Of a DNA stretch of 64,000 nt, positions 1-64,000 are shown one piece after another. The DNA lies in contig VGXV01000007.1 in assembly GCA_016873165.1 (NCBI GenBank), positions 1 through 64,000 of the forward strand, read 5' to 3'. This DNA comes from Planctomycetota bacterium. Lineage in GTDB: Bacteria; Planctomycetota; Brocadiia; Brocadiales; Brocadiaceae. The notes under the pieces are model-generated. The model searched no databases, was not told the origin of the DNA, and saw only the letters and a list, made by a program, of their open reading frames with translations. Position 1 is the first letter of the stretch; every line of letters starts with the position of its first letter. A program made the position numbers and the translations under genes.

Positions 1-126
1 GCGTTGGGGATAGGGTACATATCGAACATATCAAAGGGATTTATTTATGTGGCGTATATAGCGTGGTTGATAGTATTTGTGACGATGATAAGATCATTTG
101 TAAAAACCTCTCCGGCTAAACAATAA
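1..126 (+). CDS. C-terminal fragment of a membrane protein (5' end outside window)
   Basis: An open frame runs from base 1 to a TAA at 124-126 and gives 41 residues. They contain one strongly hydrophobic stretch (about residues 12-30, rich in Ile, Val, Trp and Tyr) followed by a basic tail ending SPAKQ. This looks like the last transmembrane helix and cytoplasmic tail of an integral membrane protein cut by the window edge. The family cannot be named from so little. It is on the same strand as the kdsD-kdsC genes 230 bases downstream. Confidence 0.5.
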   Translation, partial: ALGIGYISNISKGFIYVAYIAWLIVFVTMIRSFVKTSPAKQ

Positions 127-157
127 CGTAAACATATTGGAATACTCTGCCTTATAT

Positions 158-180
158 AGAGCGAAGAGTCTCTTTGCTCT
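158..180. repeat. Short palindrome, family of GCGAAG/CTTCGC hairpins
   Basis: AGAGCGAAGAG at 158-168 and CTCTTTGCTCT at 170-180 form an 11-bp near-perfect palindrome with one G/T mismatch. The same core (AGAGCGAAG with CTTCGCTCT) recurs at 7520-7556 and 22603-22665, all intergenic, so this is a single-hairpin member of a dispersed palindrome family. The rest of 127-358 holds no convincing gene. Confidence 0.6.
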
Positions 181-358
181 ACAACAGAATCATGATTTGC
201 AAATTTATAAGGTATAAAATGTAATGGGTACTTCCAAAATGGAGTTTGTCATTGCGCTTTCACCAAATAACGGTAGCATTATAGTTATTGTAATTGCTTT
301 AATATCACTGCAAATAAAAATTTCATCTGTTTCACTTCTCCAATAAAGTTCCTGATTT

Positions 359-1348
359 ATGTTGAATGGTTTAGCGGAAGAACAGCCACAATCTGACATA
401 GAATATGCAAAGAAGGTATTATCCCTCGAATCAGAAGCAATAAGAAAACAAATTAATCGCATAGACAGTAATTTTCAAAAGGCAGTGGAACTTATATTTA
501 AATGTCCTGGTAGAATTGCTGTCACTGGGGTTGGAAAGGCCGGTATTATCGGCCAGAAGATTTCAGCCACTCTGGCAAGCACAGGCACCCCTTCCTATTG
601 GATTCATTCATCCGAAGCCAGGCATGGAGATCTTGGGCAAATTGTTGCAAATGATATCGTGCTTGCGCTGTCAAACAGCGGAGAAACAGAGGTTGTGCTG
701 CTTTTGCCTTTCCTGAAACAAATAGGCGCGAAAATAATCGCTATAACAGGCAACAATACATCTTCTCTGGCACAGCATAGCGATGTTGTCCTTGATATCG
801 GAAACATTGAGGAGGCATGTCCATTGGGTCTTGCGCCTTCAGCAAGCACAACGGCAATGCTTGCCCTTGGGGATGCCCTTGCATTGACGGTATTTAAAAA
901 ACGCAATCTCAGCAGAGAGGATTATGCCCTTTATCATCCCGGCGGAGAACTTGGAAGAAAATTACTGCCGGTCGAAGTTGTTATGCGGAAAGGAAAGGAA
1001 AATCCGGTGGCAGATGAGGATATGCCCCTGCTGGATGTCCTGGGCATTATGACGGAAACAAAAGGCGGGCCAGGCGCAGTAAGTATTATAAATAAAAACA
1101 ATAAACTAACGGGGTTTTTCACCGATGGCGATTTAAGAAGGTTACTAAGACATGGCACATCGTTTTTATGTAAGGCAATAAAAGAGGTTATGACCCCCTC
1201 ACCCAAGGTAATTAATAATCGTTGCTTAATCGAAGAGGCGTATAAAATACTTAAAGAAAATAAAATTGACCAAATTCCTGTGGTTGACGATTTTCATACG
1301 CCTGTTGGCATTGTTGATGTTCAGGATTTGCTGGAGGTTCGGTTTTAA
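359..1348 (+). CDS. kdsD: Arabinose-5-phosphate isomerase (KdsD/KpsF family)
   Basis: This enzyme converts D-ribulose 5-phosphate to D-arabinose 5-phosphate, the first step towards KDO, the inner-core sugar of LPS. The 329-aa product has the family's usual length and order: an N-terminal SIS sugar-isomerase domain (about residues 45-180, with VTGVGKAG and the SNSGET phosphate-binding motif) and two CBS domains (about 205-265 and 270-329). It is followed after 5 bases by kdsC, which acts later in the same pathway. The ATG at 359 has no clear ribosome binding site, so the exact start is less certain than the function. Confidence 0.95.
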   Translation: MLNGLAEEQPQSDIEYAKKVLSLESEAIRKQINRIDSNFQKAVELIFKCPGRIAVTGVGKAGIIGQKISATLASTGTPSYWIHSSEARHGDLGQIVANDIVLALSNSGETEVVLLLPFLKQIGAKIIAITGNNTSSLAQHSDVVLDIGNIEEACPLGLAPSASTTAMLALGDALALTVFKKRNLSREDYALYHPGGELGRKLLPVEVVMRKGKENPVADEDMPLLDVLGIMTETKGGPGAVSIINKNNKLTGFFTDGDLRRLLRHGTSFLCKAIKEVMTPSPKVINNRCLIEEAYKILKENKIDQIPVVDDFHTPVGIVDVQDLLEVRF

Positions 1349-1353
1349 ATAGT

Positions 1354-1866
1354 GTGAAAGGGATAAAACTTGTTATTATTGATGTGGATGGTGTTTTAAC
1401 GGACGGCGCTATTTATATTGATGCGGATGGCCGGGAAACAAAGGCTTTCAATGTTCTTGACGGCACAGGGATATCGTATCTTCATCGTGTGAACATCAAA
1501 ACGGCAATAATTAGCGGAAGAACGAGCAAAGCAGTAGAGCATCGTGCAAAAGAATTGAATATCACGGAGGTGTATCAGGGAATTAAGAATAAACTGGACG
1601 CCTATAATGAAATTCTCGCAAAATATTCATTGAAAGATGAGGAAGTGTGTTATATTGGCGACGACCTTATAGACCTTCCGATATTTTATCGCGTTGGTTT
1701 TTCCGTTGCCGTTGCCAATGCCATGCCTGTTGTAAAACAGTACGCTTCTTATGTTACAAAAGCCAGCGGCGGATGCGGCGCTGTAAGGGAAGTTGCTGAA
1801 AAGATAATTAAATTTCAGGAGAAGTGGCATGTTATTATGGAACGATACCAAAACAAACAGATGTAA
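1354..1866 (+). CDS. kdsC: 3-deoxy-D-manno-octulosonate 8-phosphate phosphatase
   Basis: This HAD-superfamily phosphatase removes phosphate from KDO-8-phosphate to release KDO for LPS. The 170-aa length is typical of the tetrameric cap-less C0 type. Motif I is DVDGVLTDG with nucleophile Asp10 and acid/base Asp12. Motif II is the Ser in IISGR, and motif IV is GDDLIDLP near residue 102. The start is a GTG 5 bases after the kdsD stop, so the two genes are surely cotranscribed. KdsA and KdsB are not in the window. Confidence 0.95.
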   Translation: MKGIKLVIIDVDGVLTDGAIYIDADGRETKAFNVLDGTGISYLHRVNIKTAIISGRTSKAVEHRAKELNITEVYQGIKNKLDAYNEILAKYSLKDEEVCYIGDDLIDLPIFYRVGFSVAVANAMPVVKQYASYVTKASGGCGAVREVAEKIIKFQEKWHVIMERYQNKQM

Positions 1867-1956
1867 GTTGTAATTTTTTTCCCATACCCGCTCTGCACAA
1901 ATGATATTTGCAGCGAGCACATCAATTCAGAAATGTTTTTTGTCTCAAAATAAATA

Positions 1957-3951
1957 ATGACCAAGCGAAGATATATATTTTTAGGCATTCCCATCGTTTG
2001 TTTAATTACAATAATCGTCTCAGTTGTTTTGTCAAAGCCCAAGCCGAAAAAACCTGCAGAAAAACCCGGAGAAAGCGTCATTCCGCAAGAGGAGTCTTTA
2101 AAAAATAAAAAAATAGCAGATGACATAAGAAAGTCAGAGAAAGTAACCCAAACGGTTGATGACCTTTTTCTTCCTAACTACGATAAGGAAGGAAACGAGA
2201 CGTTCATTATGAAAGGAAAGAATACCTTTTTGCTGGAGAATGACAGATACAAAATTATTGAACCCGAAATTGCGGTAATAGACAGTGAAAGTACGGAAGA
2301 CGAACCACAAAAGGTAACAATTACATCGGATATTGGGGAGATGGATAAAACGTCAAATGAAGGATACCTTTCCGACAATGTTGTGGTTCATTTAGACCAG
2401 GAGACGCAATTACGTACCGAAAACATGAGATATCTTCCGGAAAAGAAGGAGGTGCAGACGGAAGAATTTGTCACGATCACCAGAACGGGAATCATAATCA
2501 CGGGGAAGGGCTGCGAGATCGATCTTGTTGACAGGAAGATGAGAATAAAAAATGATGCGGAGATGGAAATGGATGGCGTGAAAAACGATCTTTTTTTTCT
2601 TTCCGAGGAAGATGCCGGACAAGACTATACTGAGGAAGAACAGGATACAGAAAAAACTATTGAAAGTAACAAATCAGGGGAAAAGACAACCATTCGGTCC
2701 AGCGGTCCCCTTGAGTTTGATAGGAAACCCAATTCCCACATCATGACATTTAATGACAATGTCGAAGTCAAAAAGGGCAGTTCTACCGTTTTCTCAGATA
2801 AACTGGTCATTTTTCTCGATGCAAAAACAAAAAAGACCCAGCAGGCAATTGCAAGCGGAAATGTCCTTGCATCTCAGGGAACTAAAATTGCCAAAGGAGA
2901 CACCCTTTCCTGGGATGTTAACACGCAAAGCGCTATTTTGGAAGATGCCAGGAAGGCGGAATTTATAAGGGAAGACCTCAGCATCGATGCCCTTAGAATG
3001 ATTTTTTATAAAAATGCCAATAAAATAGATGTTCCGAGCGCCGGTCGCTTAAAAGTGAAACCTGAGGAGAAAAAGAATCAGGAACAGAACGTTGCTGCGG
3101 CGGAAACGAAGGCTGAAACTATCAATGTAAAATGGGATGGAAAAATGAATTATCTGGGGGACACACGGGAAGCCAGTTTCGAGAAAAACATTGAAGTCAG
3201 AAAGGAAGATTCCATTCTTCGGTGCGACAATTTAAATGTAACGTTTAACGACGCTAACTATGATCTGAAAACACTTGATGCAAAAGAAAGGGTTCATATT
3301 ATTGATAAAAAAGGCAATTTATTCAGCGAGGCGGTTGGCGACCAGGTTGCCTGGAATGCAAAAGATAAAGTAACTGTTTTATACGGAAATCCCTTTGCTA
3401 TTCTCAGAGAAGGAAACAAAAGGCAAATTATTGCTCCAAAAGTTTCTTTTTTTGAAAACGGTGAAAAAATCATATGCGAGGGCAAGGGGAGTTTGTATGA
3501 AATAGGAAAAGGAATGCATCGTACTGAAGAAATGAGCGAAACAAGCACCAAGGTCGTTTGGACAAAAAAAATGGAATATGATGAAATTTTAAAAAAGGCA
3601 AGCTTTTTTGAAGAGGTTCAGGTTTCTCAAAGAGGACAAAGGCTGAACGGAGACCAGATCGATGCATATATGGGCACAAACGGAGAGATTTCAAAGATCA
3701 TTACCGCGGGCAATGTGTATTTTTATAGTGAGGATTTAGGCGGCAGCGAGGGATTCGGTTCTTTTTTTACCTGGGATTTGGCTCAAAATATAGGAGTATT
3801 GACGGGTAATCCGAAGGCTGAATTAAGAAAAGAAGGTTCAAGAACGTTTTCGGAAAAGGTGTATTTTGATATGGCAGAGGATAGGATAACGTGGGAAGGC
3901 AGGCCGCACTGGCAGCTTATTGGCAAAGAATCGGGCAATGCGAACAAATAA
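1957..3951 (+). CDS. LptC/OstA-like LPS-transport protein, unusually large
   Basis: The protein has one N-terminal transmembrane anchor (about residues 7-25), a proline/lysine linker, and then a 600-residue periplasmic part. That part resembles LptC (early: a GNETFIMKGK-type strand and GEMDKTSNEGYLSDNVVVH) followed by repeated LptA/OstA-type strands such as GNVLASQGTKIAKGDTLSWD and later ITAGNVYFYS. LptC and LptA form the periplasmic bridge that carries LPS from the inner to the outer membrane, which fits its place after kdsD-kdsC. At 664 aa it is more than three times the length of ordinary LptC (about 190 aa), so it may be a fused or extended bridge. LptA-like function is inference. Confidence 0.75.
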   Translation: MTKRRYIFLGIPIVCLITIIVSVVLSKPKPKKPAEKPGESVIPQEESLKNKKIADDIRKSEKVTQTVDDLFLPNYDKEGNETFIMKGKNTFLLENDRYKIIEPEIAVIDSESTEDEPQKVTITSDIGEMDKTSNEGYLSDNVVVHLDQETQLRTENMRYLPEKKEVQTEEFVTITRTGIIITGKGCEIDLVDRKMRIKNDAEMEMDGVKNDLFFLSEEDAGQDYTEEEQDTEKTIESNKSGEKTTIRSSGPLEFDRKPNSHIMTFNDNVEVKKGSSTVFSDKLVIFLDAKTKKTQQAIASGNVLASQGTKIAKGDTLSWDVNTQSAILEDARKAEFIREDLSIDALRMIFYKNANKIDVPSAGRLKVKPEEKKNQEQNVAAAETKAETINVKWDGKMNYLGDTREASFEKNIEVRKEDSILRCDNLNVTFNDANYDLKTLDAKERVHIIDKKGNLFSEAVGDQVAWNAKDKVTVLYGNPFAILREGNKRQIIAPKVSFFENGEKIICEGKGSLYEIGKGMHRTEEMSETSTKVVWTKKMEYDEILKKASFFEEVQVSQRGQRLNGDQIDAYMGTNGEISKIITAGNVYFYSEDLGGSEGFGSFFTWDLAQNIGVLTGNPKAELRKEGSRTFSEKVYFDMAEDRITWEGRPHWQLIGKESGNANK

Positions 3952-5746
3952 AAAAAACCGGTGTATTAAAATCTTTTTTGTGCTTTTTGTGATTGCTTTC
4001 CATAAACCGCTTTACGCTGAAGATACAAAGCGTGTGGAAATTTTTGCACACCAGGGAATATTGGAAGAAGCGCCGGAAAACACATTTGCCGCTTTAAGTA
4101 AGGTTGCAGAGTTGGGAGTGGATGGTATTTTGGTGGATGTTCGCAGGACAAAAGATGGCCAATTAATATTAATGAGCGACGAAACAATTGACAGGACAAC
4201 TGATGGCATGGGGCGTGTGGATGATCTATTATATTCGGAATTACAGCAGTATGATGCAGGGTCATGGAGGGGTTTTGAATTTAAGGGAGAACGGGCGCCT
4301 CTGCTGTCTGATGTGTTGATGTTTTGTAAAATCAACAAACTTAAGTTGATTTTAAACACAAAACAGATTTTTCTTGAAGAACAAGTTGCTGAAATGGTGA
4401 ATTCATATGAAATGTCTTCACAAGTATATTTGTGGGGAACAATGAGGAATTATAATGCTAAAAACGCAGAACCCCTTGGAAAAGTACTGACATATGTTGC
4501 CCCCGAGGATTTTAACGAAGAAAAACTGAAACTCATACACGAAGAAAAGAAACTTGCATTTGCCTCATTGCTGGAATGCGATGACAGACAGTTAATGAAG
4601 AAGGCAATACAGGGAGGAGTAGATGTGCTTCTCGTTGATTATCCTTACGTAGCGATGGATGTTTTGGATATGAATGCCGTGATAAACACTGCGAAAAATA
4701 TAAAGAAAATACACCGGGAAAACAGGCCGGTTGCAATAGATGCCAGCGACCCGTTTATTGACAAGAAAGTAAAAACTCTGTTAAAAACATTGCAAAGCGC
4801 CGATGAAGACGGATCAAGAACAGCCGCAATAACTTTGGCTGTTCTCCCGCAGAAATACACAATACCACCCCTTCTGAAGCTTCTTAAAAAGAAAAATGCA
4901 AAAATAAAACAGAATGCCGTCCGGGCATTGAGTTTTTGCGGCGATGATGCAATTGCTGCCCGTATAGAACCTCTTTTAGGCGACAGAAGCACCTCCGTTC
5001 GCAGAGAAGCTGCATTAGCATTAAAAAGACTTGTAGCGGTACAATCATCACAGGCGCTTGTTGACAGGTTGCAAGCAGAAACCGATGTAAACGTGAAATA
5101 TGATATTGCAAGGGCGCTGAGTACCCTTGGAAATCAAAATTCAGCCTATTCTCTGTTTTCAATACTGGAAAAAGAAAAGAGTTGGCTTGTTAAAGAGGCT
5201 TGCATCGAAGCGGTAGGCAATACCGGCAGTGATAAAGCAATAACAGTCTTATACAATATCCTTGTCAGCGATGCAGGAGGCGATGCTTCATTTGCCCGCA
5301 CAAAATCAGCGTGGGCATTGGCTTCTATGGGAGAAAAAGCAGTTCCTTTCCTGATAAAGGCATTGCAGGATAACGAAGAATCTACACGGCGTAAAGCGAG
5401 TTGGGCGTTAATAAAGATAGGTGATCCCGCTGTGATGCCGTTGATCGGCTCACTCAATGATGTGAATGAACATACAAGAAGCCGTGCGGCACAGATACTT
5501 GGCTGGCTTGGAGACGCAAGGGCAGTCACCCCTTTGGTTTGGACATTGAAAGATGAATTTCCTCTTGTAGTAAGTTCAGCAGCCTGGGCGCTTGGCAGAA
5601 TTGGAAATCCAAAAACACTCTTGGCCCTTAAGGCATGTATAAATGATAAAAATGAGTATGTTCGGGAAAATGCAATTGAAGCGATGGGCAGAATTCTGGA
5701 ACGATATAAAGGAGCGGAACAGTATTCCGAAAGCGTTACGCAATGA
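3938..5746 (+). CDS. Secreted GDPD-fold protein with HEAT repeats, probably catalytically inactive
   Basis: A signal peptide (about residues 1-27, ending LYAED) is followed by a glycerophosphodiester phosphodiesterase fold (about 35-260) and then HEAT/PBS-type repeats of about 31 residues (about 280-590). The fold is clear from APENTFAAL, TKDG and RTTDG, but key residues differ from active enzymes. HRG is HQG, the metal-binding Glu of the E-x-D pair is gone (GILVDV), HD is SD, and the later IEIK is LNTK. The HEAT part suggests a protein-binding scaffold in the periplasm. The ATG at 3938 overlaps the previous gene by 14 bases. A TTG at 3920 is possible but gives a worse signal peptide. Confidence 0.8.
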   Translation: MRTNKKNRCIKIFFVLFVIAFHKPLYAEDTKRVEIFAHQGILEEAPENTFAALSKVAELGVDGILVDVRRTKDGQLILMSDETIDRTTDGMGRVDDLLYSELQQYDAGSWRGFEFKGERAPLLSDVLMFCKINKLKLILNTKQIFLEEQVAEMVNSYEMSSQVYLWGTMRNYNAKNAEPLGKVLTYVAPEDFNEEKLKLIHEEKKLAFASLLECDDRQLMKKAIQGGVDVLLVDYPYVAMDVLDMNAVINTAKNIKKIHRENRPVAIDASDPFIDKKVKTLLKTLQSADEDGSRTAAITLAVLPQKYTIPPLLKLLKKKNAKIKQNAVRALSFCGDDAIAARIEPLLGDRSTSVRREAALALKRLVAVQSSQALVDRLQAETDVNVKYDIARALSTLGNQNSAYSLFSILEKEKSWLVKEACIEAVGNTGSDKAITVLYNILVSDAGGDASFARTKSAWALASMGEKAVPFLIKALQDNEESTRRKASWALIKIGDPAVMPLIGSLNDVNEHTRSRAAQILGWLGDARAVTPLVWTLKDEFPLVVSSAAWALGRIGNPKTLLALKACINDKNEYVRENAIEAMGRILERYKGAEQYSESVTQ

Positions 5747-5880
5747 TGATGCTATTGAAACAGGGGTGCATGGGCAGTATCGGAATTGCGGGGAATAAAA
5801 CAATTTGACTAAGCAATAAGATTTCAATATGATGAAACTGAATTTTATCCTGATATATATAAGTGAAAGGTATTTTATTA

Positions 5881-7407
5881 ATGAAACGTAGTATAGTGTA
5901 TTTGGTAGGTGCAGGGCCGGGCGATCCACGGCTTATAACAGTAAAAGGATTGGAGTGTATTAAAAAGGCAGATGTCATTGTTTATGATTATCTTGTAAAC
6001 GTTGAATTGCTTAAAGCTGCAAGGCCGGAAGCGGAAATGATATATGTTGGAAAGCAGGGCAGCGCCCATACCCTTGAACAGGATGATATAAATATGCTTC
6101 TGGTGAAAAAAGCGCTGGAAGATAAAATAGTGACGCGGTTAAAAGGGGGGGATCCTTATATTTTTGGACGGGGAGGGGAAGAAGCTCTTGTTTTGAAAGA
6201 ATATAAGATTCCTTTTGAAGTCATTCCGGGTATCACCGCCGCGATAGCAACTCCTAACTATGCAGGCATTCCTGTGACACATCGGGAATTTACTTCCACT
6301 TTTGGATTGATCACCGGGCATGAAGATCCGACGAAAAATGAAAGCTCTATAGATTGGTCAAAGATAAGCACGGGAATAGGAACGCTGGCGTTTTATATGG
6401 GGGTAAAAAATCTTCCGTATATTACAACACAGCTTATGAAACACGGCCGTTCCGGGGATACCCCGGTGGCTGTGATACGGTGGGGAACCACCTTCCGGCA
6501 GGAAACAGTTGTTGGGACGTTGAGTACCATTGTGGAGAAGGCAAAAAATATCAAGCCTCCTGCTATTACTATTGTTGGCGAAGTTGTTACATTACGTGAT
6601 CAGCTGAACTGGTTTGAAAACAAACCGCTGTTTGGCAAAACAATTGTCGTTACCCGTTCAAGGGAACAGGCAAGTGAATTCGCTGACAGATTATATGAAT
6701 TTGGCGCGAATGTAATCGAGTTTCCTACCATTGAAATTGCAAAGCCGGATACATTGCAACCTCTTGATGAGGCAATAAGCGATATACAATCATACGACTG
6801 GCTTGTGTTCACAAGCATTAATGGGGTCGATAGCTTTTTCCAGCGATTGTTTGATCTGGGAAAAGATGTAAGAGATATTAAAGGTATTAAAATATGCGCC
6901 ATAGGGCCTGCTACTGCCGGTGGTATTGAAAAATATCATATCAGGGTTAACTGCAAACCGCCAAAGTTTGTGGCAGAATCTGTGGTGGAAGAACTGAAGC
7001 GCGTAACGGCAATAAAAGGAGAACGGTTTTTACTTCCGCGGGCAGATATCGCAAGAAGTTATCTTCCCGAAGAACTGCAAAAATTAGGCGGCAGGGTTAA
7101 CGATCTGGTTGTTTACAAAACCCTTATAGGACAGCCGAAAGGCATAAATCTTCTGGAAAAAATGAAAGACGGCGAGGTTAGTATTGTTACCTTCACAAGT
7201 TCGTCAACGGTGAGAAACTTTGTAGAACTTATAGGAAAAGAAAATATCGCTTCGTTAAACGGACATGTCCGATTTGCAAGCATAGGTCCGATTACTACAA
7301 AAACAGCGGAAGAATTGGGGGTAGATATTTCCATTAAAGCAGAGGAATATACAATTCCGGGATTGGTAAATGCCATACTGGAGAGCATTGCCTCCATTGC
7401 CAAATAA
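5881..7407 (+). CDS. cobA-hemD: Fused uroporphyrinogen-III C-methyltransferase / uroporphyrinogen-III synthase
   Basis: The N-terminal half (about residues 1-240) is a SAM-dependent uroporphyrinogen-III methyltransferase with VGAGPGDP, LKGGDPYIFGRGGEE and a PGITAA motif. It makes precorrin-2 for siroheme, cobalamin or heme d1-type products. The C-terminal half (about 250-508) is HemD, which cyclises hydroxymethylbilane; GKTIVVTRSREQA opens it and VTFTSSSTVRNF lies near its end. Fusing the two puts the branch-point intermediate and its methylation in one chain. The ATG at 5881 is preferred because GAAAGG lies about 12 bases upstream. A GTG at 5863 would add six residues. Confidence 0.93.
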   Translation: MKRSIVYLVGAGPGDPRLITVKGLECIKKADVIVYDYLVNVELLKAARPEAEMIYVGKQGSAHTLEQDDINMLLVKKALEDKIVTRLKGGDPYIFGRGGEEALVLKEYKIPFEVIPGITAAIATPNYAGIPVTHREFTSTFGLITGHEDPTKNESSIDWSKISTGIGTLAFYMGVKNLPYITTQLMKHGRSGDTPVAVIRWGTTFRQETVVGTLSTIVEKAKNIKPPAITIVGEVVTLRDQLNWFENKPLFGKTIVVTRSREQASEFADRLYEFGANVIEFPTIEIAKPDTLQPLDEAISDIQSYDWLVFTSINGVDSFFQRLFDLGKDVRDIKGIKICAIGPATAGGIEKYHIRVNCKPPKFVAESVVEELKRVTAIKGERFLLPRADIARSYLPEELQKLGGRVNDLVVYKTLIGQPKGINLLEKMKDGEVSIVTFTSSSTVRNFVELIGKENIASLNGHVRFASIGPITTKTAEELGVDISIKAEEYTIPGLVNAILESIASIAK

Positions 7408-7435
7408 ATTCAGGTTCAGGAATTTCAGCCTTTGC

Positions 7436-7456
7436 AGGGTGGGCGTTGCCCACCCT
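7436..7456. repeat. Perfect 9-bp GC-rich hairpin
   Basis: AGGGTGGGC at 7436-7444 and GCCCACCCT at 7448-7456 are perfectly complementary with a 3-base loop. The hairpin lies 29 bases after the cobA-hemD stop but has no T-run after it, so it looks more like a REP-type palindrome than an intrinsic terminator. It could still slow transcription or protect the 3' end of the message. Confidence 0.55.
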
Positions 7457-7519
7457 ACTCTGTTAAAAAAGTTGCCGAAGGTCTAATTAAACGTTTGGAA
7501 ATTTCAAAGCTATGTTGTA

Positions 7520-7556
7520 GAACGAAGCGATTGCTTCGTTCGGCGAAGCACTTCGC
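7520..7556. repeat. Double-hairpin palindrome (GCGAAG family)
   Basis: Two adjacent hairpins are present: GAACGAAGC (7520-7528) with GCTTCGTTC (7533-7541), and GCGAAG (7543-7548) with CTTCGC (7551-7556). The arrangement matches the inner part of the larger element at 22567-22698. The rest of 7408-7772 is noncoding. It ends with AAGGAG nine bases before the next start codon, and no clear sigma-70 promoter was found. Confidence 0.6.
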
Positions 7557-7772
7557 GCTGCATTAAAAAGCTCCAACGGTCGAATTTACATCAAAAATAA
7601 ACCACCTCCTTACTGACGGATATCATTTTTTCACGTCACCTCCTGAGAAACATTTTAAGTGCATTCCACAACGCAATGTTTTTCCAGTTGATATGTCTGT
7701 AAATTCTATGTAATCTGAAACACAGTGTAAAAGGTATAGACAACGCATATCCCATATAAGGAGACCTTCAAT

Positions 7773-10304
7773 ATGAAAAGAACAAACCGGAACATAATAC
7801 TATCCGTTCCATTTTTATTCATAATGTTCCTGGGTTCTTTGCTTTTTGCGGAGCAAAGAGGTAGCCAAAAAAACTTACACCAGGAAATAGTGAAAAAAAC
7901 ACACCTTCTTACGATACCCTTTATTCAGAATAAAGGACAAACAGACGAAAGGGTAAAATTCTATGCCAGCACATTTGGTGCAACGGTTTACATAACAGAT
8001 GAAGGAGAGATAGTGTATTCGTTGCCATATATCATGGATAATTCAAAAAAGAAATCGTGGAAAAATATTGAACAACCGGCGTCCTTTCCTGTTGAGTCCG
8101 CCACCGCCATGGGCGTAGTGACAAGCAATGAAAGCATCCCCGGTGTTAAGCGAATTGTGCTTAAGGAGCAGTTGCTTGGCGGGAAAACTGTCACGATAAA
8201 GGGAGAAAAACCTTCGACCGCCAGGATCAACTATTATAAAGGCAAAAAACCTTTGCAGTTCCAAAAAGACATTCCAACGTATGAAAGTATAACGTTTGGT
8301 GAAGTGTTTCATGGTGTAGAGTTGATATTGAAGGCATATGGAAATAATGTAGAGAAGCTTTTCTATGTAAAACCCGATATCGACCCGGATAGTATAAAGC
8401 TGAGGATAGAAGGCGCTGACGCATTGAGCATTAATGAGAAAGGACAACTGGAAGCGGATACAGCGTTAGGGAAGGTTACGTTTACCAAGCCTGTGGCATA
8501 TCAGGATATTAACGGGAAAAGAATCAATGTGGCAGCGTCCTATGTTCTAAAAGAATCCGGCATGATATACGGTTTTAAAGCGGAGAATTATGATAAATCA
8601 AAAGAACTTGTTATCGACCCGCTTCTCGCCTCCACATACCTTGGAGGTTCGGATAATGACGATGTGTGTTCTTTATTAATTGACAAGGAAGGATATATTT
8701 ATGTTGCCGGCACCACCTCTCCCTCTGATTTTCCGACTACCAGCGGGTCATTCGATAATGGCGGTGAAGGCGGCGATGCTTTTATTTCCAAAATAAATGC
8801 AACCTTAACCGGTCTTATCGCCTCAACTTTTCTGGGAGGTTCTTCGGAGGATAGCGTACGTTCCTTTGTCTTAGATTCGGAAGGGAATGTTTACGTAATG
8901 GGGGATACGACTTCTTCAGATTTTCCAACGACAGAAAATGCCTATACAGAGTCATTAAACGATTCGTATGGAAATGTTTTTATTTCCAAATTCGATACAA
9001 CCCTGACGGAACTTCTGGCCTCTACCTATTTAGGAGGGTCTTACGGCGATCATGGCAGCGATATTGCAATCGATTCTGATGGAAATATTTATATAACAGG
9101 CGATACAAATTCATCTGATTTTCCAACATCCGCAAGCGCATATAAAAATTCATTGAAAGACAGTTCCGGAGACGTTTTTGTTTCAAAACTGGATAATGAG
9201 TTAACAAGTCTTTTGGCCTCCACGTTTCTGGGCGGATCTTCAGGCGATTATGGCAGCGCTGTCGATATCAATTCGGAAGGAAATGTTTTTGTTGCGGGCA
9301 CAACCATGTCTTCAGATTTTCCTTCATCTTCGGATGCGTACGATACCTCTTTTAATGGGGGAGAGTATGATATTGACGGTTTTGTTGCAAAGTTTGATAA
9401 GAATCTGACGAGCCTTGTTGCATCCACATATATTGGAGGATATTTTAATGATTCCATAAATGCTCTGGCAAAAGATTCCGAAGGCAATATTTACGTTACC
9501 GGAAGGACTGCTTCTTCGAATTTTCCGACAACAACGGAGGCATACGATACAACATACAATTTTGGTTCCGATGCCTTTATAGTAAAACTGAGCAATGATT
9601 TAAAAAGTCTGGTTTCCTCTACTTTTTTAGGCGGTTCCGGCTATCCTTCCGAAGGATACGAGTATAATTATGGATATGAGCAGGCGAATGCTATTATTAT
9701 AGACTCAGGGGGAAATATTTACGTTACAGGGAGCACCTATTCGTCCGATTTTCCCACAACTATAGGCGCTTATAACGCGTCATTTAATGGTGGAAATGCC
9801 GATGCTTTTATTTCAAAGCTTGATAAAGATCTGGAAGATGTGCTTGATTCTACCTATTTTGGGGGAACTTCCGGCGATGATTGCGGCAAGGCATTAGCGG
9901 TGGGAACGGAAGGCGATATATATATTGCCGGAATTACGAATTCCTCAGATTTTCCGGTTACCGATGGAATTTTATATAAAACATATAACGGCAGAACGGA
10001 TACCTTTATCTCTCAGTTGGATAGTGATCTGTCGGCATTATTGGGAAAAATATCAGGACGTTTGCTTGACAAGGACAAAAATCCCGTTAAATCTGCGAAA
10101 ATATATCTGAAAGGAAAAACAACAAAAATCAAAAGGAAAACCTTTTCCGATGAAAACGGTCTTTTTGAGTTTGGCAATCTGGACGCCGATACATACAAAA
10201 TTACCGCAAAGAAGAACGGCTACAAAGAATCGAAAACAGAGGTTGAGCTGGAAGAGGGAGAAGAAACAGAGGTTAATATCGAGATGAAAAAGCAAAAATC
10301 ATGA
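7773..10304 (+). CDS. Secreted SBBP-repeat beta-propeller protein with C-terminal carboxypeptidase-regulatory domain
   Basis: A signal peptide (about residues 1-26, ending LLFAEQ) is followed by a conserved N-terminal domain found before SBBP repeats (about 45-285, IPFIQNKGQTDERVKFYA). Seven SBBP repeats follow (about 288-750), each with a STYLGG or STFLGG strand, a GNIYVTG-type strand and SSDFPTT. Seven units fit one closed seven-bladed propeller. The last 85 residues form a carboxypeptidase-regulatory-like beta sandwich (GKISGRLLDKDKNPVKSA). The protein is probably exported to the envelope or cell surface; its ligand is unknown. AAGGAG lies nine bases before the ATG. It appears monocistronic. 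Confidence 0.85.
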   Translation: MKRTNRNIILSVPFLFIMFLGSLLFAEQRGSQKNLHQEIVKKTHLLTIPFIQNKGQTDERVKFYASTFGATVYITDEGEIVYSLPYIMDNSKKKSWKNIEQPASFPVESATAMGVVTSNESIPGVKRIVLKEQLLGGKTVTIKGEKPSTARINYYKGKKPLQFQKDIPTYESITFGEVFHGVELILKAYGNNVEKLFYVKPDIDPDSIKLRIEGADALSINEKGQLEADTALGKVTFTKPVAYQDINGKRINVAASYVLKESGMIYGFKAENYDKSKELVIDPLLASTYLGGSDNDDVCSLLIDKEGYIYVAGTTSPSDFPTTSGSFDNGGEGGDAFISKINATLTGLIASTFLGGSSEDSVRSFVLDSEGNVYVMGDTTSSDFPTTENAYTESLNDSYGNVFISKFDTTLTELLASTYLGGSYGDHGSDIAIDSDGNIYITGDTNSSDFPTSASAYKNSLKDSSGDVFVSKLDNELTSLLASTFLGGSSGDYGSAVDINSEGNVFVAGTTMSSDFPSSSDAYDTSFNGGEYDIDGFVAKFDKNLTSLVASTYIGGYFNDSINALAKDSEGNIYVTGRTASSNFPTTTEAYDTTYNFGSDAFIVKLSNDLKSLVSSTFLGGSGYPSEGYEYNYGYEQANAIIIDSGGNIYVTGSTYSSDFPTTIGAYNASFNGGNADAFISKLDKDLEDVLDSTYFGGTSGDDCGKALAVGTEGDIYIAGITNSSDFPVTDGILYKTYNGRTDTFISQLDSDLSALLGKISGRLLDKDKNPVKSAKIYLKGKTTKIKRKTFSDENGLFEFGNLDADTYKITAKKNGYKESKTEVELEEGEETEVNIEMKKQKS

Positions 10305-10311
10305 AATTAAA

Positions 10312-10389
<78 letters not shown>

Positions 10390-10417
10390 TGTTTCTTGTT
10401 ATATAAAATAGATTAGT

Positions 10418-10423
10418 ATTATA
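10418..10423 (-). promoter_or_regulatory. Probable -10 box of the tRNA-Pro promoter
   Basis: On the - strand this is a perfect TATAAT, 28 bases before the first base of the tRNA. The matching -35 region (TTGTAT, 16-base spacer) is weak, so only the -10 is asserted. Confidence 0.45.
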
Positions 10424-10878
10424 CGTTACATCTGCTTAAATACAAGGAAAAACAAAATAAAAACGTTTTTGTTTCACTGAAGTCATTGATATTCGCAAAA
10501 ATGGCCTTTTTCAAAATTTCCCCCCCCCCCACAGTTTTCCCCAAAATGTGTCATTGTTTTTTAGTATCTTCTGAAAGGCAATATATTATGATATATAATT
10601 ACTTAATTTACAAATAATTACAACTTTAACCGTAACTTTGAAATTACACCAGAGGCAAAAACATAATGGTTTTATTACAAATAAACAATAATTGAGTGTA
10701 ACGTATTTTATTACAACAAGATAGGGGGAAAGTATTTCAAATCTTTACCTGCAAAGATAAAAACCTCTGAAAAATTTTGCTTATATTTCATAACGAATAA
10801 TTTAGCATAACTAATTATTTGCAGATGTATTAAAGTAAATTACAGATTATTTTATAACGGCTGGAACAATATTTTATA
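10424..10878. other. AT-rich intergenic stretch with an 11-base poly-C tract
   Basis: No open frame of protein-like composition, RNA gene or convincing repeat was seen here. The only striking feature is an uninterrupted run of eleven C at 10520-10530 in otherwise very AT-rich DNA. Such tracts are prone to replication slippage and to sequencing error. Confidence 0.5.
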
Positions 10879-10906
10879 TTGCCTTGTTTTAGGATTTAGT
10901 TATAAT
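10879..10906 (+). promoter_or_regulatory. Candidate sigma-70 promoter for the zinc-finger peptide gene
   Basis: TTGCCT at 10879-10884, a 16-base spacer and a perfect TATAAT at 10901-10906 lie about 48 bases before the start codon at 10954. Confidence 0.45.
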
Positions 10907-10953
10907 TATACCTTATTTTTTATTGTTTTTGTGGGAGGGAGCAGGAGTAGTAG

Positions 10954-11211
10954 ATGGATATTCAGCAGAAAGAAAAATCGAGAAAAAAATATAACGAAAG
11001 AAGCCTTTCGTTGAAAAATGTATTTATTGATAAGGCAGAGAGAAGCTGCCTGATGTGTGGAAAAAAGTTCGTCAGTCGTGGTCCACATAACAGGAGATGC
11101 CCGAGATGCAATCAAAAGATTGATCAAGCGGCTGAAAATACATTTTACATGCCGACTGTATACGGTAATGATGGCGCAGTTGCAGGAGAAACCTACACGG
11201 CAGTTGAGTAA
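10954..11211 (+). CDS. Small zinc-ribbon protein, hypothetical
   Basis: The 85-aa product begins with a highly basic segment (about residues 1-28, rich in Lys and Arg). It continues with a two-knuckle zinc motif, CLMCGKKF and CPRCNQK, separated by a short basic loop (SRGPHNRR), and then an acidic tail. The four cysteines probably hold one zinc ion, and the basic arm suggests nucleic-acid binding; the actual target is unknown. A strong GGGAGGGAG ribosome site sits 10-20 bases before the ATG, and a strong terminator follows, so it is a stand-alone, well-expressed gene. Confidence 0.75.
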   Translation: MDIQQKEKSRKKYNERSLSLKNVFIDKAERSCLMCGKKFVSRGPHNRRCPRCNQKIDQAAENTFYMPTVYGNDGAVAGETYTAVE

Positions 11212-11231
11212 AGGCTAAAGCTGTTCTTGTA

Positions 11232-11270
11232 CAAAAGGGCTATGCAATGTTAAAATGCATAGCCCTTTTG
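11232..11270. terminator. Strong bidirectional intrinsic terminator
   Basis: CAAAAGGGCTATGCA (11232-11246) pairs perfectly with 11256-11270 over 15 bp with a 9-base loop. The stem ends in A/T pairs, and T-rich sequence follows on the + strand. It closes the zinc-ribbon gene and, read the other way, overlaps the last codons of rtcA on the - strand. Confidence 0.85.
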
Positions 11271-12338
11271 TCTTTTATCCGCGTTTTTTGCATAGTACAG
11301 ATGTCGAATTGCTATAGTGCCTTCTTCGTTCAAGTTTCCGGTCACCGCAACATCAATAGGGATGAATTTTTTTATAATTTCAATGTTAGTGAGAAGATGC
11401 TGGGTAATTACCGGAGTGTGAAATATTGATTTTTCGGCCATTATCAGGGCAAGCGGGATAATGAGCTGGTCTGCCAGATATTCGTCGAATACGCCTCTGG
11501 TTTTTAAAAAAGCGCTGAACTTATTGCATGCCTCTTCAGCAACGGTTTCCGCGCGTTTGCCAATTTCGCCTAAGCTAAAATAGCAACACTGGCTGTATTC
11601 AAATTCACCAACGAGAAGCAACATTGTCCCCTTGCCGAAAGCAGGCATTTCTGATAGCGATATTTCACATGGCAACTTCTGTTCTAAAAATTGTTTCTGA
11701 GCCTGCAACTGTTGTCTTTTAGCAATATTTATATCCAGATTGCTTACGGAAGAAATGCCTTTTATCTGAAGCAACCTTCCCCTGTCCTCCATTTGTATCG
11801 TGTGCTGTGCATGGGACGGATTTATTTTCATTACTACTTCTCCTCCGCCACGGGGATAAAATCCGGCCCGAATAGTTTGTATTTCCGCAGAGTATCCCAT
11901 TTTTCTCAGGAAAAACAACCACTGTCGTTCCAAATAGTCTGTGCAAGGACTATGGCTGACATGTGTGCCGCCTGTAATAGTAATAATAGAAGTTCCTTTT
12001 GCGAAACTGAGCGGGTAGAATAGCGTTTGCAGCACCAGTGAGACTGAACCAGCAGTGCCAATGTTGAAAGAAAATGTTCCGTGTTGAATGTCGTTTGGAT
12101 AAAATCCAAGAGTGGTGGAACGAAGGTTATTGCCGGTTACTTCCGCATTGCAAATCCGGGCTGTGGCATTTACTGCCTGTAAGTGCTGATGGCTGAGTCC
12201 TGGAGTTTTTCTGCTTGCTCTGATATTGTATATTTCAAAAGGCCTTTTTGTGATCGCGGAAAGAGAAAGGGACGTTCGCAGTATTTGACCTCCCCCTTCT
12301 CCGAAAGAACCGTCAATTTTGATAAGCTCACTGGTCAT
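11250..12338 (-). CDS. rtcA: RNA 3'-terminal phosphate cyclase
   Basis: The enzyme uses ATP to convert RNA 3'-phosphate ends into 2',3'-cyclic phosphates, acting in RNA repair or end healing. The 362-aa product matches RtcA in length and motifs: IDGSFGEGGGQILR near the N-terminus, GFYPRGGGEV in the middle, and LADQLIIPLAL followed by QHLLTN, whose His is the likely adenylated residue. The ATG at 12338 is preferred. A GTG at 12371 would start inside the hairpin terminator of the upstream cytochrome gene. The ligase partner RtcB is not adjacent. Confidence 0.93.
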   Translation of the reverse strand: MTSELIKIDGSFGEGGGQILRTSLSLSAITKRPFEIYNIRASRKTPGLSHQHLQAVNATARICNAEVTGNNLRSTTLGFYPNDIQHGTFSFNIGTAGSVSLVLQTLFYPLSFAKGTSIITITGGTHVSHSPCTDYLERQWLFFLRKMGYSAEIQTIRAGFYPRGGGEVVMKINPSHAQHTIQMEDRGRLLQIKGISSVSNLDINIAKRQQLQAQKQFLEQKLPCEISLSEMPAFGKGTMLLLVGEFEYSQCCYFSLGEIGKRAETVAEEACNKFSAFLKTRGVFDEYLADQLIIPLALIMAEKSIFHTPVITQHLLTNIEIIKKFIPIDVAVTGNLNEEGTIAIRHLYYAKNADKRQKGYAF

Positions 12339-12342
12339 AATT

Positions 12343-12384
12343 AAAAGAAAAAGGGCAGAACATATATACACATGTCCTGCCCTT
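12343..12384 (-). terminator. Intrinsic terminator after the cytochrome gene
   Basis: On the - strand AAGGGCAG (12384-12377) pairs with CTGCCCTT (12358-12351). Inner ACAT/ATGT pairs extend the stem, and a T-rich tract (12352-12343) follows. It separates the cytochrome gene from rtcA. Confidence 0.75.
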
Positions 12385-12418
12385 ACTTGTTCGGTTTTAT
12401 CGTAAATATCGTAATGAA

Positions 12419-12763
12419 TTAACCACCAAATCCGCGTACTAACTGTATAAGTGCATCAAGGTGCGAAAGATCAACCCCAAGATCTCCAAGCGGCACATAG
12501 TTTGGATTTTTAGTTCCTTTTGTCATAGATTCTTTCATCTGATCATCGGTTCTTGATCTCTGGTAATCGGGGTCTGCAAAATTGGGGACTCCGAATTGTT
12601 TTCCCGCTTCAGAACCTTTTCCGTCAGGGCCGTGACACAATTCGCATGTATCCTTATAAATCTGTTTAACATCGTTTGCTGATACGGAAAAACTCGGTTG
12701 CACAATGTAAAGACCAAACATCGTTGCGGCAGATACAGCACAGTAAGTAAAAAGTTTTCTCAA
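12419..12763 (-). CDS. Small secreted monoheme c-type cytochrome
   Basis: The TTG at 12763 is chosen because GGAGGG lies 7 bases upstream; a TTG at 12778 would precede that site. This gives 114 aa with a cleavable signal peptide (about residues 1-29, ending FSVSA) and one heme motif, CELCH (Cys40, Cys43, His44), followed by GPDGKG. The C-terminal helix ends HLDALIQLVRGFGG, typical of class I cytochromes c, and a Met in the QMKESMTKG segment is the likely sixth ligand. It should carry electrons outside the cytoplasmic membrane; in an anammox cell that could be the anammoxosome. The partner is unknown. It has its own promoter and terminator. Confidence 0.9.
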   Translation of the reverse strand: MRKLFTYCAVSAATMFGLYIVQPSFSVSANDVKQIYKDTCELCHGPDGKGSEAGKQFGVPNFADPDYQRSRTDDQMKESMTKGTKNPNYVPLGDLGVDLSHLDALIQLVRGFGG

Positions 12764-12859
12764 TGGTAAACCCTCCAATAAATAAAAATGTTACGTATAC
12801 TTTGCTATTAAAACTTCCTCAGGATAAGAGGCTTTTGTTTTGATTCAACACAAGGAAGA

Positions 12860-12888
12860 ATCGTAACATTCACTCCATAAGGTGTCAA
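12860..12888 (-). promoter_or_regulatory. Sigma-70-type promoter of the cytochrome gene
   Basis: On the - strand a consensus TTGACA (12888-12883), a 17-base spacer and TACGAT (12865-12860) lie about 90 bases before the start. A 7-bp inverted repeat TAAGGTG/CACCTTA (12878-12903) overlaps the -35 box and could be an operator. Confidence 0.6.
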
Positions 12889-13085
12889 GTACTTTTCACC
12901 TTAAGAAATTTTTGCAAAATACCTGTTTTCATGGAAATACATTTTTTATATAATCATTTTTCTTCTGCTTGTTAAATTGATTTAATTGGCAATACAGGAA
13001 CAAATTGCCGATCAATTATTGTTAGAATACTTTACAACTGAGAAAGTATATTAAATCGAAAGATAAATTTGTTAGGGAGAAATAA

Positions 13086-14075
13086 ATGGATTCGGGTGTT
13101 AAAAATATTACCGAACGGGTGAAGGCGGAAAGTGATTTAATAAATACCCTGCTGTATGAGGTTGGAAAGGTAATTGTAGGACAAAAATACCTGATTGAAA
13201 GATTACTCATCGGAATTCTTTCCAATGGACATGTTTTATTAGAGGGAGTTCCCGGATTGGCAAAAACCATGTCCATAATGACCCTTGCAAAAGCAATGCA
13301 TGCCTCCTTCCAAAGAATACAGTTTACTCCTGATTTACTGCCGGCAGATTTGCTCGGCACTCTTATTTATAATCCGAAAAGTGGCGAATTTACCGTTCGC
13401 AAGGGCCCAGTTTTTACGAATATAGTACTGGCAGATGAAATAAACCGCGCCCCTGCAAAAGTACAAAGCGCCCTGCTGGAAGCCATGCAGGATAGGGAAG
13501 TTACCATCGGCGAACAAACTTTTAAACTGGAGGAGCCGTTTCTGGTGCTGGCTACCCAGAACCCCATCGAACATGAGGGCACATATCCGCTGCCGGAGGC
13601 ACAGTTAGACCGGTTTATGCTGAAATTGAATATTACCTATCCCGATAAAAAGGAAGAACGTGAAATATTAGAGCGTATGGCCACCACAAAAAGCGCTATC
13701 AAGGTAAATTCAATAATTTCTCCGAACGATATCCTCCGTCTGCGTTCGGTGGTGGACGAGATTTATATCGATGATAAGATTAAGGATTATATTATCGATA
13801 TTGTTTTCGCCTCAAGAGAACCGAAGACATACAACCTGGAGTTGGATCAATTTATCGAATACGGCGCGTCTCCTCGTGCAACAATAAATCTGACGCTGGC
13901 GGCGAAGGCCCATGCATTTCTCAGGGGAAGAGGATTTGTCACCCCGCAGGATATCAAATCTGTCGGAATGGACGTCCTTCGGCATAGAATAATTATAACA
14001 TATGAAGCAGAGGCAGAAGAAATAAAGCCCGAAGATATTATTAATAAAATATTTGATAATGTAGCAGTTCCTTAA
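13086..14075 (+). CDS. MoxR-family AAA+ ATPase of the Bat operon
   Basis: MoxR ATPases act as chaperones that remodel or insert cofactors into partner complexes, usually with vWA proteins encoded beside them. The 329-aa product has Walker A GVPGLAKT (about residue 58), Walker B VLADEINR (about 117), the sensor ATQNP and a C-terminal lid domain. It opens a run of closely spaced + strand genes for DUF58 and vWA proteins, the standard MoxR-Bat arrangement. GGGAG precedes the ATG by 8 bases. A possible promoter (TTTTCA, 17 bases, TATAAT at 12949-12954) lies upstream. Confidence 0.93.
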   Translation: MDSGVKNITERVKAESDLINTLLYEVGKVIVGQKYLIERLLIGILSNGHVLLEGVPGLAKTMSIMTLAKAMHASFQRIQFTPDLLPADLLGTLIYNPKSGEFTVRKGPVFTNIVLADEINRAPAKVQSALLEAMQDREVTIGEQTFKLEEPFLVLATQNPIEHEGTYPLPEAQLDRFMLKLNITYPDKKEEREILERMATTKSAIKVNSIISPNDILRLRSVVDEIYIDDKIKDYIIDIVFASREPKTYNLELDQFIEYGASPRATINLTLAAKAHAFLRGRGFVTPQDIKSVGMDVLRHRIIITYEAEAEEIKPEDIINKIFDNVAVP

Positions 14076-14084
14076 CGAACAGAT

Positions 14085-14966
14085 ATGATTTCAACAGATA
14101 TTTTAAAACAAATTCGTCAAATACAAATTCACACAAGCCACCTTGTTAATGAAGCGTTAGTGGGTGAGTACCACAGTATTTTTAAAGGCGTTGGCATGGA
14201 ATTCGAAGAAGTGCGCGAATATCAGCCGGGTGATGAAATACGGACTATTGACTGGAATGTGACAGCGCGCATGGGACGGCCTTTTATTAAACGTTTTGTT
14301 GAGGAGCGGGAATTAACCGTAATGCTTCTGGTTGATGTAAGCGCTTCCGGAAATTTCGGCTCAGTAAAGTACATAAAAAACAAGATAGCGATAGAAATAT
14401 GTTCTCTCCTGGCATTTTCCGCGATCAAAAACAATGATAAGGTTGGCGTGATTATGTTTACGGATAAAATTGAAAAATTCATACCTCCGAAAAAAGGGGC
14501 AAAGCATGTATTTAAAGTCATTCGCGAACTTTTGTGTTCAAAACCGGCAGGAAAAGGCACAAATATCGCCGTGGCATTAGACTTTCTTAATAAGATTGCT
14601 TCCCGAAGGACGATTACATTTATCGTATCTGACTTTATAGCGGAAGAGAACGATTATGCGCGCTCGCTGCGAACCACAAACAAAAAACATGATGTGATTG
14701 CGGTCAATATTATTGATCCGAGAGAACAGGAATTGCCCAATGTCGGTTTTATCGAATTAAAGGATGCGGAATCAGGTGAGAGAATTTTAATAGATACTTC
14801 GAATTCAGCCGCAAGAAAAGAATACAACACGATGGCCAATCGGCAAAAACAGGAACGGTCTCAATTGTTTCGGTCAATGGGTGTCGATGAAGTTGTTATT
14901 AACACCCAAAAAAATTATGTGGAGCCCATAATCCGGTTTTTCAGAGTAAGAGAAAAGAGGATTTAA
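14085..14966 (+). CDS. DUF58 protein with vWA-like fold
   Basis: The 293-aa product shows the DUF58 signature EEVREYQPGDEIRTIDWNVTAR (about residues 43-64) and then a vWA-like domain with LLVDVSASGNFG near residue 85, a partial MIDAS metal site. DUF58 proteins are regular partners of MoxR. It lacks transmembrane segments and is probably cytoplasmic. It begins 9 bases after the moxR stop and is surely in the same transcript. Confidence 0.9.
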   Translation: MISTDILKQIRQIQIHTSHLVNEALVGEYHSIFKGVGMEFEEVREYQPGDEIRTIDWNVTARMGRPFIKRFVEERELTVMLLVDVSASGNFGSVKYIKNKIAIEICSLLAFSAIKNNDKVGVIMFTDKIEKFIPPKKGAKHVFKVIRELLCSKPAGKGTNIAVALDFLNKIASRRTITFIVSDFIAEENDYARSLRTTNKKHDVIAVNIIDPREQELPNVGFIELKDAESGERILIDTSNSAARKEYNTMANRQKQERSQLFRSMGVDEVVINTQKNYVEPIIRFFRVREKRI

Positions 14967-14987
14967 AAACTTTCACGCGGTGTTTCT

Positions 14988-16013
14988 ATGGCAACCATAA
15001 AAAATTTTATCTGCTTGTACAGGCGGTTAATTTTACTGATGGCAGTGTTTACACTACTCTCCGTAAATGCTGCATGTGCAGAAGAATCGGAGGATTCCAA
15101 TGATACGGCGGCAATAACGGCTACGGCAAGTGTTGATAAAAATGATATAACGATTGGTGATAAAATCACATTGCTGATTCAGGTAAGATTTCAGGGAAAT
15201 GTAACCGTAAGCATACCTGACACTGGCGACCGGATTGGCGTATTTGTTGTAAAAAATGCGGGAGAGGCAAAGGAAGTTACAGATGGAAAAAATAAAAGCA
15301 GGATTGTTGAACGCAGCTATGTTCTGAGTTCTTATAAAACGGGATTGCAGACAATTCCGGCAATAGAAATAGAATACAACGACGATTCCGGCAAGGGAAT
15401 TATTGCCACTAATGAAATTGAAATAAATATCAAAGGCATATTAACCGAGGGAGAAAATGTTGCTGATGTTCGGGATATTTCCCCTCCTGTCGATGTAAAT
15501 ACAAACTTTAATCGCTTGTTTCAATGGATTTTTACGGGAGTTGCGGCAGTTGTCCTGTTCTTTTTTGTTTACCGTATGTTGAAAAAGCGAAAAAAGAGAG
15601 AACGCATTAAGACGATAGAAGTTGTTAAAAAATTGCCTCATGAAACAGCGTATGAACTGCTGGAAATGTTAGCAAAAGAAAATCTTATAGATAAAGGATT
15701 GGTAAAAGAATATTATTATCGCATAACAAACATTTTGCGGCATTATATAGAAGACCGGTTTGGCATGTCAGCGCCTGAACGCACTACAGAAGAATTCATG
15801 GTTGAAATGGCATATACAAGTAAGTTAAATAATCCTCATAAAAAACTTATTCGGGAGTTTCTCGAGAAATGTGATATGGTGAAATACGCAAAATATGGCC
15901 CTTCTTTCATTGAAAGCCAGGAAATATACCATCTTGCGAAGAGATTAATTGATGAAACAAAAAGCGAATCGGAAGTAAAGAAAGAAGAGACGGTGATTAT
16001 TGCAGTAAAATGA
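14988..16013 (+). CDS. BatD-like membrane protein (DUF4381-like)
   Basis: The 341-aa protein has a signal peptide (about residues 1-31), a periplasmic beta-rich domain (about 35-150) like the repeats of BatD, one transmembrane helix (about 177-197) and a basic cytoplasmic domain with helices (RITNILRHYIEDRFG, TTEEFMVEM). The tail matches the cytoplasmic part of BatD/DUF4381 proteins, which in Bat operons join periplasmic sensing to the MoxR/vWA machinery. That role is inferred from position. A longer BatD lies further down the operon. Confidence 0.75.
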   Translation: MATIKNFICLYRRLILLMAVFTLLSVNAACAEESEDSNDTAAITATASVDKNDITIGDKITLLIQVRFQGNVTVSIPDTGDRIGVFVVKNAGEAKEVTDGKNKSRIVERSYVLSSYKTGLQTIPAIEIEYNDDSGKGIIATNEIEINIKGILTEGENVADVRDISPPVDVNTNFNRLFQWIFTGVAAVVLFFFVYRMLKKRKKRERIKTIEVVKKLPHETAYELLEMLAKENLIDKGLVKEYYYRITNILRHYIEDRFGMSAPERTTEEFMVEMAYTSKLNNPHKKLIREFLEKCDMVKYAKYGPSFIESQEIYHLAKRLIDETKSESEVKKEETVIIAVK

Positions 16014-16074
16014 TAGTTGAAGATATCATACGATCGTATTGTATCACGTTAACCTTTTTTAAAAAGGATGAAAA

Positions 16075-16590
16075 ATGGTAAAAGCGCCGGAAAAATTTAT
16101 GGAAAATTATTTAAGTCATGAAAAAGGTTTAAGTGGTAAAAAGGGAGGTGCTGTTACTCAAGCCAGGATTCCGGTATTATCCGCAAAAAAAATGAAAATG
16201 CTTAAAAAAAATATGCAAATACTATGGGATGTTTATGGCGCTGCGGAAATTAAGGAAATCCTGTCAAAAAAAGAAAAAATTCTTTTTTTAGATTTAAGAA
16301 GCTCTCTGGCATGCCTGAATATCTTTTATGTAAATAAGGGGATACTGGCTGAATACGAAGTAGATATGGGAGTGCAAAAGGACCTCGCCGGCGCCAGGAT
16401 ATATAAGCAATCGGAAACGCTTATGAGTCGGTATTTTTATACTGAAAAGGGGGCTGAAGAACTTTCAAAATCAACAAATGCGGCGTACAGGGCTTTTGTT
16501 GATATTCTTTCAACGAATGATATAGAGGAAAGTGATATATGGAATGCAATTGCTAAGGGGGAAAGTATTAAATTGTCGTCAGGATATTAA
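16075..16590 (+). CDS. Hypothetical protein inside the Bat operon
   Basis: This gene encodes 171 aa in a good frame between the BatD-like and BatA genes. The product has no signal peptide or transmembrane segment. It starts basic (LSAKKMKMLKKNMQILW) and has a central segment with alternating hydrophobic strands (ILFLDLRSSLACLNIFYV), suggesting a small alpha/beta domain. I do not recognise the family. AAAGGATG lies just before the ATG. Its place in the operon suggests a helper for the MoxR/vWA complex, but nothing in the sequence shows what it does. Confidence 0.7.
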   Translation: MVKAPEKFMENYLSHEKGLSGKKGGAVTQARIPVLSAKKMKMLKKNMQILWDVYGAAEIKEILSKKEKILFLDLRSSLACLNIFYVNKGILAEYEVDMGVQKDLAGARIYKQSETLMSRYFYTEKGAEELSKSTNAAYRAFVDILSTNDIEESDIWNAIAKGESIKLSSGY

Positions 16591-16665
16591 ACAGTTCGTC
16601 AGATGCCACTCCCTCCGATGATGTTATCTATCGTTAAAACGTTTTTCCGGGATATAGTGTTTTAA

Positions 16666-17661
16666 ATGATTTTCCGAGACAAGTTGTTATTGTTGTTCCT
16701 GATTGTTATTCCTGTGTTGATGTATGTTTACTTTCGGCACAAGGGAACTCATCCGCCGATTTTTTCTTCAATAAAAAATCTAAAAAAATTAAAGCCGTCC
16801 TTTGCACAAAGGTATCGTCATATCATCATTGTTTTACGCCTGGTCGCCATTGTGTTATGTATTATTGCGCTGGCGCGTCCGCAACACGGAAATGAACAAA
16901 CAAAGATAACGACAGAAGGCATTGATATTGTTCTTGCAATTGACGTTTCGGGAAGCATGCTGGCGGAAGATTTTGAGATGGGGGGCAAACGCCAGAACCG
17001 TTTATATGTAGTGAAGCAGGTAGTAAAGGATTTTATAAACAAACGAACAACAGATCCTATCGGCCTTGTAGTCTTTGCGGCACAGGGATATACACAATGC
17101 CCTTTAACACTCGATTATGGAATATTAGTACAGCTTTTGGAAAAAATAGAGACGGGAATGCTTCAGGACGGCACCGCAATAGGTTCTGGAATTGCTTCTT
17201 CTGTCGACAGGCTCAGAAATACAAAAGCAAAAAGTAAGGTGATTGTCCTTTTAACCGATGGCAGAAATAATGCGGGGGAGATTGACCCTTATACCGCAGC
17301 GGAACTTGCAAAGGCATTCGGGATAAAAATTTACACGATCGGCGCCGGTTCAAAGGGATTGGTTCCCTACCCTGCGAGAGATTTATTTGGGAATAAGGTG
17401 ATGAAGCAGGTGAAAATAGACATTGATGATGAAAGTCTTATGGAAATAGCAAAAATTACCGGTGGCCGATACTATCGGGCGACTGATACGGAGTCACTGA
17501 AAGAAATTTATCAACAGATAGATGCGCTGGAAAAAACAGAAACAGAAATAACTCATTATAAAGAATATAAAGAATTGTTTCATTATTTCCTCCTTCCGGC
17601 TTTTGGATGTTTATTGGTCGAGTTATATCTGAAAAAAACAAAATTCAGAAAAATTCCATAG
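16666..17661 (+). CDS. batA: BatA-type vWA membrane protein
   Basis: The 331-aa product has two N-terminal transmembrane helices (about residues 7-24 and 47-66), a vWA domain with a complete MIDAS motif DVSGSM (about 92) and the conserved TDGRNNAGEI segment, and a C-terminal helix. This is the BatA layout: a membrane-anchored metal-dependent adhesion domain. Bat proteins were named for aerotolerance in Bacteroides; in planctomycetes their substrate is unknown. The next gene encodes its paralogue BatB. Confidence 0.9.
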   Translation: MIFRDKLLLLFLIVIPVLMYVYFRHKGTHPPIFSSIKNLKKLKPSFAQRYRHIIIVLRLVAIVLCIIALARPQHGNEQTKITTEGIDIVLAIDVSGSMLAEDFEMGGKRQNRLYVVKQVVKDFINKRTTDPIGLVVFAAQGYTQCPLTLDYGILVQLLEKIETGMLQDGTAIGSGIASSVDRLRNTKAKSKVIVLLTDGRNNAGEIDPYTAAELAKAFGIKIYTIGAGSKGLVPYPARDLFGNKVMKQVKIDIDDESLMEIAKITGGRYYRATDTESLKEIYQQIDALEKTETEITHYKEYKELFHYFLLPAFGCLLVELYLKKTKFRKIP

Positions 17662-17730
17662 CAGAAGTTCTTTTGTTTTTTAATGTATTCAGAAAACGTA
17701 TGATTATTGAAGGAATTTACATCACAGCGT

Positions 17731-18750
17731 ATGCAGTACGGCAATCTTAATTATTTATACTTACTTTCTGTTCTCCCTCTTTTGATAATCGGGTATATTC
17801 TCTTTTTCAGAAAAAGAAAGAGAGATATTAACCGGTTTGCCCGTATTGAGTTATTAAAAGCAGCCGGATTTTCCTTCAGCAGAAAAAAGCAGTGGATTAA
17901 GGCTGTCCTGATGAGTGTCGGAATATTCTTTCTCGTCTCTACGCTTATAGAACCAAAATGGGGATATCATTGGGAAGAAGTTGAGAAAAAGGGCATTGAT
18001 ATTATGATTGCGGTCGATACGTCCCGTAGTATGCTGGCAGATGATGTAAAACCGAACCGCCTGGAAGTCGCAAAGCGGGAAATAGAAGACTTGCTGAATA
18101 TCTTGGAAGGAGATCGTGTCGGCTTGATTGCCTTTGCCGGAAGGGCCTTTACCTATTGTCCCCTCACTTCTGATTATAGCGCCTTTCGCCTTTTTCTGAA
18201 TGACTTGAATGTAAACATCATTCCTGTGGGAGGAACCGCAATAGCAGAGGCAATTCATAAGGGTATCGATGCCTTTGGTGAAAACACAAACAATCATAAA
18301 GCAATTATAGTGATTACCGATGGGGAAAACCACGAAACCGATCCGGCAAAAGCGGCAAAAAAAGCCAAAGAAAAGGGAATAATTATTTATACTGTCGGCG
18401 TGGGTAAAAAGGAAGGCTCGTATATCAGGGTTGTCGATGCGCAGGGCAAAGAAACATTGTTAAAAGACGCTCAGGGTCAGGTAGTGAAATCGAGATTGGA
18501 TGAGATAACTTTGAATAAAATAGCATTGGAAACCGGCGGACTCTACACCCCTGCATATGGCACGCAGTGGGGACTTGAGAAGATTTATAATGAAAGCATC
18601 GCACAGATGGAAGATTCTGTGTATAAAACACAACGTGTCAAAAAATATGTCAACAGATTTCAGATTCCTCTTTTCATTGCCCTGATTCTTATATGTTTGG
18701 AGAATTTTGTAAAAGAAACAAAACCTGTAAGGGGAAAAAAGGTTGTATGA
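17731..18750 (+). CDS. batB: BatB-type vWA membrane protein
   Basis: The architecture is as in BatA: N-terminal helices (about residues 5-24 and 50-70), a vWA domain with MIDAS DTSRSM (about 98) and TDGENHETDP, and a C-terminal transmembrane helix. The ATG at 17731 gives the usual N-terminus; a TTG at 17707 would add eight residues. The stop TGA overlaps the ATG of batC (ATGA), so translation of the two is probably coupled. Confidence 0.9.
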   Translation: MQYGNLNYLYLLSVLPLLIIGYILFFRKRKRDINRFARIELLKAAGFSFSRKKQWIKAVLMSVGIFFLVSTLIEPKWGYHWEEVEKKGIDIMIAVDTSRSMLADDVKPNRLEVAKREIEDLLNILEGDRVGLIAFAGRAFTYCPLTSDYSAFRLFLNDLNVNIIPVGGTAIAEAIHKGIDAFGENTNNHKAIIVITDGENHETDPAKAAKKAKEKGIIIYTVGVGKKEGSYIRVVDAQGKETLLKDAQGQVVKSRLDEITLNKIALETGGLYTPAYGTQWGLEKIYNESIAQMEDSVYKTQRVKKYVNRFQIPLFIALILICLENFVKETKPVRGKKVV

Positions 18751-19619
18751 TAATGGTTTTGCGTTGTATGGTGTGTAGTTGGTTATTCCTGGGATGGATA
18801 GATCCTTTTGCCGATCAGGTTCGGCAGGGAAACGAACTCTATAATAACGGAAAGTATGATGAAGCGTTGGATAAATATCTGAATGCACAGATAACTTCCC
18901 CTGATGTTCCGCAAGTGTTTTTTAATGTGGCAGATACCCAGTATAAAAGAGGTAAATATGATGAAGCGCTCAAATCGTTTGAAAAGTCGATGAAGACGGG
19001 AAATCCGGAATTGCAGGCAAAATCAAGCTTTAATATCGGAAACACTCTTTATAAGCAGGGGAAATTGAGCGAGGCTTTGGAGTGGTATAAAAAAACGGTT
19101 GACATTGTTGATGAACTATCGCCCCAAAACGGCAGCAAACTTGAGCAATTAAAAAACGATGCAAAATATAATTATGAATTTGTTGAAAGGAAGCTGGAAG
19201 AAAAAGAGCAGCAACAGGGGCAAGACAATCAACAACAGCAACAGGAGCAGGAGAAAGAACAAGAACAGGAGCAACAAGATAATCAGGACAAAGGCGATGA
19301 TCAATCTGATGAAACTAAAGAAGAAGAGAATAAAGAGCAAGAACCGGACAAAGAAAACCAGCAATCGGAAAATCAACAGGAAAAAGATTTAGACAAAGAA
19401 AAGGAACAACCGCCGCATCCGAATGAAGCGCAGCAGCAGAATCAACCTTCATCGCAACAGCAGGAGCATACGCAGTCTCAGCAGGAAAGACCTCATCAAA
19501 TGTCGAAGGAAGAGGCGGAACGCATCCTTGACGCGTTGAATCAGTCGGAAAAAGAAATGAGAAATATAAACAGAGAAAAAAGTCATCAACCACACAGATC
19601 GGTGGAAAAAGATTGGTAG
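18747..19619 (+). CDS. batC: BatC-type TPR protein with long Gln/Glu-rich tail
   Basis: Starting at the ATG that overlaps the batB stop, the 290-aa product has an N-terminal hydrophobic segment, three TPR units (about residues 25-130, for example NELYNNGKYDEALDKY) and then about 120 residues made mostly of Gln, Glu, Lys and Asp. It ends with the conserved BatC motif RILDALNQSEKEM. The low-complexity tail is probably disordered and serves as a flexible tether. An ATG at 18693 would overlap batB heavily and is less likely. Confidence 0.88.
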   Translation: MIMVLRCMVCSWLFLGWIDPFADQVRQGNELYNNGKYDEALDKYLNAQITSPDVPQVFFNVADTQYKRGKYDEALKSFEKSMKTGNPELQAKSSFNIGNTLYKQGKLSEALEWYKKTVDIVDELSPQNGSKLEQLKNDAKYNYEFVERKLEEKEQQQGQDNQQQQQEQEKEQEQEQQDNQDKGDDQSDETKEEENKEQEPDKENQQSENQQEKDLDKEKEQPPHPNEAQQQNQPSSQQQEHTQSQQERPHQMSKEEAERILDALNQSEKEMRNINREKSHQPHRSVEKDW

Positions 19620-19641
19620 TTCAGCGAAGGAATATCTTAAA

Positions 19642-21483
19642 ATGAAAAAAAGTATTGGCTTCTTTGTGTTTTTAGCATTGCTGATAGTAGTTTTTGGCGG
19701 CAGGGGAAAAATGTATGCCCAGGAGGTTAATTTAACAACCACGGTAAATAAAACCCTGCTGACATTAGATGATAAACTTACACTTACGTTAACCGTTTAT
19801 GGCACACAGGATGTTTCACCGCCAACATTCCCGGAGATTGAAGGATTTAGTGTGTTATATGGTCCTCAGATTTCCGCGCAAACGCGCATAGTTAATGGAG
19901 CGGTATCCGTGAGCAAGGGATACACCTATGTTTTACAGCCAGTTGCAACAGGCAAACATACAATTGGTCCATCGACCATGGAATATAAAGGAAATCGGTA
20001 TACATCAAGCCCTGTAATTGTGGAAGTTATAGAATCAAAGCCTTCTTCAGGCACAAAGTCCATTGATCTTGACAAATTGGTTTTTACGGAATTGAAAACG
20101 GACAAAGAAGAAGCATATGTATACGAACAGGTAACTCTTTTCTTCCGGCTGTATTTCCAGAAAGGATTGCCTGTTGCTGACATTGATTACACCGCGCCGG
20201 CGATAAAAAATTTTATGGAAGAAAAATTGGGAGACCAGGTTCAATACGAGGAAATAAGAGACGGGATAATCTATAATGTCCTGGAACTACGCACCGCGAT
20301 ATTTCCCATAGTATCCGGCGAATTGTCCGTTTCATCTGCAAAATTGAAGTGCAATCTGATTGTTCAGGAACAGAGAAACCGCAGCGGATCGCCGTACGAT
20401 GATTTTTTCAGCGATTCATTTTTTGATGATTTTTTTGGCAGGGGACAAAAAAAGTATCCGGTGGAAAGGATAACAAATCCTGTTCTGTTGAAAGTAAAAC
20501 CATTGCCCGAAACGGGAAAACCTAAAGAATTCAAGGGCGCTGTGGGAAATTTTAATATGGAAGCTTCCGTGAAAACCTCACGGGTAAAGGTAGGCGACCC
20601 GATAACATTGTCTGTTTCTGTATATGGTGACGGAAATATTCAGACAATAAATGAACCGGAACTGATAATAAACAATAAAGACGATTTTAAAATATATCCC
20701 GCCGAATCAACTACACAAATAACGAACAGAGAAGAAGTCATCCGCGGCAGAAAAGTATTCAGCAAGGTCATCGAACCTCAAAAAACAGAGCTAAAAAGCA
20801 TTCCTGCCATAGTATTTAGTTATTTTGATCCCCGTGAAAACCGATATGAAACAATTACAAAAGAGCCTATTCCTATTACCGTTGAATCATGGGAACAGGA
20901 GATACCCATCCAGTTAACGCTTTCTCAGGAAAAGTTGCCGTCTTCCCAGCAACAGGTGCGTTTACTAACACAAGATATCCTTCCGATCATGACAGGCCTT
21001 TCTTCATTAAAAAACCAGAGATCCCCTTTTTATAAAAACCCTTTTACCGTAGGGTGTCTTTTTCTTCCTGCCGTTGTCCTGATTACCTCTTTTTTTGTTG
21101 TCAGGCATAAAGACCGCCTTCAAACGGATATTGGTTATGCGAGAAACAGACGGGCACATTCTGTTGCAAATAAAAGGCTTGGCATGGCAGAATCCGCACT
21201 TTCCGGGGGTTCTGCTTCTGAGTTTTATGCGTGTCTTTCCGGGGGCATTACCGAATACCTTGCGGATAAATTCAATATTCCCGCCGCAAGCGCATCCGGT
21301 GACAAAATAGCGGATTTATTGCGGAACAAAAGAGTTCCGGGGAACATTGTTGAGGAGGTTATTCGATGTCTGTCTGATTTTGATTACCGTCGGTTTTCGA
21401 GCGACACCGGCACGAAGGATGAGATGGAACACTCTTTGAATATAGCCGGGCAACTCATTACGAAATTGGAGAAACAACTATGA
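19642..21483 (+). CDS. batD: BatD membrane protein
   Basis: The 613-aa protein has a signal peptide (about residues 1-28), several periplasmic BatD beta domains (about 30-440), one transmembrane helix (about 470-490) and a cytoplasmic tail. A segment DDFFSDSFFDDFFGRG (about 253-270) is typical of BatD. It closes the core batA-B-C-D-E set. Its stop overlaps the start of batE (ATGA). Confidence 0.9.
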   Translation: MKKSIGFFVFLALLIVVFGGRGKMYAQEVNLTTTVNKTLLTLDDKLTLTLTVYGTQDVSPPTFPEIEGFSVLYGPQISAQTRIVNGAVSVSKGYTYVLQPVATGKHTIGPSTMEYKGNRYTSSPVIVEVIESKPSSGTKSIDLDKLVFTELKTDKEEAYVYEQVTLFFRLYFQKGLPVADIDYTAPAIKNFMEEKLGDQVQYEEIRDGIIYNVLELRTAIFPIVSGELSVSSAKLKCNLIVQEQRNRSGSPYDDFFSDSFFDDFFGRGQKKYPVERITNPVLLKVKPLPETGKPKEFKGAVGNFNMEASVKTSRVKVGDPITLSVSVYGDGNIQTINEPELIINNKDDFKIYPAESTTQITNREEVIRGRKVFSKVIEPQKTELKSIPAIVFSYFDPRENRYETITKEPIPITVESWEQEIPIQLTLSQEKLPSSQQQVRLLTQDILPIMTGLSSLKNQRSPFYKNPFTVGCLFLPAVVLITSFFVVRHKDRLQTDIGYARNRRAHSVANKRLGMAESALSGGSASEFYACLSGGITEYLADKFNIPAASASGDKIADLLRNKRVPGNIVEEVIRCLSDFDYRRFSSDTGTKDEMEHSLNIAGQLITKLEKQL

Positions 21484-22349
21484 TACGAGCACGATTCTGC
21501 ATATTTATTCTTGCGGCGCTGTTTTTTTGCACAGAAAAGGCATTTGCAGATCAATTATCAAAAGATGGGGTGGTAAAAATGTTTGCCGCGGCAAATGAAA
21601 ATCACATGCAGGCAGTAAAATTTATAGCGGAGAAAAACCTTCAGGGTGCGAACAAAAAACTGGAGGAGGCTGCGTTACAATATGAAATGATCCTTTCGAA
21701 AGGATTTGGGAACGGACAGGTATACTATAATCTTGGAAACACTTACTATCGTCTGGGAGAAACGGGCAAAGCGATTCTAAACTACCGAAAAGCCCATCGG
21801 TTGATGCCAAGAAATGCGGAGATTGACGCTAATCTGAGATTGGCAAAAAACTCCATCGAAGACAAAGAGGTTTATTATGAAACCCCGGCTGTGCTACAAC
21901 GGGTGTTTTTCTGGTTTTTTCTTATGAATAAAAACGAGATTATTGCTTTTTCAGTATCCCTTTATGTAATTGTAATGTCGCTGTTCATTGCATTAATTAT
22001 TCTAAAGTATCAATGGCTGAAGCGGTTCATTATCGGTTTCTCTGCCGGGTTGCTGATAGCAGTCGTATCACTGGGGATAAAAATTTACGCAGAACACGGC
22101 ACCGACCGGGGAGTAGTAATTACAAAAAAATGTTCCGTGCGATACGGTCCGGGAGAAGAATATGAAGCGAAATATGAAATCCATGACGGAGCAGAATGCG
22201 TTATTGAACAGGTGAAGGGCAAATGGTATAAGGTATACGTGCACGTTGGAATAAAACAGGGAGATGCTTTACAGACAGATGGCGATAAAAAAGAGGATAA
22301 GGAAATAAGAAGGGGTTGGCTGCACAGAGACGACGTAGGGGCAATTTAG
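21480..22349 (+). CDS. batE: BatE-type TPR-SH3 membrane protein
   Basis: The 289-aa product has a signal peptide (about residues 1-23), a TPR region (about 30-115; YYNLGNTYYRLGETGKAI), two transmembrane helices (about 140-195) and a C-terminal bacterial SH3-like domain (about 210-289; CSVRYGPGEEYEAKYEIHDGA is its first part). This is the BatE layout. It starts in an ATGA overlap with batD. Confidence 0.88.
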   Translation: MIRARFCIFILAALFFCTEKAFADQLSKDGVVKMFAAANENHMQAVKFIAEKNLQGANKKLEEAALQYEMILSKGFGNGQVYYNLGNTYYRLGETGKAILNYRKAHRLMPRNAEIDANLRLAKNSIEDKEVYYETPAVLQRVFFWFFLMNKNEIIAFSVSLYVIVMSLFIALIILKYQWLKRFIIGFSAGLLIAVVSLGIKIYAEHGTDRGVVITKKCSVRYGPGEEYEAKYEIHDGAECVIEQVKGKWYKVYVHVGIKQGDALQTDGDKKEDKEIRRGWLHRDDVGAI

Positions 22350-22434
22350 CGTAAGAAACTGTTTTTGAACAATATCAGGAAAATACTATGACGAGAAAAA
22401 TTCTTTTCCGGCATGTTCGGGTTTGGAGAATGTA

Positions 22435-22563
22435 ATGGGCGGAATATATGGCAAATTAATGATTACCGCATATATCTTGTTTGCAGCAATTTTATCTGGA
22501 TTTATTATTATGTGCGTAGTGCTTGGCAAAAGAAGAGAAAAGGCTTCAGATTCAAAGGAATAA
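22435..22563 (+). CDS. 42-aa single-helix membrane peptide
   Basis: An ATG at 22435 with GGAGA five bases upstream opens a 43-codon frame. The peptide MGGIYGKLMITAYILFAAIL and its continuation form one clear transmembrane helix (about residues 8-32) followed by a basic tail (GKRREKASDSKE), so the C-terminus should face the cytoplasm. It lies between batE and the DUF4159 gene in the same direction. It may be a small subunit or regulator of the Bat membrane complex, which is inference. A 15-codon frame (22388-22435) with its own AGGA site ends in TAATG at this start. Confidence 0.6.
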   Translation: MGGIYGKLMITAYILFAAILSGFIIMCVVLGKRREKASDSKE

Positions 22564-22566
22564 TAA

Positions 22567-22698
22567 CTATACCTTACGAGTTCACAAATTGTGATTTTAG
22601 TTGTAGAGCGAAGAGTATCTTCGCTTACTCTATATTGGTATTGGCGAAGTGGCACTTCGCTCTACATTTCGTAACTTATGAACTCGGAAGGCATATAG
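22567..22698. repeat. Nested palindromic element, MITE/REP-like
   Basis: Outer inverted arms at 22567-22584 and 22679-22698 match at about 17 of 18 positions with a two-base insertion. Inside, GTAGAGCGAAG (22603-22613) is perfectly inverted at 22655-22665, and between these lie two small hairpins, AGCGAAGA/TCTTCGCT (22607-22625) and GCGAAGTG/CACTTCGC (22644-22660). The whole 132-base unit can fold into a branched structure and carries no gene. It resembles a non-autonomous mobile or REP element inserted within the Bat operon. Confidence 0.75.
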
Positions 22699-22738
22699 CA
22701 AAACAATACTTTCTCATTATTGCGTTATTTATACAGGT

Positions 22739-23527
22739 ATGAAACCATTCAGCAAAATGAAGCTCAATCATTTTTTTCTCTCTGTTCCCTTTGCCTTTAT
22801 CGTGTCAATAACCACTATTTTGCCTGCTTCCACAACTCCTGTTTTTGCCATGGGAGACGCCTCAAAATTTGCTTTTGTGCAGCTTGAATATTCAGACGGC
22901 AATTGGAATCCGAGGCCAAATACGGGCAACCGGCTCATGTGGGAGCTGATCAAAAGAACCAGCGTGGAAGCAGTCATTGAGACAAAAACCGTCAGGCTGG
23001 ACGATAAAGAACTATTTGAGTATCCCTTTGTCTATCTATCGGGAGACCGTGAGTTTCCCCCTTTGAATGATGTCGAAATCAGCAATCTTAAATTATATCT
23101 CGAATTCGGAGGCACCTTGCTCGTTGATGATTGCATCGGAAAAGACAATTTTGGATTTGATAAATCCATACAGCGGGAAATTAAACGGCTATTCCCCAAT
23201 AACCCATTAGAACAACTCCCATTGGAACATACTATTTTTAAATCTTTTTACTTGCTGGACAGGGCCTGCGGAAGGATTATGGAAAAAACGTTTCTTGAAG
23301 GAATCACCCTTGGAAACCGGACGGTAGTTGTCTATTCACACAATGACCTTGGCGGAGCATGGGCAAAAGATCCGCTGGGCACATGGGAATATGAAGTACT
23401 ACCGGGGGGGGAAAGGCAGAGAGAGATGGCCTTTCGCCTCGGAATAAATATAATCATGTATGCCCTTACGGGAGATTATAAACAGGACCAGGTACACTTG
23501 CCGTTTATAATGAAGAGAAGAATGTAA
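22739..23527 (+). CDS. Exported DUF4159 protein
   Basis: The 262-aa product has a signal peptide (about residues 1-36) and the DUF4159 domain: FAFVQLEYSDGNWNPRPN at its start, YPFVYLSGDREF, then GGTLLVDDCIG. The fold is related to class I glutamine-amidotransferase-like proteins, without an evident catalytic Cys. DUF4159 genes commonly accompany MoxR/Bat clusters. The ATG at 22739 follows a weak AGG. Confidence 0.85.
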   Translation: MKPFSKMKLNHFFLSVPFAFIVSITTILPASTTPVFAMGDASKFAFVQLEYSDGNWNPRPNTGNRLMWELIKRTSVEAVIETKTVRLDDKELFEYPFVYLSGDREFPPLNDVEISNLKLYLEFGGTLLVDDCIGKDNFGFDKSIQREIKRLFPNNPLEQLPLEHTIFKSFYLLDRACGRIMEKTFLEGITLGNRTVVVYSHNDLGGAWAKDPLGTWEYEVLPGGERQREMAFRLGINIIMYALTGDYKQDQVHLPFIMKRRM

Positions 23528-23555
23528 AAAATGAATTAACAGCAAAATCGCACAC

Positions 23556-25847
23556 ATGGAAAATCTCACCCAATGGAATCTCACTTTTGCCGGACTCGAA
23601 GGCATTGGCCTTCGCATACTGGTCTTCATCATTGCAATCACCATTCTTTTTTTTTCATGGTCGGGCATCAGGACTATCCAGCCTGTTTCCCGGCGTATAA
23701 TCTTGTTTTCTTTACGGATGACAGGAATCCTGTTGATTGTATTTCTTCTTTTTCAACCACAAATCGAGCAAAAAGAGGTTTTGAAGCTGAAAAACAAGGT
23801 GGTTTGTCTTCTCGACACATCAAAAAGCATGTCTCTTAAAGGCGGAGACACAAATATTGTCCGATCCCGGTTAGTTGAAAATTTTTTTACGGATAATGAC
23901 TCATTTTTCAAGGAATTGCAAAGTAACTTCGACGTAGACTTTTTTACTTTTTCCGGCACCCCTGCAGAAACCTCTTACAAAGATATAAAGACAGGCATAA
24001 CGCCGGACGGTGAAGATACCGATTTCGTCCAAACCCTGAAATATTTACAGCAGCGTTACAAAGATACTAATGTAAAGGCAGTTCTGCTTTTTTCTGACGG
24101 GAAAGACACGATAGCGCGTCCGGACAATGTAAATACTTCTGATCATGTTTCAACTCTTGCAAGAGAACTTGCCGCTCCATTCTTTACCTTTGCGCCGGCA
24201 GAAAACATGGAAGTAAGAGATATTGCAATAAGCAGTATTTCCTATAATACATTTACGTTTGCGCGAAATCCCTGGAAAGCTGATGTCACAATAAAGGTAA
24301 TGGGATACAACAACCTGAAACTCCCCGTTACGCTTAAAGAAGGCAACGATATCATTTCCACCAAGGTCGTCAATACCGGCAATGAAAGAGAGCATAACAT
24401 TGCCCTTTCATTCACTCCGTATAAAATCGGAACGTTTCTTTACACCGTATCTCTTCCAGTTCAACCGAATGAGGCAATTACGGAAAATAATCAGGTGAGC
24501 TTTCTTGTAAAGGTGGTGCGCGACAAGATCAGGATCATGCACGTTTGCGGAAGGCCTTCGTGGGATGAACGCTTTTTGCGGCAAACACTGAAAAACGACC
24601 CAAATATTGATCTGGTCTCCTTCTTCATCCTTCGCACGCCTAATGATTTCTCCAACGCAAGCAATGATGAACTCAGCCTTATTCCCTTTCCGGTAGACGA
24701 ACTTTTCACACAGGTACTCAATAGTTTTGACCTTGTAATTTTTCAAAATTTCGACTACCGTCCATACGATTCCTCGATATACCGGTTTTCTTACTACCTA
24801 AACAACATTGAAACATTTGTAAAAGAGCAGGGAGGCAGCTTTCTGATGATCGGAGGGGACTTATCTTTTACACAGGGGGGATATGACGGCACCGCAATTG
24901 AGGAAATTCTTCCGGTTCATCTCACATCAGGAACAGACCGTACGGAAACATCCCGGTCACATGCGCTTCTTACGGAAAATGGCCAATTACATCCCGTGAC
25001 TACCCTTGATATAAACAGAGAGAGAAATATTTCCATCTGGGAAAACCTGCCCGATCTTGACGGTTGTAATATTACGACACAGCCAAAGACCGATGCTGTG
25101 GTGCTGGCAACATATTCTGCACAAGGCACACCGCCGCTTATTGCCGTTCGCGATGCCGGATTAGGAAGGTGTATGGCGATTACCACAGATTCCTTATGGC
25201 GATGGAATCTCCTCTCGGTGGGGAGAGGGGGCAGCAACCGTCATTATATGAAATTCTGGCAAAATTCCATCAAATGGCTCATTAAAGACCCCATGTTTAA
25301 CCCGGTTCATATAACAGTAAGCAAAGAAACATACCTTCCGAAAGAAGAAGTGCAGGTAAACATAAAGGTTCTGGGGAAAAATTACCAGCCTTGGGAGGGA
25401 GTACAACTGGAAATAGACGTTACAAACGAGTTTACCGGAAAAAACATTCTCGCAAACAGGGGAATAACAGAAAGTGACGGGCAATACAAATTCAGTTTTA
25501 AACACGAAGATGAGGGGTTTTATATCATCAAAACAATTGCCAGGATTGACAGCGAAATGATAGGACAGGATCACACCATCTTCAGTATTATGAAAACAGA
25601 TAAAGAATTTAAAGATACTTCAATACAAAGAGAATTGCTTATGAAATTAGCCGAAGTTTCAGGAGGAAAGTATTTTAATCTGCCCCAGAAAGATATCAGA
25701 GGAAAATTTTCTATAGAAAACCCGCCCATTACCAAACTTGTTGGCAAAAAATTCATTTCGCTGTGGGACAATGGATATTTTTTTATGTTTATCGTGTCAA
25801 TTATATCCCTTGATTGGTGGATAAGAAAACGCTGCGGACTTAGCTGA
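23556..25847 (+). CDS. Large vWA / glutamine-amidotransferase-like membrane protein
   Basis: The 763-aa protein begins with two transmembrane helices (about residues 18-37 and 48-67), followed by a vWA domain whose MIDAS is DTSKSM (about 87). Periplasmic beta domains follow (about 225-320), then an amidotransferase-like domain with GGSFLMIGGDLSF (about 427), more beta domains, and a C-terminal helix (about 735-755) with a basic end. This is the planctomycete companion of DUF4159 at the end of extended Bat operons. No enzyme activity can be assigned. It is the last gene of the run. Confidence 0.85.
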   Translation: MENLTQWNLTFAGLEGIGLRILVFIIAITILFFSWSGIRTIQPVSRRIILFSLRMTGILLIVFLLFQPQIEQKEVLKLKNKVVCLLDTSKSMSLKGGDTNIVRSRLVENFFTDNDSFFKELQSNFDVDFFTFSGTPAETSYKDIKTGITPDGEDTDFVQTLKYLQQRYKDTNVKAVLLFSDGKDTIARPDNVNTSDHVSTLARELAAPFFTFAPAENMEVRDIAISSISYNTFTFARNPWKADVTIKVMGYNNLKLPVTLKEGNDIISTKVVNTGNEREHNIALSFTPYKIGTFLYTVSLPVQPNEAITENNQVSFLVKVVRDKIRIMHVCGRPSWDERFLRQTLKNDPNIDLVSFFILRTPNDFSNASNDELSLIPFPVDELFTQVLNSFDLVIFQNFDYRPYDSSIYRFSYYLNNIETFVKEQGGSFLMIGGDLSFTQGGYDGTAIEEILPVHLTSGTDRTETSRSHALLTENGQLHPVTTLDINRERNISIWENLPDLDGCNITTQPKTDAVVLATYSAQGTPPLIAVRDAGLGRCMAITTDSLWRWNLLSVGRGGSNRHYMKFWQNSIKWLIKDPMFNPVHITVSKETYLPKEEVQVNIKVLGKNYQPWEGVQLEIDVTNEFTGKNILANRGITESDGQYKFSFKHEDEGFYIIKTIARIDSEMIGQDHTIFSIMKTDKEFKDTSIQRELLMKLAEVSGGKYFNLPQKDIRGKFSIENPPITKLVGKKFISLWDNGYFFMFIVSIISLDWWIRKRCGLS

Positions 25848-25968
25848 ACATTTTGTTTTGCGCCCACAATAAAAAACTTGCAATAAAACACGTTGTTTAG
25901 TATATTTGTAATTTCTCACTCTATGAAAATAGGTGCGGTGATTGTTGTATATATCCCAGGGGGTTCGC

Positions 25969-26637
25969 TTGATAATAGCGATTGACGGGCCTGCCGGTTC
26001 CGGCAAAAGCACAGTTGCAAAGATGTTGGCAAAACACTTAGGTATTAATTACCTCGACACGGGCGCCATGTATCGTGCATTAACCTGGAAAGCATTGCAA
26101 CAAAAACTTAACCTTGAAGATGAGAACGCTTTGTGCCGGTTAATGGAGCAGACAAATATCCGCTTTCAGCACGAACAAAAGGGGCTGCAGGTATTTGTGG
26201 ATGACATAAATGTGACAAAAGAGATTCGATCGCCGTCAGTTACAAATCATACACATTATATATCCGGTAAACCCCGCGTCAGGGCAATTATGGTAAGCCT
26301 GCAACGAAGAATTGCCTCAGAAGGAGATACCATTGCGGAAGGCAGAGATATGGGAACAGTGGTCTTTCCTCTCGCAGAGAAGAAGTTTTTTCTTGATGCC
26401 AAAATTGAAGAACGGGCGAAAAGGCGTTTTCACGAAAGGGGAATCTTACATAGTGAAAACTCGCTTGATGATATTACAAAAGAAATCGAATTGCGCGACC
26501 AGCGTGACACAACAAGAAAAGAATCTCCTTTAAAAATCAGCGAGGATTCAATTTACGTTGATACAACACATTTAACAATAAATGAGGTGTTTCATAGAAT
26601 TCTGCAAGAAGTGGAACCCCTCTTAAAAAATAAATAA
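25969..26637 (+). CDS. cmk: Cytidylate kinase
   Basis: The enzyme phosphorylates CMP and dCMP with ATP, feeding pyrimidine nucleotide pools. The 222-aa product starts MIIAIDGPAGSGKSTVAKML (P-loop at about residues 7-14) and has LDTGAMYRALT and GRDMGTVVFP, all typical of bacterial CMP kinase. The TTG at 25969 is preferred because CAGGGGG ends 5 bases upstream; a TTG at 25942 would lack a ribosome site. cmk next to rpsA is a widespread arrangement. Confidence 0.95.
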   Translation: MIIAIDGPAGSGKSTVAKMLAKHLGINYLDTGAMYRALTWKALQQKLNLEDENALCRLMEQTNIRFQHEQKGLQVFVDDINVTKEIRSPSVTNHTHYISGKPRVRAIMVSLQRRIASEGDTIAEGRDMGTVVFPLAEKKFFLDAKIEERAKRRFHERGILHSENSLDDITKEIELRDQRDTTRKESPLKISEDSIYVDTTHLTINEVFHRILQEVEPLLKNK

Positions 26638-26695
26638 GTATGTATTTTTTATTTCTTTGTCCTTTTTTATTTTATTTCGGAGAAGTTATTAAATT

Positions 26696-28447
26696 ATGGG
26701 TCTCGAAACTTTAAAACGTGATTACTTAAAGGAATACAATGTTAATATTGCTGATATAGAGAAAGATGTTGAATCAATAATGGCGGCTGAACGCGCCAAG
26801 AATAATGTGCAATCTGCATATTATGATTCTGTTCAGCATTTTGAAGTCAATTCAATACTTAAAGGCCGCATCATTAGTTCGATTGGCGACAATGTTATCG
26901 TTGACTGCGGTTATAAATCAGAAGGCATGGTTCCCAAGTATGAATTTGACGACCCTTCCGAAATAAAAACAGGTGAAGAAATTGAAGTTTTATTAGAAGC
27001 CGTGGAAGATGATTCAGGACTCATCAAATTATCAAAACGAAAAGCGGATCGCATTCGCGGGTGGGAAACGGTTATCTCAAAATATAAAGAAGGAGATATC
27101 ATTACCGGCCGTATTATCAGGAAAATCAAAGGCGGATTGCTTGTGGACATCGGCGTGCCTATTTTCCTGCCGGCATCACAAATTGACGTAAAACCTCCTG
27201 GCGATATTGCACAATATGTCGGACAGGAACTTACCTGCAGAATTCTTAAAATTGACGAAGAACGGCAGAATATAGTCGTTTCCCGAAGAAAACTTATTGA
27301 AGAAGAGCGGGAGAAAAAGAAGAAAGAATTACTGACAGAAATAGAAGCCGGACAGATAAGAAAAGGCGTTGTAAAAAATATTGCCGATTTCGGCGCCTTT
27401 ATTGATTTGGGCGGCATGGATGGATTACTTCATATTACTGATATGAGCTGGGGCAGAATAAGCCATCCGTCAGAAATGCTTGCCATTGACGACGAAATAG
27501 AAGTAAAAATACTGGAAGTTGACAAAGAAAAAGAAAAGGTCGCTTTAGGATTAAAACAAAAAACAGACAATCCATGGTTTAACATAGAAGAAAAATATCC
27601 GGTAGGTTCCAAGGTAAAGGGACAAGTAGTCAACATCATGTCTTATGGGGCATTTGTAAAATTAGAAACCGGAATAGAAGGACTTGTTCACATTTCTGAA
27701 ATGTCCTGGACGCGCCGCATTAACCATCCTTCGGAAATCGTCGCTATCGGCGATATGGTAGAGGTGGTAGTGCTTAAAATAGACAGAGAAAAAGAGGAAA
27801 TTTCTTTAAGCATTAAACAAACAGAAGTAAATCCTTGGACGGTAATCGAAGAAAAATACCCTGCCGGAACCAAAATTAAAGGCAGGGTCCGCAATCTGAC
27901 AAACTACGGCGCTTTTATCGAAATAGAAGAAGGGGTTGACGGTTTATTACACATTTCCGATATGTCATGGGCAAAAAAGGTTGCACATCCCTCCGAAATT
28001 GTCAAAAAGGGAGACAAAATTGAGGCTGTGGTTCTCTCCGTTGACAGGGAAAAGAAACGTGTCGCTCTTGGATTGAAACAACTGCATGATGATCCGTGGG
28101 AAAAGGAAATTCCGGAAAAATTTAAAGTAGGTGATATTGTTAAAGGGCACGTAACAAAACTCGCCAACTTTGGCGCTTTTCTGGAACTCGGGAAGGGAAT
28201 TGAAGGATTGTTGCACGTTTCTGAATTTTCTGACAAGAAAATCAGCAATCCTGCCGATGCAGTAAATGTAGGGGACGAGCTTGAGGTCAAGATCATTCGC
28301 ATTGAGCCCGAAGCGAGAAAAATTGGTCTTAGTCTGAGAAAACTTTCTGAAAATATTGGAGAAACTGAAGAAGCGCCAACTTCTTCGTCCGGTAAATCGC
28401 AGCATAAGGAAGCAGAAGCATCTTCCGGCGTAACTGAATCCGTTTAA
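26696..28447 (+). CDS. rpsA: 30S ribosomal protein S1
   Basis: S1 helps the 30S subunit bind and unfold messenger RNA. The 583-aa product contains six S1 OB-fold domains, starting at about residues 53, 136, 220, 305, 392 and 479; several contain the GAF(I/V) and GLLH(I/V)S signatures. The C-terminal 30 residues are low-complexity Ser/Glu. Length and domain count match S1 of Gram-negative bacteria. Heavy use of S1 may explain why many genes here have weak ribosome sites, though that link is inference. Confidence 0.97.
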   Translation: MGLETLKRDYLKEYNVNIADIEKDVESIMAAERAKNNVQSAYYDSVQHFEVNSILKGRIISSIGDNVIVDCGYKSEGMVPKYEFDDPSEIKTGEEIEVLLEAVEDDSGLIKLSKRKADRIRGWETVISKYKEGDIITGRIIRKIKGGLLVDIGVPIFLPASQIDVKPPGDIAQYVGQELTCRILKIDEERQNIVVSRRKLIEEEREKKKKELLTEIEAGQIRKGVVKNIADFGAFIDLGGMDGLLHITDMSWGRISHPSEMLAIDDEIEVKILEVDKEKEKVALGLKQKTDNPWFNIEEKYPVGSKVKGQVVNIMSYGAFVKLETGIEGLVHISEMSWTRRINHPSEIVAIGDMVEVVVLKIDREKEEISLSIKQTEVNPWTVIEEKYPAGTKIKGRVRNLTNYGAFIEIEEGVDGLLHISDMSWAKKVAHPSEIVKKGDKIEAVVLSVDREKKRVALGLKQLHDDPWEKEIPEKFKVGDIVKGHVTKLANFGAFLELGKGIEGLLHVSEFSDKKISNPADAVNVGDELEVKIIRIEPEARKIGLSLRKLSENIGETEEAPTSSSGKSQHKEAEASSGVTESV

Positions 28448-28475
28448 ATAGTCTGATTTAATAGGAGCTGATTTT

Positions 28476-29306
28476 ACGGACTCTGCATTACAAACCTATT
28501 TGAGAGAAATACAGAATATCCCTTTGCTTACTTTAAAAGAGGAACAGGAAATTACCCGAAAAGTAGCAAAGGGCGATGCAGAAGCACGGGAAAGACTCAT
28601 AAAGGCAAACTTAAGACTGGTAGTAAGCATTGCTAAGGAATTTGTAAATCGGGGGCTTTCCTTTTTGGATTTAATAGAAGAAGGCAATTTAGGGCTTATT
28701 CGCGCCGTTAAAGATTTTGATCCAACTACTGGCAACAAATTCAGCACCTATGCTACCTGGTGGATTAAGCAGGCGATTCGAAGATCGATTACGAACAAGG
28801 CCAGGACGATACGCATACCTTCTTATATGCTTCAAAAAATTTCTCAGTTGAAGCATACATCTGCGGATTTATTAGAAAGACATGAAAGACCGCCAAGCGC
28901 AAGTGAAATCGCATCGGAGATGGATATAACTGCTGAAAAAGTGAAAAGTATCGAACTTTCTCTACAGTCAATGAGTTCTCTTGAAGCGCCGCTTGTCTCC
29001 GGTTCAGATATTATTTGGGCATTAAGGGATATCACACCAAATGGAAAAGCACTTACTCCCGAAGAGGAACTGGAAGAAACACAAGAAAGAGAAATCCTAA
29101 AAAAACTTTTGGAATCTCTGGATAAACGAGCTGCAATGGTCATTGCAATGCGCTACGGATTAAGTGACGGAGAGCCAAAGACACTTGAAGATATCAGTAA
29201 CATTCTGAAAATAAGCAGAGAACGTGTTCGGCAAATTGAAAAAGAAACAATACAGAAATTGCACTATCTCACTACTAAAGAGGAAAACACATCATGGAAT
29301 ACCTAA
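28476..29306 (+). CDS. Sigma-70-family RNA polymerase sigma factor, non-standard start
   Basis: The protein contains sigma regions 1.2 ([18 protein letters not shown]), 2 ([18 protein letters not shown]), 3 and 4 ([15 protein letters not shown]), without region 1.1, so it is a group-2-like factor of about 276 aa. Region 1.2 is coded from before the first normal start: no ATG, GTG or TTG occurs in frame between the stop at 28449 and the TTG at 28500. TAGGAG at 28462-28467 is well placed for the ACG at 28476, which is proposed as the start. Starting at TTG28500 would remove part of region 1.2. The end overlaps apt by 13 bases. Confidence 0.9.
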
Positions 29307-29809
29307 AGAAATTAATACGGGATGTGCCTGATTTTCCCAAAAAAGGAATAATATTTAAAGACATAACTCCTTTGCTTCAGGATGCAAAAGGCTTGAGAGA
29401 TTCTATAGAGGGCATTACAAACCATTTTAAAAACAAGAAAATAGATATTGTTGTCGGCGCGGAGGCTCGTGGTTTTATATTAGCGCCAATTGTCGCATTT
29501 TCTATTGGAGCAGGTTTCGTACCGGTAAGAAAACCGGGAAAACTCCCCCATCAAAAGGCAAGCATGACGTATGAGCTGGAATACGGAACAGATACAGTTG
29601 AGATACACAAGGACGGTATTAAAAAAGGTCAAAATGTCCTCATGGTAGATGATCTTTTGGCTACGGGGGGGACGATGAATGCCTGCTGCAAACTGGTTGA
29701 ATCTCTCGGCGGTAAAATTGTTGGCTGTGCTTTTTTGATAGAATTAGGCTTCCTGAACGGAAAGGATGTTTTAGGGAAATATGATGTGTTTTCATTAATA
29801 AAATATTGA
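29294..29809 (+). CDS. apt: Adenine phosphoribosyltransferase
   Basis: The enzyme salvages adenine to AMP using PRPP. The 171-aa product has [18 protein letters not shown] at the N-terminus, [11 protein letters not shown], and the PRPP motif [11 protein letters not shown] (about residues 116-126). Length is typical. Its ATG lies within the last codons of the sigma-factor gene, so translation is probably coupled. Confidence 0.95.
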
Positions 29810-29815
29810 CGTAAA

Positions 29816-29974
29816 CTAACTCTTACTTCCCAAAATACGTCCGCAATAGAATATTATCACTCCAATAAGCAGCATAAGCATTTCCATCTTCATTGAATTT
29901 TTTACTATACCAAAATACAGGGCGTCCAGTGCTACGAGAATTCCAACAATCTGCAAAATCTTTGAAAAACCCAT
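29816..29974 (-). CDS. 52-aa membrane peptide downstream of trpE
   Basis: The ATG at 29974 directly follows the trpE stop (TGAATG), with AAGGAG eight bases upstream inside trpE. The peptide has two hydrophobic stretches (about residues 5-22 and 29-46) separated by a short basic/polar turn (VKNSMKMEM) and ends CGRILGSKS. It is probably a two-helix membrane hairpin. No family is recognised. The strong ribosome site and exact stop-start contact make it a real gene. Confidence 0.65.
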   Translation of the reverse strand: MGFSKILQIVGILVALDALYFGIVKNSMKMEMLMLLIGVIIFYCGRILGSKS

Positions 29975-31471
29975 TCAGATATTCTCCTTCATACTTTCCG
30001 CTATCTCAATAGCCCTCATCATTCCCTTTGCCTTGTTTACAGTTTCGTCAAATTCCCTTTCCGGGATTGAATCAGCAACAATCCCTGCCCCGGCCTGAAT
30101 ATATGCATTCTGACCTTTTAACAGTATAGTTCGAATCGTTATACATGTGTTAATATTGCCAAAAAAATCAAAATATCCTATTGCGCCGCCATAGGGACCT
30201 CTTTTCGTAGGTTCCTGTTCGTCAATAATCTGCATAGCCCTGATCTTCGGAGCACCCGAAAGCGTTCCTGCGGGCAGACAAGTCTTCAATGCGTCAAAAG
30301 CGCTTTTATTATCATCCAGTTCACCACAGATACTGGAAGTGATATGCATTACGTGAGAGTATTTTTCGATAACCATCTTTTCTTCAATATGCACACTATT
30401 ATAGCGAGATACCCTTCCAACATCATTTCTCCCTAAGTCCAAAAGCATAATATGTTCTGCTCTCTCTTTAGGGTCTTCGATTAATTCACTCGCAAGTTTT
30501 TCATCCTCGTCATCAGATACCCCTCTTTTTCTGGTGCCAGCAATGGGGCGCACAACAACTTTCTTCCCATCCACCTTTACCATTACCTCGGGAGAAGATC
30601 CGATAAGATGTAAATCGTCCATTTTCAGATAAAACATGTAAGGCGAGGGATTTATTACACGCAAAACCCTGTAAATATTAAAAGGATCCGCTGCTGTTTT
30701 CGTCTGAAATCTTTGAGAGATTACCACTTGAAATATATCTCCCGCACGAATGTATTCTTTACAGTGATCTACTGCTGTTAAAAAACTATTTCTCTCAAAA
30801 TTAGAACAAAAAGAGCGACTCGTTTCTTTATCGGTTGCAACATCATCGCTTAACGACATAACAGGTGTTCTCAGCTTATCAATAACACGGTCAATTTTTT
30901 TAACAGTAGTATTATATAATTCTTCCAAATTACTGCCATCTATCGAAACAGAACAAACTATTTTTATTGTTTTGGTTAAATGATCAAAAATAATGATCGT
31001 ATCGTAAAACAAAATTCTGATATCCGCCAGAGAAAGATCATCTTTAGGCATATCAGGAAGGTTTTCATAATAACGGATAGCATCGTAGCCAATATATCCC
31101 ACTGCACAGCAAAAAAAATCAGGAAGGTCTTTTATTTTTACCGGCTGAATTTTTTTCATTTCATTTTCTAAAACGGATAAGGGATCGGCTGAATGGATTT
31201 TTTCCTTTTTCTTTGCACTCCGGATCTCAATGCAATTCCCCGTAGCGATAAATTCCAGAAACGGGTCCGCACCAAGAAGTGAATATCGTGAAATTTTTTC
31301 ACCCCCCGCAGCGCTTTCAAGTAAAAAGGAGTACTTCATATCAGATAATTTTTGAAACGCAGAAACAGGAGTAAGAGCATCTGCAAATAATTGCCTGTAT
31401 ACCGGAACAATATTGTTATTGCCGGAGGCAAGCTGCTTAAATGTTTCCATGGAAGGAGAGTAATTATTCAT
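29975..31471 (-). CDS. trpE: Anthranilate synthase component I
   Basis: TrpE makes anthranilate from chorismate, the first committed step of tryptophan synthesis, using ammonia or the glutaminase subunit TrpG. The 498-aa product contains the regulatory LLES motif (SFLLESAAGG, about residue 50), which binds tryptophan for feedback inhibition. It also has the chorismate-site motifs IGSSPEVMVKV, PIAGTRKRG, GGAIGYFDFFGN and QAGAGIVADSIPEREF. trpG is not adjacent. No leader peptide rich in Trp was seen upstream, and the DUF3782-like gene ends 15 bases before it. Confidence 0.95.
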   Translation of the reverse strand: MNNYSPSMETFKQLASGNNNIVPVYRQLFADALTPVSAFQKLSDMKYSFLLESAAGGEKISRYSLLGADPFLEFIATGNCIEIRSAKKKEKIHSADPLSVLENEMKKIQPVKIKDLPDFFCCAVGYIGYDAIRYYENLPDMPKDDLSLADIRILFYDTIIIFDHLTKTIKIVCSVSIDGSNLEELYNTTVKKIDRVIDKLRTPVMSLSDDVATDKETSRSFCSNFERNSFLTAVDHCKEYIRAGDIFQVVISQRFQTKTAADPFNIYRVLRVINPSPYMFYLKMDDLHLIGSSPEVMVKVDGKKVVVRPIAGTRKRGVSDDEDEKLASELIEDPKERAEHIMLLDLGRNDVGRVSRYNSVHIEEKMVIEKYSHVMHITSSICGELDDNKSAFDALKTCLPAGTLSGAPKIRAMQIIDEQEPTKRGPYGGAIGYFDFFGNINTCITIRTILLKGQNAYIQAGAGIVADSIPEREFDETVNKAKGMMRAIEIAESMKENI

Positions 31472-31486
31472 GCATTAAAATTTTCA

Positions 31487-32341
31487 TTAATCGGAAAAAA
31501 TATTTGGTTCGATATCTTCAACATAACTATATACCAATATGCCGGAGTCTTTTGCAAATTCCATCGCCTTTTTATCCACCATCGGTGATATCGCAATGAG
31601 CCTCTGTGCCTGTCTATTATGCCTTTTCTGATAAAAATCCGCTTTTTTCCTGAATATATACATATCAGACTTGCTTATAGATGACTTTATTTCACATATC
31701 ATAAAACACCCGTTTTTTACAACTAAATCTAACTCTATCTGTTCTGGATGCCCAAAAATTGCCCCCTCTTCATCATACTCTATAACATTAATTACATCTA
31801 ATCCCGATACCTCTCTCAAAATTCCTTTTAAAGCGTTTCGGAACGACTGTTCTGTCCTCAAACCCCATCGCGCACCCAATGCGCCAATACTGCTGTCATA
31901 TTTTCTGTTCAATGTCTTAATTGATTCCTGTATCTCCCGGATAATTTTTTGATTTTCTTCCCATTTCCTTTCCTGCTCAACCCAACGCTTCTCATTTTCT
32001 TTCCAGTGTCTGTCGTTTGCCTGCCAGCGTTTCTCATTTTCTTTCCAGTGTCTGTCATTTGCCTGCCAGCGTTTCTCATTTTCTTCCCATCGTCTGTCGT
32101 TTGCCTGCCAACGCTTCTCATTTTCTTCCCATCGTTTATTGCCCTCTTCCCATTTCTTGCTCTGCGCCTCTCTGTCCGCTACCAACTCGTTCAGTATTCT
32201 GTCAAAGCGTTCCTCCGTTTTTTCCTTGTCTGCGTAACGATCCTTGAAGAGATTTATTATAAAATCCTTAACTTCTTTATCTTCTTCGATAATAGCCGGG
32301 AGTTCCTTAAGTATTATGTCTTTAATTTCCCTGGTTTTCAT
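31487..32341 (-). CDS. DUF3782-like protein with heptad coiled coil and PD-(D/E)XK-type nuclease fold
   Basis: The N-terminal third is helical and leads into a coiled coil built from a 14-residue unit RWEENEKRWQANDR repeated between about residues 70 and 120. The C-terminal half (about 145-284) has the order GxRWG, then ELDLVVKNGCFMICEIKS, the D...ExK core of PD-(D/E)XK enzymes. This combination is typical of the DUF3782 family common in cyanobacteria and planctomycetes. Function is unknown; DNA cleavage or binding is inferred from the fold only. Confidence 0.75.
   Translation of the reverse strand: MKTREIKDIILKELPAIIEEDKEVKDFIINLFKDRYADKEKTEERFDRILNELVADREAQSKKWEEGNKRWEENEKRWQANDRRWEENEKRWQANDRHWKENEKRWQANDRHWKENEKRWVEQERKWEENQKIIREIQESIKTLNRKYDSSIGALGARWGLRTEQSFRNALKGILREVSGLDVINVIEYDEEGAIFGHPEQIELDLVVKNGCFMICEIKSSISKSDMYIFRKKADFYQKRHNRQAQRLIAISPMVDKKAMEFAKDSGILVYSYVEDIEPNIFSD
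31986..32135. repeat. 42-bp in-frame tandem repeat (about 3.5 copies)
   Basis: Copies start at 31986, 32028, 32070 and (partial) 32112, each beginning CG(C/T)TTCTCATTTTCTT. The period is a multiple of three, so changes in copy number lengthen or shorten the coiled coil of the DUF3782-like protein by 14 residues (two heptads) without shifting the frame. Confidence 0.85.
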
Positions 32342-32388
32342 GAAAATTTTAGTAATAAAAATTCATTGGTGTATATTACAAATTCCCC

Positions 32389-32421
32389 AAAAAAAATGGG
32401 TGTTGCTTTCGCAACACCCAT
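32389..32421 (-). terminator. Intrinsic terminator of the porin gene
   Basis: On the - strand an 11-bp perfect stem (32421-32411 with 32406-32396, loop of four) is followed by eight T (32396-32389). It lies 65 bases after the porin stop. Confidence 0.92.
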
Positions 32422-32486
32422 TATACAAGAAATTGCGGTTTGATACAATGCCATTGTCTCAAACCATAACTTTACACTGCAGTCAA

Positions 32487-34178
32487 CTAGAACGTAACAG
32501 TCGTCTGTATATACATCCAGTTGGATTCAATCTCATCACCGAATACGTCATCAATCCAATCTTCACCCTTGAAGAAGGAATAACCAGCAAGAATACCAAC
32601 ATTTTGATACAGACTATAACTTACCGTTAAATCAAACTCCCATGCAAGTTCATCATCGGTATTTGAAAATTCGGCTTCTGTAGCTGAACGTGCCGAAGCA
32701 AGGTTGCCAGATGCATAATACCATCCATCATCTTCTTCGTCCAGTTCAAAATAATGAACATCAGCCTGTATCATTAATTTCTTTGTTGGGTTAACCTTTA
32801 CGTTCGCCCTGTAATCGTGAATATTTCTCCAACTCACGAGATCAATGAAACCGTAGTTACCCTGCCAGTGGTTTGTAGGGTAAAGGTTATCAAATGTCTC
32901 ATGCTGCCCATCGCTAACATCATCATCGCCGGATGCGAAATCATATTCAACTCCGATACGAGGGGTCCATGCCACGTTTTTGAATGTATACCCTGTCCTT
33001 GCGGCCAACGCCCACGCTTTATGGCTCTGATCGCCATAATCTCCGACCTGGAAGTGAGATTCCAAGGTGTAATCTATAGCGTCAAGATTTAGCGCTTTAC
33101 CATCCAACCTGAATCCTAAATCATGCACAACTACATGGTCACTGTCACCTTCTCCGGCATCATAGCCATCAGTAACTGCGCTGTTAGAATCATCATCCTG
33201 ATCATTCTTCTGGATATACATAAGCTCTAAGACTGCCCTGGGGATAAGCTTTTTGAACGTAAACATGGAGGCATAGAGATTTTCGTCTTCATTATCATCA
33301 TCAGTTGCACCATCCACATATCCGTTTTCATCGATCTTTGCGCCAAATGCTTCCCAGTAATAGGTGTCAGTATCGTACATAAAACGTGCGGCATCAAAGG
33401 TTCGACCGATATTTGACCATACAAAGTTACCGATAACCCTGTGATCACCCCAGACAATCTCCTGGCGGCCAACTCTGACGGTCAACGGCAAATCGAACAA
33501 ATTCCTGATGTCAAAATATCCCTGATGAAGATCAAGACGATTATTTGCGCTATCAGCTATAGAGTTTTCACCGTCGTTTACAAAGCCAACCGTATCGCCT
33601 TCTGTACCCCATGAACGTGCATCCTGAATTTGAATAAAAATTCTAAGGTGTTCGTTTACGTCGCCATCTGCCCAAAGACGCGATTGATTTAAGACATAAT
33701 CATCATCCGCTGAAGAACCTGATAACGCGCGTCTGGTACCAAAAGATTCAAACTGAGTGGTATGGTCTGGTGTATTATAAAAACCGTTGGTGTATTCATA
33801 CCTTGTTCTTATCTGAGCGCCCAATTTTACCTTTTTTGCAAATTCAGAATAAACATTTCCCGTAATATCCTGAGCCTTCAATTGTTCTGCCTGGGCAGCA
33901 GTCTGAAACTCTTCCTTCAAAAAATTAACTTCATTTCTTAACGTTTCTAATTCTCCTTTTTCCCCTTCGCTTAAAGGAGCAGAAGATACAGTTTGAGACT
34001 GTTTAACAGTTTCTATCTGCTCAGTCAAGCTTGAAACAGAAGCCCTCAGTGCATTCAGCTCCTTTTCCATATCCTCTAACGATGTCGAGTCAGCCCCATG
34101 CACGAAGGGAGTAGCCGCAAAACAGAAGACAGCAGCAGCAACGCCGCCGAGGCACGTCTTCCAAAATTTATTTCCCAT
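32487..34178 (-). CDS. Outer-membrane porin, alginate-export family-like
   Basis: The 563-aa product has a signal peptide (about residues 1-29, ending VHGAD), a coiled-coil segment (about 33-90, LEDMEKELNALRASVSSL) that may reach the cell wall, and then a long series of amphipathic beta strands with RLRVGRQEI-like motifs (TVRVGRQEIVWGDHRVIGN) and a terminal aromatic residue (TTVTF). This fits a 16- to 18-stranded alginate-export-type barrel. The many Asp-rich loops suggest cation contacts. The ATG at 34178 with GGGAGG close upstream is preferred over a GTG at 34184. Consensus promoter and strong terminator point to high expression. Confidence 0.88.
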   Translation of the reverse strand: MGNKFWKTCLGGVAAAVFCFAATPFVHGADSTSLEDMEKELNALRASVSSLTEQIETVKQSQTVSSAPLSEGEKGELETLRNEVNFLKEEFQTAAQAEQLKAQDITGNVYSEFAKKVKLGAQIRTRYEYTNGFYNTPDHTTQFESFGTRRALSGSSADDDYVLNQSRLWADGDVNEHLRIFIQIQDARSWGTEGDTVGFVNDGENSIADSANNRLDLHQGYFDIRNLFDLPLTVRVGRQEIVWGDHRVIGNFVWSNIGRTFDAARFMYDTDTYYWEAFGAKIDENGYVDGATDDDNEDENLYASMFTFKKLIPRAVLELMYIQKNDQDDDSNSAVTDGYDAGEGDSDHVVVHDLGFRLDGKALNLDAIDYTLESHFQVGDYGDQSHKAWALAARTGYTFKNVAWTPRIGVEYDFASGDDDVSDGQHETFDNLYPTNHWQGNYGFIDLVSWRNIHDYRANVKVNPTKKLMIQADVHYFELDEEDDGWYYASGNLASARSATEAEFSNTDDELAWEFDLTVSYSLYQNVGILAGYSFFKGEDWIDDVFGDEIESNWMYIQTTVTF

Positions 34179-34381
34179 ATTCACCTCCCAATAATGAAAC
34201 AGCTTTTAAACAAATACAATAATATAAAATCACGAACGTAAGAAAAACCTTTTTGAAATTCAAGTGTAAAGCGTATAGCGCCTCCTTTCTCCTCCTCCTA
34301 GATTTACTATAAGATTCTCCAATAAATTTAGCTGATGACTGACCAACGCGGCCAATCAGTAAAGATAATTTTGGAATACAC

Positions 34382-34409
34382 ATTATATCTTTGAAAAACA
34401 AGGTGTCAA
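34382..34409 (-). promoter_or_regulatory. Consensus sigma-70 promoter of the porin gene
   Basis: On the - strand a perfect TTGACA (34409-34404), a 16-base spacer and a perfect TATAAT (34387-34382) are present. The message would begin near 34374, leaving a leader of nearly 200 bases before the porin ATG. Confidence 0.8.
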
Positions 34410-34774
34410 GCAATTTTTTGCGATTTCTCCCCCGTGTCCTGCTAACGCTCGTTTATTGCAAAAAACGTGATAGTTAGATTGTAATAATGTAAATACTACC
34501 ATTTTTACTTTAAAACTATTAAGAAAGACGCGCAAATTATAACCCAAACAAACAATTATGTGAAAATATATTTATAACCTATTGTAAATAATATTTTTAT
34601 AATGTTTTTAATGCAGTAGTGTGTTATTTTCCTGACAATTACTAAAACACCACTATCTTTCAAGTTGAAATGAACGATTACAAATTGAAACACGCCTTTC
34701 TTGTTTTTGTTCTTAAACTTTTTTAAACAACAACTTAGCATTAACTTAAAAAAAGCCTGTTTTTTAGTTTTTTG

Positions 34775-34803
34775 TTGACCTGCAATAGACATGACTTTAT
34801 AAT
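34775..34803 (+). promoter_or_regulatory. Sigma-70 promoter of the SPFH gene pair
   Basis: TTGACC (34775-34780), a 17-base spacer and a perfect TATAAT (34798-34803) give a start near 34810, about 75 bases before the first SPFH gene. The remaining part of 34410-34774 between the two divergent promoters is AT-rich, with no gene or clear repeat. Confidence 0.75.
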
Positions 34804-34883
34804 GTCAACCTTTGTTAGTATATGTGAAATGTACAAGTATAACTTAGCCAGGATAGCTTTTCGTTAAAAAGGTGCTCTTTATT

Positions 34884-36068
34884 ATGGACAAGAACTTCAA
34901 ACCAAAATTTAAGAAATTCCACCTCTACAGAAAAATTTTTGTGTTGATAATTGCTTTAGCTTTAATCACAGGAGGTGTATATGGAGGCAGAGAGTTGAGC
35001 TGGAAAGAAATTGCTCCTGACGAAGTAGCTGTAATTGTAAACAACCTGACTGGCAGCATAAAACAAATTAATCGTGCAGGTGCTGTTCTTTATTATCCGT
35101 TTATCCAGGATATTTATATTCTTGACAAACGTGAACAGATATTGAAAATGACTGCTGCCGAAATTACTGAAAAACAGCCACAGGGAAATCCCCTCGTTAT
35201 AAAAACGATTGATGGCGGTGAAGTAGTATTGGATCTTCAGATACAGTATATTTTAAGCCCTGAGTATGCCACACATATAATTCAGAATACGGGCGTGGGG
35301 GATGTATATAAACAGAAATGGGTGTATGATTATGCCCGCACTGTATGTTATTACTGCTACGGCGAGCTTTATATTGATGAATTTCCAAGCGCTTCAAAAC
35401 GTGATGCAAAGGCAGAGAAAGCACGGGAAGAAATTAATAAGTCATTAGAGCCGCACGGGTTTTTTCTTACATCAATAAACCTTACCGACTATCGTTATTA
35501 CAGGGAATACGCCGAAAAGATACAAGAACGAAGATTGGCGGATAAAGAGGTGGAAGAACAAAAAACCAGGGCAAAGGCCGCTATGGAAAATCAGCGTAAG
35601 GTAATTGTGGAAGAAACGAAAAAGAAGGAAGTAAAAGTCGCCAGGTTTCGTGGAGATTGCGACAAAAGAATCATGGATGCGCGAGGTACCGCAGAAGCGA
35701 AAAAGCAGGAGGCCGAAGCTTATTTAATAAAGGCAAAATATGAGGCTGATGCAGATTATGAACGCTTGGCACAAAAAGCAGAAGGAGTGCTTGCGACAGT
35801 TAAGGCAGAAGCAAAAGGTCTTGCAGCATTGCGTGATGCTTTTGAAGGAAATGGCAGCCGCAATCTTGTGAGACTCGAATATGCAAAACGTCTGAAAAAC
35901 GCTATTATACGCGGGGTTCCGATTGTCAGAAGTGGTATAGAACAGCCGCAAAGTATACAGCGTTTCAAGTTTGTTGAAGATGCGCCGAAAATTGATTACT
36001 CACGGCCGGAACCTCCGGATGCAGCCCTTGACAGTATAATGCAGCCAGGTCCTCAAAAAACCGATTAA
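34884..36068 (+). CDS. SPFH/band-7 membrane protein (first of pair)
   Basis: The 394-aa protein has an N-terminal transmembrane helix (about residues 15-35), an SPFH domain (about 45-215; WKEIAPDEVAVIVNNLTG at its start) and a long charged coiled coil (about 200-320, rich in Ala, Glu, Lys and Arg). Such proteins (HflK/HflC, prohibitin, stomatin types) form large membrane-bound rings that organise proteases or lipid domains. It is too divergent to name as HflK. The ATG at 34884 is preferred; a GTG at 34872 would overlap the likely AAGG ribosome site. A paralogue follows. Confidence 0.85.
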   Translation: MDKNFKPKFKKFHLYRKIFVLIIALALITGGVYGGRELSWKEIAPDEVAVIVNNLTGSIKQINRAGAVLYYPFIQDIYILDKREQILKMTAAEITEKQPQGNPLVIKTIDGGEVVLDLQIQYILSPEYATHIIQNTGVGDVYKQKWVYDYARTVCYYCYGELYIDEFPSASKRDAKAEKAREEINKSLEPHGFFLTSINLTDYRYYREYAEKIQERRLADKEVEEQKTRAKAAMENQRKVIVEETKKKEVKVARFRGDCDKRIMDARGTAEAKKQEAEAYLIKAKYEADADYERLAQKAEGVLATVKAEAKGLAALRDAFEGNGSRNLVRLEYAKRLKNAIIRGVPIVRSGIEQPQSIQRFKFVEDAPKIDYSRPEPPDAALDSIMQPGPQKTD

Positions 36069-36161
36069 CCGTGTCGTGTATTTTAAATGAAAACGAAAAT
36101 ACTTTTAATGTATTCCGTTGAATTCATTAAATTTTAACTTTTACATAAAAAAGAGGGAAAA

Positions 36162-37328
36162 ATGCACATAGGAAAGTTAACGGCAAAATACATTGTTCCT
36201 ATTGGAATTATAGTCGTTGTTGCGTTCTTTGTTGTCGGCATAAAATTCTTTGTCATAAAAGTGGGCGCCGATCAGGTGGGAGCGAGAACTCGCGTATGGG
36301 GTGTCAGCAGAGGTATTGTACAAAAGGATTACGGGCCGGGTTGGCACAGGGCGATATCGGGAATTGACCAATGGGATCTCTATGATATAACCGTGCAAAC
36401 ATTGGAATTAGCAAAGGAACATTCTGGATTGGGACATGATGAGGTAAAACATTGTGCGGTAAGAACTGCCGATGACTATGATGTGGAAGTTGATTTAATC
36501 ATTAAATATCAAATAAAAAGAGGTTCTGCCTGGAGGCTTCGACAGGAACTTGGTGTCGGAGAACGGTACAAAATAATAGTAGAAAACGAAACCCGTGACG
36601 TAGCGAGAAGTATTTTTGGTAAAATGGTGGAAAGGGATTTATATAATCCTGACGAAAAGCGGAAAAGGGCGGAGGAATGCAAAATAAAAATCATGGAACG
36701 TTTGGAGTCTCGTCATATAGAAATTGTGGATGTTTTAATTTTGGAAATCAGGTTTGACCCACAGTTGGACCGTAAAATTAGAAATATTAAGGTTGCGGAA
36801 TTAGACAATGTGCTGAACAAGTCAAAGGCTCTTGCCGCAGAACAAAGAGGTATTACCCAAACAATCGAAGCAGATACCGAAGCCATTGCACAGAAGATAT
36901 CCGGTGACAGAGAGCGTGAAATTACCGTGTTAGATGCTGAGACGACCAAGCAAGTAATTGAGCATCTTGCAGCGGCTGACAAATATCTGATTGAAAAGCA
37001 GGCAGAGGGAGACCGTTACAAACAGCAGCGAAAAGCAGAAGGGGAATTATTGATCAAGTTGGCAAATGCTGAGGGTGAAAGAATGAGGCGGGAGGCTCTT
37101 GCAGGATTTGGAGGAGATATTATTGTTGCAATGGAAGCGGCCAGAAATGTCAACCTTGCAGATATTAATATTTCTACGATTGATTTAAACTTGCTTGATG
37201 TCGATGATATGGCTACGAGGCTGGGTGTTTCAGACGAGAAGGGTAAAATTCGGGTCAATCCTCAGACATTTGAAGAAATCAAGCAAATGTTAGACAAAAA
37301 GGAAAAAGAAAAGGCTGGCGCTAAATAA
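36162..37328 (+). CDS. SPFH/band-7 membrane protein (second of pair)
   Basis: The 388-aa product has an N-terminal helix (about residues 9-31), an SPFH domain (about 35-210; VKVGADQVGARTRVWG) and a coiled coil (about 215-310) with Ala/Glu-rich segments like AEGERMRREALAG. Like HflK with HflC, the two genes probably encode subunits of one hetero-oligomer. GAGGG lies just before the ATG. The FGE-type gene converges on it with an 8-base gap. Confidence 0.85.
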   Translation: MHIGKLTAKYIVPIGIIVVVAFFVVGIKFFVIKVGADQVGARTRVWGVSRGIVQKDYGPGWHRAISGIDQWDLYDITVQTLELAKEHSGLGHDEVKHCAVRTADDYDVEVDLIIKYQIKRGSAWRLRQELGVGERYKIIVENETRDVARSIFGKMVERDLYNPDEKRKRAEECKIKIMERLESRHIEIVDVLILEIRFDPQLDRKIRNIKVAELDNVLNKSKALAAEQRGITQTIEADTEAIAQKISGDREREITVLDAETTKQVIEHLAAADKYLIEKQAEGDRYKQQRKAEGELLIKLANAEGERMRREALAGFGGDIIVAMEAARNVNLADINISTIDLNLLDVDDMATRLGVSDEKGKIRVNPQTFEEIKQMLDKKEKEKAGAK

Positions 37329-37336
37329 CCCTGATA

Positions 37337-38137
37337 TTACTCGACAGATTTTGCGCAACGAAATCCTATCTGTGTTAATTGTGCAAATGAAGGAACTCGA
37401 TACCTTGCTGCGCACCGGGCAAAGTGTCCAAAATAATGCCAACTACCGCCGCGGATGACCTTTTGCTGACCGTATTCCGGACCCTTTGGGTTGTTTTTGG
37501 GAGAATAATAATAATAATTCTGATCATACCAATCTGCGCACCATTCCCAGGCATTTCCTGCCATATCATAGCAGCCATAAGGGCTTTTCCCCTTTTCATA
37601 CGTTCCAACAGGAACGGTCTTTAATAATTTTATTTCCCAGACATTGCATCGTTCCGCATCAAATATTTCGCTTCCCCATGGCCATAAACGTCTGTCAGTG
37701 CCGCGTGCCGCTTTTTCCCACTCAGCCTCTGTAGGCAGACGCTTACCAACCCATTTTGCATAAGCAACCGCATCTTCCCACATAATGCCTACAACAGGTT
37801 GTTTTGGCTGATTAAACCTGCTGTCAAACCAACTAATCGGAATGCGGCGTCCTGTCTCTTTAATAAATTTTGCATACTGCTCGTTCGTTACTTCATATTT
37901 ATCAATATAGTACTCATCTAAATATACAATATGTTCCGGTCCATCATAAATATTATACGCCAGCATAAATACCCATTCATAATATTTATTTTCTCCCATA
38001 TAAAACTCGCCTGCGGGAATACGAACCATGTCAGGATACTTTTCATCTTCAGCAGCATATAACTCTTTTCCACAAAAAAAACCTGTAATACACATAAACA
38101 AAAGAAACAAAATATTTCTGCTTTTGGCAATTAACAT
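37337..38137 (-). CDS. Exported formylglycine-generating-enzyme-fold protein
   Basis: The 266-aa product has a signal peptide (about residues 1-28) and one FGE-sulfatase domain: MVRIPAGEFYMG, YEVTNEQYAKFI, RLPTEAEWEKAARG, GNAWEWCADWY, VIRGGSW and the final GFRC. These are the hallmarks of the SUMF1/PvdO/EgtB superfamily. Only scattered cysteines are present, and I cannot see the paired active-site cysteines of true sulfatase activators, so the activity is open. AGGAG lies eight bases before the ATG, inside the end of the upstream coiled-coil gene, so the two are probably coupled. Confidence 0.85.
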   Translation of the reverse strand: MLIAKSRNILFLLFMCITGFFCGKELYAAEDEKYPDMVRIPAGEFYMGENKYYEWVFMLAYNIYDGPEHIVYLDEYYIDKYEVTNEQYAKFIKETGRRIPISWFDSRFNQPKQPVVGIMWEDAVAYAKWVGKRLPTEAEWEKAARGTDRRLWPWGSEIFDAERCNVWEIKLLKTVPVGTYEKGKSPYGCYDMAGNAWEWCADWYDQNYYYYSPKNNPKGPEYGQQKVIRGGSWHYFGHFARCAARYRVPSFAQLTQIGFRCAKSVE

Positions 38138-38138
38138 G

Positions 38139-39224
38139 TCAGTATCTCCTCTTCGTCAACACCTCATATCTCGCAATGTCTGCTGGTGAATAGCCGGTAA
38201 TAATTTCGTTAAATGTCCTTATATTTTCATTCTGAAAGGATTTTATTGAAAAATCTTGTGAAAACAAAACCAAGTCTGCTTTATTATACACCTTTACTTC
38301 AAATGCAATGATGCTTTGATCTTTGCCGGATAAATTTTTTATTTCCCCCTCGATTTGAGAAGAAGACCCGAAGGGGAGCAAATTTACATTGCGCACATAA
38401 AAACCATCCCCTATCTCCTTAAAACCTTCATCTTCCGGGGTTGGGCCACGCACAACCGGTTCTTCTTTTACTACCACCGCTGTTTCTGTGCCTACCGTTT
38501 CGGAGACCGGCGATGCCTTGGGAGCAGGAACCGGAGGCGCCGCAGCGACCACTTCCGCCGTAACCGTGCCGGAAGGTGCAGCCCCCAATTTCTCCAAATT
38601 CTTCACTCTGATATCCAAATCCTCAAAAACTTTTATTTGTTGATCCAATGTGGCAGCGCGCGTTTTGATATTTTCGTCCGCGGCTGCAAATATCTTCTCT
38701 TGTGCTGCAAATTTCTCAGTAACTAGTTTATTTATATCTTCAAGCGCTTTTTTGAATGGTTCTAACGGGGTTTCCGCTTCCTGATATTTTTTTTCAAGCA
38801 CGGCGGTTTTTACCTCCTGATCTTCTACTCTTTTCTTTAAATCGGAAAACAATTTTTTAAAAACATCAAAAGTCTTTCCGAAAGAATCTATTGCATTTTT
38901 TACTTCTTCAACCGATTTGGCTTGTTCAACCTTTTCCAGTCGTGAAATAATAGTATTCACCTTTTGTTCAACATCTTTTATCGTCTGGCTGGATTCTTTC
39001 AGAGGAGTGATGGTTTCCTTAACATCTTTGTGAAGTTCAGAAAATTGAGTGCCGATGTTATCGAAACTGCGCATCCAATTTTGCAGTGATTTTTGAAAAT
39101 CTTCCAGTTTTTCATTCACTTCCTGCCCACTTGTTTGCCCCAGTGCAATTTTCTGCGATAAAAAACCAAATGGTAAAAACGTTGTGAAGAAAAGGAGAAA
39201 AATGATATACCCGTTGTGCCTCAT
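38139..39224 (-). CDS. Periplasmic coiled-coil protein, function unknown
   Basis: Starting at the ATG at 39224, which has GGAG eight bases upstream, the 361-aa product has a signal peptide or anchor (about residues 5-29) and a long heptad-rich helical region (about 35-220; LEDFQKSLQNWMRSFDNIG). A Pro/Ala/Val linker (about 225-265) and a C-terminal domain of about 95 residues (FYVRNVNLLPFGSSSQIEGE) complete it. The C-terminal domain resembles small beta sandwiches that define an extracytoplasmic interaction site. It forms an operon with the FGE-fold gene. Confidence 0.65.
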   Translation of the reverse strand: MRHNGYIIFLLFFTTFLPFGFLSQKIALGQTSGQEVNEKLEDFQKSLQNWMRSFDNIGTQFSELHKDVKETITPLKESSQTIKDVEQKVNTIISRLEKVEQAKSVEEVKNAIDSFGKTFDVFKKLFSDLKKRVEDQEVKTAVLEKKYQEAETPLEPFKKALEDINKLVTEKFAAQEKIFAAADENIKTRAATLDQQIKVFEDLDIRVKNLEKLGAAPSGTVTAEVVAAAPPVPAPKASPVSETVGTETAVVVKEEPVVRGPTPEDEGFKEIGDGFYVRNVNLLPFGSSSQIEGEIKNLSGKDQSIIAFEVKVYNKADLVLFSQDFSIKSFQNENIRTFNEIITGYSPADIARYEVLTKRRY

Positions 39225-39355
39225 GAATTGCACTCCAACTTGATTAACCTTATAATTAAAAGAAGGTGTGATTCTAACAAAAAAAACATCCTACCGCAAA
39301 CATTTATCTCCATTATATACACAGCGCAAATAATATTTGCATGTTAATTTTTGAA

Positions 39356-39384
39356 TTGACTTTAGTCTTCATTCAGCCTAAATG
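39356..39384 (+). promoter_or_regulatory. Possible promoter of serA
   Basis: TTGACT (39356-39361), a 17-base spacer and TAAATG (39379-39384) would place the start near 39391 and give a leader of about 260 bases before serA. The -10 is imperfect. Confidence 0.35.
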
Positions 39385-39401
39385 GTTATTCGCAAAAATT
39401 T

Positions 39402-39560
39402 AATGCGCTATGTATAGTTTTCCTCTAAGCAGAAAGATCGTTCCTCCGGCAATACTATGCAGGTGCATTATTCTTTGATTTTTTCGGACAAAAGGTCTGT
39501 ATATGGCTGAAAAGTTTCAGTTTGATTTACCCTGATTTAACAGGTAAAATATGTTTTTTA
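39402..39560 (+). promoter_or_regulatory. Possible structured leader with terminator-like hairpin before serA
   Basis: AATGC (39402-39406) pairs with GCATT (39465-39469) and, nested inside, GTATAGT (39412-39418) pairs with ACTATGC (39454-39460). Further on, TTTACCCTG (39526-39534) pairs with CAGGTAAA (39541-39548, one bulge), and six T follow at 39554-39559. This resembles a leader RNA with an attenuator. I do not recognise it as a known riboswitch class. Confidence 0.3.
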
Positions 39561-39652
39561 TCATTTTAGTCGCATTGACAGAATGTAATCTACCAAACGA
39601 GTACGTGTATTTTTATCAGAATCTTGTTATTTATTTTTGAAAGGCAGCAAGC

Positions 39653-41233
39653 ATGTTAGTCTTAATTGCAGATGATCTTCCCGATGTATGTAATGAAATT
39701 CTACAAAATGCCGGGCTCGAAGTTTTAAAGAAAACGGGATTAAAGTCCCCGGAGTTGGAGGCTGTTATAAAAACGTGTGAAGGTGTTATTGTCAGGAGCA
39801 ATACAAAACTTACTGCTTCCGTACTCGAAAAAAGCGAAAAGTTGCAGGCCGTTTGCCGTGCAGGCGTGGGTGTTGACAATATAGATGTCCCTGCGGCCAC
39901 AAAAAAAGGTATTGTGGTCATGAATACTCCAGCAGGTAATATAGTCTCAACTGCCGAACATACCATCGCTATGCTTTGTTCGCTCTCTCGTTTCATTCCC
40001 CAGGCATGCGCTTCGGTAAAGGAAGGGAAATGGGAAAAAAAGAAATTTACAGGGATGCAGCTTACAGGAAAAATTTTAGGAATTATCGGGCTGGGACGTG
40101 TAGGCAGACAAGTAGCGAAACGTGCCGCTGCTTTGGAAATGAAGGTTATCGGCTATGATCCTTTCATAACAGCAGAAATTTCATCGCAATATAATATAGC
40201 TATCGTTAAAAATCTTGATGACCTGCTGGCGCAGGCAGACTATATCACACTTCATGTCACGCTGAACAAAGAAACCAAAAATCTTCTTGCCAGTAAAGAA
40301 TTTTCCCTCATGAAAAAAGGCGTACAAATTATTAATTGCGCAAGGGGCGGTGTTATTTCGGAAAAGGATCTCTACGATGCCATTAAAAGCGGACACGTAG
40401 CTGGCGCGGCCCTTGATGTGTTTGAAGAAGAACCTCCAAAGGACACCAAGTTGGTGCAGTTGGAGCAGGTCATTGCCACTCCGCACCTGGGAGCTTCAAC
40501 CGAAGAAGCTCAATTCGCCGTTGCAGTTGAGGCTGCGGAACAGATGGCGGCGGCGCTTACCGGAAAAGGATACAAAAACGCTGTCAACCTTTCTCCGTAT
40601 AGTCCGGAAGAATATACAAATTTAAAACCTTATCTCGTTCTTGCTGAAAAAATGGGATCCTTTTTAACGCAGCTTAACAGTGAAAGTATACAGACATTAG
40701 ATATCGTATACACGGGAGAAATTTCCAATAAAAATATCCGGATCATTACTGACAGTCTTATTGTCGGATTACTCAAACCAAGTCTGGAAGAAGGAGTAAA
40801 TCTTGTTAGCGCGCCTACTTTGCTGACAGAACGAGGCATAAAGGTAAATGTCACTACGAGCAGCAGCTCTTGTGATTTCAGCAGCCTTGTTACCGCTAAA
40901 ATTTCCACGGCTAACGGAGAAACCGTCATTTCAGGCGCGGTATTTGGCAAAAATGAGCCGAGGCTTGTAGATATAAATGGTTATGGCGTAGAGGCCATTC
41001 TCAACGAACATATACTTGTGCTTTTCGGCAAAGATAAACCTGGGTTCATTGGTCAAATAGGATCTCTTCTTGGCAGCAAAAACATAAATATTGCACATAT
41101 GACCTTTGGCAGGAAAGAGATTGGTGGAAATACCATTAGTATTTTAAATGTTGATGCCGTGCCGCCGCAAGATTGCCTTAAAGAAATTAACCGGTTGAAC
41201 CATATTGAAGGGGTATATTTAATACATCTCTAA
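39653..41233 (+). CDS. serA: D-3-phosphoglycerate dehydrogenase
   Basis: SerA oxidises 3-phosphoglycerate with NAD+, the first step of serine synthesis. The 526-aa long form has a catalytic domain split by the NAD-binding domain (GLGRVGRQVAKRA, about residue 145; the Arg, Glu and His catalytic residues lie in NCARGGV, EEEPP and TPHLGAST). An intervening substrate-binding domain (about 320-445) and a C-terminal ACT domain (about 452-526, HILVLFGKDKPGFIGQIG) follow; the ACT domain usually binds serine for feedback control. AAAGG lies eight bases before the ATG. Confidence 0.96.
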   Translation: MLVLIADDLPDVCNEILQNAGLEVLKKTGLKSPELEAVIKTCEGVIVRSNTKLTASVLEKSEKLQAVCRAGVGVDNIDVPAATKKGIVVMNTPAGNIVSTAEHTIAMLCSLSRFIPQACASVKEGKWEKKKFTGMQLTGKILGIIGLGRVGRQVAKRAAALEMKVIGYDPFITAEISSQYNIAIVKNLDDLLAQADYITLHVTLNKETKNLLASKEFSLMKKGVQIINCARGGVISEKDLYDAIKSGHVAGAALDVFEEEPPKDTKLVQLEQVIATPHLGASTEEAQFAVAVEAAEQMAAALTGKGYKNAVNLSPYSPEEYTNLKPYLVLAEKMGSFLTQLNSESIQTLDIVYTGEISNKNIRIITDSLIVGLLKPSLEEGVNLVSAPTLLTERGIKVNVTTSSSSCDFSSLVTAKISTANGETVISGAVFGKNEPRLVDINGYGVEAILNEHILVLFGKDKPGFIGQIGSLLGSKNINIAHMTFGRKEIGGNTISILNVDAVPPQDCLKEINRLNHIEGVYLIHL

Positions 41234-41285
41234 TGAAAGAGAGTAGTTATTGTCATTAGTTTTTTGTGTTTTTTGCCATTACATC

Positions 41286-41335
41286 AAAGGATGAGCCGTA
41301 TCGCAAAAATATATGGTTCATCCTTTAGTCTTTTT
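41286..41335 (+). terminator. Intrinsic terminator of serA
   Basis: AAAGGATGA (41286-41294) pairs with TCATCCTTT (41318-41326), a CC/GG pair extends the stem, and five T follow (41331-41335). It lies in the gap between the convergent serA and permease genes. Confidence 0.8.
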
Positions 41336-42137
41336 AGTCACATTCTCTTTTCTCAAACATTTCACATACCACGGTAATAATAAGAATCGAGTACAAAATA
41401 GTATATACCACCATAAACAAAACATACTTGAAGTTAAGCTCCTCCAAAGAATTCCCCATCCCGATGGCACACATCCCTTCCAGGTTGGGGAAAAATACAT
41501 ACAGAAAAGACAAAACCCAGGGAAAGCCTCCTTCGCTTGTATTGAAAAGTTTTTGAACCAGACTTAACATATTCCCAACAATATAGACAAACACACAACA
41601 ACTCAAATTAGCCGCCATAGATAAATACATAGATCCTGCGATTGCAATTACGCACATTATTTCCACCTGCAGAAAGGAAAGGAAAAGTTGAAGAAAAGTA
41701 GCGCCTCCCAAGTGCATAATTGAGGAAAAGAACCCCTCATGAAAATCCAACAGATTTTTTAAACATAAGGAAATGACTAAAAGAGACCCCAGGATTAAAA
41801 ACTCAGAGACCACCACTATCAATATTCCAAAAAATTTTCCCAGAATAACAGAACGCCTGCTCACTGGTTTTGCCAGTAGCGTCAAAATAGTGCCGCTTTC
41901 CATTTCTTTTGAGAGAGAATTCACGGCAGAGAGAGAAACCAACACAAGGCAACAAATCGTAATAGTCGAAATGCCCATTTCCCTCATTAACCTGATCTCT
42001 TCGCCAAAAGCAAATAACGTGAAAAAAAGTGAACTAAGCGTAAAGCATGAACCGACTCCGGTAATTATATAAAATAACGGTTGACGAAAAATATCCCGTG
42101 AGGTATTAATAGCAAGGCTAACTATTGCATTATTCAT
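41334..42137 (-). CDS. ABC-2 type transporter permease
   Basis: The 267-aa protein has six hydrophobic helices and the ABC-2 (NosY/CcmB-like) pattern. An N-terminal amphipathic start (INTSRDIFRQPLFYI) precedes helix 1, and the conserved SLSKEMESGTILTLLAKPVSRRSVILGKF loop sits after helix 2. Such permeases need a separate ATPase, which is not encoded beside it here. Substrate unknown. Confidence 0.82.
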   Translation of the reverse strand: MNNAIVSLAINTSRDIFRQPLFYIITGVGSCFTLSSLFFTLFAFGEEIRLMREMGISTITICCLVLVSLSAVNSLSKEMESGTILTLLAKPVSRRSVILGKFFGILIVVVSEFLILGSLLVISLCLKNLLDFHEGFFSSIMHLGGATFLQLFLSFLQVEIMCVIAIAGSMYLSMAANLSCCVFVYIVGNMLSLVQKLFNTSEGGFPWVLSFLYVFFPNLEGMCAIGMGNSLEELNFKYVLFMVVYTILYSILIITVVCEMFEKRECD

Positions 42138-42184
42138 AAAAAACCCTTGAATTTCAGAAAAAAAGTCATAGACTCTATAAAAAA

Positions 42185-42200
42185 TGTTTCACGTGGAACA
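42185..42200. promoter_or_regulatory. parS: parS centromere site
   Basis: TGTTTCACGTGGAACA differs from the fully symmetric 16-bp parS palindrome at one position and fits the consensus TGTTNCACGTGNAACA. It lies 83 bases before the parB start. ParB binds it to seed partition complexes. Confidence 0.92.
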
Positions 42201-42282
42201 TTTCTGTCATTTACAGCCAGTTTGATCCTGGCATCTGCCAAACGGCGTTGCAATTGAAAATAAATCAAAAAAGGAATCTTCC

Positions 42283-43149
42283 ATGCCCAAAAATGAAAAA
42301 CTGAGCAAAAGTCTGCAATCTCTCCTGGGTGGTGTTATTGGTATTGAAGCAGAACGAGAGCAGGGGGTTATTATACAATTAAACCCCAACGATATAAAAC
42401 CAAATACTATGCAGCCGCGCAATCTTTTTAAGGAAGCGGAGATGCACGACCTTATGGCATCGATAAAAAAACACGGTATTTTACAGCCTGTTATCGTGAC
42501 GCCCCTTTCTCACGGATATATGCTTATTGCGGGAGAACGGCGATGGCGAGCGGCAAAGGAGCTTGGACTGAAGAAAATCCCTGCGATAGTCCGCCAGGCA
42601 GACAATGCAGATGTTCTCGAATTAGCCTTAATAGAAAACATCCAGAGAGAAGACCTTAATCCGATGGAAAAAGCCCTGGGGTTTCAGGAATTGATAAAAA
42701 AATTCGAATTTACGCAAGAGCAAGTTGCCCAGGCAATGGGGAAAAACCGCAGTTCCATAACCAATTATCTCCGATTGCTGGAACTCCCCAAAGAAATCCA
42801 GGATCATGTTTCACGTGGAACAATCTCCATGGGACACGCCAGAGCGCTCCTTTCTCTCCAAGACAAAGAAGCACAGCTAAAATACTGCGACAGTATCATT
42901 AAAGAAGGGCTTTCCGTAAGGGATATCGAGGCAATAGCGGCGGGAACAAAGAATGCTTCCCAGCCGGCAAAACAACCCACAAAAAAAATGCCTACACCGC
43001 ATATTGCAGACATTGAAGATCGTTTTCGAAAATATTTTGGAACAAAAGTACGAATAAGAGAACGCCGCGGGAGGGGGCAGATAGTTATTACATTTAACAG
43101 CAATGAAGAATTTGAGAGAATTGCCAATAAAAGCGGAATCGGCCTTTAG
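42283..43149 (+). CDS. parB: ParB/Spo0J chromosome-partitioning protein
   Basis: ParB binds parS, spreads on DNA as a CTP-dependent clamp and, with ParA, positions the replication origin; it also loads SMC. The 288-aa product has the ParB nuclease-like/CTPase domain (QPRNLF, then IAGERRWRAA at about residue 84 and ENIQREDLNPMEKA), a helix-turn-helix (TQEQVAQAMGKNRSSITNYL) and a C-terminal dimerisation domain. Two parS sites lie in and beside the gene. parA is not adjacent, which is unusual. smc and scpA are in the same window. Confidence 0.95.
   Translation: MPKNEKLSKSLQSLLGGVIGIEAEREQGVIIQLNPNDIKPNTMQPRNLFKEAEMHDLMASIKKHGILQPVIVTPLSHGYMLIAGERRWRAAKELGLKKIPAIVRQADNADVLELALIENIQREDLNPMEKALGFQELIKKFEFTQEQVAQAMGKNRSSITNYLRLLELPKEIQDHVSRGTISMGHARALLSLQDKEAQLKYCDSIIKEGLSVRDIEAIAAGTKNASQPAKQPTKKMPTPHIADIEDRFRKYFGTKVRIRERRGRGQIVITFNSNEEFERIANKSGIGL
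42807..42822. promoter_or_regulatory. parS: parS centromere site inside parB
   Basis: A second copy identical to the site at 42185, TGTTTCACGTGGAACA, falls within the parB coding sequence (codons for HVSRGT). A parS inside parB is also known in Bacillus. Two exact copies 622 bases apart suggest the replication origin region may be near. Confidence 0.92.
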
Positions 43150-43169
43150 CCTATTTTGCGGAAATGCTC

Positions 43170-43877
43170 CTATCGCCACAAATACTTTGACCGTATAGCC
43201 TTATGTATCCTGTAGTCTAAATCAATGAGTTTTACATTGCAATTGTCATACGAATGATATTTTGTATCTTTTGCCATAAAACAGAGTTCTTTCACCATTT
43301 TGGGATTGCCTCCTGAAAATCTGTATATGTCTTTTTTGAAATCGTCCATACAATTGACGTTAATCTTAAATTCTTTGATAAAATGATCTGCCAGTTTATC
43401 AGTGGATGATTTATCAAGATTAGTCATTTCCACTTTTACAAAATCAAACAAGACCATACGCAAATGATCGATATCTTTTTTCTTTATACCACGGCTTATT
43501 ATTATCAGAGGAATTTTTTTGTCCATTAAATACAGATAGAAAGAATAGTGTTTTGGTTTAACCAATTCTACATGATCAAAAATAACATATTCCGGCGCTA
43601 TCTCATCAAGCATGGTAAAGAATGTTTTTCTCAGCATCGGAATGTTTTTGTTATTTATTTTTTTTGTATCTTTACGATAGAAAAGAATAGGGTTTATCAA
43701 CGATTCCTTCAATGTTCTGCTGCTGTGAGAGTAAAGTAACTTTCCGGACTTCCTCCGGCTTACTAATTCGTGAATAACGGCGCTTTTACCCGTTCCTTCC
43801 TCTCCGTAGACAATGATATTTTTCCTACAGTCCATTGCGTTTTTTATTAACCGGAGTTCCTCTTCTCTGGTAAACAT
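43170..43877 (-). CDS. AAA-type ATPase, last gene of a fluoride-riboswitch operon
   Basis: The 235-aa product has Walker A GEEGTGKSAV (about residue 27), Walker B EYVIFDHVE (about 98), an arginine-bearing sensor-like IIISRGIK and a C-terminal helical part with FSGGNPKMVKELC. This resembles the ATPase core of the STAND/ORC-like archaeal-type ATPases. No effector domain is attached. The ATG at 43877 has GGGGA upstream; a GTG at 43901 would overlap the preceding gene. It closes a run of four - strand genes behind the riboswitch at 45248-45292. Confidence 0.75.
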   Translation of the reverse strand: MFTREEELRLIKNAMDCRKNIIVYGEEGTGKSAVIHELVSRRKSGKLLYSHSSRTLKESLINPILFYRKDTKKINNKNIPMLRKTFFTMLDEIAPEYVIFDHVELVKPKHYSFYLYLMDKKIPLIIISRGIKKKDIDHLRMVLFDFVKVEMTNLDKSSTDKLADHFIKEFKINVNCMDDFKKDIYRFSGGNPKMVKELCFMAKDTKYHSYDNCNVKLIDLDYRIHKAIRSKYLWR

Positions 43878-43893
43878 GTCATTTATTCCCCAT

Positions 43894-44556
43894 TTATACA
43901 CCGTTTTTACCCGCTATTTTTTCGATTGCCAGCAACCACGATTTTTTCTCAGCCTTTGTCTGTTCCCACCGGGAAGACGGATTCATCTTGCGAATAAAGC
44001 CTTCGGCGTCTGATTTAATCCGTGCGATCTGAGTAATTTGTGTATCAAATAAAAATTCCAGTAGCAATTCATCATCACTATAATCCATTAGTCTGATAAA
44101 GTGAGGCATGCAAGCGCCACAGCCGGATACATATTTTGGTTTAATATCATCATCTTCCAAAATGTTCGTCAGTTCCTTAAGATAACCTGCTTCTTTTTGC
44201 TTTAGCTCGTAACACAAAGGACATTTCATGACATTCTCTGCAGATAAAATATTTAAATTATGTTTGTGTTTGACGGAGTTTAACACTGCTATCAATTTTA
44301 CCAGCAAAACAATGCATACATTTGCTGTGCCGTAATGAGAGCTAATTCTTTGGAATTGCCAAAAATGGTAATTACAAAAACCTCCCGCGTTTACAAGGTG
44401 TATCCTTTGTTCCGAATCTCTATATGTCTCGCCGCTTTTCCCTGCCCATCGGCACAAACTGTCAAATTCATCCTGATATAACATTGCGCAGACAGGACAT
44501 CTTTCCGAAGAAAGGGCGCTGATAATTCGCGAATATATTTTGTTTGCTCTATCCAT
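43894..44556 (-). CDS. DUF6062-like cysteine-motif protein
   Basis: The 220-aa product carries four cysteine/histidine pairs spread along a helical protein: CPVC (about residues 20-23), CNYH (about 61-64), CPLC (about 112-115) and CGACMPH (about 145-151). The CPxC-then-CxxH order occurs twice, as if two zinc- or metal-binding units had arisen by duplication. This pattern fits the DUF6062 family of unknown function. Its start overlaps the end of the frameshifted zinc-ribbon/HEAT gene by 8 bases, showing tight coupling. Confidence 0.7.
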   Translation of the reverse strand: MDRANKIYSRIISALSSERCPVCAMLYQDEFDSLCRWAGKSGETYRDSEQRIHLVNAGGFCNYHFWQFQRISSHYGTANVCIVLLVKLIAVLNSVKHKHNLNILSAENVMKCPLCYELKQKEAGYLKELTNILEDDDIKPKYVSGCGACMPHFIRLMDYSDDELLLEFLFDTQITQIARIKSDAEGFIRKMNPSSRWEQTKAEKKSWLLAIEKIAGKNGV

Positions 44557-44934
44557 TTATTTTGATTCTTAATTCTATTAAGTCCTTCGCCCTTCTCTTA
44601 ACAACGCCCATATCTGACTCCATACAACCCATAATAAACTCTTTTGCCTCGGAAACTCCGATTTCATTCAGAGTTTCGAGAATCGCAGTCTTAAGAAAGA
44701 CACTGTCTTTTTTTTAAAGAGTGCAATAAGAGGTTCTACCGCTTTTTCACTTTTTAGCCTGCCGAGGATATTTATTGCCCGCAGAACCGTTTCCGGTTCC
44801 GTATGCCTTAGCGCATTGAGCAATTTTTCCTCGTAATCCATGTTTTCATATTTCACTATATCCGCATTACAGAAAGGGCATATTTTCTCAGCCTCATTTA
44901 TTTCATTCCAGCATTTCGGGCAATAGAATGTCAT
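44549..44934 (-). CDS. Zinc-ribbon/HEAT-repeat protein, requires a -1 frameshift
   Basis: From the ATG at 44934 the product starts MTFYCPKCWNEINEAEKICP (zinc ribbon with two CxxC pairs, CPKC and CPFC) and continues into a HEAT-like repeat (TVLRAINILGRLKSEKAVEP). In the plain frame it stops at 44668 after 88 aa with an unnatural Arg/Leu/Lys-rich end. A -1 shift at the run of eight A (44715-44708 on the - strand) restores a second HEAT-like repeat (DSVFLKTAILETLNEIGVS) to a stop at 44549, overlapping the next gene by 8 bases. The product would be about 128 aa. This is either a programmed shift or a one-base error. The start overlaps the gene before it (ATGA). Confidence 0.7.
44646..44718 (-). 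other. Candidate -1 frameshift site with downstream hairpin
   Basis: In zero frame the - strand reads TTT AAA AAA AAG (44718-44707), which contains the dnaX-type slippery heptamer A AAA AAG. A long imperfect hairpin follows about 26 bases later: CTCGAAACTC (44680-44671) pairs with GAGTTTCCGAG (44658-44648), one bulge. Slipping back one base opens exactly the frame that continues the HEAT repeat. Confidence 0.5.
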
Positions 44935-45194
44935 GTTGTTTTTCTTTGAAGCCTCTGTAATGCCTGGATATATCTTCGCCCAATAACTAAAGCAGCATCA
45001 TGCTTATATCTCTTTGAACACCATGAACATTCAATATAATTATCCGCTGCCCTCAGATTTGGTAAAATGCCGCTTTCTTCTGTACGCATCCCGAGGAGCG
45101 GAGATTGTTTTATGCTTTTAAAACTACTAAAAAAAACCTTACATTCTTTGTCATTGCCACATACCGGACAGATAAAAAAATTGTTTGCCTCCAT
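44931..45194 (-). CDS. Small zinc-ribbon protein, first gene behind a fluoride riboswitch
   Basis: The 87-aa product has CPVCGNDKEC near residue 9 and IECSWCSKRY near residue 54, two CxxC knuckles likely to bind one zinc ion, and a basic C-terminal helix (GRRYIQALQRLQRK). AAGGAGG lies seven bases before the ATG. It is 53 bases downstream of a fluoride aptamer and is followed by three genes with overlaps or short gaps. The role is unknown. Confidence 0.75.
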   Translation of the reverse strand: MEANNFFICPVCGNDKECKVFFSSFKSIKQSPLLGMRTEESGILPNLRAADNYIECSWCSKRYKHDAALVIGRRYIQALQRLQRKTT

Positions 45195-45247
45195 ATTAAA
45201 ACCTCCTTCATTAAATACTATAACAAACTAAACCACTATATATCTAA

Positions 45248-45292
45248 TAGGAGTTATCAGCTCACGATGGCAATAAGGCGAACTCCATCGCC
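45248..45292 (-). promoter_or_regulatory. Fluoride (crcB) riboswitch before the zinc-ribbon/DUF6062/ATPase operon
   Basis: On the - strand the RNA begins GGCGATGGAGTTCGCC and ends GCTGATAACTCCTA, close to the crcB consensus. GGCG (45292-45289) pairs with CGCC as the pseudoknot, GGAGTT with AACTCC (45255-45250) as P1, and a short P3 lies between. No terminator follows. The AACTCCT strand could instead pair with the ribosome site AAGGAGGTT at 45208-45200 (one bulge), which would make this a translational ON switch. The switching model is inference. Confidence 0.9.
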
Positions 45293-45318
45293 TCTTCCTT
45301 CAGAACCACAGCTTAATC

Positions 45319-47121
45319 CTACATCATTACCATATTTATTTGCTCCTGTTTTACGTCAATCAGATTAATGGCATTCCAAATATTTGTCAGTGTCTCTTTG
45401 TGATCTTCCAGTTTCTTAGTCTTGTCTGCCAATAACGCCAGCTCAATCCGTACAGACTCGTCTCCCGCCTTTCGTCTCTCCCTACCCTTTTGAATAGCCT
45501 GTTCTATTTGCTCTGTAAGATCGCTTCCAAGGTCTTTCAATTGTTTCGCATAGTGGTTAATGGTCTTGCAAATCCTTCCTGCAAGGTCTGAGCGTATTCT
45601 GCCGCAGTTTCGGCTTACATCAGAAGACACCCTTTCCATCATCTCGTGAAAAACCATCTTCCTGCTCAGGGATTTCGGCAGGAACGTACGCAGAATGGAC
45701 TTCACTTCTTCTTCGGTAGGCGCCGTATACTCCTGCACCATATAATAAAAACTATTGTCTTTCGTCAGCTCCACGGCAAATTCCGCCTGATCCATAGTTA
45801 CCTCAAAGAGCACCTCAGCAGCCGCTTTAAACTCCTGTATGATATCGTTGGAACGTTTTGTAAAACGGTTAAAAGCCTCCTGAATAGTATTTGAAATCGC
45901 CAGCTCGGAATCTTTTCTGAATACATCGAATCCCCTGACGATCTCCTCTTTGATAGCCTTTTGCATCTCATCCCGAAGAACTGTCGGGCTTAGCCCGAAA
46001 TTTTTCTCATAGAAATCCGTAAGACATTGTTTTATTCTCGGGGTTTCTTTTTCTTCCAAAGCCTTCAGCATATTCTCCACTTTCAGACACAACTTGTCGG
46101 ATTCTCCCTTGAGCAGATACGTAATATCATCTCTGTCCTGTTTCAGGTTTGCAACCAATTTATGAAAGGTGTTTAGTTTCTCCTCTAATTCTTCACTGGA
46201 AGCCTCCAGGGTTCGCTTCTCAATAGCTATCTGAGATAATTTCCGGGAGATAAACCGTTGTGTCCTGGATATTGCTGTATTCAGAACAACCTTCCCTTTT
46301 TCTGAAGAAAGAAAACTCTCCAGCTCATCTGCAAGTTCCAAAAGACCGCTCTGTGAAAACTGAACATCGTTATTCATTATTTTTGCCTTCAGCGCTTCTC
46401 TTGCAGATATAGGCCAGATTTTATGCACGGTAAATCCCATCTCCTCCAATACCTGTTTATTAAACTGAGAAATTTCCTTAATCTCTTCTGCCGTCAGATT
46501 ATCAATTTTATTCAGCACGAAGAATATCTTCTGGGTGGAATCTTTGATGGTATCAAGCAGTTCCTTTTCTGCCTGTGAAATAGGAACATCGGCGCTCATC
46601 AGAAATAATGCGGCATCGAGGTGGTCTAAAAATTCATACGTCGTTTCCGTATTATGCAGAAAGGTTGACCCTACACCCGGAGTATCGACCAGCAACATGC
46701 CCTTTTCAAGAGAAGGAGACGGATATTCAATGAACGCACATCGTACCCCGCGAATATTCCGCGGATTCTCCTTCTCGGTAACATAGCAGGAAAGTTCTTC
46801 CACACTGATTTTCTTTTGACTGCCATCTTCCATAAAGATAGTGCATCTGATTTCTTTGCCAAATTTCAGGATCGTCACGATAGAGGTGAGCGGCACTACC
46901 GATGACGGGAGTATCTCTTTGCCAATGAGGCTGTTGATAAGCGTCGTTTTCCCCCTTTTAAACTGACCCAAAATCACCAAATTGAAGCTGTTCGTTATCA
47001 ATTGCTCTCTGACCATAGCAAGTTGGTTGTTTCCAGCCCCCGCATCGTCTTTTGATAAGGTCTCTGTTTTTTCAATAACACTCAATATTTCTTTTTTATG
47101 TTCCACGAATTTTTCTAACAT
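45319..47121 (-). CDS. Bacterial dynamin-like GTPase, behind a fluoride riboswitch
   Basis: The 600-aa product has a dynamin-type GTPase domain (about residues 45-290): G1 GQFKRGKTT, G2 Thr in VPLTSIVT, G3 DTPGVGS and G4 NKID. Long coiled-coil helices forming the neck and trunk follow (about 290-600). No strong transmembrane segment is seen. Bacterial dynamins bind and remodel or repair membranes; in an anammox cell the anammoxosome membrane is one possible target (inference). The start has GGAGG about 12 bases upstream, a rather long spacing. Two terminators and a fluoride aptamer lie in its leader. Confidence 0.85.
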   Translation of the reverse strand: MLEKFVEHKKEILSVIEKTETLSKDDAGAGNNQLAMVREQLITNSFNLVILGQFKRGKTTLINSLIGKEILPSSVVPLTSIVTILKFGKEIRCTIFMEDGSQKKISVEELSCYVTEKENPRNIRGVRCAFIEYPSPSLEKGMLLVDTPGVGSTFLHNTETTYEFLDHLDAALFLMSADVPISQAEKELLDTIKDSTQKIFFVLNKIDNLTAEEIKEISQFNKQVLEEMGFTVHKIWPISAREALKAKIMNNDVQFSQSGLLELADELESFLSSEKGKVVLNTAISRTQRFISRKLSQIAIEKRTLEASSEELEEKLNTFHKLVANLKQDRDDITYLLKGESDKLCLKVENMLKALEEKETPRIKQCLTDFYEKNFGLSPTVLRDEMQKAIKEEIVRGFDVFRKDSELAISNTIQEAFNRFTKRSNDIIQEFKAAAEVLFEVTMDQAEFAVELTKDNSFYYMVQEYTAPTEEEVKSILRTFLPKSLSRKMVFHEMMERVSSDVSRNCGRIRSDLAGRICKTINHYAKQLKDLGSDLTEQIEQAIQKGRERRKAGDESVRIELALLADKTKKLEDHKETLTNIWNAINLIDVKQEQINMVMM

Positions 47122-47185
47122 GAAACTTCAAATCCTCCATAAAATAAATGGATATGCTCATCTCCCTGATGGAAAAACATAACAG

Positions 47186-47225
47186 AAAAACCCCTGCCAA
47201 CACTATTTGTTTGACAGGGGTTTTT
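47186..47225 (-). terminator. Second tandem terminator in the dynamin leader
   Basis: On the - strand 47225-47211 pairs with 47200-47186 over 15 positions, including one G/U wobble that is valid only for the - strand RNA, and ends in five U. Sequence and layout copy the terminator 10 bases upstream, so the two probably arose by duplication. Confidence 0.85.
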
Positions 47226-47231
47226 CAAAAT

Positions 47232-47269
47232 AAAAAAACTCCTGCCAAACGAAATCTTTGACAGGAGTT
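47232..47269 (-). terminator. Riboswitch-controlled terminator in the dynamin leader
   Basis: On the - strand AACTCCTGTCAAA (47269-47257) pairs with TTTGGCAGGAGTT (47249-47237) and seven U follow in total. Its first six bases are also the 3' strand of aptamer helix P1, so fluoride-bound aptamer and terminator exclude each other, the classic ON-switch design. Confidence 0.9.
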
Positions 47270-47307
47270 ATTAGCCACAATAGCAGCGATTAAGCGAACT
47301 CCATCGC
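47262..47307 (-). promoter_or_regulatory. Fluoride (crcB) riboswitch before the dynamin-like gene
   Basis: On the - strand the RNA starts GCGATGGAGTTCGC and ends GGCTAATAACTCCTG. GCG/CGC forms the pseudoknot, GGAGTT/AACTCC forms P1, and GCTGC/GTGGC forms P3. The order and conserved bases match the crcB class. It overlaps the terminator at 47232-47269. The rest of 47308-47533 holds no gene. Confidence 0.9.
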
Positions 47308-47533
47308 ATACACTTTTATTTCAGCAATCGAGAATCGAGGGTAATGATACTCACTCTTTCATCTGTTGTCAAACACATTTTTTTCCCTTTTTCATACCGA
47401 GTTGCCTTTTACCCCATTATTATAAGTTTCCCTGAATCACGTATCTATTTTTTATCAGAATACAACCTCTGACACTCAAAAAAGTAGGAATTGTGTATGC
47501 TATTTAATCCGTAAAATATAATCCATTACTTCT

Positions 47534-47890
47534 TCAAGTAATATTGCCTAATTCTGGTATTACAGATTGAACTATTTCGCCCGATGAGACGTGCTTATGA
47601 GAATTGAAGTTTAACCGTGGTGTATGGTCAGCATTGTCGTATCTGAATATTAGCTTTCCATCTATTTGTTGAAAATGAAAAGAATAAGTAAGTTTTTCGA
47701 TCTTATATCTGACGTCGAGATATTCTGTAAAAAATAATTTTGAATCGTCAATAAATGTTATGACACCTTTTGTTACCCCAATTTTTTCAGTCCTGCTGTC
47801 AATGTGTAAATCTGTATCAATTATTAAATTGGTTTTGGAATATTCCTCTATACCCTTTACAAGGTTGGCGAAATATTCAGTGAGCAACAT
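47534..47890 (-). CDS. TumE-type toxin (DUF6516-like)
   Basis: The 118-aa product has the pattern of the TumE toxin family: an N-terminal helix, then FIDDSKLFFTEYLDVRYKIEKLTYSFHFQ and FRYDNADHTPRLNFNSHKHV, with conserved Tyr, Asp, His and Arg. TumE proteins are predicted RNA-targeting toxins neutralised by the TumA antitoxin encoded just upstream. It overlaps that gene by 14 bases, standard for type II pairs. The molecular target is not established from sequence. Confidence 0.75.
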   Translation of the reverse strand: MLLTEYFANLVKGIEEYSKTNLIIDTDLHIDSRTEKIGVTKGVITFIDDSKLFFTEYLDVRYKIEKLTYSFHFQQIDGKLIFRYDNADHTPRLNFNSHKHVSSGEIVQSVIPELGNIT

Positions 47891-48173
47891 ACTCTATTTC
47901 TTTGAGTTTTCTCAGGTCTTCCATTACCTTTTCCCTTATCTTTAATTCGCCTGCCCATTCTATATATTCCCGGTCGCCTTTTTTCAGGTCTTCGGCGGAA
48001 AATTCCTTCTGAAATACTTCTGATGATACATCATACTCAGTTTCAAATTTTTCAATTTGCATGTTTGTTTTACTCAAGCCGATCTCGAGTCTTTTGATTT
48101 CAGCAGAAATTGCCGCCCGAATAATGTCAACAACTCCATCCTCTTTGTCAGATTGAATTTGTAATTTTATCAT
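47877..48173 (-). CDS. TumA-type antitoxin
   Basis: The 98-aa product is mostly helical and charged, with IRAAISAEIKRLEIGLSKTN forming a coiled-coil arm and EYIEWAGELKIREKVMEDLR at the C-terminus, a motif set seen in antitoxins paired with TumE. AAGGAGG lies seven bases before the ATG. It lies 47 bases after the smc stop. No separate DNA-binding domain is obvious. Confidence 0.7.
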   Translation of the reverse strand: MIKLQIQSDKEDGVVDIIRAAISAEIKRLEIGLSKTNMQIEKFETEYDVSSEVFQKEFSAEDLKKGDREYIEWAGELKIREKVMEDLRKLKEIEYVAH

Positions 48174-48220
48174 GCAAAAACCTCCTTATCATGCAAATCA
48201 TATACTACCTACATTGCGTA

Positions 48221-51200
48221 TTACGCAACCTTTTTCTCAATCTCCTCAAATTTCACCGCAATCTTTTTTGATACCCCTGGTTCCTGCATGGTAATGCCAT
48301 ACAGCACGTCTGCAATGCTCATAGTAACTTTATTGTGTGTAATCATGAGAAACTGTGTTTCTTTGGTAAATTCCTTTACGATAAGATTGAATCTATTAAT
48401 ATTATTTTCGTCAAGAGCGGCATCTACCTCATCAAGAATGCAAAAGGGGCTTGGTTTTGTCTGAAATACAGAAAACAGCAAGGCCACAGTGATCATCACC
48501 TTTTCTCCCCCGGAAAGGAGGGTAATAGACCGAAGCTCTTTGTTCGGCGGCTGAGCCACTATTTCAATTCCCGCTTCCAGTATATCAACATTTTCTTCCA
48601 GAAGTATATCTGCCTTTCCTCCGCCAAACAACTTCCTGAACATCATTTGGAAATTTTCCCGAACTTCATGGAAGGTTTTTTCAAAGGCTTCGCGGCTTGT
48701 ATGATTAATTTTTTTTATCAGATTCTGCAAACTCTCATGCGATTTTTCGAGGTCTTCTTTCTGATTGAGAAGAAAGCTTTCCCTGTTTTCAAGATCTTCC
48801 TGCTCAGCAATGGCTTCCAGATTCACATTGCCCAGACGCTCAACTTTTTCCTGCAAGTCTTCAATTTCAGCGGAAATCGCATTCCAAAACTCCTCCGGAG
48901 AGACAGCAGACTGTTCCTGCTTTTCCTTCAAATTGCCGAGTTCCTTCTCAATTTCTTCCCGGTTATTATACAATTCGGAAATCTCGATTTTGTATTCTTC
49001 CCTTATTCGTTCTTCAAGATTAGATATGCGAATCTGATATTCATTTTCTTTAAATCTTAATTCCTGCAGATTTTGTTCTATAGTGCCGTATTCTGTCTGA
49101 TTTCCTTCCAGGGAAGTCCTTAATTCAGCAGCATGGCAATCATTTCTTTCTATTTCTGCTTCCAGATTTTCTGCTCTTTCGTCCAGAACTATTTTTTCCG
49201 ATTGTAGTTCCTCGATATGCTGTCCCAGGTTGTTAATCTCTATTTTCGCGTCAGATATTTTTTGCTGGCAACTTTTATATTCATCCGCAATGTCCTGAAC
49301 CTGTGCTTCCATTTCGCGCTGGTCTGATTGAAGTTTATTCAATGCCGCTGTTATGCTGTCTTTTTTCTCTTCTTTCTGAGCAAGTATCACTTTTAAAGAC
49401 ATGATCTCTTCCTGTATTTCTTTCTTTATCACTTCTTTTTCTTTAACAAGCATCGAGGTCTCTTCGATTTGTTGCTCTAGTGCTTCATGATGCTGGCTAA
49501 GGGCGTCCAATCTCTCCCGCAATGATACTTCACGCCCATGCGCGCTTTCTATTTCACCGTTTATTTCTTCCAGTTCATCTTCGTTTATCTTTACCTCTGC
49601 CAGAAGTTCTTCCTGTTTCTGTTTATTTTGCGAAAGTTCATTATCCTTTGAAATTTTCAATAAGTTCAACTGCTCTATTTTTACTGCCAGTCGGGCAGTT
49701 TCTTCCTCAAGACCGCTAAGCTCGCTTACGTAATTATGTTTTTCCTTTTCCAATCTGCCGGATTCTTCCTGTATCCGGAGCAAATCGTTCTCAATTTGGT
49801 TCAGTTCACTTCTGCGGGAAATAATGCCCACCTGCCCCTGTTTTCTGCCACCGCTGATTGTTCCATCCGATCCGAATAACTCTCCGTTAAGAGTTACACA
49901 ACAGACACAATGCCCCTGATTATTCAAACCCATCGCGGCATCAAGGTTTTCGACAACAACGATATTGCCTAAAAAACCATCTATTACACTGCGAATATCT
50001 TCTCTGCTCGTAACAAGACGGCTTGCGACTCCGATGGTATTTGGGTTTTGTAGAATTTCCTCATTGAGTGAAGGTTGTCCATGCATGCGGTCCAGTGGGA
50101 AAAAAATGGCATTTCCTTTTTGATGTTCTTGCAAATAAGCAAGCGCTTTTACGGCATTTTGTGTGGTATCAACGACGATACCCTGAACTTTATCCCCCAA
50201 TGCGGCTTCTATCGCACGAGCGTACGGCAAATCAACTTTCAGCATATCAACGATCATACCTTGCATACCTTTCAGGATAGAATCTGTTTTCCGCGATTCC
50301 TCAATAATAAACTTTGCCCCGGATTCTATTCCCTCTGCACGCGTTTCATAATCCATCAATACTTCATAACGTGATTTTTTACTGCTTTGCAATTGCTTCT
50401 TCAGGTTAATTTGTTCTTCTAAGGTACGAATTATAGTGACAATTTCCTGTATGCGGCCTTTTGAGGTGGATAAATTTTTTTCTAAATTATCATATTCTGC
50501 CACAAGCGAATTTTTTTCATTTACGGTAGTCTCGTATTTCGATTTCAATATATTCACAGAAGAATTAATTTCATCCTGCCTCTTTTGAAGCCGTATTCCT
50601 CTGTTTTTTAATGCCTCTTTTTCCATTGTTAAACTGCCGATTTCGTTTTGCACTCCGGACTCTTTCTGGAGAATCGCAATAACCTCTGATTTTTTTTCTT
50701 CCATACCCTGATACAACATATCGCATTCGAGATTTATTTGTTTGCCGGAAATCTCTTTTTTCTGATAATCGTTTTGTATTGTTATGATATCCTGTTCTAA
50801 TATATCCAGCATTTCTTTCGATTTTACAACGTTATTTTTTGTTTCAAATATCTTATTTTCCAGTGTCTTTTGTTGATCTACAAGTTTTTCAAGCCGGGAT
50901 TCCAGTTCTTTAATGCGTTCGGTATCATATTGTATCCTGTCACGGTCTTTTGATATTTGCGCTTCAAGATTAATTTTTTCCGCCCTCAATTCTGTTGATT
51001 GCAATTCCAATTGTTCTAATATATCTTCGACTTCATGTATCTGTATTTTAAGATTGTCTATAATCGCGGTTAGCTTTTGTTTTTGTTCTTCTCTCTGGTG
51101 TATCTGTTCAGAAATAGATATCTTTTTATCATTAAGTTCACCATAATTTTTGAGAGAAAGCCCTACTTTCAGCTTTTTCAATTGTTCTCTGTATTCCTGA

Positions 51201-51844
51201 TATTTCCTTGCCTTTGATGCCTGGAGTTTTATGGAACGAAGCTGTTTTTGCAGTTCCTCAATAATATCGCCTACCCGCAATAAATTTTGCTCCACATGTT
51301 CCAGTTTGGATAAGGTCGCTTTTTTCTGTAATTTAAATCTGCTGATTCCAGCGGCCTCCTCAAACAAAACTCTCCTTTCATTGGCATTTGCTCTGAGCAA
51401 AGCATCCACATTTCCCTGTTCAATCACCGAATAGGCATTCGAACCAAAACCCGTATCCACAAAAAGTTCCCGGATATCTTTTAGCCTGCTGTTTTGTTTG
51501 TTAATGAGATATTCTGATTCCCCGGAAGCATATAGCCGCCGCGTGATACATACTTCAGAATATTCGAGGGGCAACATTCCCTTATTGTTCAAAATAGTCA
51601 ACGACACTTCCGCATAGCCAAGAGAGGGTCTTTTTTCTGTGCCGTTAAATATAACATCCGACATTTCATTGCCCCGCAGAGACTTTACGCTTTGTTCGCC
51701 CAATACCCATTTAACCGCATCTACAATGTTGCTCTTACCGCATCCATTGGGTCCGACAATAACATTTATCCCATCCTCAAAAACAACTTCTGTTTTTTCA
51801 GCAAATGATTTAAACCCAAATAATTCCAACTTCTTTAATTTCAT
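48221..51844 (-). CDS. smc: Chromosome segregation protein SMC
   Basis: SMC dimers, with ScpA and ScpB, extrude DNA loops to compact and separate chromosomes. The 1207-aa product has Walker A GPNGCGKSN at residues 32-40, two long coiled coils, a hinge (about 510-650) and a C-terminal head with the ABC signature LLSGGEKVM and Walker B FCILDEVDAALDENN. Length is standard. scpA lies 8 kb away on the same strand; scpB is not seen here. A terminator precedes it, and no clear promoter or ribosome site was found close to the ATG. Confidence 0.98.
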   Translation of the reverse strand: MKLKKLELFGFKSFAEKTEVVFEDGINVIVGPNGCGKSNIVDAVKWVLGEQSVKSLRGNEMSDVIFNGTEKRPSLGYAEVSLTILNNKGMLPLEYSEVCITRRLYASGESEYLINKQNSRLKDIRELFVDTGFGSNAYSVIEQGNVDALLRANANERRVLFEEAAGISRFKLQKKATLSKLEHVEQNLLRVGDIIEELQKQLRSIKLQASKARKYQEYREQLKKLKVGLSLKNYGELNDKKISISEQIHQREEQKQKLTAIIDNLKIQIHEVEDILEQLELQSTELRAEKINLEAQISKDRDRIQYDTERIKELESRLEKLVDQQKTLENKIFETKNNVVKSKEMLDILEQDIITIQNDYQKKEISGKQINLECDMLYQGMEEKKSEVIAILQKESGVQNEIGSLTMEKEALKNRGIRLQKRQDEINSSVNILKSKYETTVNEKNSLVAEYDNLEKNLSTSKGRIQEIVTIIRTLEEQINLKKQLQSSKKSRYEVLMDYETRAEGIESGAKFIIEESRKTDSILKGMQGMIVDMLKVDLPYARAIEAALGDKVQGIVVDTTQNAVKALAYLQEHQKGNAIFFPLDRMHGQPSLNEEILQNPNTIGVASRLVTSREDIRSVIDGFLGNIVVVENLDAAMGLNNQGHCVCCVTLNGELFGSDGTISGGRKQGQVGIISRRSELNQIENDLLRIQEESGRLEKEKHNYVSELSGLEEETARLAVKIEQLNLLKISKDNELSQNKQKQEELLAEVKINEDELEEINGEIESAHGREVSLRERLDALSQHHEALEQQIEETSMLVKEKEVIKKEIQEEIMSLKVILAQKEEKKDSITAALNKLQSDQREMEAQVQDIADEYKSCQQKISDAKIEINNLGQHIEELQSEKIVLDERAENLEAEIERNDCHAAELRTSLEGNQTEYGTIEQNLQELRFKENEYQIRISNLEERIREEYKIEISELYNNREEIEKELGNLKEKQEQSAVSPEEFWNAISAEIEDLQEKVERLGNVNLEAIAEQEDLENRESFLLNQKEDLEKSHESLQNLIKKINHTSREAFEKTFHEVRENFQMMFRKLFGGGKADILLEENVDILEAGIEIVAQPPNKELRSITLLSGGEKVMITVALLFSVFQTKPSPFCILDEVDAALDENNINRFNLIVKEFTKETQFLMITHNKVTMSIADVLYGITMQEPGVSKKIAVKFEEIEKKVA

Positions 51845-51881
51845 AACAGTGTGCTATAATTTTAAAAATACAGACAAAGAA

Positions 51882-51908
51882 GGGCGTTTCGATCGAATCG
51901 AAACGCCC
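51882..51908. terminator. Hairpin between the histone-like gene and smc
   Basis: GGGCGTTTCGAT (51882-51893) and ATCGAAACGCCC (51897-51908) form a perfect 12-bp stem with a 3-base loop. On the - strand TTCTTTG follows, a weak T-run, so it probably terminates the histone-like gene. Confidence 0.65.
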
Positions 51909-52045
51909 TCTCCCCATTACACATTTATTGGTCCCACACCAATAAAAATACAAATGCAAAACTGTTTTGTCTCTAATAACATGTATGCATAAATACTTTA
52001 AAATGCATGTATTAACTAAGATATAATTATTGATAAAACACACTA

Positions 52046-52183
52046 TTACTTTTTCGCCTTCTTTGCAGCAGGCTTTGCTTTTGTCGTTGCCTTTGCTTTT
52101 GTTGTTGTTTTTGCTTTTGCCTTTGTTGTCGTTGTTTTCTTTGCTCCTGTTTTTGCAGAGGTACCACACTTCTTTACCGCCAT
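52046..52183 (-). CDS. Lysine/alanine/threonine-rich histone-H1-like peptide
   Basis: This 45-aa peptide has about 17 Lys, nearly no hydrophobic residues, and repeats of KAKA, KTTT and AKKA, like the tails of histone H1 and bacterial AlgP/Hc1-type DNA-binding proteins. AGGGGGTGAT lies just upstream of the ATG. It should bind DNA nonspecifically and help compact the nucleoid, in line with its position beside smc. One Cys (residue 6) could allow a disulfide dimer; both roles are inference. Confidence 0.8.
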   Translation of the reverse strand: MAVKKCGTSAKTGAKKTTTTKAKAKTTTKAKATTKAKPAAKKAKK

Positions 52184-52231
52184 TAAATATCACCCCCTCT
52201 CATAATTATTGGGACCAATGGTATAATGAAT

Positions 52232-52966
52232 TTACCAATTTCTCGATAACACTTTGCCTTCCTCTCCCCGTACACAGCAATAAGTGACATACTTGCCTGC
52301 CATTATCGCAAATTCTCTGAGGACTTCAGGAGGATAAGGATTTTCTTTTAACATATCCGTATTTAAGCAATGATTCGGTCTGAAAGACTGTAATATATAT
52401 CGTTCCGCGCCCCTTATGGATATTGCAATATCTTCAATGTCATATTGATCCAGTTGCGAAGGACAAACGGTGGTACGGAATTCATACTCAATATTACTCT
52501 CCATGATGATATGTATACTCTTTACAATATCCTCCATATTACATGGAACCCCTGCGATTTCTTCATACTTTTTTTTATGGAGCGGCGCCTTAATATCCAT
52601 CGCAATGCAATCTAAAAGACCTTTTTCGATCAGATCTTTCAGTACATAAGGTTTCGTTCCGTTTGTATCCACACGCACTAAAACACCGATATCCTTAAAT
52701 ATCTTCAACAACTCACCTAATTCCTTATATACGGTGGGCTCTCCGCCTGAAACAACAACTCCGTCTATCCATCCAAAACTTTGCTGAAGTTTTTTCGTTA
52801 CAGATTCAAGAGGTATTGATTCCAGATCATTTGGGGATTGTACTAAATGAGGGGCATGACAGTAGTGGCAGAGGAAATTGCACGTTGGCAAAAAGATGAT
52901 GGAAACGATCTTTCCTTCCCATTCTACGAGACTGTTTTCAATAAAGCCTTTTATCGGTATGTTCAT
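52232..52966 (-). CDS. nrdG: Anaerobic ribonucleotide-reductase activating protein
   Basis: This radical-SAM enzyme creates the glycyl radical on NrdD. The product carries the cluster motif CNFLCHYC, SGGEPTVY, and RVDTNGTKP. The N-terminus typical of the family (MNIPIKGFIENSLVEWEGKI) starts at the ATG at 52966. An ATG at 53044, overlapping the nrdD stop by 7 bases, would add 26 residues and cannot be excluded. It is the third gene of the nrdR-nrdD-nrdG operon. Confidence 0.92.
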   Translation of the reverse strand: MNIPIKGFIENSLVEWEGKIVSIIFLPTCNFLCHYCHAPHLVQSPNDLESIPLESVTKKLQQSFGWIDGVVVSGGEPTVYKELGELLKIFKDIGVLVRVDTNGTKPYVLKDLIEKGLLDCIAMDIKAPLHKKKYEEIAGVPCNMEDIVKSIHIIMESNIEYEFRTTVCPSQLDQYDIEDIAISIRGAERYILQSFRPNHCLNTDMLKENPYPPEVLREFAIMAGKYVTYCCVRGEEGKVLSRNW

Positions 52967-53037
52967 GTAAAAGTCCGCATAAAAATTTTGAAAACTTGCC
53001 AATACATCTGCCCGATGTATTAAAGCGGGCGTATATC

Positions 53038-55476
53038 TTAACATTTTGCTGCACAGGACTCTGCGGACGCACTCTTAGCCGGAAAGATATCCTCTACACG
53101 ATAATTCCCCTTATGCCTGTCCGCCAGTTCACTGATTTTCGATTTGTTCCAATTATTTATGCGACTGAAATAACCCACGATTCTTGTTATGCCATAAACG
53201 TTTCTTGATCCGCAAAAGCCACAAATATCTGTAAGTTTCTTTGTGACTTTCTTACAATCGTTGCAAACGGTAAATTCAGGTGATATCGTAACCTGAGCAG
53301 CCTGAGTATTTCTGAAGGTTTTTGTCACGAGATTCATAATGCTGGATGCAGGAGGTCTTTCTTCTCCTACAAATGCATGTATTATTGCCCCCGATTCAAT
53401 CATCGTATGAAATTTGCTCTGGAGGTATATTCTGGTAATCATGTCTACCGGAGCATCCGGGCGAAGATGTATGCTGTTGGTATAATACAGACCGTCTTTT
53501 TCTTCGCTTCCCTTCACCACGTCTGCCGCTTCGGGGAAATTCCGCGCATCCACCTTTGCCAACCTTCTGCTTGCGCTCTCGGCGGGAGATTCTTCCAGAG
53601 AAAACTTTAACTTATGCTTTTTCCCTGCTTCTTTCACACGCGTATACATGTGGGAAACGACCCTCAGTCCCTGACGGATCATGTCATCGCCTTCATGCAA
53701 TTCTTTCCCCGTCATAAACTGCAAACATTCATTTAATCCTATAATGCCGACAATATACGTCGACGCTTCCAGATCGACGTATGGACGGCCGTCTCTCGCC
53801 TTCTTTCCTATTTCCCAAAGAGGCATTTCCGGACTCGACATTAGTTTGCTGATAAATTTCTTTTTCTGAAGATGTGCTTTTACCGCAATCTCAATTGCTT
53901 TATCGATCTCTTTGTACAACGCATCCCAATTCCCTTTCCCTGCTTTGTAGGAAGCCTGAGGAAGATTGATTGTTATATTCTGAAAGCCGCAAAAACGCAT
54001 GCTTTCCGGGTGTTTGATCATATAATTATCATCTATTGTTGTGCGCAAACGGCAACATGCGGAGAGAGTGATCTCATCCCTGTCAAATACAAAGTACGGG
54101 ACGCCGTTCTCGCTGGCAATCTGACAAGCATATTCCAGCAGTTCGTATTGCTTCGGATCTTTAAACGATTCTTCATTTATATGAAAATCACATTTGGGAA
54201 ACGCAAAAACATGGCCATAGCAATCACCTTCTCTCCATACATCCAGCATTGCAAGCGTAAATCTTCTTGCAGTTTCCGCATATTCTCCGTATGTTTTTCC
54301 TGTCGGTTTTCCACCCGGGCCTATGGCAGGGATATTCCTTAAATACCCGGGAATGCCTGTGTGTATATTAAAATCAAGAAATAACGTCTGGCCCCCACGG
54401 GAAAAGGCGCTCTGCGAACAGCTAAAAATAAGATGCTGCGCTTCCTGCTTCATCTCCTGATGGCTCATCCCTTCAAGGTAAGGGGCATACATAATATTGA
54501 TATACCCGACCCCTAATGCTCCGGCATAATACGCCTGCATGGAAGCAAGGAATGTATTTAAATGGCCCGTTAACGTACGCGCATGTTTTGCCGGCGCGGA
54601 ATCGGTATCTAAATTTTCAAGAGACAGTCCGTATTTTTTCAAATACTCTAACGAATGAGAAGAACAATACACCCGTGTGGGGTACCCAAGATCATGGAGA
54701 TGCACCATCCCGTTGAGATGGGCTTCCGCAACATCCTTAGAGAACACTTCCTGAAGCGCGTATTGCTTTAACGTATTTTCCGCGATTGCAAGATTTATTG
54801 CTTCCGGATTATTTGTGGCAATATTACTGTTTTCTTTATTCTTTGACATTATCAATTCATCAAGGTCATATTTGGGCATGCCTAACACAGTCTGCTTCCC
54901 TAGTTTCTTGCCATATCCCCGTTCAAACAACTCATTATCCACCAGCTCCCGAATCAAAGAAGTTGAAATACGGTTCAGTCCGGAGGAAAAAACCCTTTGT
55001 TCCACTACGCTGGCAATTTCGTCAGCGACATCTCCTGCCAGGTCCGCTTCTTTTTCTAATGCAACGGCAACCTTCCGTTTATCCCATGGAAAAGTTTCGT
55101 CTTTTGTTTCCGTATCTACCATGAGGGAAACATCCGTTGTGTCTGCTCTTTTCTGGGTTTGTTTTCTTACCCGCAGGGAATCGCGAATTCTTGCCCTTTT
55201 ATCTCTATATATGATGTATGCCTTTGCTGTTTTTGCGTGGCCCGTTTCGATAAGCACCTTTTCCACCACATCCTGAATATCTTCTATCCCGGGAGGATTT
55301 CCATTATATTTTTTTGCCAGGAACATGGAAACCACGATTGCCAGTTCTTCTGCTAAAGGACGATCTGTGCCTCCTACGGCCTGTGCCGCTTTGAAAATAG
55401 CATCTGCTATCTTCTTTTCATTAAAAGGAACTATTCTTCCATCTCGTTTTACGACATACTCTATTGCATTACCCAT
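53038..55476 (-). CDS. nrdD: Anaerobic ribonucleoside-triphosphate reductase
   Basis: NrdD reduces ribonucleotides to deoxyribonucleotides without oxygen. The 812-aa product has an N-terminal ATP-cone (about residues 5-95, VVKRDGRIVPFNEKKIADAI), the ten-stranded barrel core, a C-terminal zinc site of two CxxC pairs (CNDC and CGFC) and the glycyl-radical motif RIVGYFSR near the end (about 769-776). An oxygen-sensitive enzyme of this kind fits a strict anaerobe. Confidence 0.97.
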   Translation of the reverse strand: MGNAIEYVVKRDGRIVPFNEKKIADAIFKAAQAVGGTDRPLAEELAIVVSMFLAKKYNGNPPGIEDIQDVVEKVLIETGHAKTAKAYIIYRDKRARIRDSLRVRKQTQKRADTTDVSLMVDTETKDETFPWDKRKVAVALEKEADLAGDVADEIASVVEQRVFSSGLNRISTSLIRELVDNELFERGYGKKLGKQTVLGMPKYDLDELIMSKNKENSNIATNNPEAINLAIAENTLKQYALQEVFSKDVAEAHLNGMVHLHDLGYPTRVYCSSHSLEYLKKYGLSLENLDTDSAPAKHARTLTGHLNTFLASMQAYYAGALGVGYINIMYAPYLEGMSHQEMKQEAQHLIFSCSQSAFSRGGQTLFLDFNIHTGIPGYLRNIPAIGPGGKPTGKTYGEYAETARRFTLAMLDVWREGDCYGHVFAFPKCDFHINEESFKDPKQYELLEYACQIASENGVPYFVFDRDEITLSACCRLRTTIDDNYMIKHPESMRFCGFQNITINLPQASYKAGKGNWDALYKEIDKAIEIAVKAHLQKKKFISKLMSSPEMPLWEIGKKARDGRPYVDLEASTYIVGIIGLNECLQFMTGKELHEGDDMIRQGLRVVSHMYTRVKEAGKKHKLKFSLEESPAESASRRLAKVDARNFPEAADVVKGSEEKDGLYYTNSIHLRPDAPVDMITRIYLQSKFHTMIESGAIIHAFVGEERPPASSIMNLVTKTFRNTQAAQVTISPEFTVCNDCKKVTKKLTDICGFCGSRNVYGITRIVGYFSRINNWNKSKISELADRHKGNYRVEDIFPAKSASAESCAAKC

Positions 55477-55535
55477 ATATTCCCGTACCTCCTGCCTTGG
55501 TTATTAGGAAATTCTCACGAACTGATAGCTGTTTC

Positions 55536-56009
55536 TCAGCTCTCTGTCTTTTTTTTAGCCCCCTTCATGAGCGGTTTTAGTTCATCAATAAATTCTGAAA
55601 TATCTTTGAACTCTCTGTATACGGAAGCAAAACGAACATATGCGACCATATCGAGAATTCTTAATTTTTGCATTACCAAAGTGCCAATAAAATTTGAATT
55701 TACTTCCCGATCAAATTTGCTGTATACTTCACGCTCAATTTCATCAACTATATTTTCCAGTGTATCCGTAGAAACAGGTCTTTTCTCGCACGCTTTCAAC
55801 AAACCGTTAAACACCTTCTTCCGGTCATACATCTCGCGCCTTCCGTCTTTTTTGACAACACGCAACGGATTTTCTTCAACACGTTCATACGTCGTATACC
55901 GACGGCCGCAATCCAAACATTCCCGCCGGCGCTTTATGCTCAACCCGTCCGCGGTCGTGCGGGAATTAATCACTTTGTCGTTGTCTGCTTTACAAAACAA
56001 GCATTGCAT
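55536..56009 (-). CDS. nrdR: Transcriptional repressor NrdR
   Basis: NrdR senses ATP/dATP with an ATP-cone and represses ribonucleotide reductase genes. The 157-aa product has the zinc ribbon MQCLFCKADNDKVINSR ... CLDCGRRYTTYERVE (four Cys) and an ATP-cone (about residues 50-135). It precedes nrdD and nrdG in one direction, so it probably represses its own operon. Candidate boxes overlap its promoter. Confidence 0.97.
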   Translation of the reverse strand: MQCLFCKADNDKVINSRTTADGLSIKRRRECLDCGRRYTTYERVEENPLRVVKKDGRREMYDRKKVFNGLLKACEKRPVSTDTLENIVDEIEREVYSKFDREVNSNFIGTLVMQKLRILDMVAYVRFASVYREFKDISEFIDELKPLMKGAKKKTES

Positions 56010-56034
56010 GTGTCTTTATCCTGAAACCACCACA

Positions 56035-56086
56035 CGTCTATATATGTTAGTTTGAAGTATATAACATACAAGATATATGATGTCAA
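56035..56086 (-). promoter_or_regulatory. Promoter of nrdR-nrdD-nrdG with candidate NrdR boxes
   Basis: On the - strand a consensus TTGACA (56086-56081), a 17-base spacer and TATATA (56063-56058) form a sigma-70 promoter. ACAAGATATATGATGT (56068-56083 on +) matches the NrdR box ACACWATATATWGTGT at 12 of 16 positions and covers the -35 and spacer. A weaker ATATAT-centred site (56035-56050) lies just past the -10. Their centres are 33 bases apart, about three helical turns, as expected for paired NrdR boxes. Confidence 0.6.
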
Positions 56087-56175
56087 GGAGATTTATCGAA
56101 AACCATGACTTGTTGATTTCCGAATAAAAATAATCTCACATTATTATAGTAAACAGCCCGATATTATTCCGCTTT

Positions 56176-56652
56176 TCATTGCTCTCCGCCGGTAACAGAT
56201 TCTTCAATCACCACAAACTCAACGTGAATATTTGCCATACGAAGGATTTCTTTTGCAAGGGCATCGGGGTAATCGGAAATGGTAACGATGCGTTTTATTC
56301 CTGCATTCACCAGCATTTTTGCACACAGAGAACATGGATAGGTGGTGCTGTACAAGGTGGCCCCTGATATTTTTATTCCGTAATGAGCGGCTTGTATAAG
56401 CGCGTTCATTTCCGCATGAAGGCCACGGCATAATTCGTGTCTTTCTCCGGGAGGAACCCTTAATTGCTCACGTAAGCATCCAATTTCCAGACAATGCTGA
56501 AGTCCGCTTGGCGCCCCATTATATCCGGTAGCAAGAATATGTTTCTCCAGCACCAGAACCGCGCCCACCTGCCGGCGCAGGCACGTTGACCGCCGTGCGA
56601 CTTCTTTTGTAATCCTCAAAAAATATTCGTCCCAGGAAGGTCTTTCCGGCAT
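56176..56652 (-). CDS. Deoxycytidylate deaminase (ComEB family)
   Basis: The enzyme deaminates dCMP to dUMP, feeding dTMP synthesis. The product has the zinc-site motifs HAEMNAL and PCSLC, plus [14 protein letters not shown] and the family start [20 protein letters not shown]. The ATG at 56652 lies one base after the mnmE stop; an ATG at 56676 would sit inside mnmE. The 158-aa length is typical. Confidence 0.93.
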
Positions 56653-56653
56653 A

Positions 56654-58057
56654 TTACTTCCCGATGCAAAACTCACAAAATATTTTATCCAAAATATCTT
56701 CTGTCGTTATTTCACCTGCTATTTCACCGAGAATGTCCACTGCCATTCTCATATCCAACACAACAAATTCATCGCTCATATTCTCCCTGAAAGACGTTGC
56801 CGCCTGTTCCATTCGTTCATACGAACGCCGCAATGCATCTTTTTGATGCACATTGAAAAAAGGACGTGTGTTCGATTGATATACCTGCCCTGACAAAACC
56901 TTATCAAGCAGCATTGTTTTTAGTCTATCCAAACCCTTGCCTGTTAACGTAGAAGTAAGAACACAAGGATATTTTTTAAACTTATCCGGTAAATCAAAAA
57001 AAGAATGATCCGGCATTAAATCACATTTATTGATTACAATGATAATATTATCGGAAACTTCGTTCGCAGGTATTTCCATTGACCGGGGATGTATCTTCTC
57101 GCTGCCATCAAGAACGAGCACTATCACGTGTGCGTTTTTTAAGGCATGCTGGGTTTTTTCTCTTGCCTGCAATAAAACGGGTTCTTTTGTGTCATCGATG
57201 CCGGCGACATCTGTTACTTTAAAACACACATTTCCCATTTCTAAAACCCCGGTAACAACGTCACGCGTAGTCCCCGGCCTATCACTGACAATGGATCTTC
57301 TCTTCCCCAGCAGCGCATTAATCAAGCTTGATTTTCCCACATTCGGTTTGCCATACAGTACCACGTTAACTTCTCCGGATACTATTTTATCCGTCAGTGT
57401 TTTATCGATAAGACATCCGATATCTTCTTTGATACATTCCATTTTATTTATAATTTCCCGCCGGGGCATTAATTCAATATCCTGGTCGGAAAAATCAATA
57501 GATGTTTCAACATACGCGCAAAGGGAGGTTATTTCATTTTGAATGTATTTAATCTGTTTCGAGGTATTTCCTGACAGTTGTAAAATAGCCGAATCAAGTT
57601 CGGAATCAGATTGTGAGCGAATGATGTTTTTTATCGCTTCCGCCTGTGCAAGATCTATCCTTCCATGCAAAAAAGCCCGTTTCGTAAACTCCCCCGGAAG
57701 AGACAGCCGGATTCCTCCCTCCCCTGTATTCCTTTTTAAAATAGATTGTAAAAGTATCTCTATAATTGGTTTGGAACCGAGAGTATGTATTTCCACAATA
57801 TCTTCTTTTGTATAGGAATGAGGTTGTTTCATAAGGTATACAGTCGCAGGGATTTTTACTGATTCCTCCGGTAAAACAATACATCCTTTGATAGAGGTAA
57901 AAGTTTGCATAGGTTCCGGAGGTATGTTTGCGGAAGGAATAAATATTTCTTTTATTGATGGAACTACTTTATCCCCGCTCATCCTGATTACTGCATGAAG
58001 GGCTCTGCCAGCCGGCGTTGATACGGCAAGAATTGTATCCTGCATTTCAGGAAACAT
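56654..58057 (-). CDS. mnmE: tRNA modification GTPase MnmE
   Basis: MnmE, with MnmG, adds a (carboxymethyl)aminomethyl group to wobble uridine 34 of certain tRNAs. The 467-aa product has the tetrahydrofolate-binding N-terminal domain, helical domain and an inserted G domain ([18 protein letters not shown]4 NKCD), and ends with the required CIGK. Oddly, the usual DTAGI of G3 reads DVAGI. It follows yidC, as in many bacteria. Confidence 0.96.
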
Positions 58058-58131
58058 ATAAGGCCATGATATTTCAGATATATTTTACCGGTTAAATATT
58101 TATTATTTGTGTAAGCGTGAAGAGAGGAACT

Positions 58132-59808
58132 CTACACTATTTTTATCTTTTTAATAGATTTTCTGATAAAGACGCTTTCAACAATACTGAACAGGGTGCT
58201 TGTTGTCCAGTAGAGGGTAAGCCCGGAAGGCATTTTATATAAAATAAATGCAAACATTATTGGCATAAGGGACATCATTTTTTGCTGTGCTTGTGCCTGT
58301 GGATCGGTAGCAGGAGATTTCGGTGTCAATTTCATCTGGGCGAAAGAAGCACCCGTCATTATTATCGGCAGGATATTCAGGGTGTTTCCAAGAAAGGGAA
58401 TGGTAAACGGCAAATACATAAATGTGTCAGGCATGGAAAGATCATTTATCCAAAAGAGAAAAGGCGCCTGCCGCATTTCAAAAGAAAGTTGCAACGTCCT
58501 GAAAAGGGCAAAAAAGACAGGTATCTGCAATAACATTGGCAAGCAACCGCTCATTGGGTTTACGCCATATTTTTTAAACAACAATACCTGTTCCTGTCCT
58601 ATTTTTTGTTTATTGTTTTTATATTTTTCCTTGAGTTGGTTAATCAGCGGTTGTAATTGCTGCATCCGAAACATGGATACCTGGCTTTTTCTTGTTAAGG
58701 GAAACAGAAGCGCCTTGATAATTATCGTTAATACGATAATTGAAATTCCATAATTAGGAATTGCGTGATGAACCGCGTTTAAAAAACCGAGAAGCAATTT
58801 GCTTATAGCATTTAACCATCCGTAACTTATAATTGCATCCATGGTATTATATTGCCTTAAAACCTCTTCTCTTTTCGGTCCGGCAAAATAGAGATATCCA
58901 TGCCTGACGGACGTATGCGGCGCTATATGTATTCTGCCTGTCTGTAACCCTACCATAAAATCTCCGTGCTCTGCTTTTCCCTCTGCCGGCAGCCCCTGCA
59001 TATCAAATGCCTGAGAATTAACAGACGCTATCCATTCACTGGAAGCGGGTTTCAATATGACGGCAAAATACTTGTTCGTTGACCCCATCCAAACAATACC
59101 CCGGGATTCATTTTTGGCAGGAAACCCTTTCGGCGCAGTGCGCACCAGCTTAATCCTGTCATTCTCCATATCCACCCCGACAAGCCCTGCAATATCGGTT
59201 GAAATTTCGCCTTCATGCATGATCATGGAAGAAGCAATGATGTCATATGATAAAGAAATTTCCGTATCCGTATTATTTTCCAGGACAATTTCCATATCCA
59301 CATGATATTTCCCTTCAGGGAGGGAAACGGTCTTGATAAGATTCACTCCGTTTTCAAGGCTTGTGCTAAACGAAATTCTTCCCTTGCTTCTATCAATAAC
59401 CCTGTATCTCTGTTTTTGGAAATTTGCCTTCTCGTGTATATAACTTATGGCAAGGGGACGATATTCAGTATCAACATCCTTTATTAATTCTAAAGTATCT
59501 TTTGCATCCTGCTTTTTAAAGGTTTTCAGTTTAATCGATTTGAGCGCCGCCCCGTTATTCGACCATATTGTCCTAATATATTCATTTTCAATCATAACTT
59601 CTTCTTCAGGTATTTCTAATTCAGGCAGGGCATCCCGAGAAGTCAGTAATGCAGGGGTTTCTGTTTTTATTTCGACACGCTCTTCAGCCGCTGCTTTTTC
59701 ATGTTTTAACTCTTTTGTTTTTGGCGACATCAAAGGCAGTATTACAGGGTAGTACAATAACATGATTACCCCACAGATAATTAATGCAATCAGCGCTCTT
59801 CTATCCAT
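58132..59808 (-). CDS. yidC: Membrane protein insertase YidC
   Basis: YidC inserts and folds inner-membrane proteins with or without SecYEG. The 558-aa Gram-negative form has an N-terminal helix (about residues 5-25), a large periplasmic beta domain (about 70-340) and five C-terminal helices (about 345-550) with GCLPMLLQIPVFFALFRTLQ and ending in a basic tail (RKSIKKIKIV). The start ATG shares one base with the stop of the gene before it. Confidence 0.97.
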   Translation of the reverse strand: MDRRALIALIICGVIMLLYYPVILPLMSPKTKELKHEKAAAEERVEIKTETPALLTSRDALPELEIPEEEVMIENEYIRTIWSNNGAALKSIKLKTFKKQDAKDTLELIKDVDTEYRPLAISYIHEKANFQKQRYRVIDRSKGRISFSTSLENGVNLIKTVSLPEGKYHVDMEIVLENNTDTEISLSYDIIASSMIMHEGEISTDIAGLVGVDMENDRIKLVRTAPKGFPAKNESRGIVWMGSTNKYFAVILKPASSEWIASVNSQAFDMQGLPAEGKAEHGDFMVGLQTGRIHIAPHTSVRHGYLYFAGPKREEVLRQYNTMDAIISYGWLNAISKLLLGFLNAVHHAIPNYGISIIVLTIIIKALLFPLTRKSQVSMFRMQQLQPLINQLKEKYKNNKQKIGQEQVLLFKKYGVNPMSGCLPMLLQIPVFFALFRTLQLSFEMRQAPFLFWINDLSMPDTFMYLPFTIPFLGNTLNILPIIMTGASFAQMKLTPKSPATDPQAQAQQKMMSLMPIMFAFILYKMPSGLTLYWTTSTLFSIVESVFIRKSIKKIKIV

Positions 59809-59987
59809 TAAACTTCCTTCTCTTTCTTTTCAGGCAATTCCGCTTCGTCTATAAGCATAACCGGTATATCATCTTTTACAGGATATCTTCGTCCACACTG
59901 AGTGCATATAATCCTGTCTCCCTCTAATCTCACATCCGTTTTGCACAGAGGACATGCAAGTATTTCCAATAATTCCCTAGAAATCAT
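59808..59987 (-). CDS. Trm112/YcaR-like zinc-ribbon peptide (UPF0434)
   Basis: The 59-aa peptide MISRELLEILACPLCKTDVR has CPLC near residue 12 and CTQC near residue 28, then GRRYPVKDDIPVMLIDEA, the hallmark of Trm112/UPF0434 proteins. In bacteria these small zinc ribbons accompany LPS, RNA-modification or membrane genes; their exact role is uncertain. Its stop TAA overlaps the yidC ATG by one base (TAATG), so translation is likely coupled. Confidence 0.85.
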   Translation of the reverse strand: MISRELLEILACPLCKTDVRLEGDRIICTQCGRRYPVKDDIPVMLIDEAELPEKKEKEV

Positions 59988-60062
59988 ACCTACCTATCTC
60001 CTAACAAACAATAAAGCAAAGATACTAACAAACTAACTAATTAAATTCAAATTAAAACTCTA

Positions 60063-60083
60063 TATGCCAATATTAATGGCATA
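60063..60083 (-). terminator. Possible weak terminator after scpA
   Basis: TATGCCA (60063-60069) and TGGCATA (60077-60083) form a perfect 7-bp stem. A short T-rich sequence follows on the - strand. Confidence 0.35.
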
Positions 60084-60132
60084 CGATTGCGCAAAAAAGA
60101 CGTGAAATGTGGCGAGTTAAAGATTCGTGTAA

Positions 60133-60873
60133 CTAATTAAATAACGATATCTGTATCTCTGAATAATTTATTGGCTGCTCGATTCTTACCTTATGCAGCC
60201 TTACCAATTCTAACAGAGCCAGAAAAAACCCAATAATACGGTGTCTTTCTCTTATTCCTTCAAAAAGAGATGTAAAAGAAACAGAGGTTCTTTGTTGGAC
60301 ACGCATCAAAACATCTTCCATATAGTCTTTCACCGGGATATCATCATAAACAATTGTTTTATCCTGAATATCAAACAATGTCTGACTCATCAGATCAGAG
60401 AATCTTTGCAACAAATCCCAAAGGCTCACCCCATCAAGGGGAATTTTTTCTTCATTATCCGCATCCGCATTTTCTAAAGGGATTTCATAGTGCAAACGTT
60501 TCCATTTTCTGCTCCAATGATCGGCCTTCAAGGACAAGGAGATAGAAGTTTCCTTATATTTTTTATATTCCAACAACTGTTTTACCAAAGAAGTTCGTGG
60601 ATCTTCAATTTCCTCTTCATCATTCATTTCTGCCTTTGGAAGAAGCATATACGACTTTATATACATCAATGTTGCCGCCATTATTAAGAAATCACCGATA
60701 TTATTCATATCAAGTTTCTGCAATGCATCCACATATTGCAAATATTGTTCTGTAATCCGGGAAATGGGAATATCATAGATATTTACTTCTTCTTTTTTAA
60801 TCAAATAAAGGAGCAGGTCGACAGGGCCGTTGTAAATATCCAAATCTACTTTATAGTTATTACCCGTTTCCAT
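60133..60873 (-). CDS. scpA: Segregation and condensation protein A
   Basis: ScpA is the kleisin that bridges SMC heads. The 246-aa product starts YKVDLDIYNGPVDLLLYLIK (SMC-neck-binding N-terminus, about residues 7-26) and has DIPISRITEQYL and the C-terminal winged helix (about 170-246). Length is typical. scpB is not next to it. Confidence 0.95.
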   Translation of the reverse strand: METGNNYKVDLDIYNGPVDLLLYLIKKEEVNIYDIPISRITEQYLQYVDALQKLDMNNIGDFLIMAATLMYIKSYMLLPKAEMNDEEEIEDPRTSLVKQLLEYKKYKETSISLSLKADHWSRKWKRLHYEIPLENADADNEEKIPLDGVSLWDLLQRFSDLMSQTLFDIQDKTIVYDDIPVKDYMEDVLMRVQQRTSVSFTSLFEGIRERHRIIGFFLALLELVRLHKVRIEQPINYSEIQISLFN

Positions 60874-60915
60874 AATCAGTATAAACTCTGTCGAAGCATT
60901 GAAATCCCTAAAACG

Positions 60916-61548
60916 TCAGGATAATCCGGAAAAAAGCTTCAGGAAATACTTTATCGGCGGACTAAGCACCGCGCTAAGAATGGACACGCCGGAAAAATTC
61001 CCCATAACAATCAGCCCTAATAAAATAAAGGGGCCGTAACGTTCTAGTTCTTTATATCGCACGGCAAGGTGGTACGGCAGCAAACCTTCCAGGATATGTG
61101 ACCCGTCCAGCGGAAAAATAGGAATCATATTAAACAATGCTAAGGACAAGTTTACGACAATTCCTGTAATCAGTAAATTAAACAACACCATGGAAATACT
61201 CGGAGGCAGGGGAATGGTACGCAACAGTTGAAATACTACTCCAAATAAAAATGCCGAAACAAAATTTGAGGCGGGCCCGGCAAATGAAACCATTATGTTA
61301 TCCCTGCGCGGATTTCGAAAATTATTGGGATTTATAGGTACGGGTTTGCCCCAGCCGAAATGGGCAAAAACAAAACATAATGCACCCATAATATCAATAT
61401 GGGCAAGCGGGTTTAATGTTAATCTGCCCTGAAGTCTTGCAGTTGGGTCGCCACACTTGTTTGCCATCCAACCATGAAAAAATTCATGTATTGTTAACGC
61501 ATAAAGTATTGTGGGGATTGATATGAGTAGGTTATTTATATTTAAAAT
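60916..61548 (-). CDS. Site-2-protease-type intramembrane metalloprotease (M50)
   Basis: The product has the zinc motif HEFFH, the membrane motif GPASNFVSAFLF and NMIPIFPLDGSHIL with the second zinc ligand Asp, and five to six transmembrane helices. This is the short, PDZ-less M50 group, which cuts membrane-embedded substrates such as anti-sigma factors. The only normal start in frame, a GTG at 61596, lies directly beside the -10 box of a good promoter. A start at ATT 61548, with AGGA eight bases upstream, gives the usual family N-terminus. Confidence 0.85.
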   Translation of the reverse strand: MLNINNLLISIPTILYALTIHEFFHGWMANKCGDPTARLQGRLTLNPLAHIDIMGALCFVFAHFGWGKPVPINPNNFRNPRRDNIMVSFAGPASNFVSAFLFGVVFQLLRTIPLPPSISMVLFNLLITGIVVNLSLALFNMIPIFPLDGSHILEGLLPYHLAVRYKELERYGPFILLGLIVMGNFSGVSILSAVLSPPIKYFLKLFSGLS

Positions 61549-61586
61549 CTGTCCGTTCCTACAATTAAAAATTTGAAATTTTAAAA

Positions 61587-61615
61587 ATACTAACACAATA
61601 AAAATATGTTGTCAA
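61587..61615 (-). promoter_or_regulatory. Sigma-70-type promoter of the site-2-protease gene
   Basis: On the - strand TTGACA (61615-61610), a 17-base spacer and TAGTAT (61592-61587) would start transcription near 61580, downstream of the GTG at 61596. Confidence 0.55.
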
Positions 61616-61848
61616 GCGAACAGAACAATTTGATTTATGTAAACAGGGAAATCTTGTTTTACCATAAAAAATGCCTGTATATAATTTTATGAATAATACC
61701 CTTGAAAATATACCAGTTTAAAATAAACTAGAGACCATACTCAAAATTCTTTGCTGATGCATTGAAATGACAACCTGCACAGAAGAAAATGTATTTATTG
61801 TCTTTGTAAAACCTGTTTTTTATACGTGATTATACGACTGGAAATGAC

Positions 61849-62205
61849 GTGTCAATTTGGTTGTTGTTAACTATAGCATTTTTTTTATTAATCATAGCTG
61901 CAATAAGCTATTATTTTGCAAAGACCAAGGTGTTTTCTTTTGCGTTAATTCTGTTTTACACGTGCAATACTTATCTTTCCCTCTTATTGCTTTATTATTC
62001 CCTCCCTATTCTCTTTTATATCCTGATAACAATTTTTCTTTTATTCCCCCTTGTATGCCTTATACTTTTTGCTTTAGATGTACACTATGGTTTATTTTGT
62101 ACGGACACTTCCTTTATTATGGTGTTTGTATGGTTACTCCTGCCTGTATTTCTCATTACAAACGCCGTTATACACATCAGTAAAGTAATTGCCAATTACA
62201 TTTAA
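61849..62205 (+). CDS. Small four-helix membrane protein, unknown
   Basis: The 118-aa product is nearly all hydrophobic, with four likely helices (about residues 4-22, 28-48, 52-76 and 90-112) and few charges. It starts at a GTG and ends 19 bases before lpxB, so the two may be cotranscribed. It has no conserved motif I recognise; it lacks the features of CrcB/Fluc fluoride channels. Confidence 0.55.
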   Translation: MSIWLLLTIAFFLLIIAAISYYFAKTKVFSFALILFYTCNTYLSLLLLYYSLPILFYILITIFLLFPLVCLILFALDVHYGLFCTDTSFIMVFVWLLLPVFLITNAVIHISKVIANYI

Positions 62206-62224
62206 AATATTTCTTTTTGCTAAT

Positions 62225-63385
62225 ATGAACAATTACAAACTATTTATCAGTGCAGGAGATTCTTCGGGAGACATCCACGGCGCAAACCTGATGCGTTGCC
62301 TGCACGCAAAAAATCCCGCCATCACATTTTATGGTTTGGGAAAAGAACGAATGATTGACGCTGGTTTACACTGCCTTTATGACATGTCAACAAAGTCGCT
62401 CATGTGGCTTCATGTCTTAACGGAGTTATCAACCTTTTTGCACATGAAAAAGAACTGTGTTCGTTTTTTTCAACAGGAAACGCCTTGTGCCGTTATTTTA
62501 ATCGATTACTGCGGTTTCAATTTTCAGCTTGCCAAAGCGGCAAAAAAACTGAAAATACCGGTAATTTATTACATCTGTCCGCAATTATGGGCTCACGGAC
62601 CATGGCGAATAAAAAAACTAAAGAAACTTGTCGATGCATTAATCGTCATTTATCCATTTGAAAAATCTTTCTATGAAAAATCCGGCTTGCCCGTCACGTA
62701 CGTGGGACATCCCTTATTTGACGAAATAAACAAGGATCATCGCACAAATAATCACCCTTCGAATGAGAAAAAACAAGAGGAAGGATATACCGTTTCCCTG
62801 CTTCCGGGAAGCAGAAAACAGGAAATTACCCGATTGCTGCCGATATTGCTTCAGGCTGCACATCACATAAAACAGACAATTCCTTCTACAAAAATTATCG
62901 TTTCCTGTACAAGTAAACAGTATTTTCCCCTCATTAGTTCAATGGTGGAAGAATCTCATGTATCTTGCGAAATCATCGTCGGCAATATCCATACAATAAT
63001 ACAATCTTCCGATATCTGCCTTGCCGGCGCAGGTACCGTCACTCTGCAAATAGCCTATTACCATAAACCAATGGTAATCATGTATAAAATTTCTCCTTTT
63101 TCCTATTTTATCGCGAAACCGTTCCTTACGACCCCTTATATTGGATTGGTAAACAGACTGGCAAACAAGATGATTGTTCCGGAAACGCTTATGTGCGGAA
63201 GAAATTATACTGAGTTGGCAAATCAGGCAATATCCTTGATTGTAAACAGTCAAAAAAGGGAAATGTGTATTGAAGACTTACGTTCTCTCATGAAGGAAAT
63301 CGGAAAACCGGGGGCATCTGAACATGCTGCAGAAGAAATAGTACGTTTTATTAACCAAAAATCTCATGAAATTGCTGAAAAATAA
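62225..63385 (+). CDS. lpxB: Lipid-A-disaccharide synthase
   Basis: LpxB joins UDP-2,3-diacylglucosamine and lipid X to make the lipid A disaccharide. The 386-aa product starts MNNYKLFISAGDSSGDIHGA, and has YICPQLWAHGPWRI, YVGHPLFDE, LLPGSRKQEI and the acceptor region CLAGAGTVTLQIAYYHKPM, all LpxB signatures. The ATG at 62225 is preferred over the ATG-like start at 62189, which adds a poor N-terminus. It supports a true LPS outer membrane. Confidence 0.95.
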   Translation: MNNYKLFISAGDSSGDIHGANLMRCLHAKNPAITFYGLGKERMIDAGLHCLYDMSTKSLMWLHVLTELSTFLHMKKNCVRFFQQETPCAVILIDYCGFNFQLAKAAKKLKIPVIYYICPQLWAHGPWRIKKLKKLVDALIVIYPFEKSFYEKSGLPVTYVGHPLFDEINKDHRTNNHPSNEKKQEEGYTVSLLPGSRKQEITRLLPILLQAAHHIKQTIPSTKIIVSCTSKQYFPLISSMVEESHVSCEIIVGNIHTIIQSSDICLAGAGTVTLQIAYYHKPMVIMYKISPFSYFIAKPFLTTPYIGLVNRLANKMIVPETLMCGRNYTELANQAISLIVNSQKREMCIEDLRSLMKEIGKPGASEHAAEEIVRFINQKSHEIAEK

Positions 63386-63392
63386 TGCAAAT

Positions 63393-64000
63393 TCAACATG
63401 CAACAGAAGATATCGTATAAAGATATTTGTGGATTTGATCGGGGTGGAATATCATAGTTTCCGGGCGTTCATAATGCCAGTTATGTTTGTCCGGAACATG
63501 ATCCTCGTGATAAGGCCATTTACGAAATGGGTCAAATCCTAACGCCGTAATGAGTTTTTCATTGCTCATCGTAACATTTCCTGCGCGGGGAGGTATGGGG
63601 CCTGCTTCTATTCGCATACATCCTTTAAGCAGTTGAGGAGAATAGCCGCCTACTTTATTTACTATCTGACCTATCTGGTAGAGACTAAGATAACGATGCG
63701 AACCAAGATGATAGATTCCGCACATTTTATTTCCCAAAGTAATTTCTACTATTCTATTAAAATCTTCACAATAAAACGGAGATCTGACTTCATCGTAATA
63801 TAACGTGGCGGGATTATTTTTTTTAAACCGTGACAATATCCAATCTATCGCCCCTGCATGCCCGTTAACACTAATCCCCATAGGAAGCGAGATACGGAAT
63901 ACCGCCGCAGATGGATACTTGCGCTCTATAATCTCTTCTGCCATAACCATGGTTTTCCCGTACATTGTAACGGGAGAAACAGCCTCATCTTCTCTGTAAC
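63393..64000 (-). CDS. Sugar-nucleotide reductase/epimerase (RmlD-like SDR), 5' end outside window
   Basis: The frame enters from the window edge and ends at 63393. The visible 200 residues begin YREDEAVSPVTMYGKTMVMA, containing the SDR active-site pattern Y-G-K, followed by AEEIIERKYPSAAVFRISLP and SPFYCEDFNRIVEITLG. This resembles the C-terminal half of dTDP-4-dehydrorhamnose reductase-type enzymes for surface sugars. The Rossmann half and true start are missing. It converges with lpxB with a 7-base gap. Confidence 0.8.
   Translation of the reverse strand, partial: YREDEAVSPVTMYGKTMVMAEEIIERKYPSAAVFRISLPMGISVNGHAGAIDWILSRFKKNNPATLYYDEVRSPFYCEDFNRIVEITLGNKMCGIYHLGSHRYLSLYQIGQIVNKVGGYSPQLLKGCMRIEAGPIPPRAGNVTMSNEKLITALGFDPFRKWPYHEDHVPDKHNWHYERPETMIFHPDQIHKYLYTISSVAC

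Follow-up and report, generated by a model that had tools for sequence, protein, structure and literature searches.

We found that two fluoride riboswitch aptamers, a dynamin-like GTPase and a set of four further genes lie in series on the minus strand of a 64,000-nt stretch of DNA, hereafter the window, from an anammox planctomycete (genus Candidatus Kuenenia). We consider this locus to be probably a doubly fluoride-gated operon for membrane upkeep under HF/F− stress. The aptamers, the gene families, their association across phyla and the lack of known exporters were established computationally. The operon would be induced by fluoride through two serial sensors on one transcript. The original prediction of an undescribed fluoride-stress module is upheld, but its core turned out to be the dynamin, which had been overlooked.

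A dynamin gene between two fluoride aptamers

On the minus strand the locus runs from a promoter-like site through aptamer 1, terminators T1 and T2, the dynamin gene, a 17-nt gap and aptamer 2 to the four-gene set:

47344..47372, minus strand: promoter-like site TTGACA-17-TATCAT, 11 of 12 consensus matches, the best of the region, 27 nt before aptamer 1
47255..47317, minus strand: fluoride aptamer 1 (RF01734, 30.0 bits, full length, E 3.7e-6 genome-wide)
47237..47269, minus strand: terminator T1, 13-bp stem and T run, with a 5′ arm that uses the pseudoknot ACUCC of aptamer 1
47209..47250, minus strand: predicted antiterminator, T1 3′ arm (47250-47239) with T2 5′ arm (47220-47209)
47185..47221, minus strand: tandem terminator T2, conserved stem and T run
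45319..47121, minus strand: dynamin-like GTPase, 600 aa (Pfam Dynamin_N, 6.6e-27)
45241..45301, minus strand: fluoride aptamer 2 (RF01734, 38.0 bits; gathering score 34)
45202..45253, minus strand: predicted translational platform, aptamer 2 CUCCU with the Shine-Dalgarno (SD) AAGGAGG (45208-45202)
44931..45194, minus strand: ZnR87, zinc-ribbon protein of 87 aa with two C-x2-C pairs
44558..44934, minus strand: ZnHEAT, zinc ribbon and HEAT repeats, 128 aa if an A8 frameshift is read through (assembled ORF 44934-44668)
43894..44556, minus strand: DUF6062 protein, 220 aa (PF19538, 1.4e-14, 54.5 bits; cut-off 27)
43170..43901, minus strand: AAA/STAND-like ATPase, 243 aa (PF01637 ATPase_2, 2e-10)

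The scan with the RF01734 covariance model bore out the near-consensus crcB aptamer that had been claimed before the four genes (E values of 5.8e-7 in the window and 8.9e-9 in the whole genome). The claimed stretch, 45200-45292, holds most of aptamer 2 and the SD leader, whereas the aptamer proper spans 45301-45241 and ends 46 nt, rather than 53 bases, upstream of the ZnR87 ATG at 45194. The score of aptamer 1 is just under the Rfam cut-off of 34; its orthologues in the same genus reached 32.9 and 34.2 bits (the latter in G020), and the orthologous dynamin gene is preceded by aptamers across the Brocadiaceae. The two aptamers were the only RF01734 matches above chance in the 4.05 Mb genome, the next best having an E value of 0.72.

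Were the aptamers relics or chance matches, the genes would have nothing to do with fluoride. The sub-threshold score of aptamer 1 would fit this, as would the relics of this kind that Scalindua holds. We consider it very improbable, given the genome-wide E values of both aptamers and their recurrence at 48 of the 58 distant dynamin loci described below. Furthermore, an alignment of 48 aptamers contains the P1/P2 variants GGCG/CGCC, AGCG/CGCT and GGTG/CACC with compensatory changes, and its columns for the GATGG loop and the CTCC pseudoknot strand (GAUGG and CUCC in the RNA) are invariant or nearly so.

The locus differs from exporter-type fluoride operons in that neither CrcB/Fluc nor CLC-F is encoded. 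Two fluoride switches without a visible crcB had been claimed, and this was confirmed: searches of the whole genome, whose completeness is estimated at 100%, found neither CrcB (PF02537) nor CLC (PF00654), and CrcB was found in 0 of 33 Brocadiaceae genomes. Between the SMC gene and aptamer 1, the window also carries two small ORFs of unknown family (47534-48173), which are absent from the neighbouring genomes compared.

The dynamin is the core and most conserved part of the fluoride association. Its profile matches the bacterial dynamin BDLP (2j68) at 1.3e-47, and its predicted model (pLDDT 80.7) has the fold of BDLP and IniA in the PDB. The helical stalk is present, and the core residues of the motifs GQFKRGKTT, DTPGVGS and NKID are invariant or nearly so over 36 aligned rows. 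An orthologue (E < 1e-100) was found in exactly those 23 of the 33 Brocadiaceae genomes that carry fluoride aptamers, the other 10 having neither, in a set of genomes that are related and not independent.

Pairing of dynamins with aptamers across phyla

Dynamin loci were picked by protein similarity alone, with the RNA disregarded (80 loci), and a covariance model trained on the 48 Brocadiia aptamers was then run upstream of the dynamins. An aptamer was found within 1 kb upstream, mostly at 25-250 nt, for 48 of 58 distant dynamins (31-39% identity). At four further distant loci an aptamer heads the same-strand gene run that holds the dynamin, and six were without one; one dynamin locus was too short to judge. 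Because the Brocadiia model was built from the near set, 30 of the 48 loci were rechecked with Rfam's own model, and 28 scored above its cut-off. The carriers belong to the Planctomycetota, Nitrospirota, Thermodesulfobacteriota, Bacillota, Atribacterota, Aquificota, Deferribacterota, Actinomycetota and Calditrichota and include a Gottesmanbacterium, about ten phyla by database labels, which may err for metagenome-assembled genomes (MAGs). CrcB is present in 18 of 50 distant dynamin genomes; therefore, the module cannot be seen as a mere replacement for the exporter.

The distant aptamer operons also contain a CPA2 Na+/H+ antiporter (15 loci), a universal stress protein (13), an MFS protein (8), enolase (5), DUF6062 (4), ZnHEAT (4), pyrophosphatase (3), a HAD protein (3) and the ATPase (2). 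A family of 139-155 aa without a Pfam match occurs at six distant loci. The review PMC11139923 lists antiporters, pyrophosphatase, HAD, enolase and formate hydrogen lyase as riboswitch-associated, and the antiporter, universal stress protein, enolase, pyrophosphatase and HAD neighbours match the fluoride-response lists of this review and of PMC5533749. Dynamin, DUF6062 and ZnHEAT were not found among the riboswitch-associated genes in excerpts of the review. The main text of Weinberg 2010 (PMC2864571) names mutS, K+/Cl− transport and formate hydrogen lyase, but not dynamin.

Several further arrangements were seen in these genomes. Members of the 139-155 aa family come from several phyla (L094:679, L135:3742, L139:10208, L168:8251 and L062:11022). 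Stalk-only dynamins of about 275 aa, with no GTPase domain, stand behind their own aptamers at L062:10080-10907, L061:7286-8113, L052:7572-8405 and L046:5336-6283. Some Brocadia have a second aptamer operon with a formate/nitrite transporter pair (L059:10738-13387, with a P-II protein, and L054:11810-13650), which ties nitrogen genes to fluoride control. In Thermoanaerobacterium saccharolyticum (L127:4821-7977), an aptamer is followed by two large ORFs of 511 and 498 aa, similar to ORFs in L113, and then by the dynamin.

Fluoride-metal phosphate mimics (AlFx/MgFx) inhibit many GTPases, and the dynamin and its partners could be overproduced as their victims, like enolase and pyrophosphatase, and not form a dedicated defence. 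Both enzymes do share these operons, and the review PMC11139923 gives such logic for both. However, they are housekeeping enzymes, whereas the dynamin is missing from the 10 aptamer-free genomes among the 33 of the family and so is no housekeeping target. In addition, the host genome carries a second dynamin paralogue (G000:C21) that has no aptamer, and we regard overproduction of a victim as unlikely.

An equally unlikely explanation is export or sequestration, in which the MFS protein, the formate/nitrite transporter pair and the CPA2 antiporter would export and the dynamin and zinc proteins would assemble or regulate them. The MFS and antiporter counts, the transporter pair that several Brocadiaceae carry in their second operon and the lack of both known exporters in the host genome speak for it, but the window operon contains no membrane transporter and the formate/nitrite transporter genes are missing from most loci.

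A general membrane-damage or anti-phage defence, with fluoride as one of several inducers, seems less likely still. PADLOC matched the dynamin to LeoA (3.3e-14) and LeoBC (1.1e-8) and the ATPase is STAND-like, but the neighbours are fluoride-response rather than defence genes and the other four proteins have no defence-system match. Membership in the Leo/dynamin anti-phage systems was rejected, there being only this distant similarity of one protein and no match to a partner gene. The preferred reading is that the dynamin belongs to a membrane response to fluoride.

The four genes behind aptamer 2

ZnR87 was seen only in Brocadiaceae, where its homologues are 47-58% identical. ZnHEAT matches HEAT_2 at 3.3e-10 when its two frames are joined across the A8 run (window 44710-44717), at which relatives have A7 and then CT; the second frame was recovered independently at 44561-44728. 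Because the downstream frame is intact, the frameshift is likelier to be a sequencing error or a site of slippage than a sign of decay. In 12 of the 13 genomes of the class that carry ZnHEAT, a fluoride aptamer lies no more than about 6 kb away. Farther away, it follows the dynamin in a nitrospirotal locus (L126) and stands behind an aptamer in Thermoanaerobacterium (L127, Bacillota) and in a deltaproteobacterial MAG (L094).

The DUF6062 protein has the metal-site motifs CPxC and GFCxxH with invariant Cys/His, and its model matched no PDB fold below E 0.8. We know of no function or solved fold for this family. It is the first gene after an aptamer in L086 (Bacillota), L101 (Atribacterota) and L213 and likewise in G447, whereas in L167 one short ORF separates the two. 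Only 4 of 392 planctomycete genomes contain DUF6062, and two of them (G105 and G147) have no aptamer nearby; thus, DUF6062 is not fluoride-specific. The ATPase stands directly behind its own aptamer in L135. As the original prediction implied, genes of this set occur elsewhere mostly with a link to fluoride RNAs, as ZnHEAT and the ATPase do, but DUF6062 is not exclusive to them.

The genus-mate G019 has the order aptamer, dynamin, aptamer, stalk-only dynamin, 139-aa protein, aptamer, ZnR87, ZnHEAT, DUF6062 and ATPase. The window locus looks like this order with its middle part lost.

Predicted switching, proposed function and comparison with known systems

The region scanned had no promoter-like site directly before aptamer 2 comparable to that before aptamer 1, from which we infer a single transcript; both aptamers and the downstream genes are likely to share it. 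The expression platform of aptamer 1 is tied to the 3′ strand of the aptamer, as T1 takes its ACUCC. T1 is conserved, with 98% of cells paired in an alignment of 33 sequences and compensatory changes present, and so is T2, with 90% of cells paired and seven pairs changed on both sides. An independent T2 would always block transcription, and therefore some release of T2 is needed. In every tandem copy we found complementarity between the 3′ arm of T1 and the 5′ arm of T2, with energies of −13 to −23 kcal/mol and, for the window, of −21.4 kcal/mol. In this predicted antiterminator 89% of cells are paired, or about 97% if one constant A-C mismatch is set aside. Four of its pairs changed on both sides and 6 of 500 shuffles scored as high, the covariation coming largely from one clade change (Kuenenia type versus the rest).

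Weak Rfam matches at this leader (ncr1175, mir-3938 and a plastid UTR) fall below cut-off, sit on the terminator hairpins and were set aside as spurious. Just upstream of the dynamin in three Scalindua loci (L077, L080 and L173), T1 is kept and the 5′ half of the aptamer is lost, whereas in G055 the aptamer is whole; an intact aptamer is absent from most Scalindua dynamins.

At aptamer 2, a search of the leader up to ZnR87 found no terminator, as had been claimed. The pairing with the ribosome site that had also been proposed is predicted: in the folding model the SD core of ZnR87 is paired at 0.99-1.0 when the ACUCC is free and at 0.01-0.06 when it is held. The leader fold beats 197 of 200 dinucleotide shuffles (z −2.83). 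However, sequestration of the SD by CUCCU did not exceed that obtained with shuffled spacers, of which 25%, 17% and 7% did as well in three species, because the CUCC of the aptamer is anti-SD-like by nature, and an extended anti-SD helix was not significant in the shuffle test. The translational step predicted at aptamer 2 is thus weaker than the step at aptamer 1.

Structure and covariation lead us to predict fluoride switching at both aptamers. At low fluoride, T1 would capture the ACUCC of aptamer 1 and terminate transcription, with T2 as a second lock. With fluoride and Mg bound, the pseudoknot would hold the ACUCC and T1 would fail; the freed T1 3′ arm would then pair with the T2 5′ arm so that, like dominoes, both terminators fail and the dynamin is transcribed. 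Farther along the same RNA, aptamer 2 would gate translation: its CUCCU would otherwise mask the ribosome site of ZnR87, and fluoride would unmask it so that the four-protein set is produced.

We are confident that the module is linked to fluoride in its regulation. BDLP/IniA-type proteins are known to act at membranes. The dynamin may accordingly be a membrane GTPase of this type, with the zinc-site and HEAT proteins and the ATPase as its partners. Maintenance of the membrane under fluoride stress, with DUF6062, ZnHEAT and the ATPase as partners, is a tentative proposal that draws on the likeness to BDLP and IniA, the membrane role of such proteins and the biology of HF permeation (PMC11139923). 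Since the genome lacks CrcB and CLC, membrane maintenance or remodelling may replace or supplement export. A broader proposal has in our estimate a little under an even chance: that this clade of dynamins, which about ten phyla keep under fluoride riboswitches, serves as a membrane machine dedicated to fluoride stress, with its own zinc-ribbon/HEAT, DUF6062 and ATPase partners and, in anammox bacteria, control by domino-type tandem terminators.

Current explanations of fluoride resistance invoke exporters, pH homeostasis and the overproduction of enzymes that are inhibited (PMC11139923). Riboswitch-bound dynamins across about ten phyla suggest that to the cell fluoride is a problem of the membrane as well. 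If this is true, there would be a fluoride defence besides those three, and bacterial dynamins would gain a defined chemical signal. To our knowledge, the natural inducers of these proteins are mostly unknown. There are cultured carriers, among them Desulfotruncus alcoholivorax and Thermoanaerobacterium saccharolyticum, which makes the proposal immediately testable, and in anammox reactors the genes are likely to matter for fluoride-bearing wastewater.

The aptamer itself is already known. Its use before a dynamin and partners, and the tandem-terminator platform, were not found described in the literature searched, which yielded no link between fluoride riboswitches and dynamins but did not extend to the original 2012 fluoride gene list. 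One match for fluoride, crcB and dynamin was an unrelated cancer paper.

With the crcB motif RF01734 (PMC2864571) the locus shares the aptamer sequence, the two stems and pseudoknot strands, the position in a 5′ leader and a terminator overlapping the 3′ strand of the aptamer. It differs in having two to three aptamer copies per locus, terminators arranged in tandem and bridged by a predicted antiterminator, and, on the presumed single transcript, a putatively translational copy that lacks a terminator, with no exporter controlled. The Enterobacter cloacae FRM fluoride-resistance operon, ppaC-uspA-eno-gpmA-crcB (PMC5533749), is likewise a riboswitch-led multigene response, and its universal stress protein, enolase and pyrophosphatase recur in distant dynamin loci; the window locus, in contrast, has no crcB and encodes the dynamin, zinc-ribbon/HEAT, DUF6062 and ATPase proteins instead. 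The DUF6062 protein is over the Pfam cut-off for PF19538 and has the same Cys/His pattern. The best sequence and fold matches of the dynamin, BDLP (2j68/2j69) and mycobacterial IniA (6j72), share its GTPase domain and helical stalk at about 17% identity over the fold match, whereas the dynamin described here is riboswitch-controlled and has stalk-only companions in some genomes.
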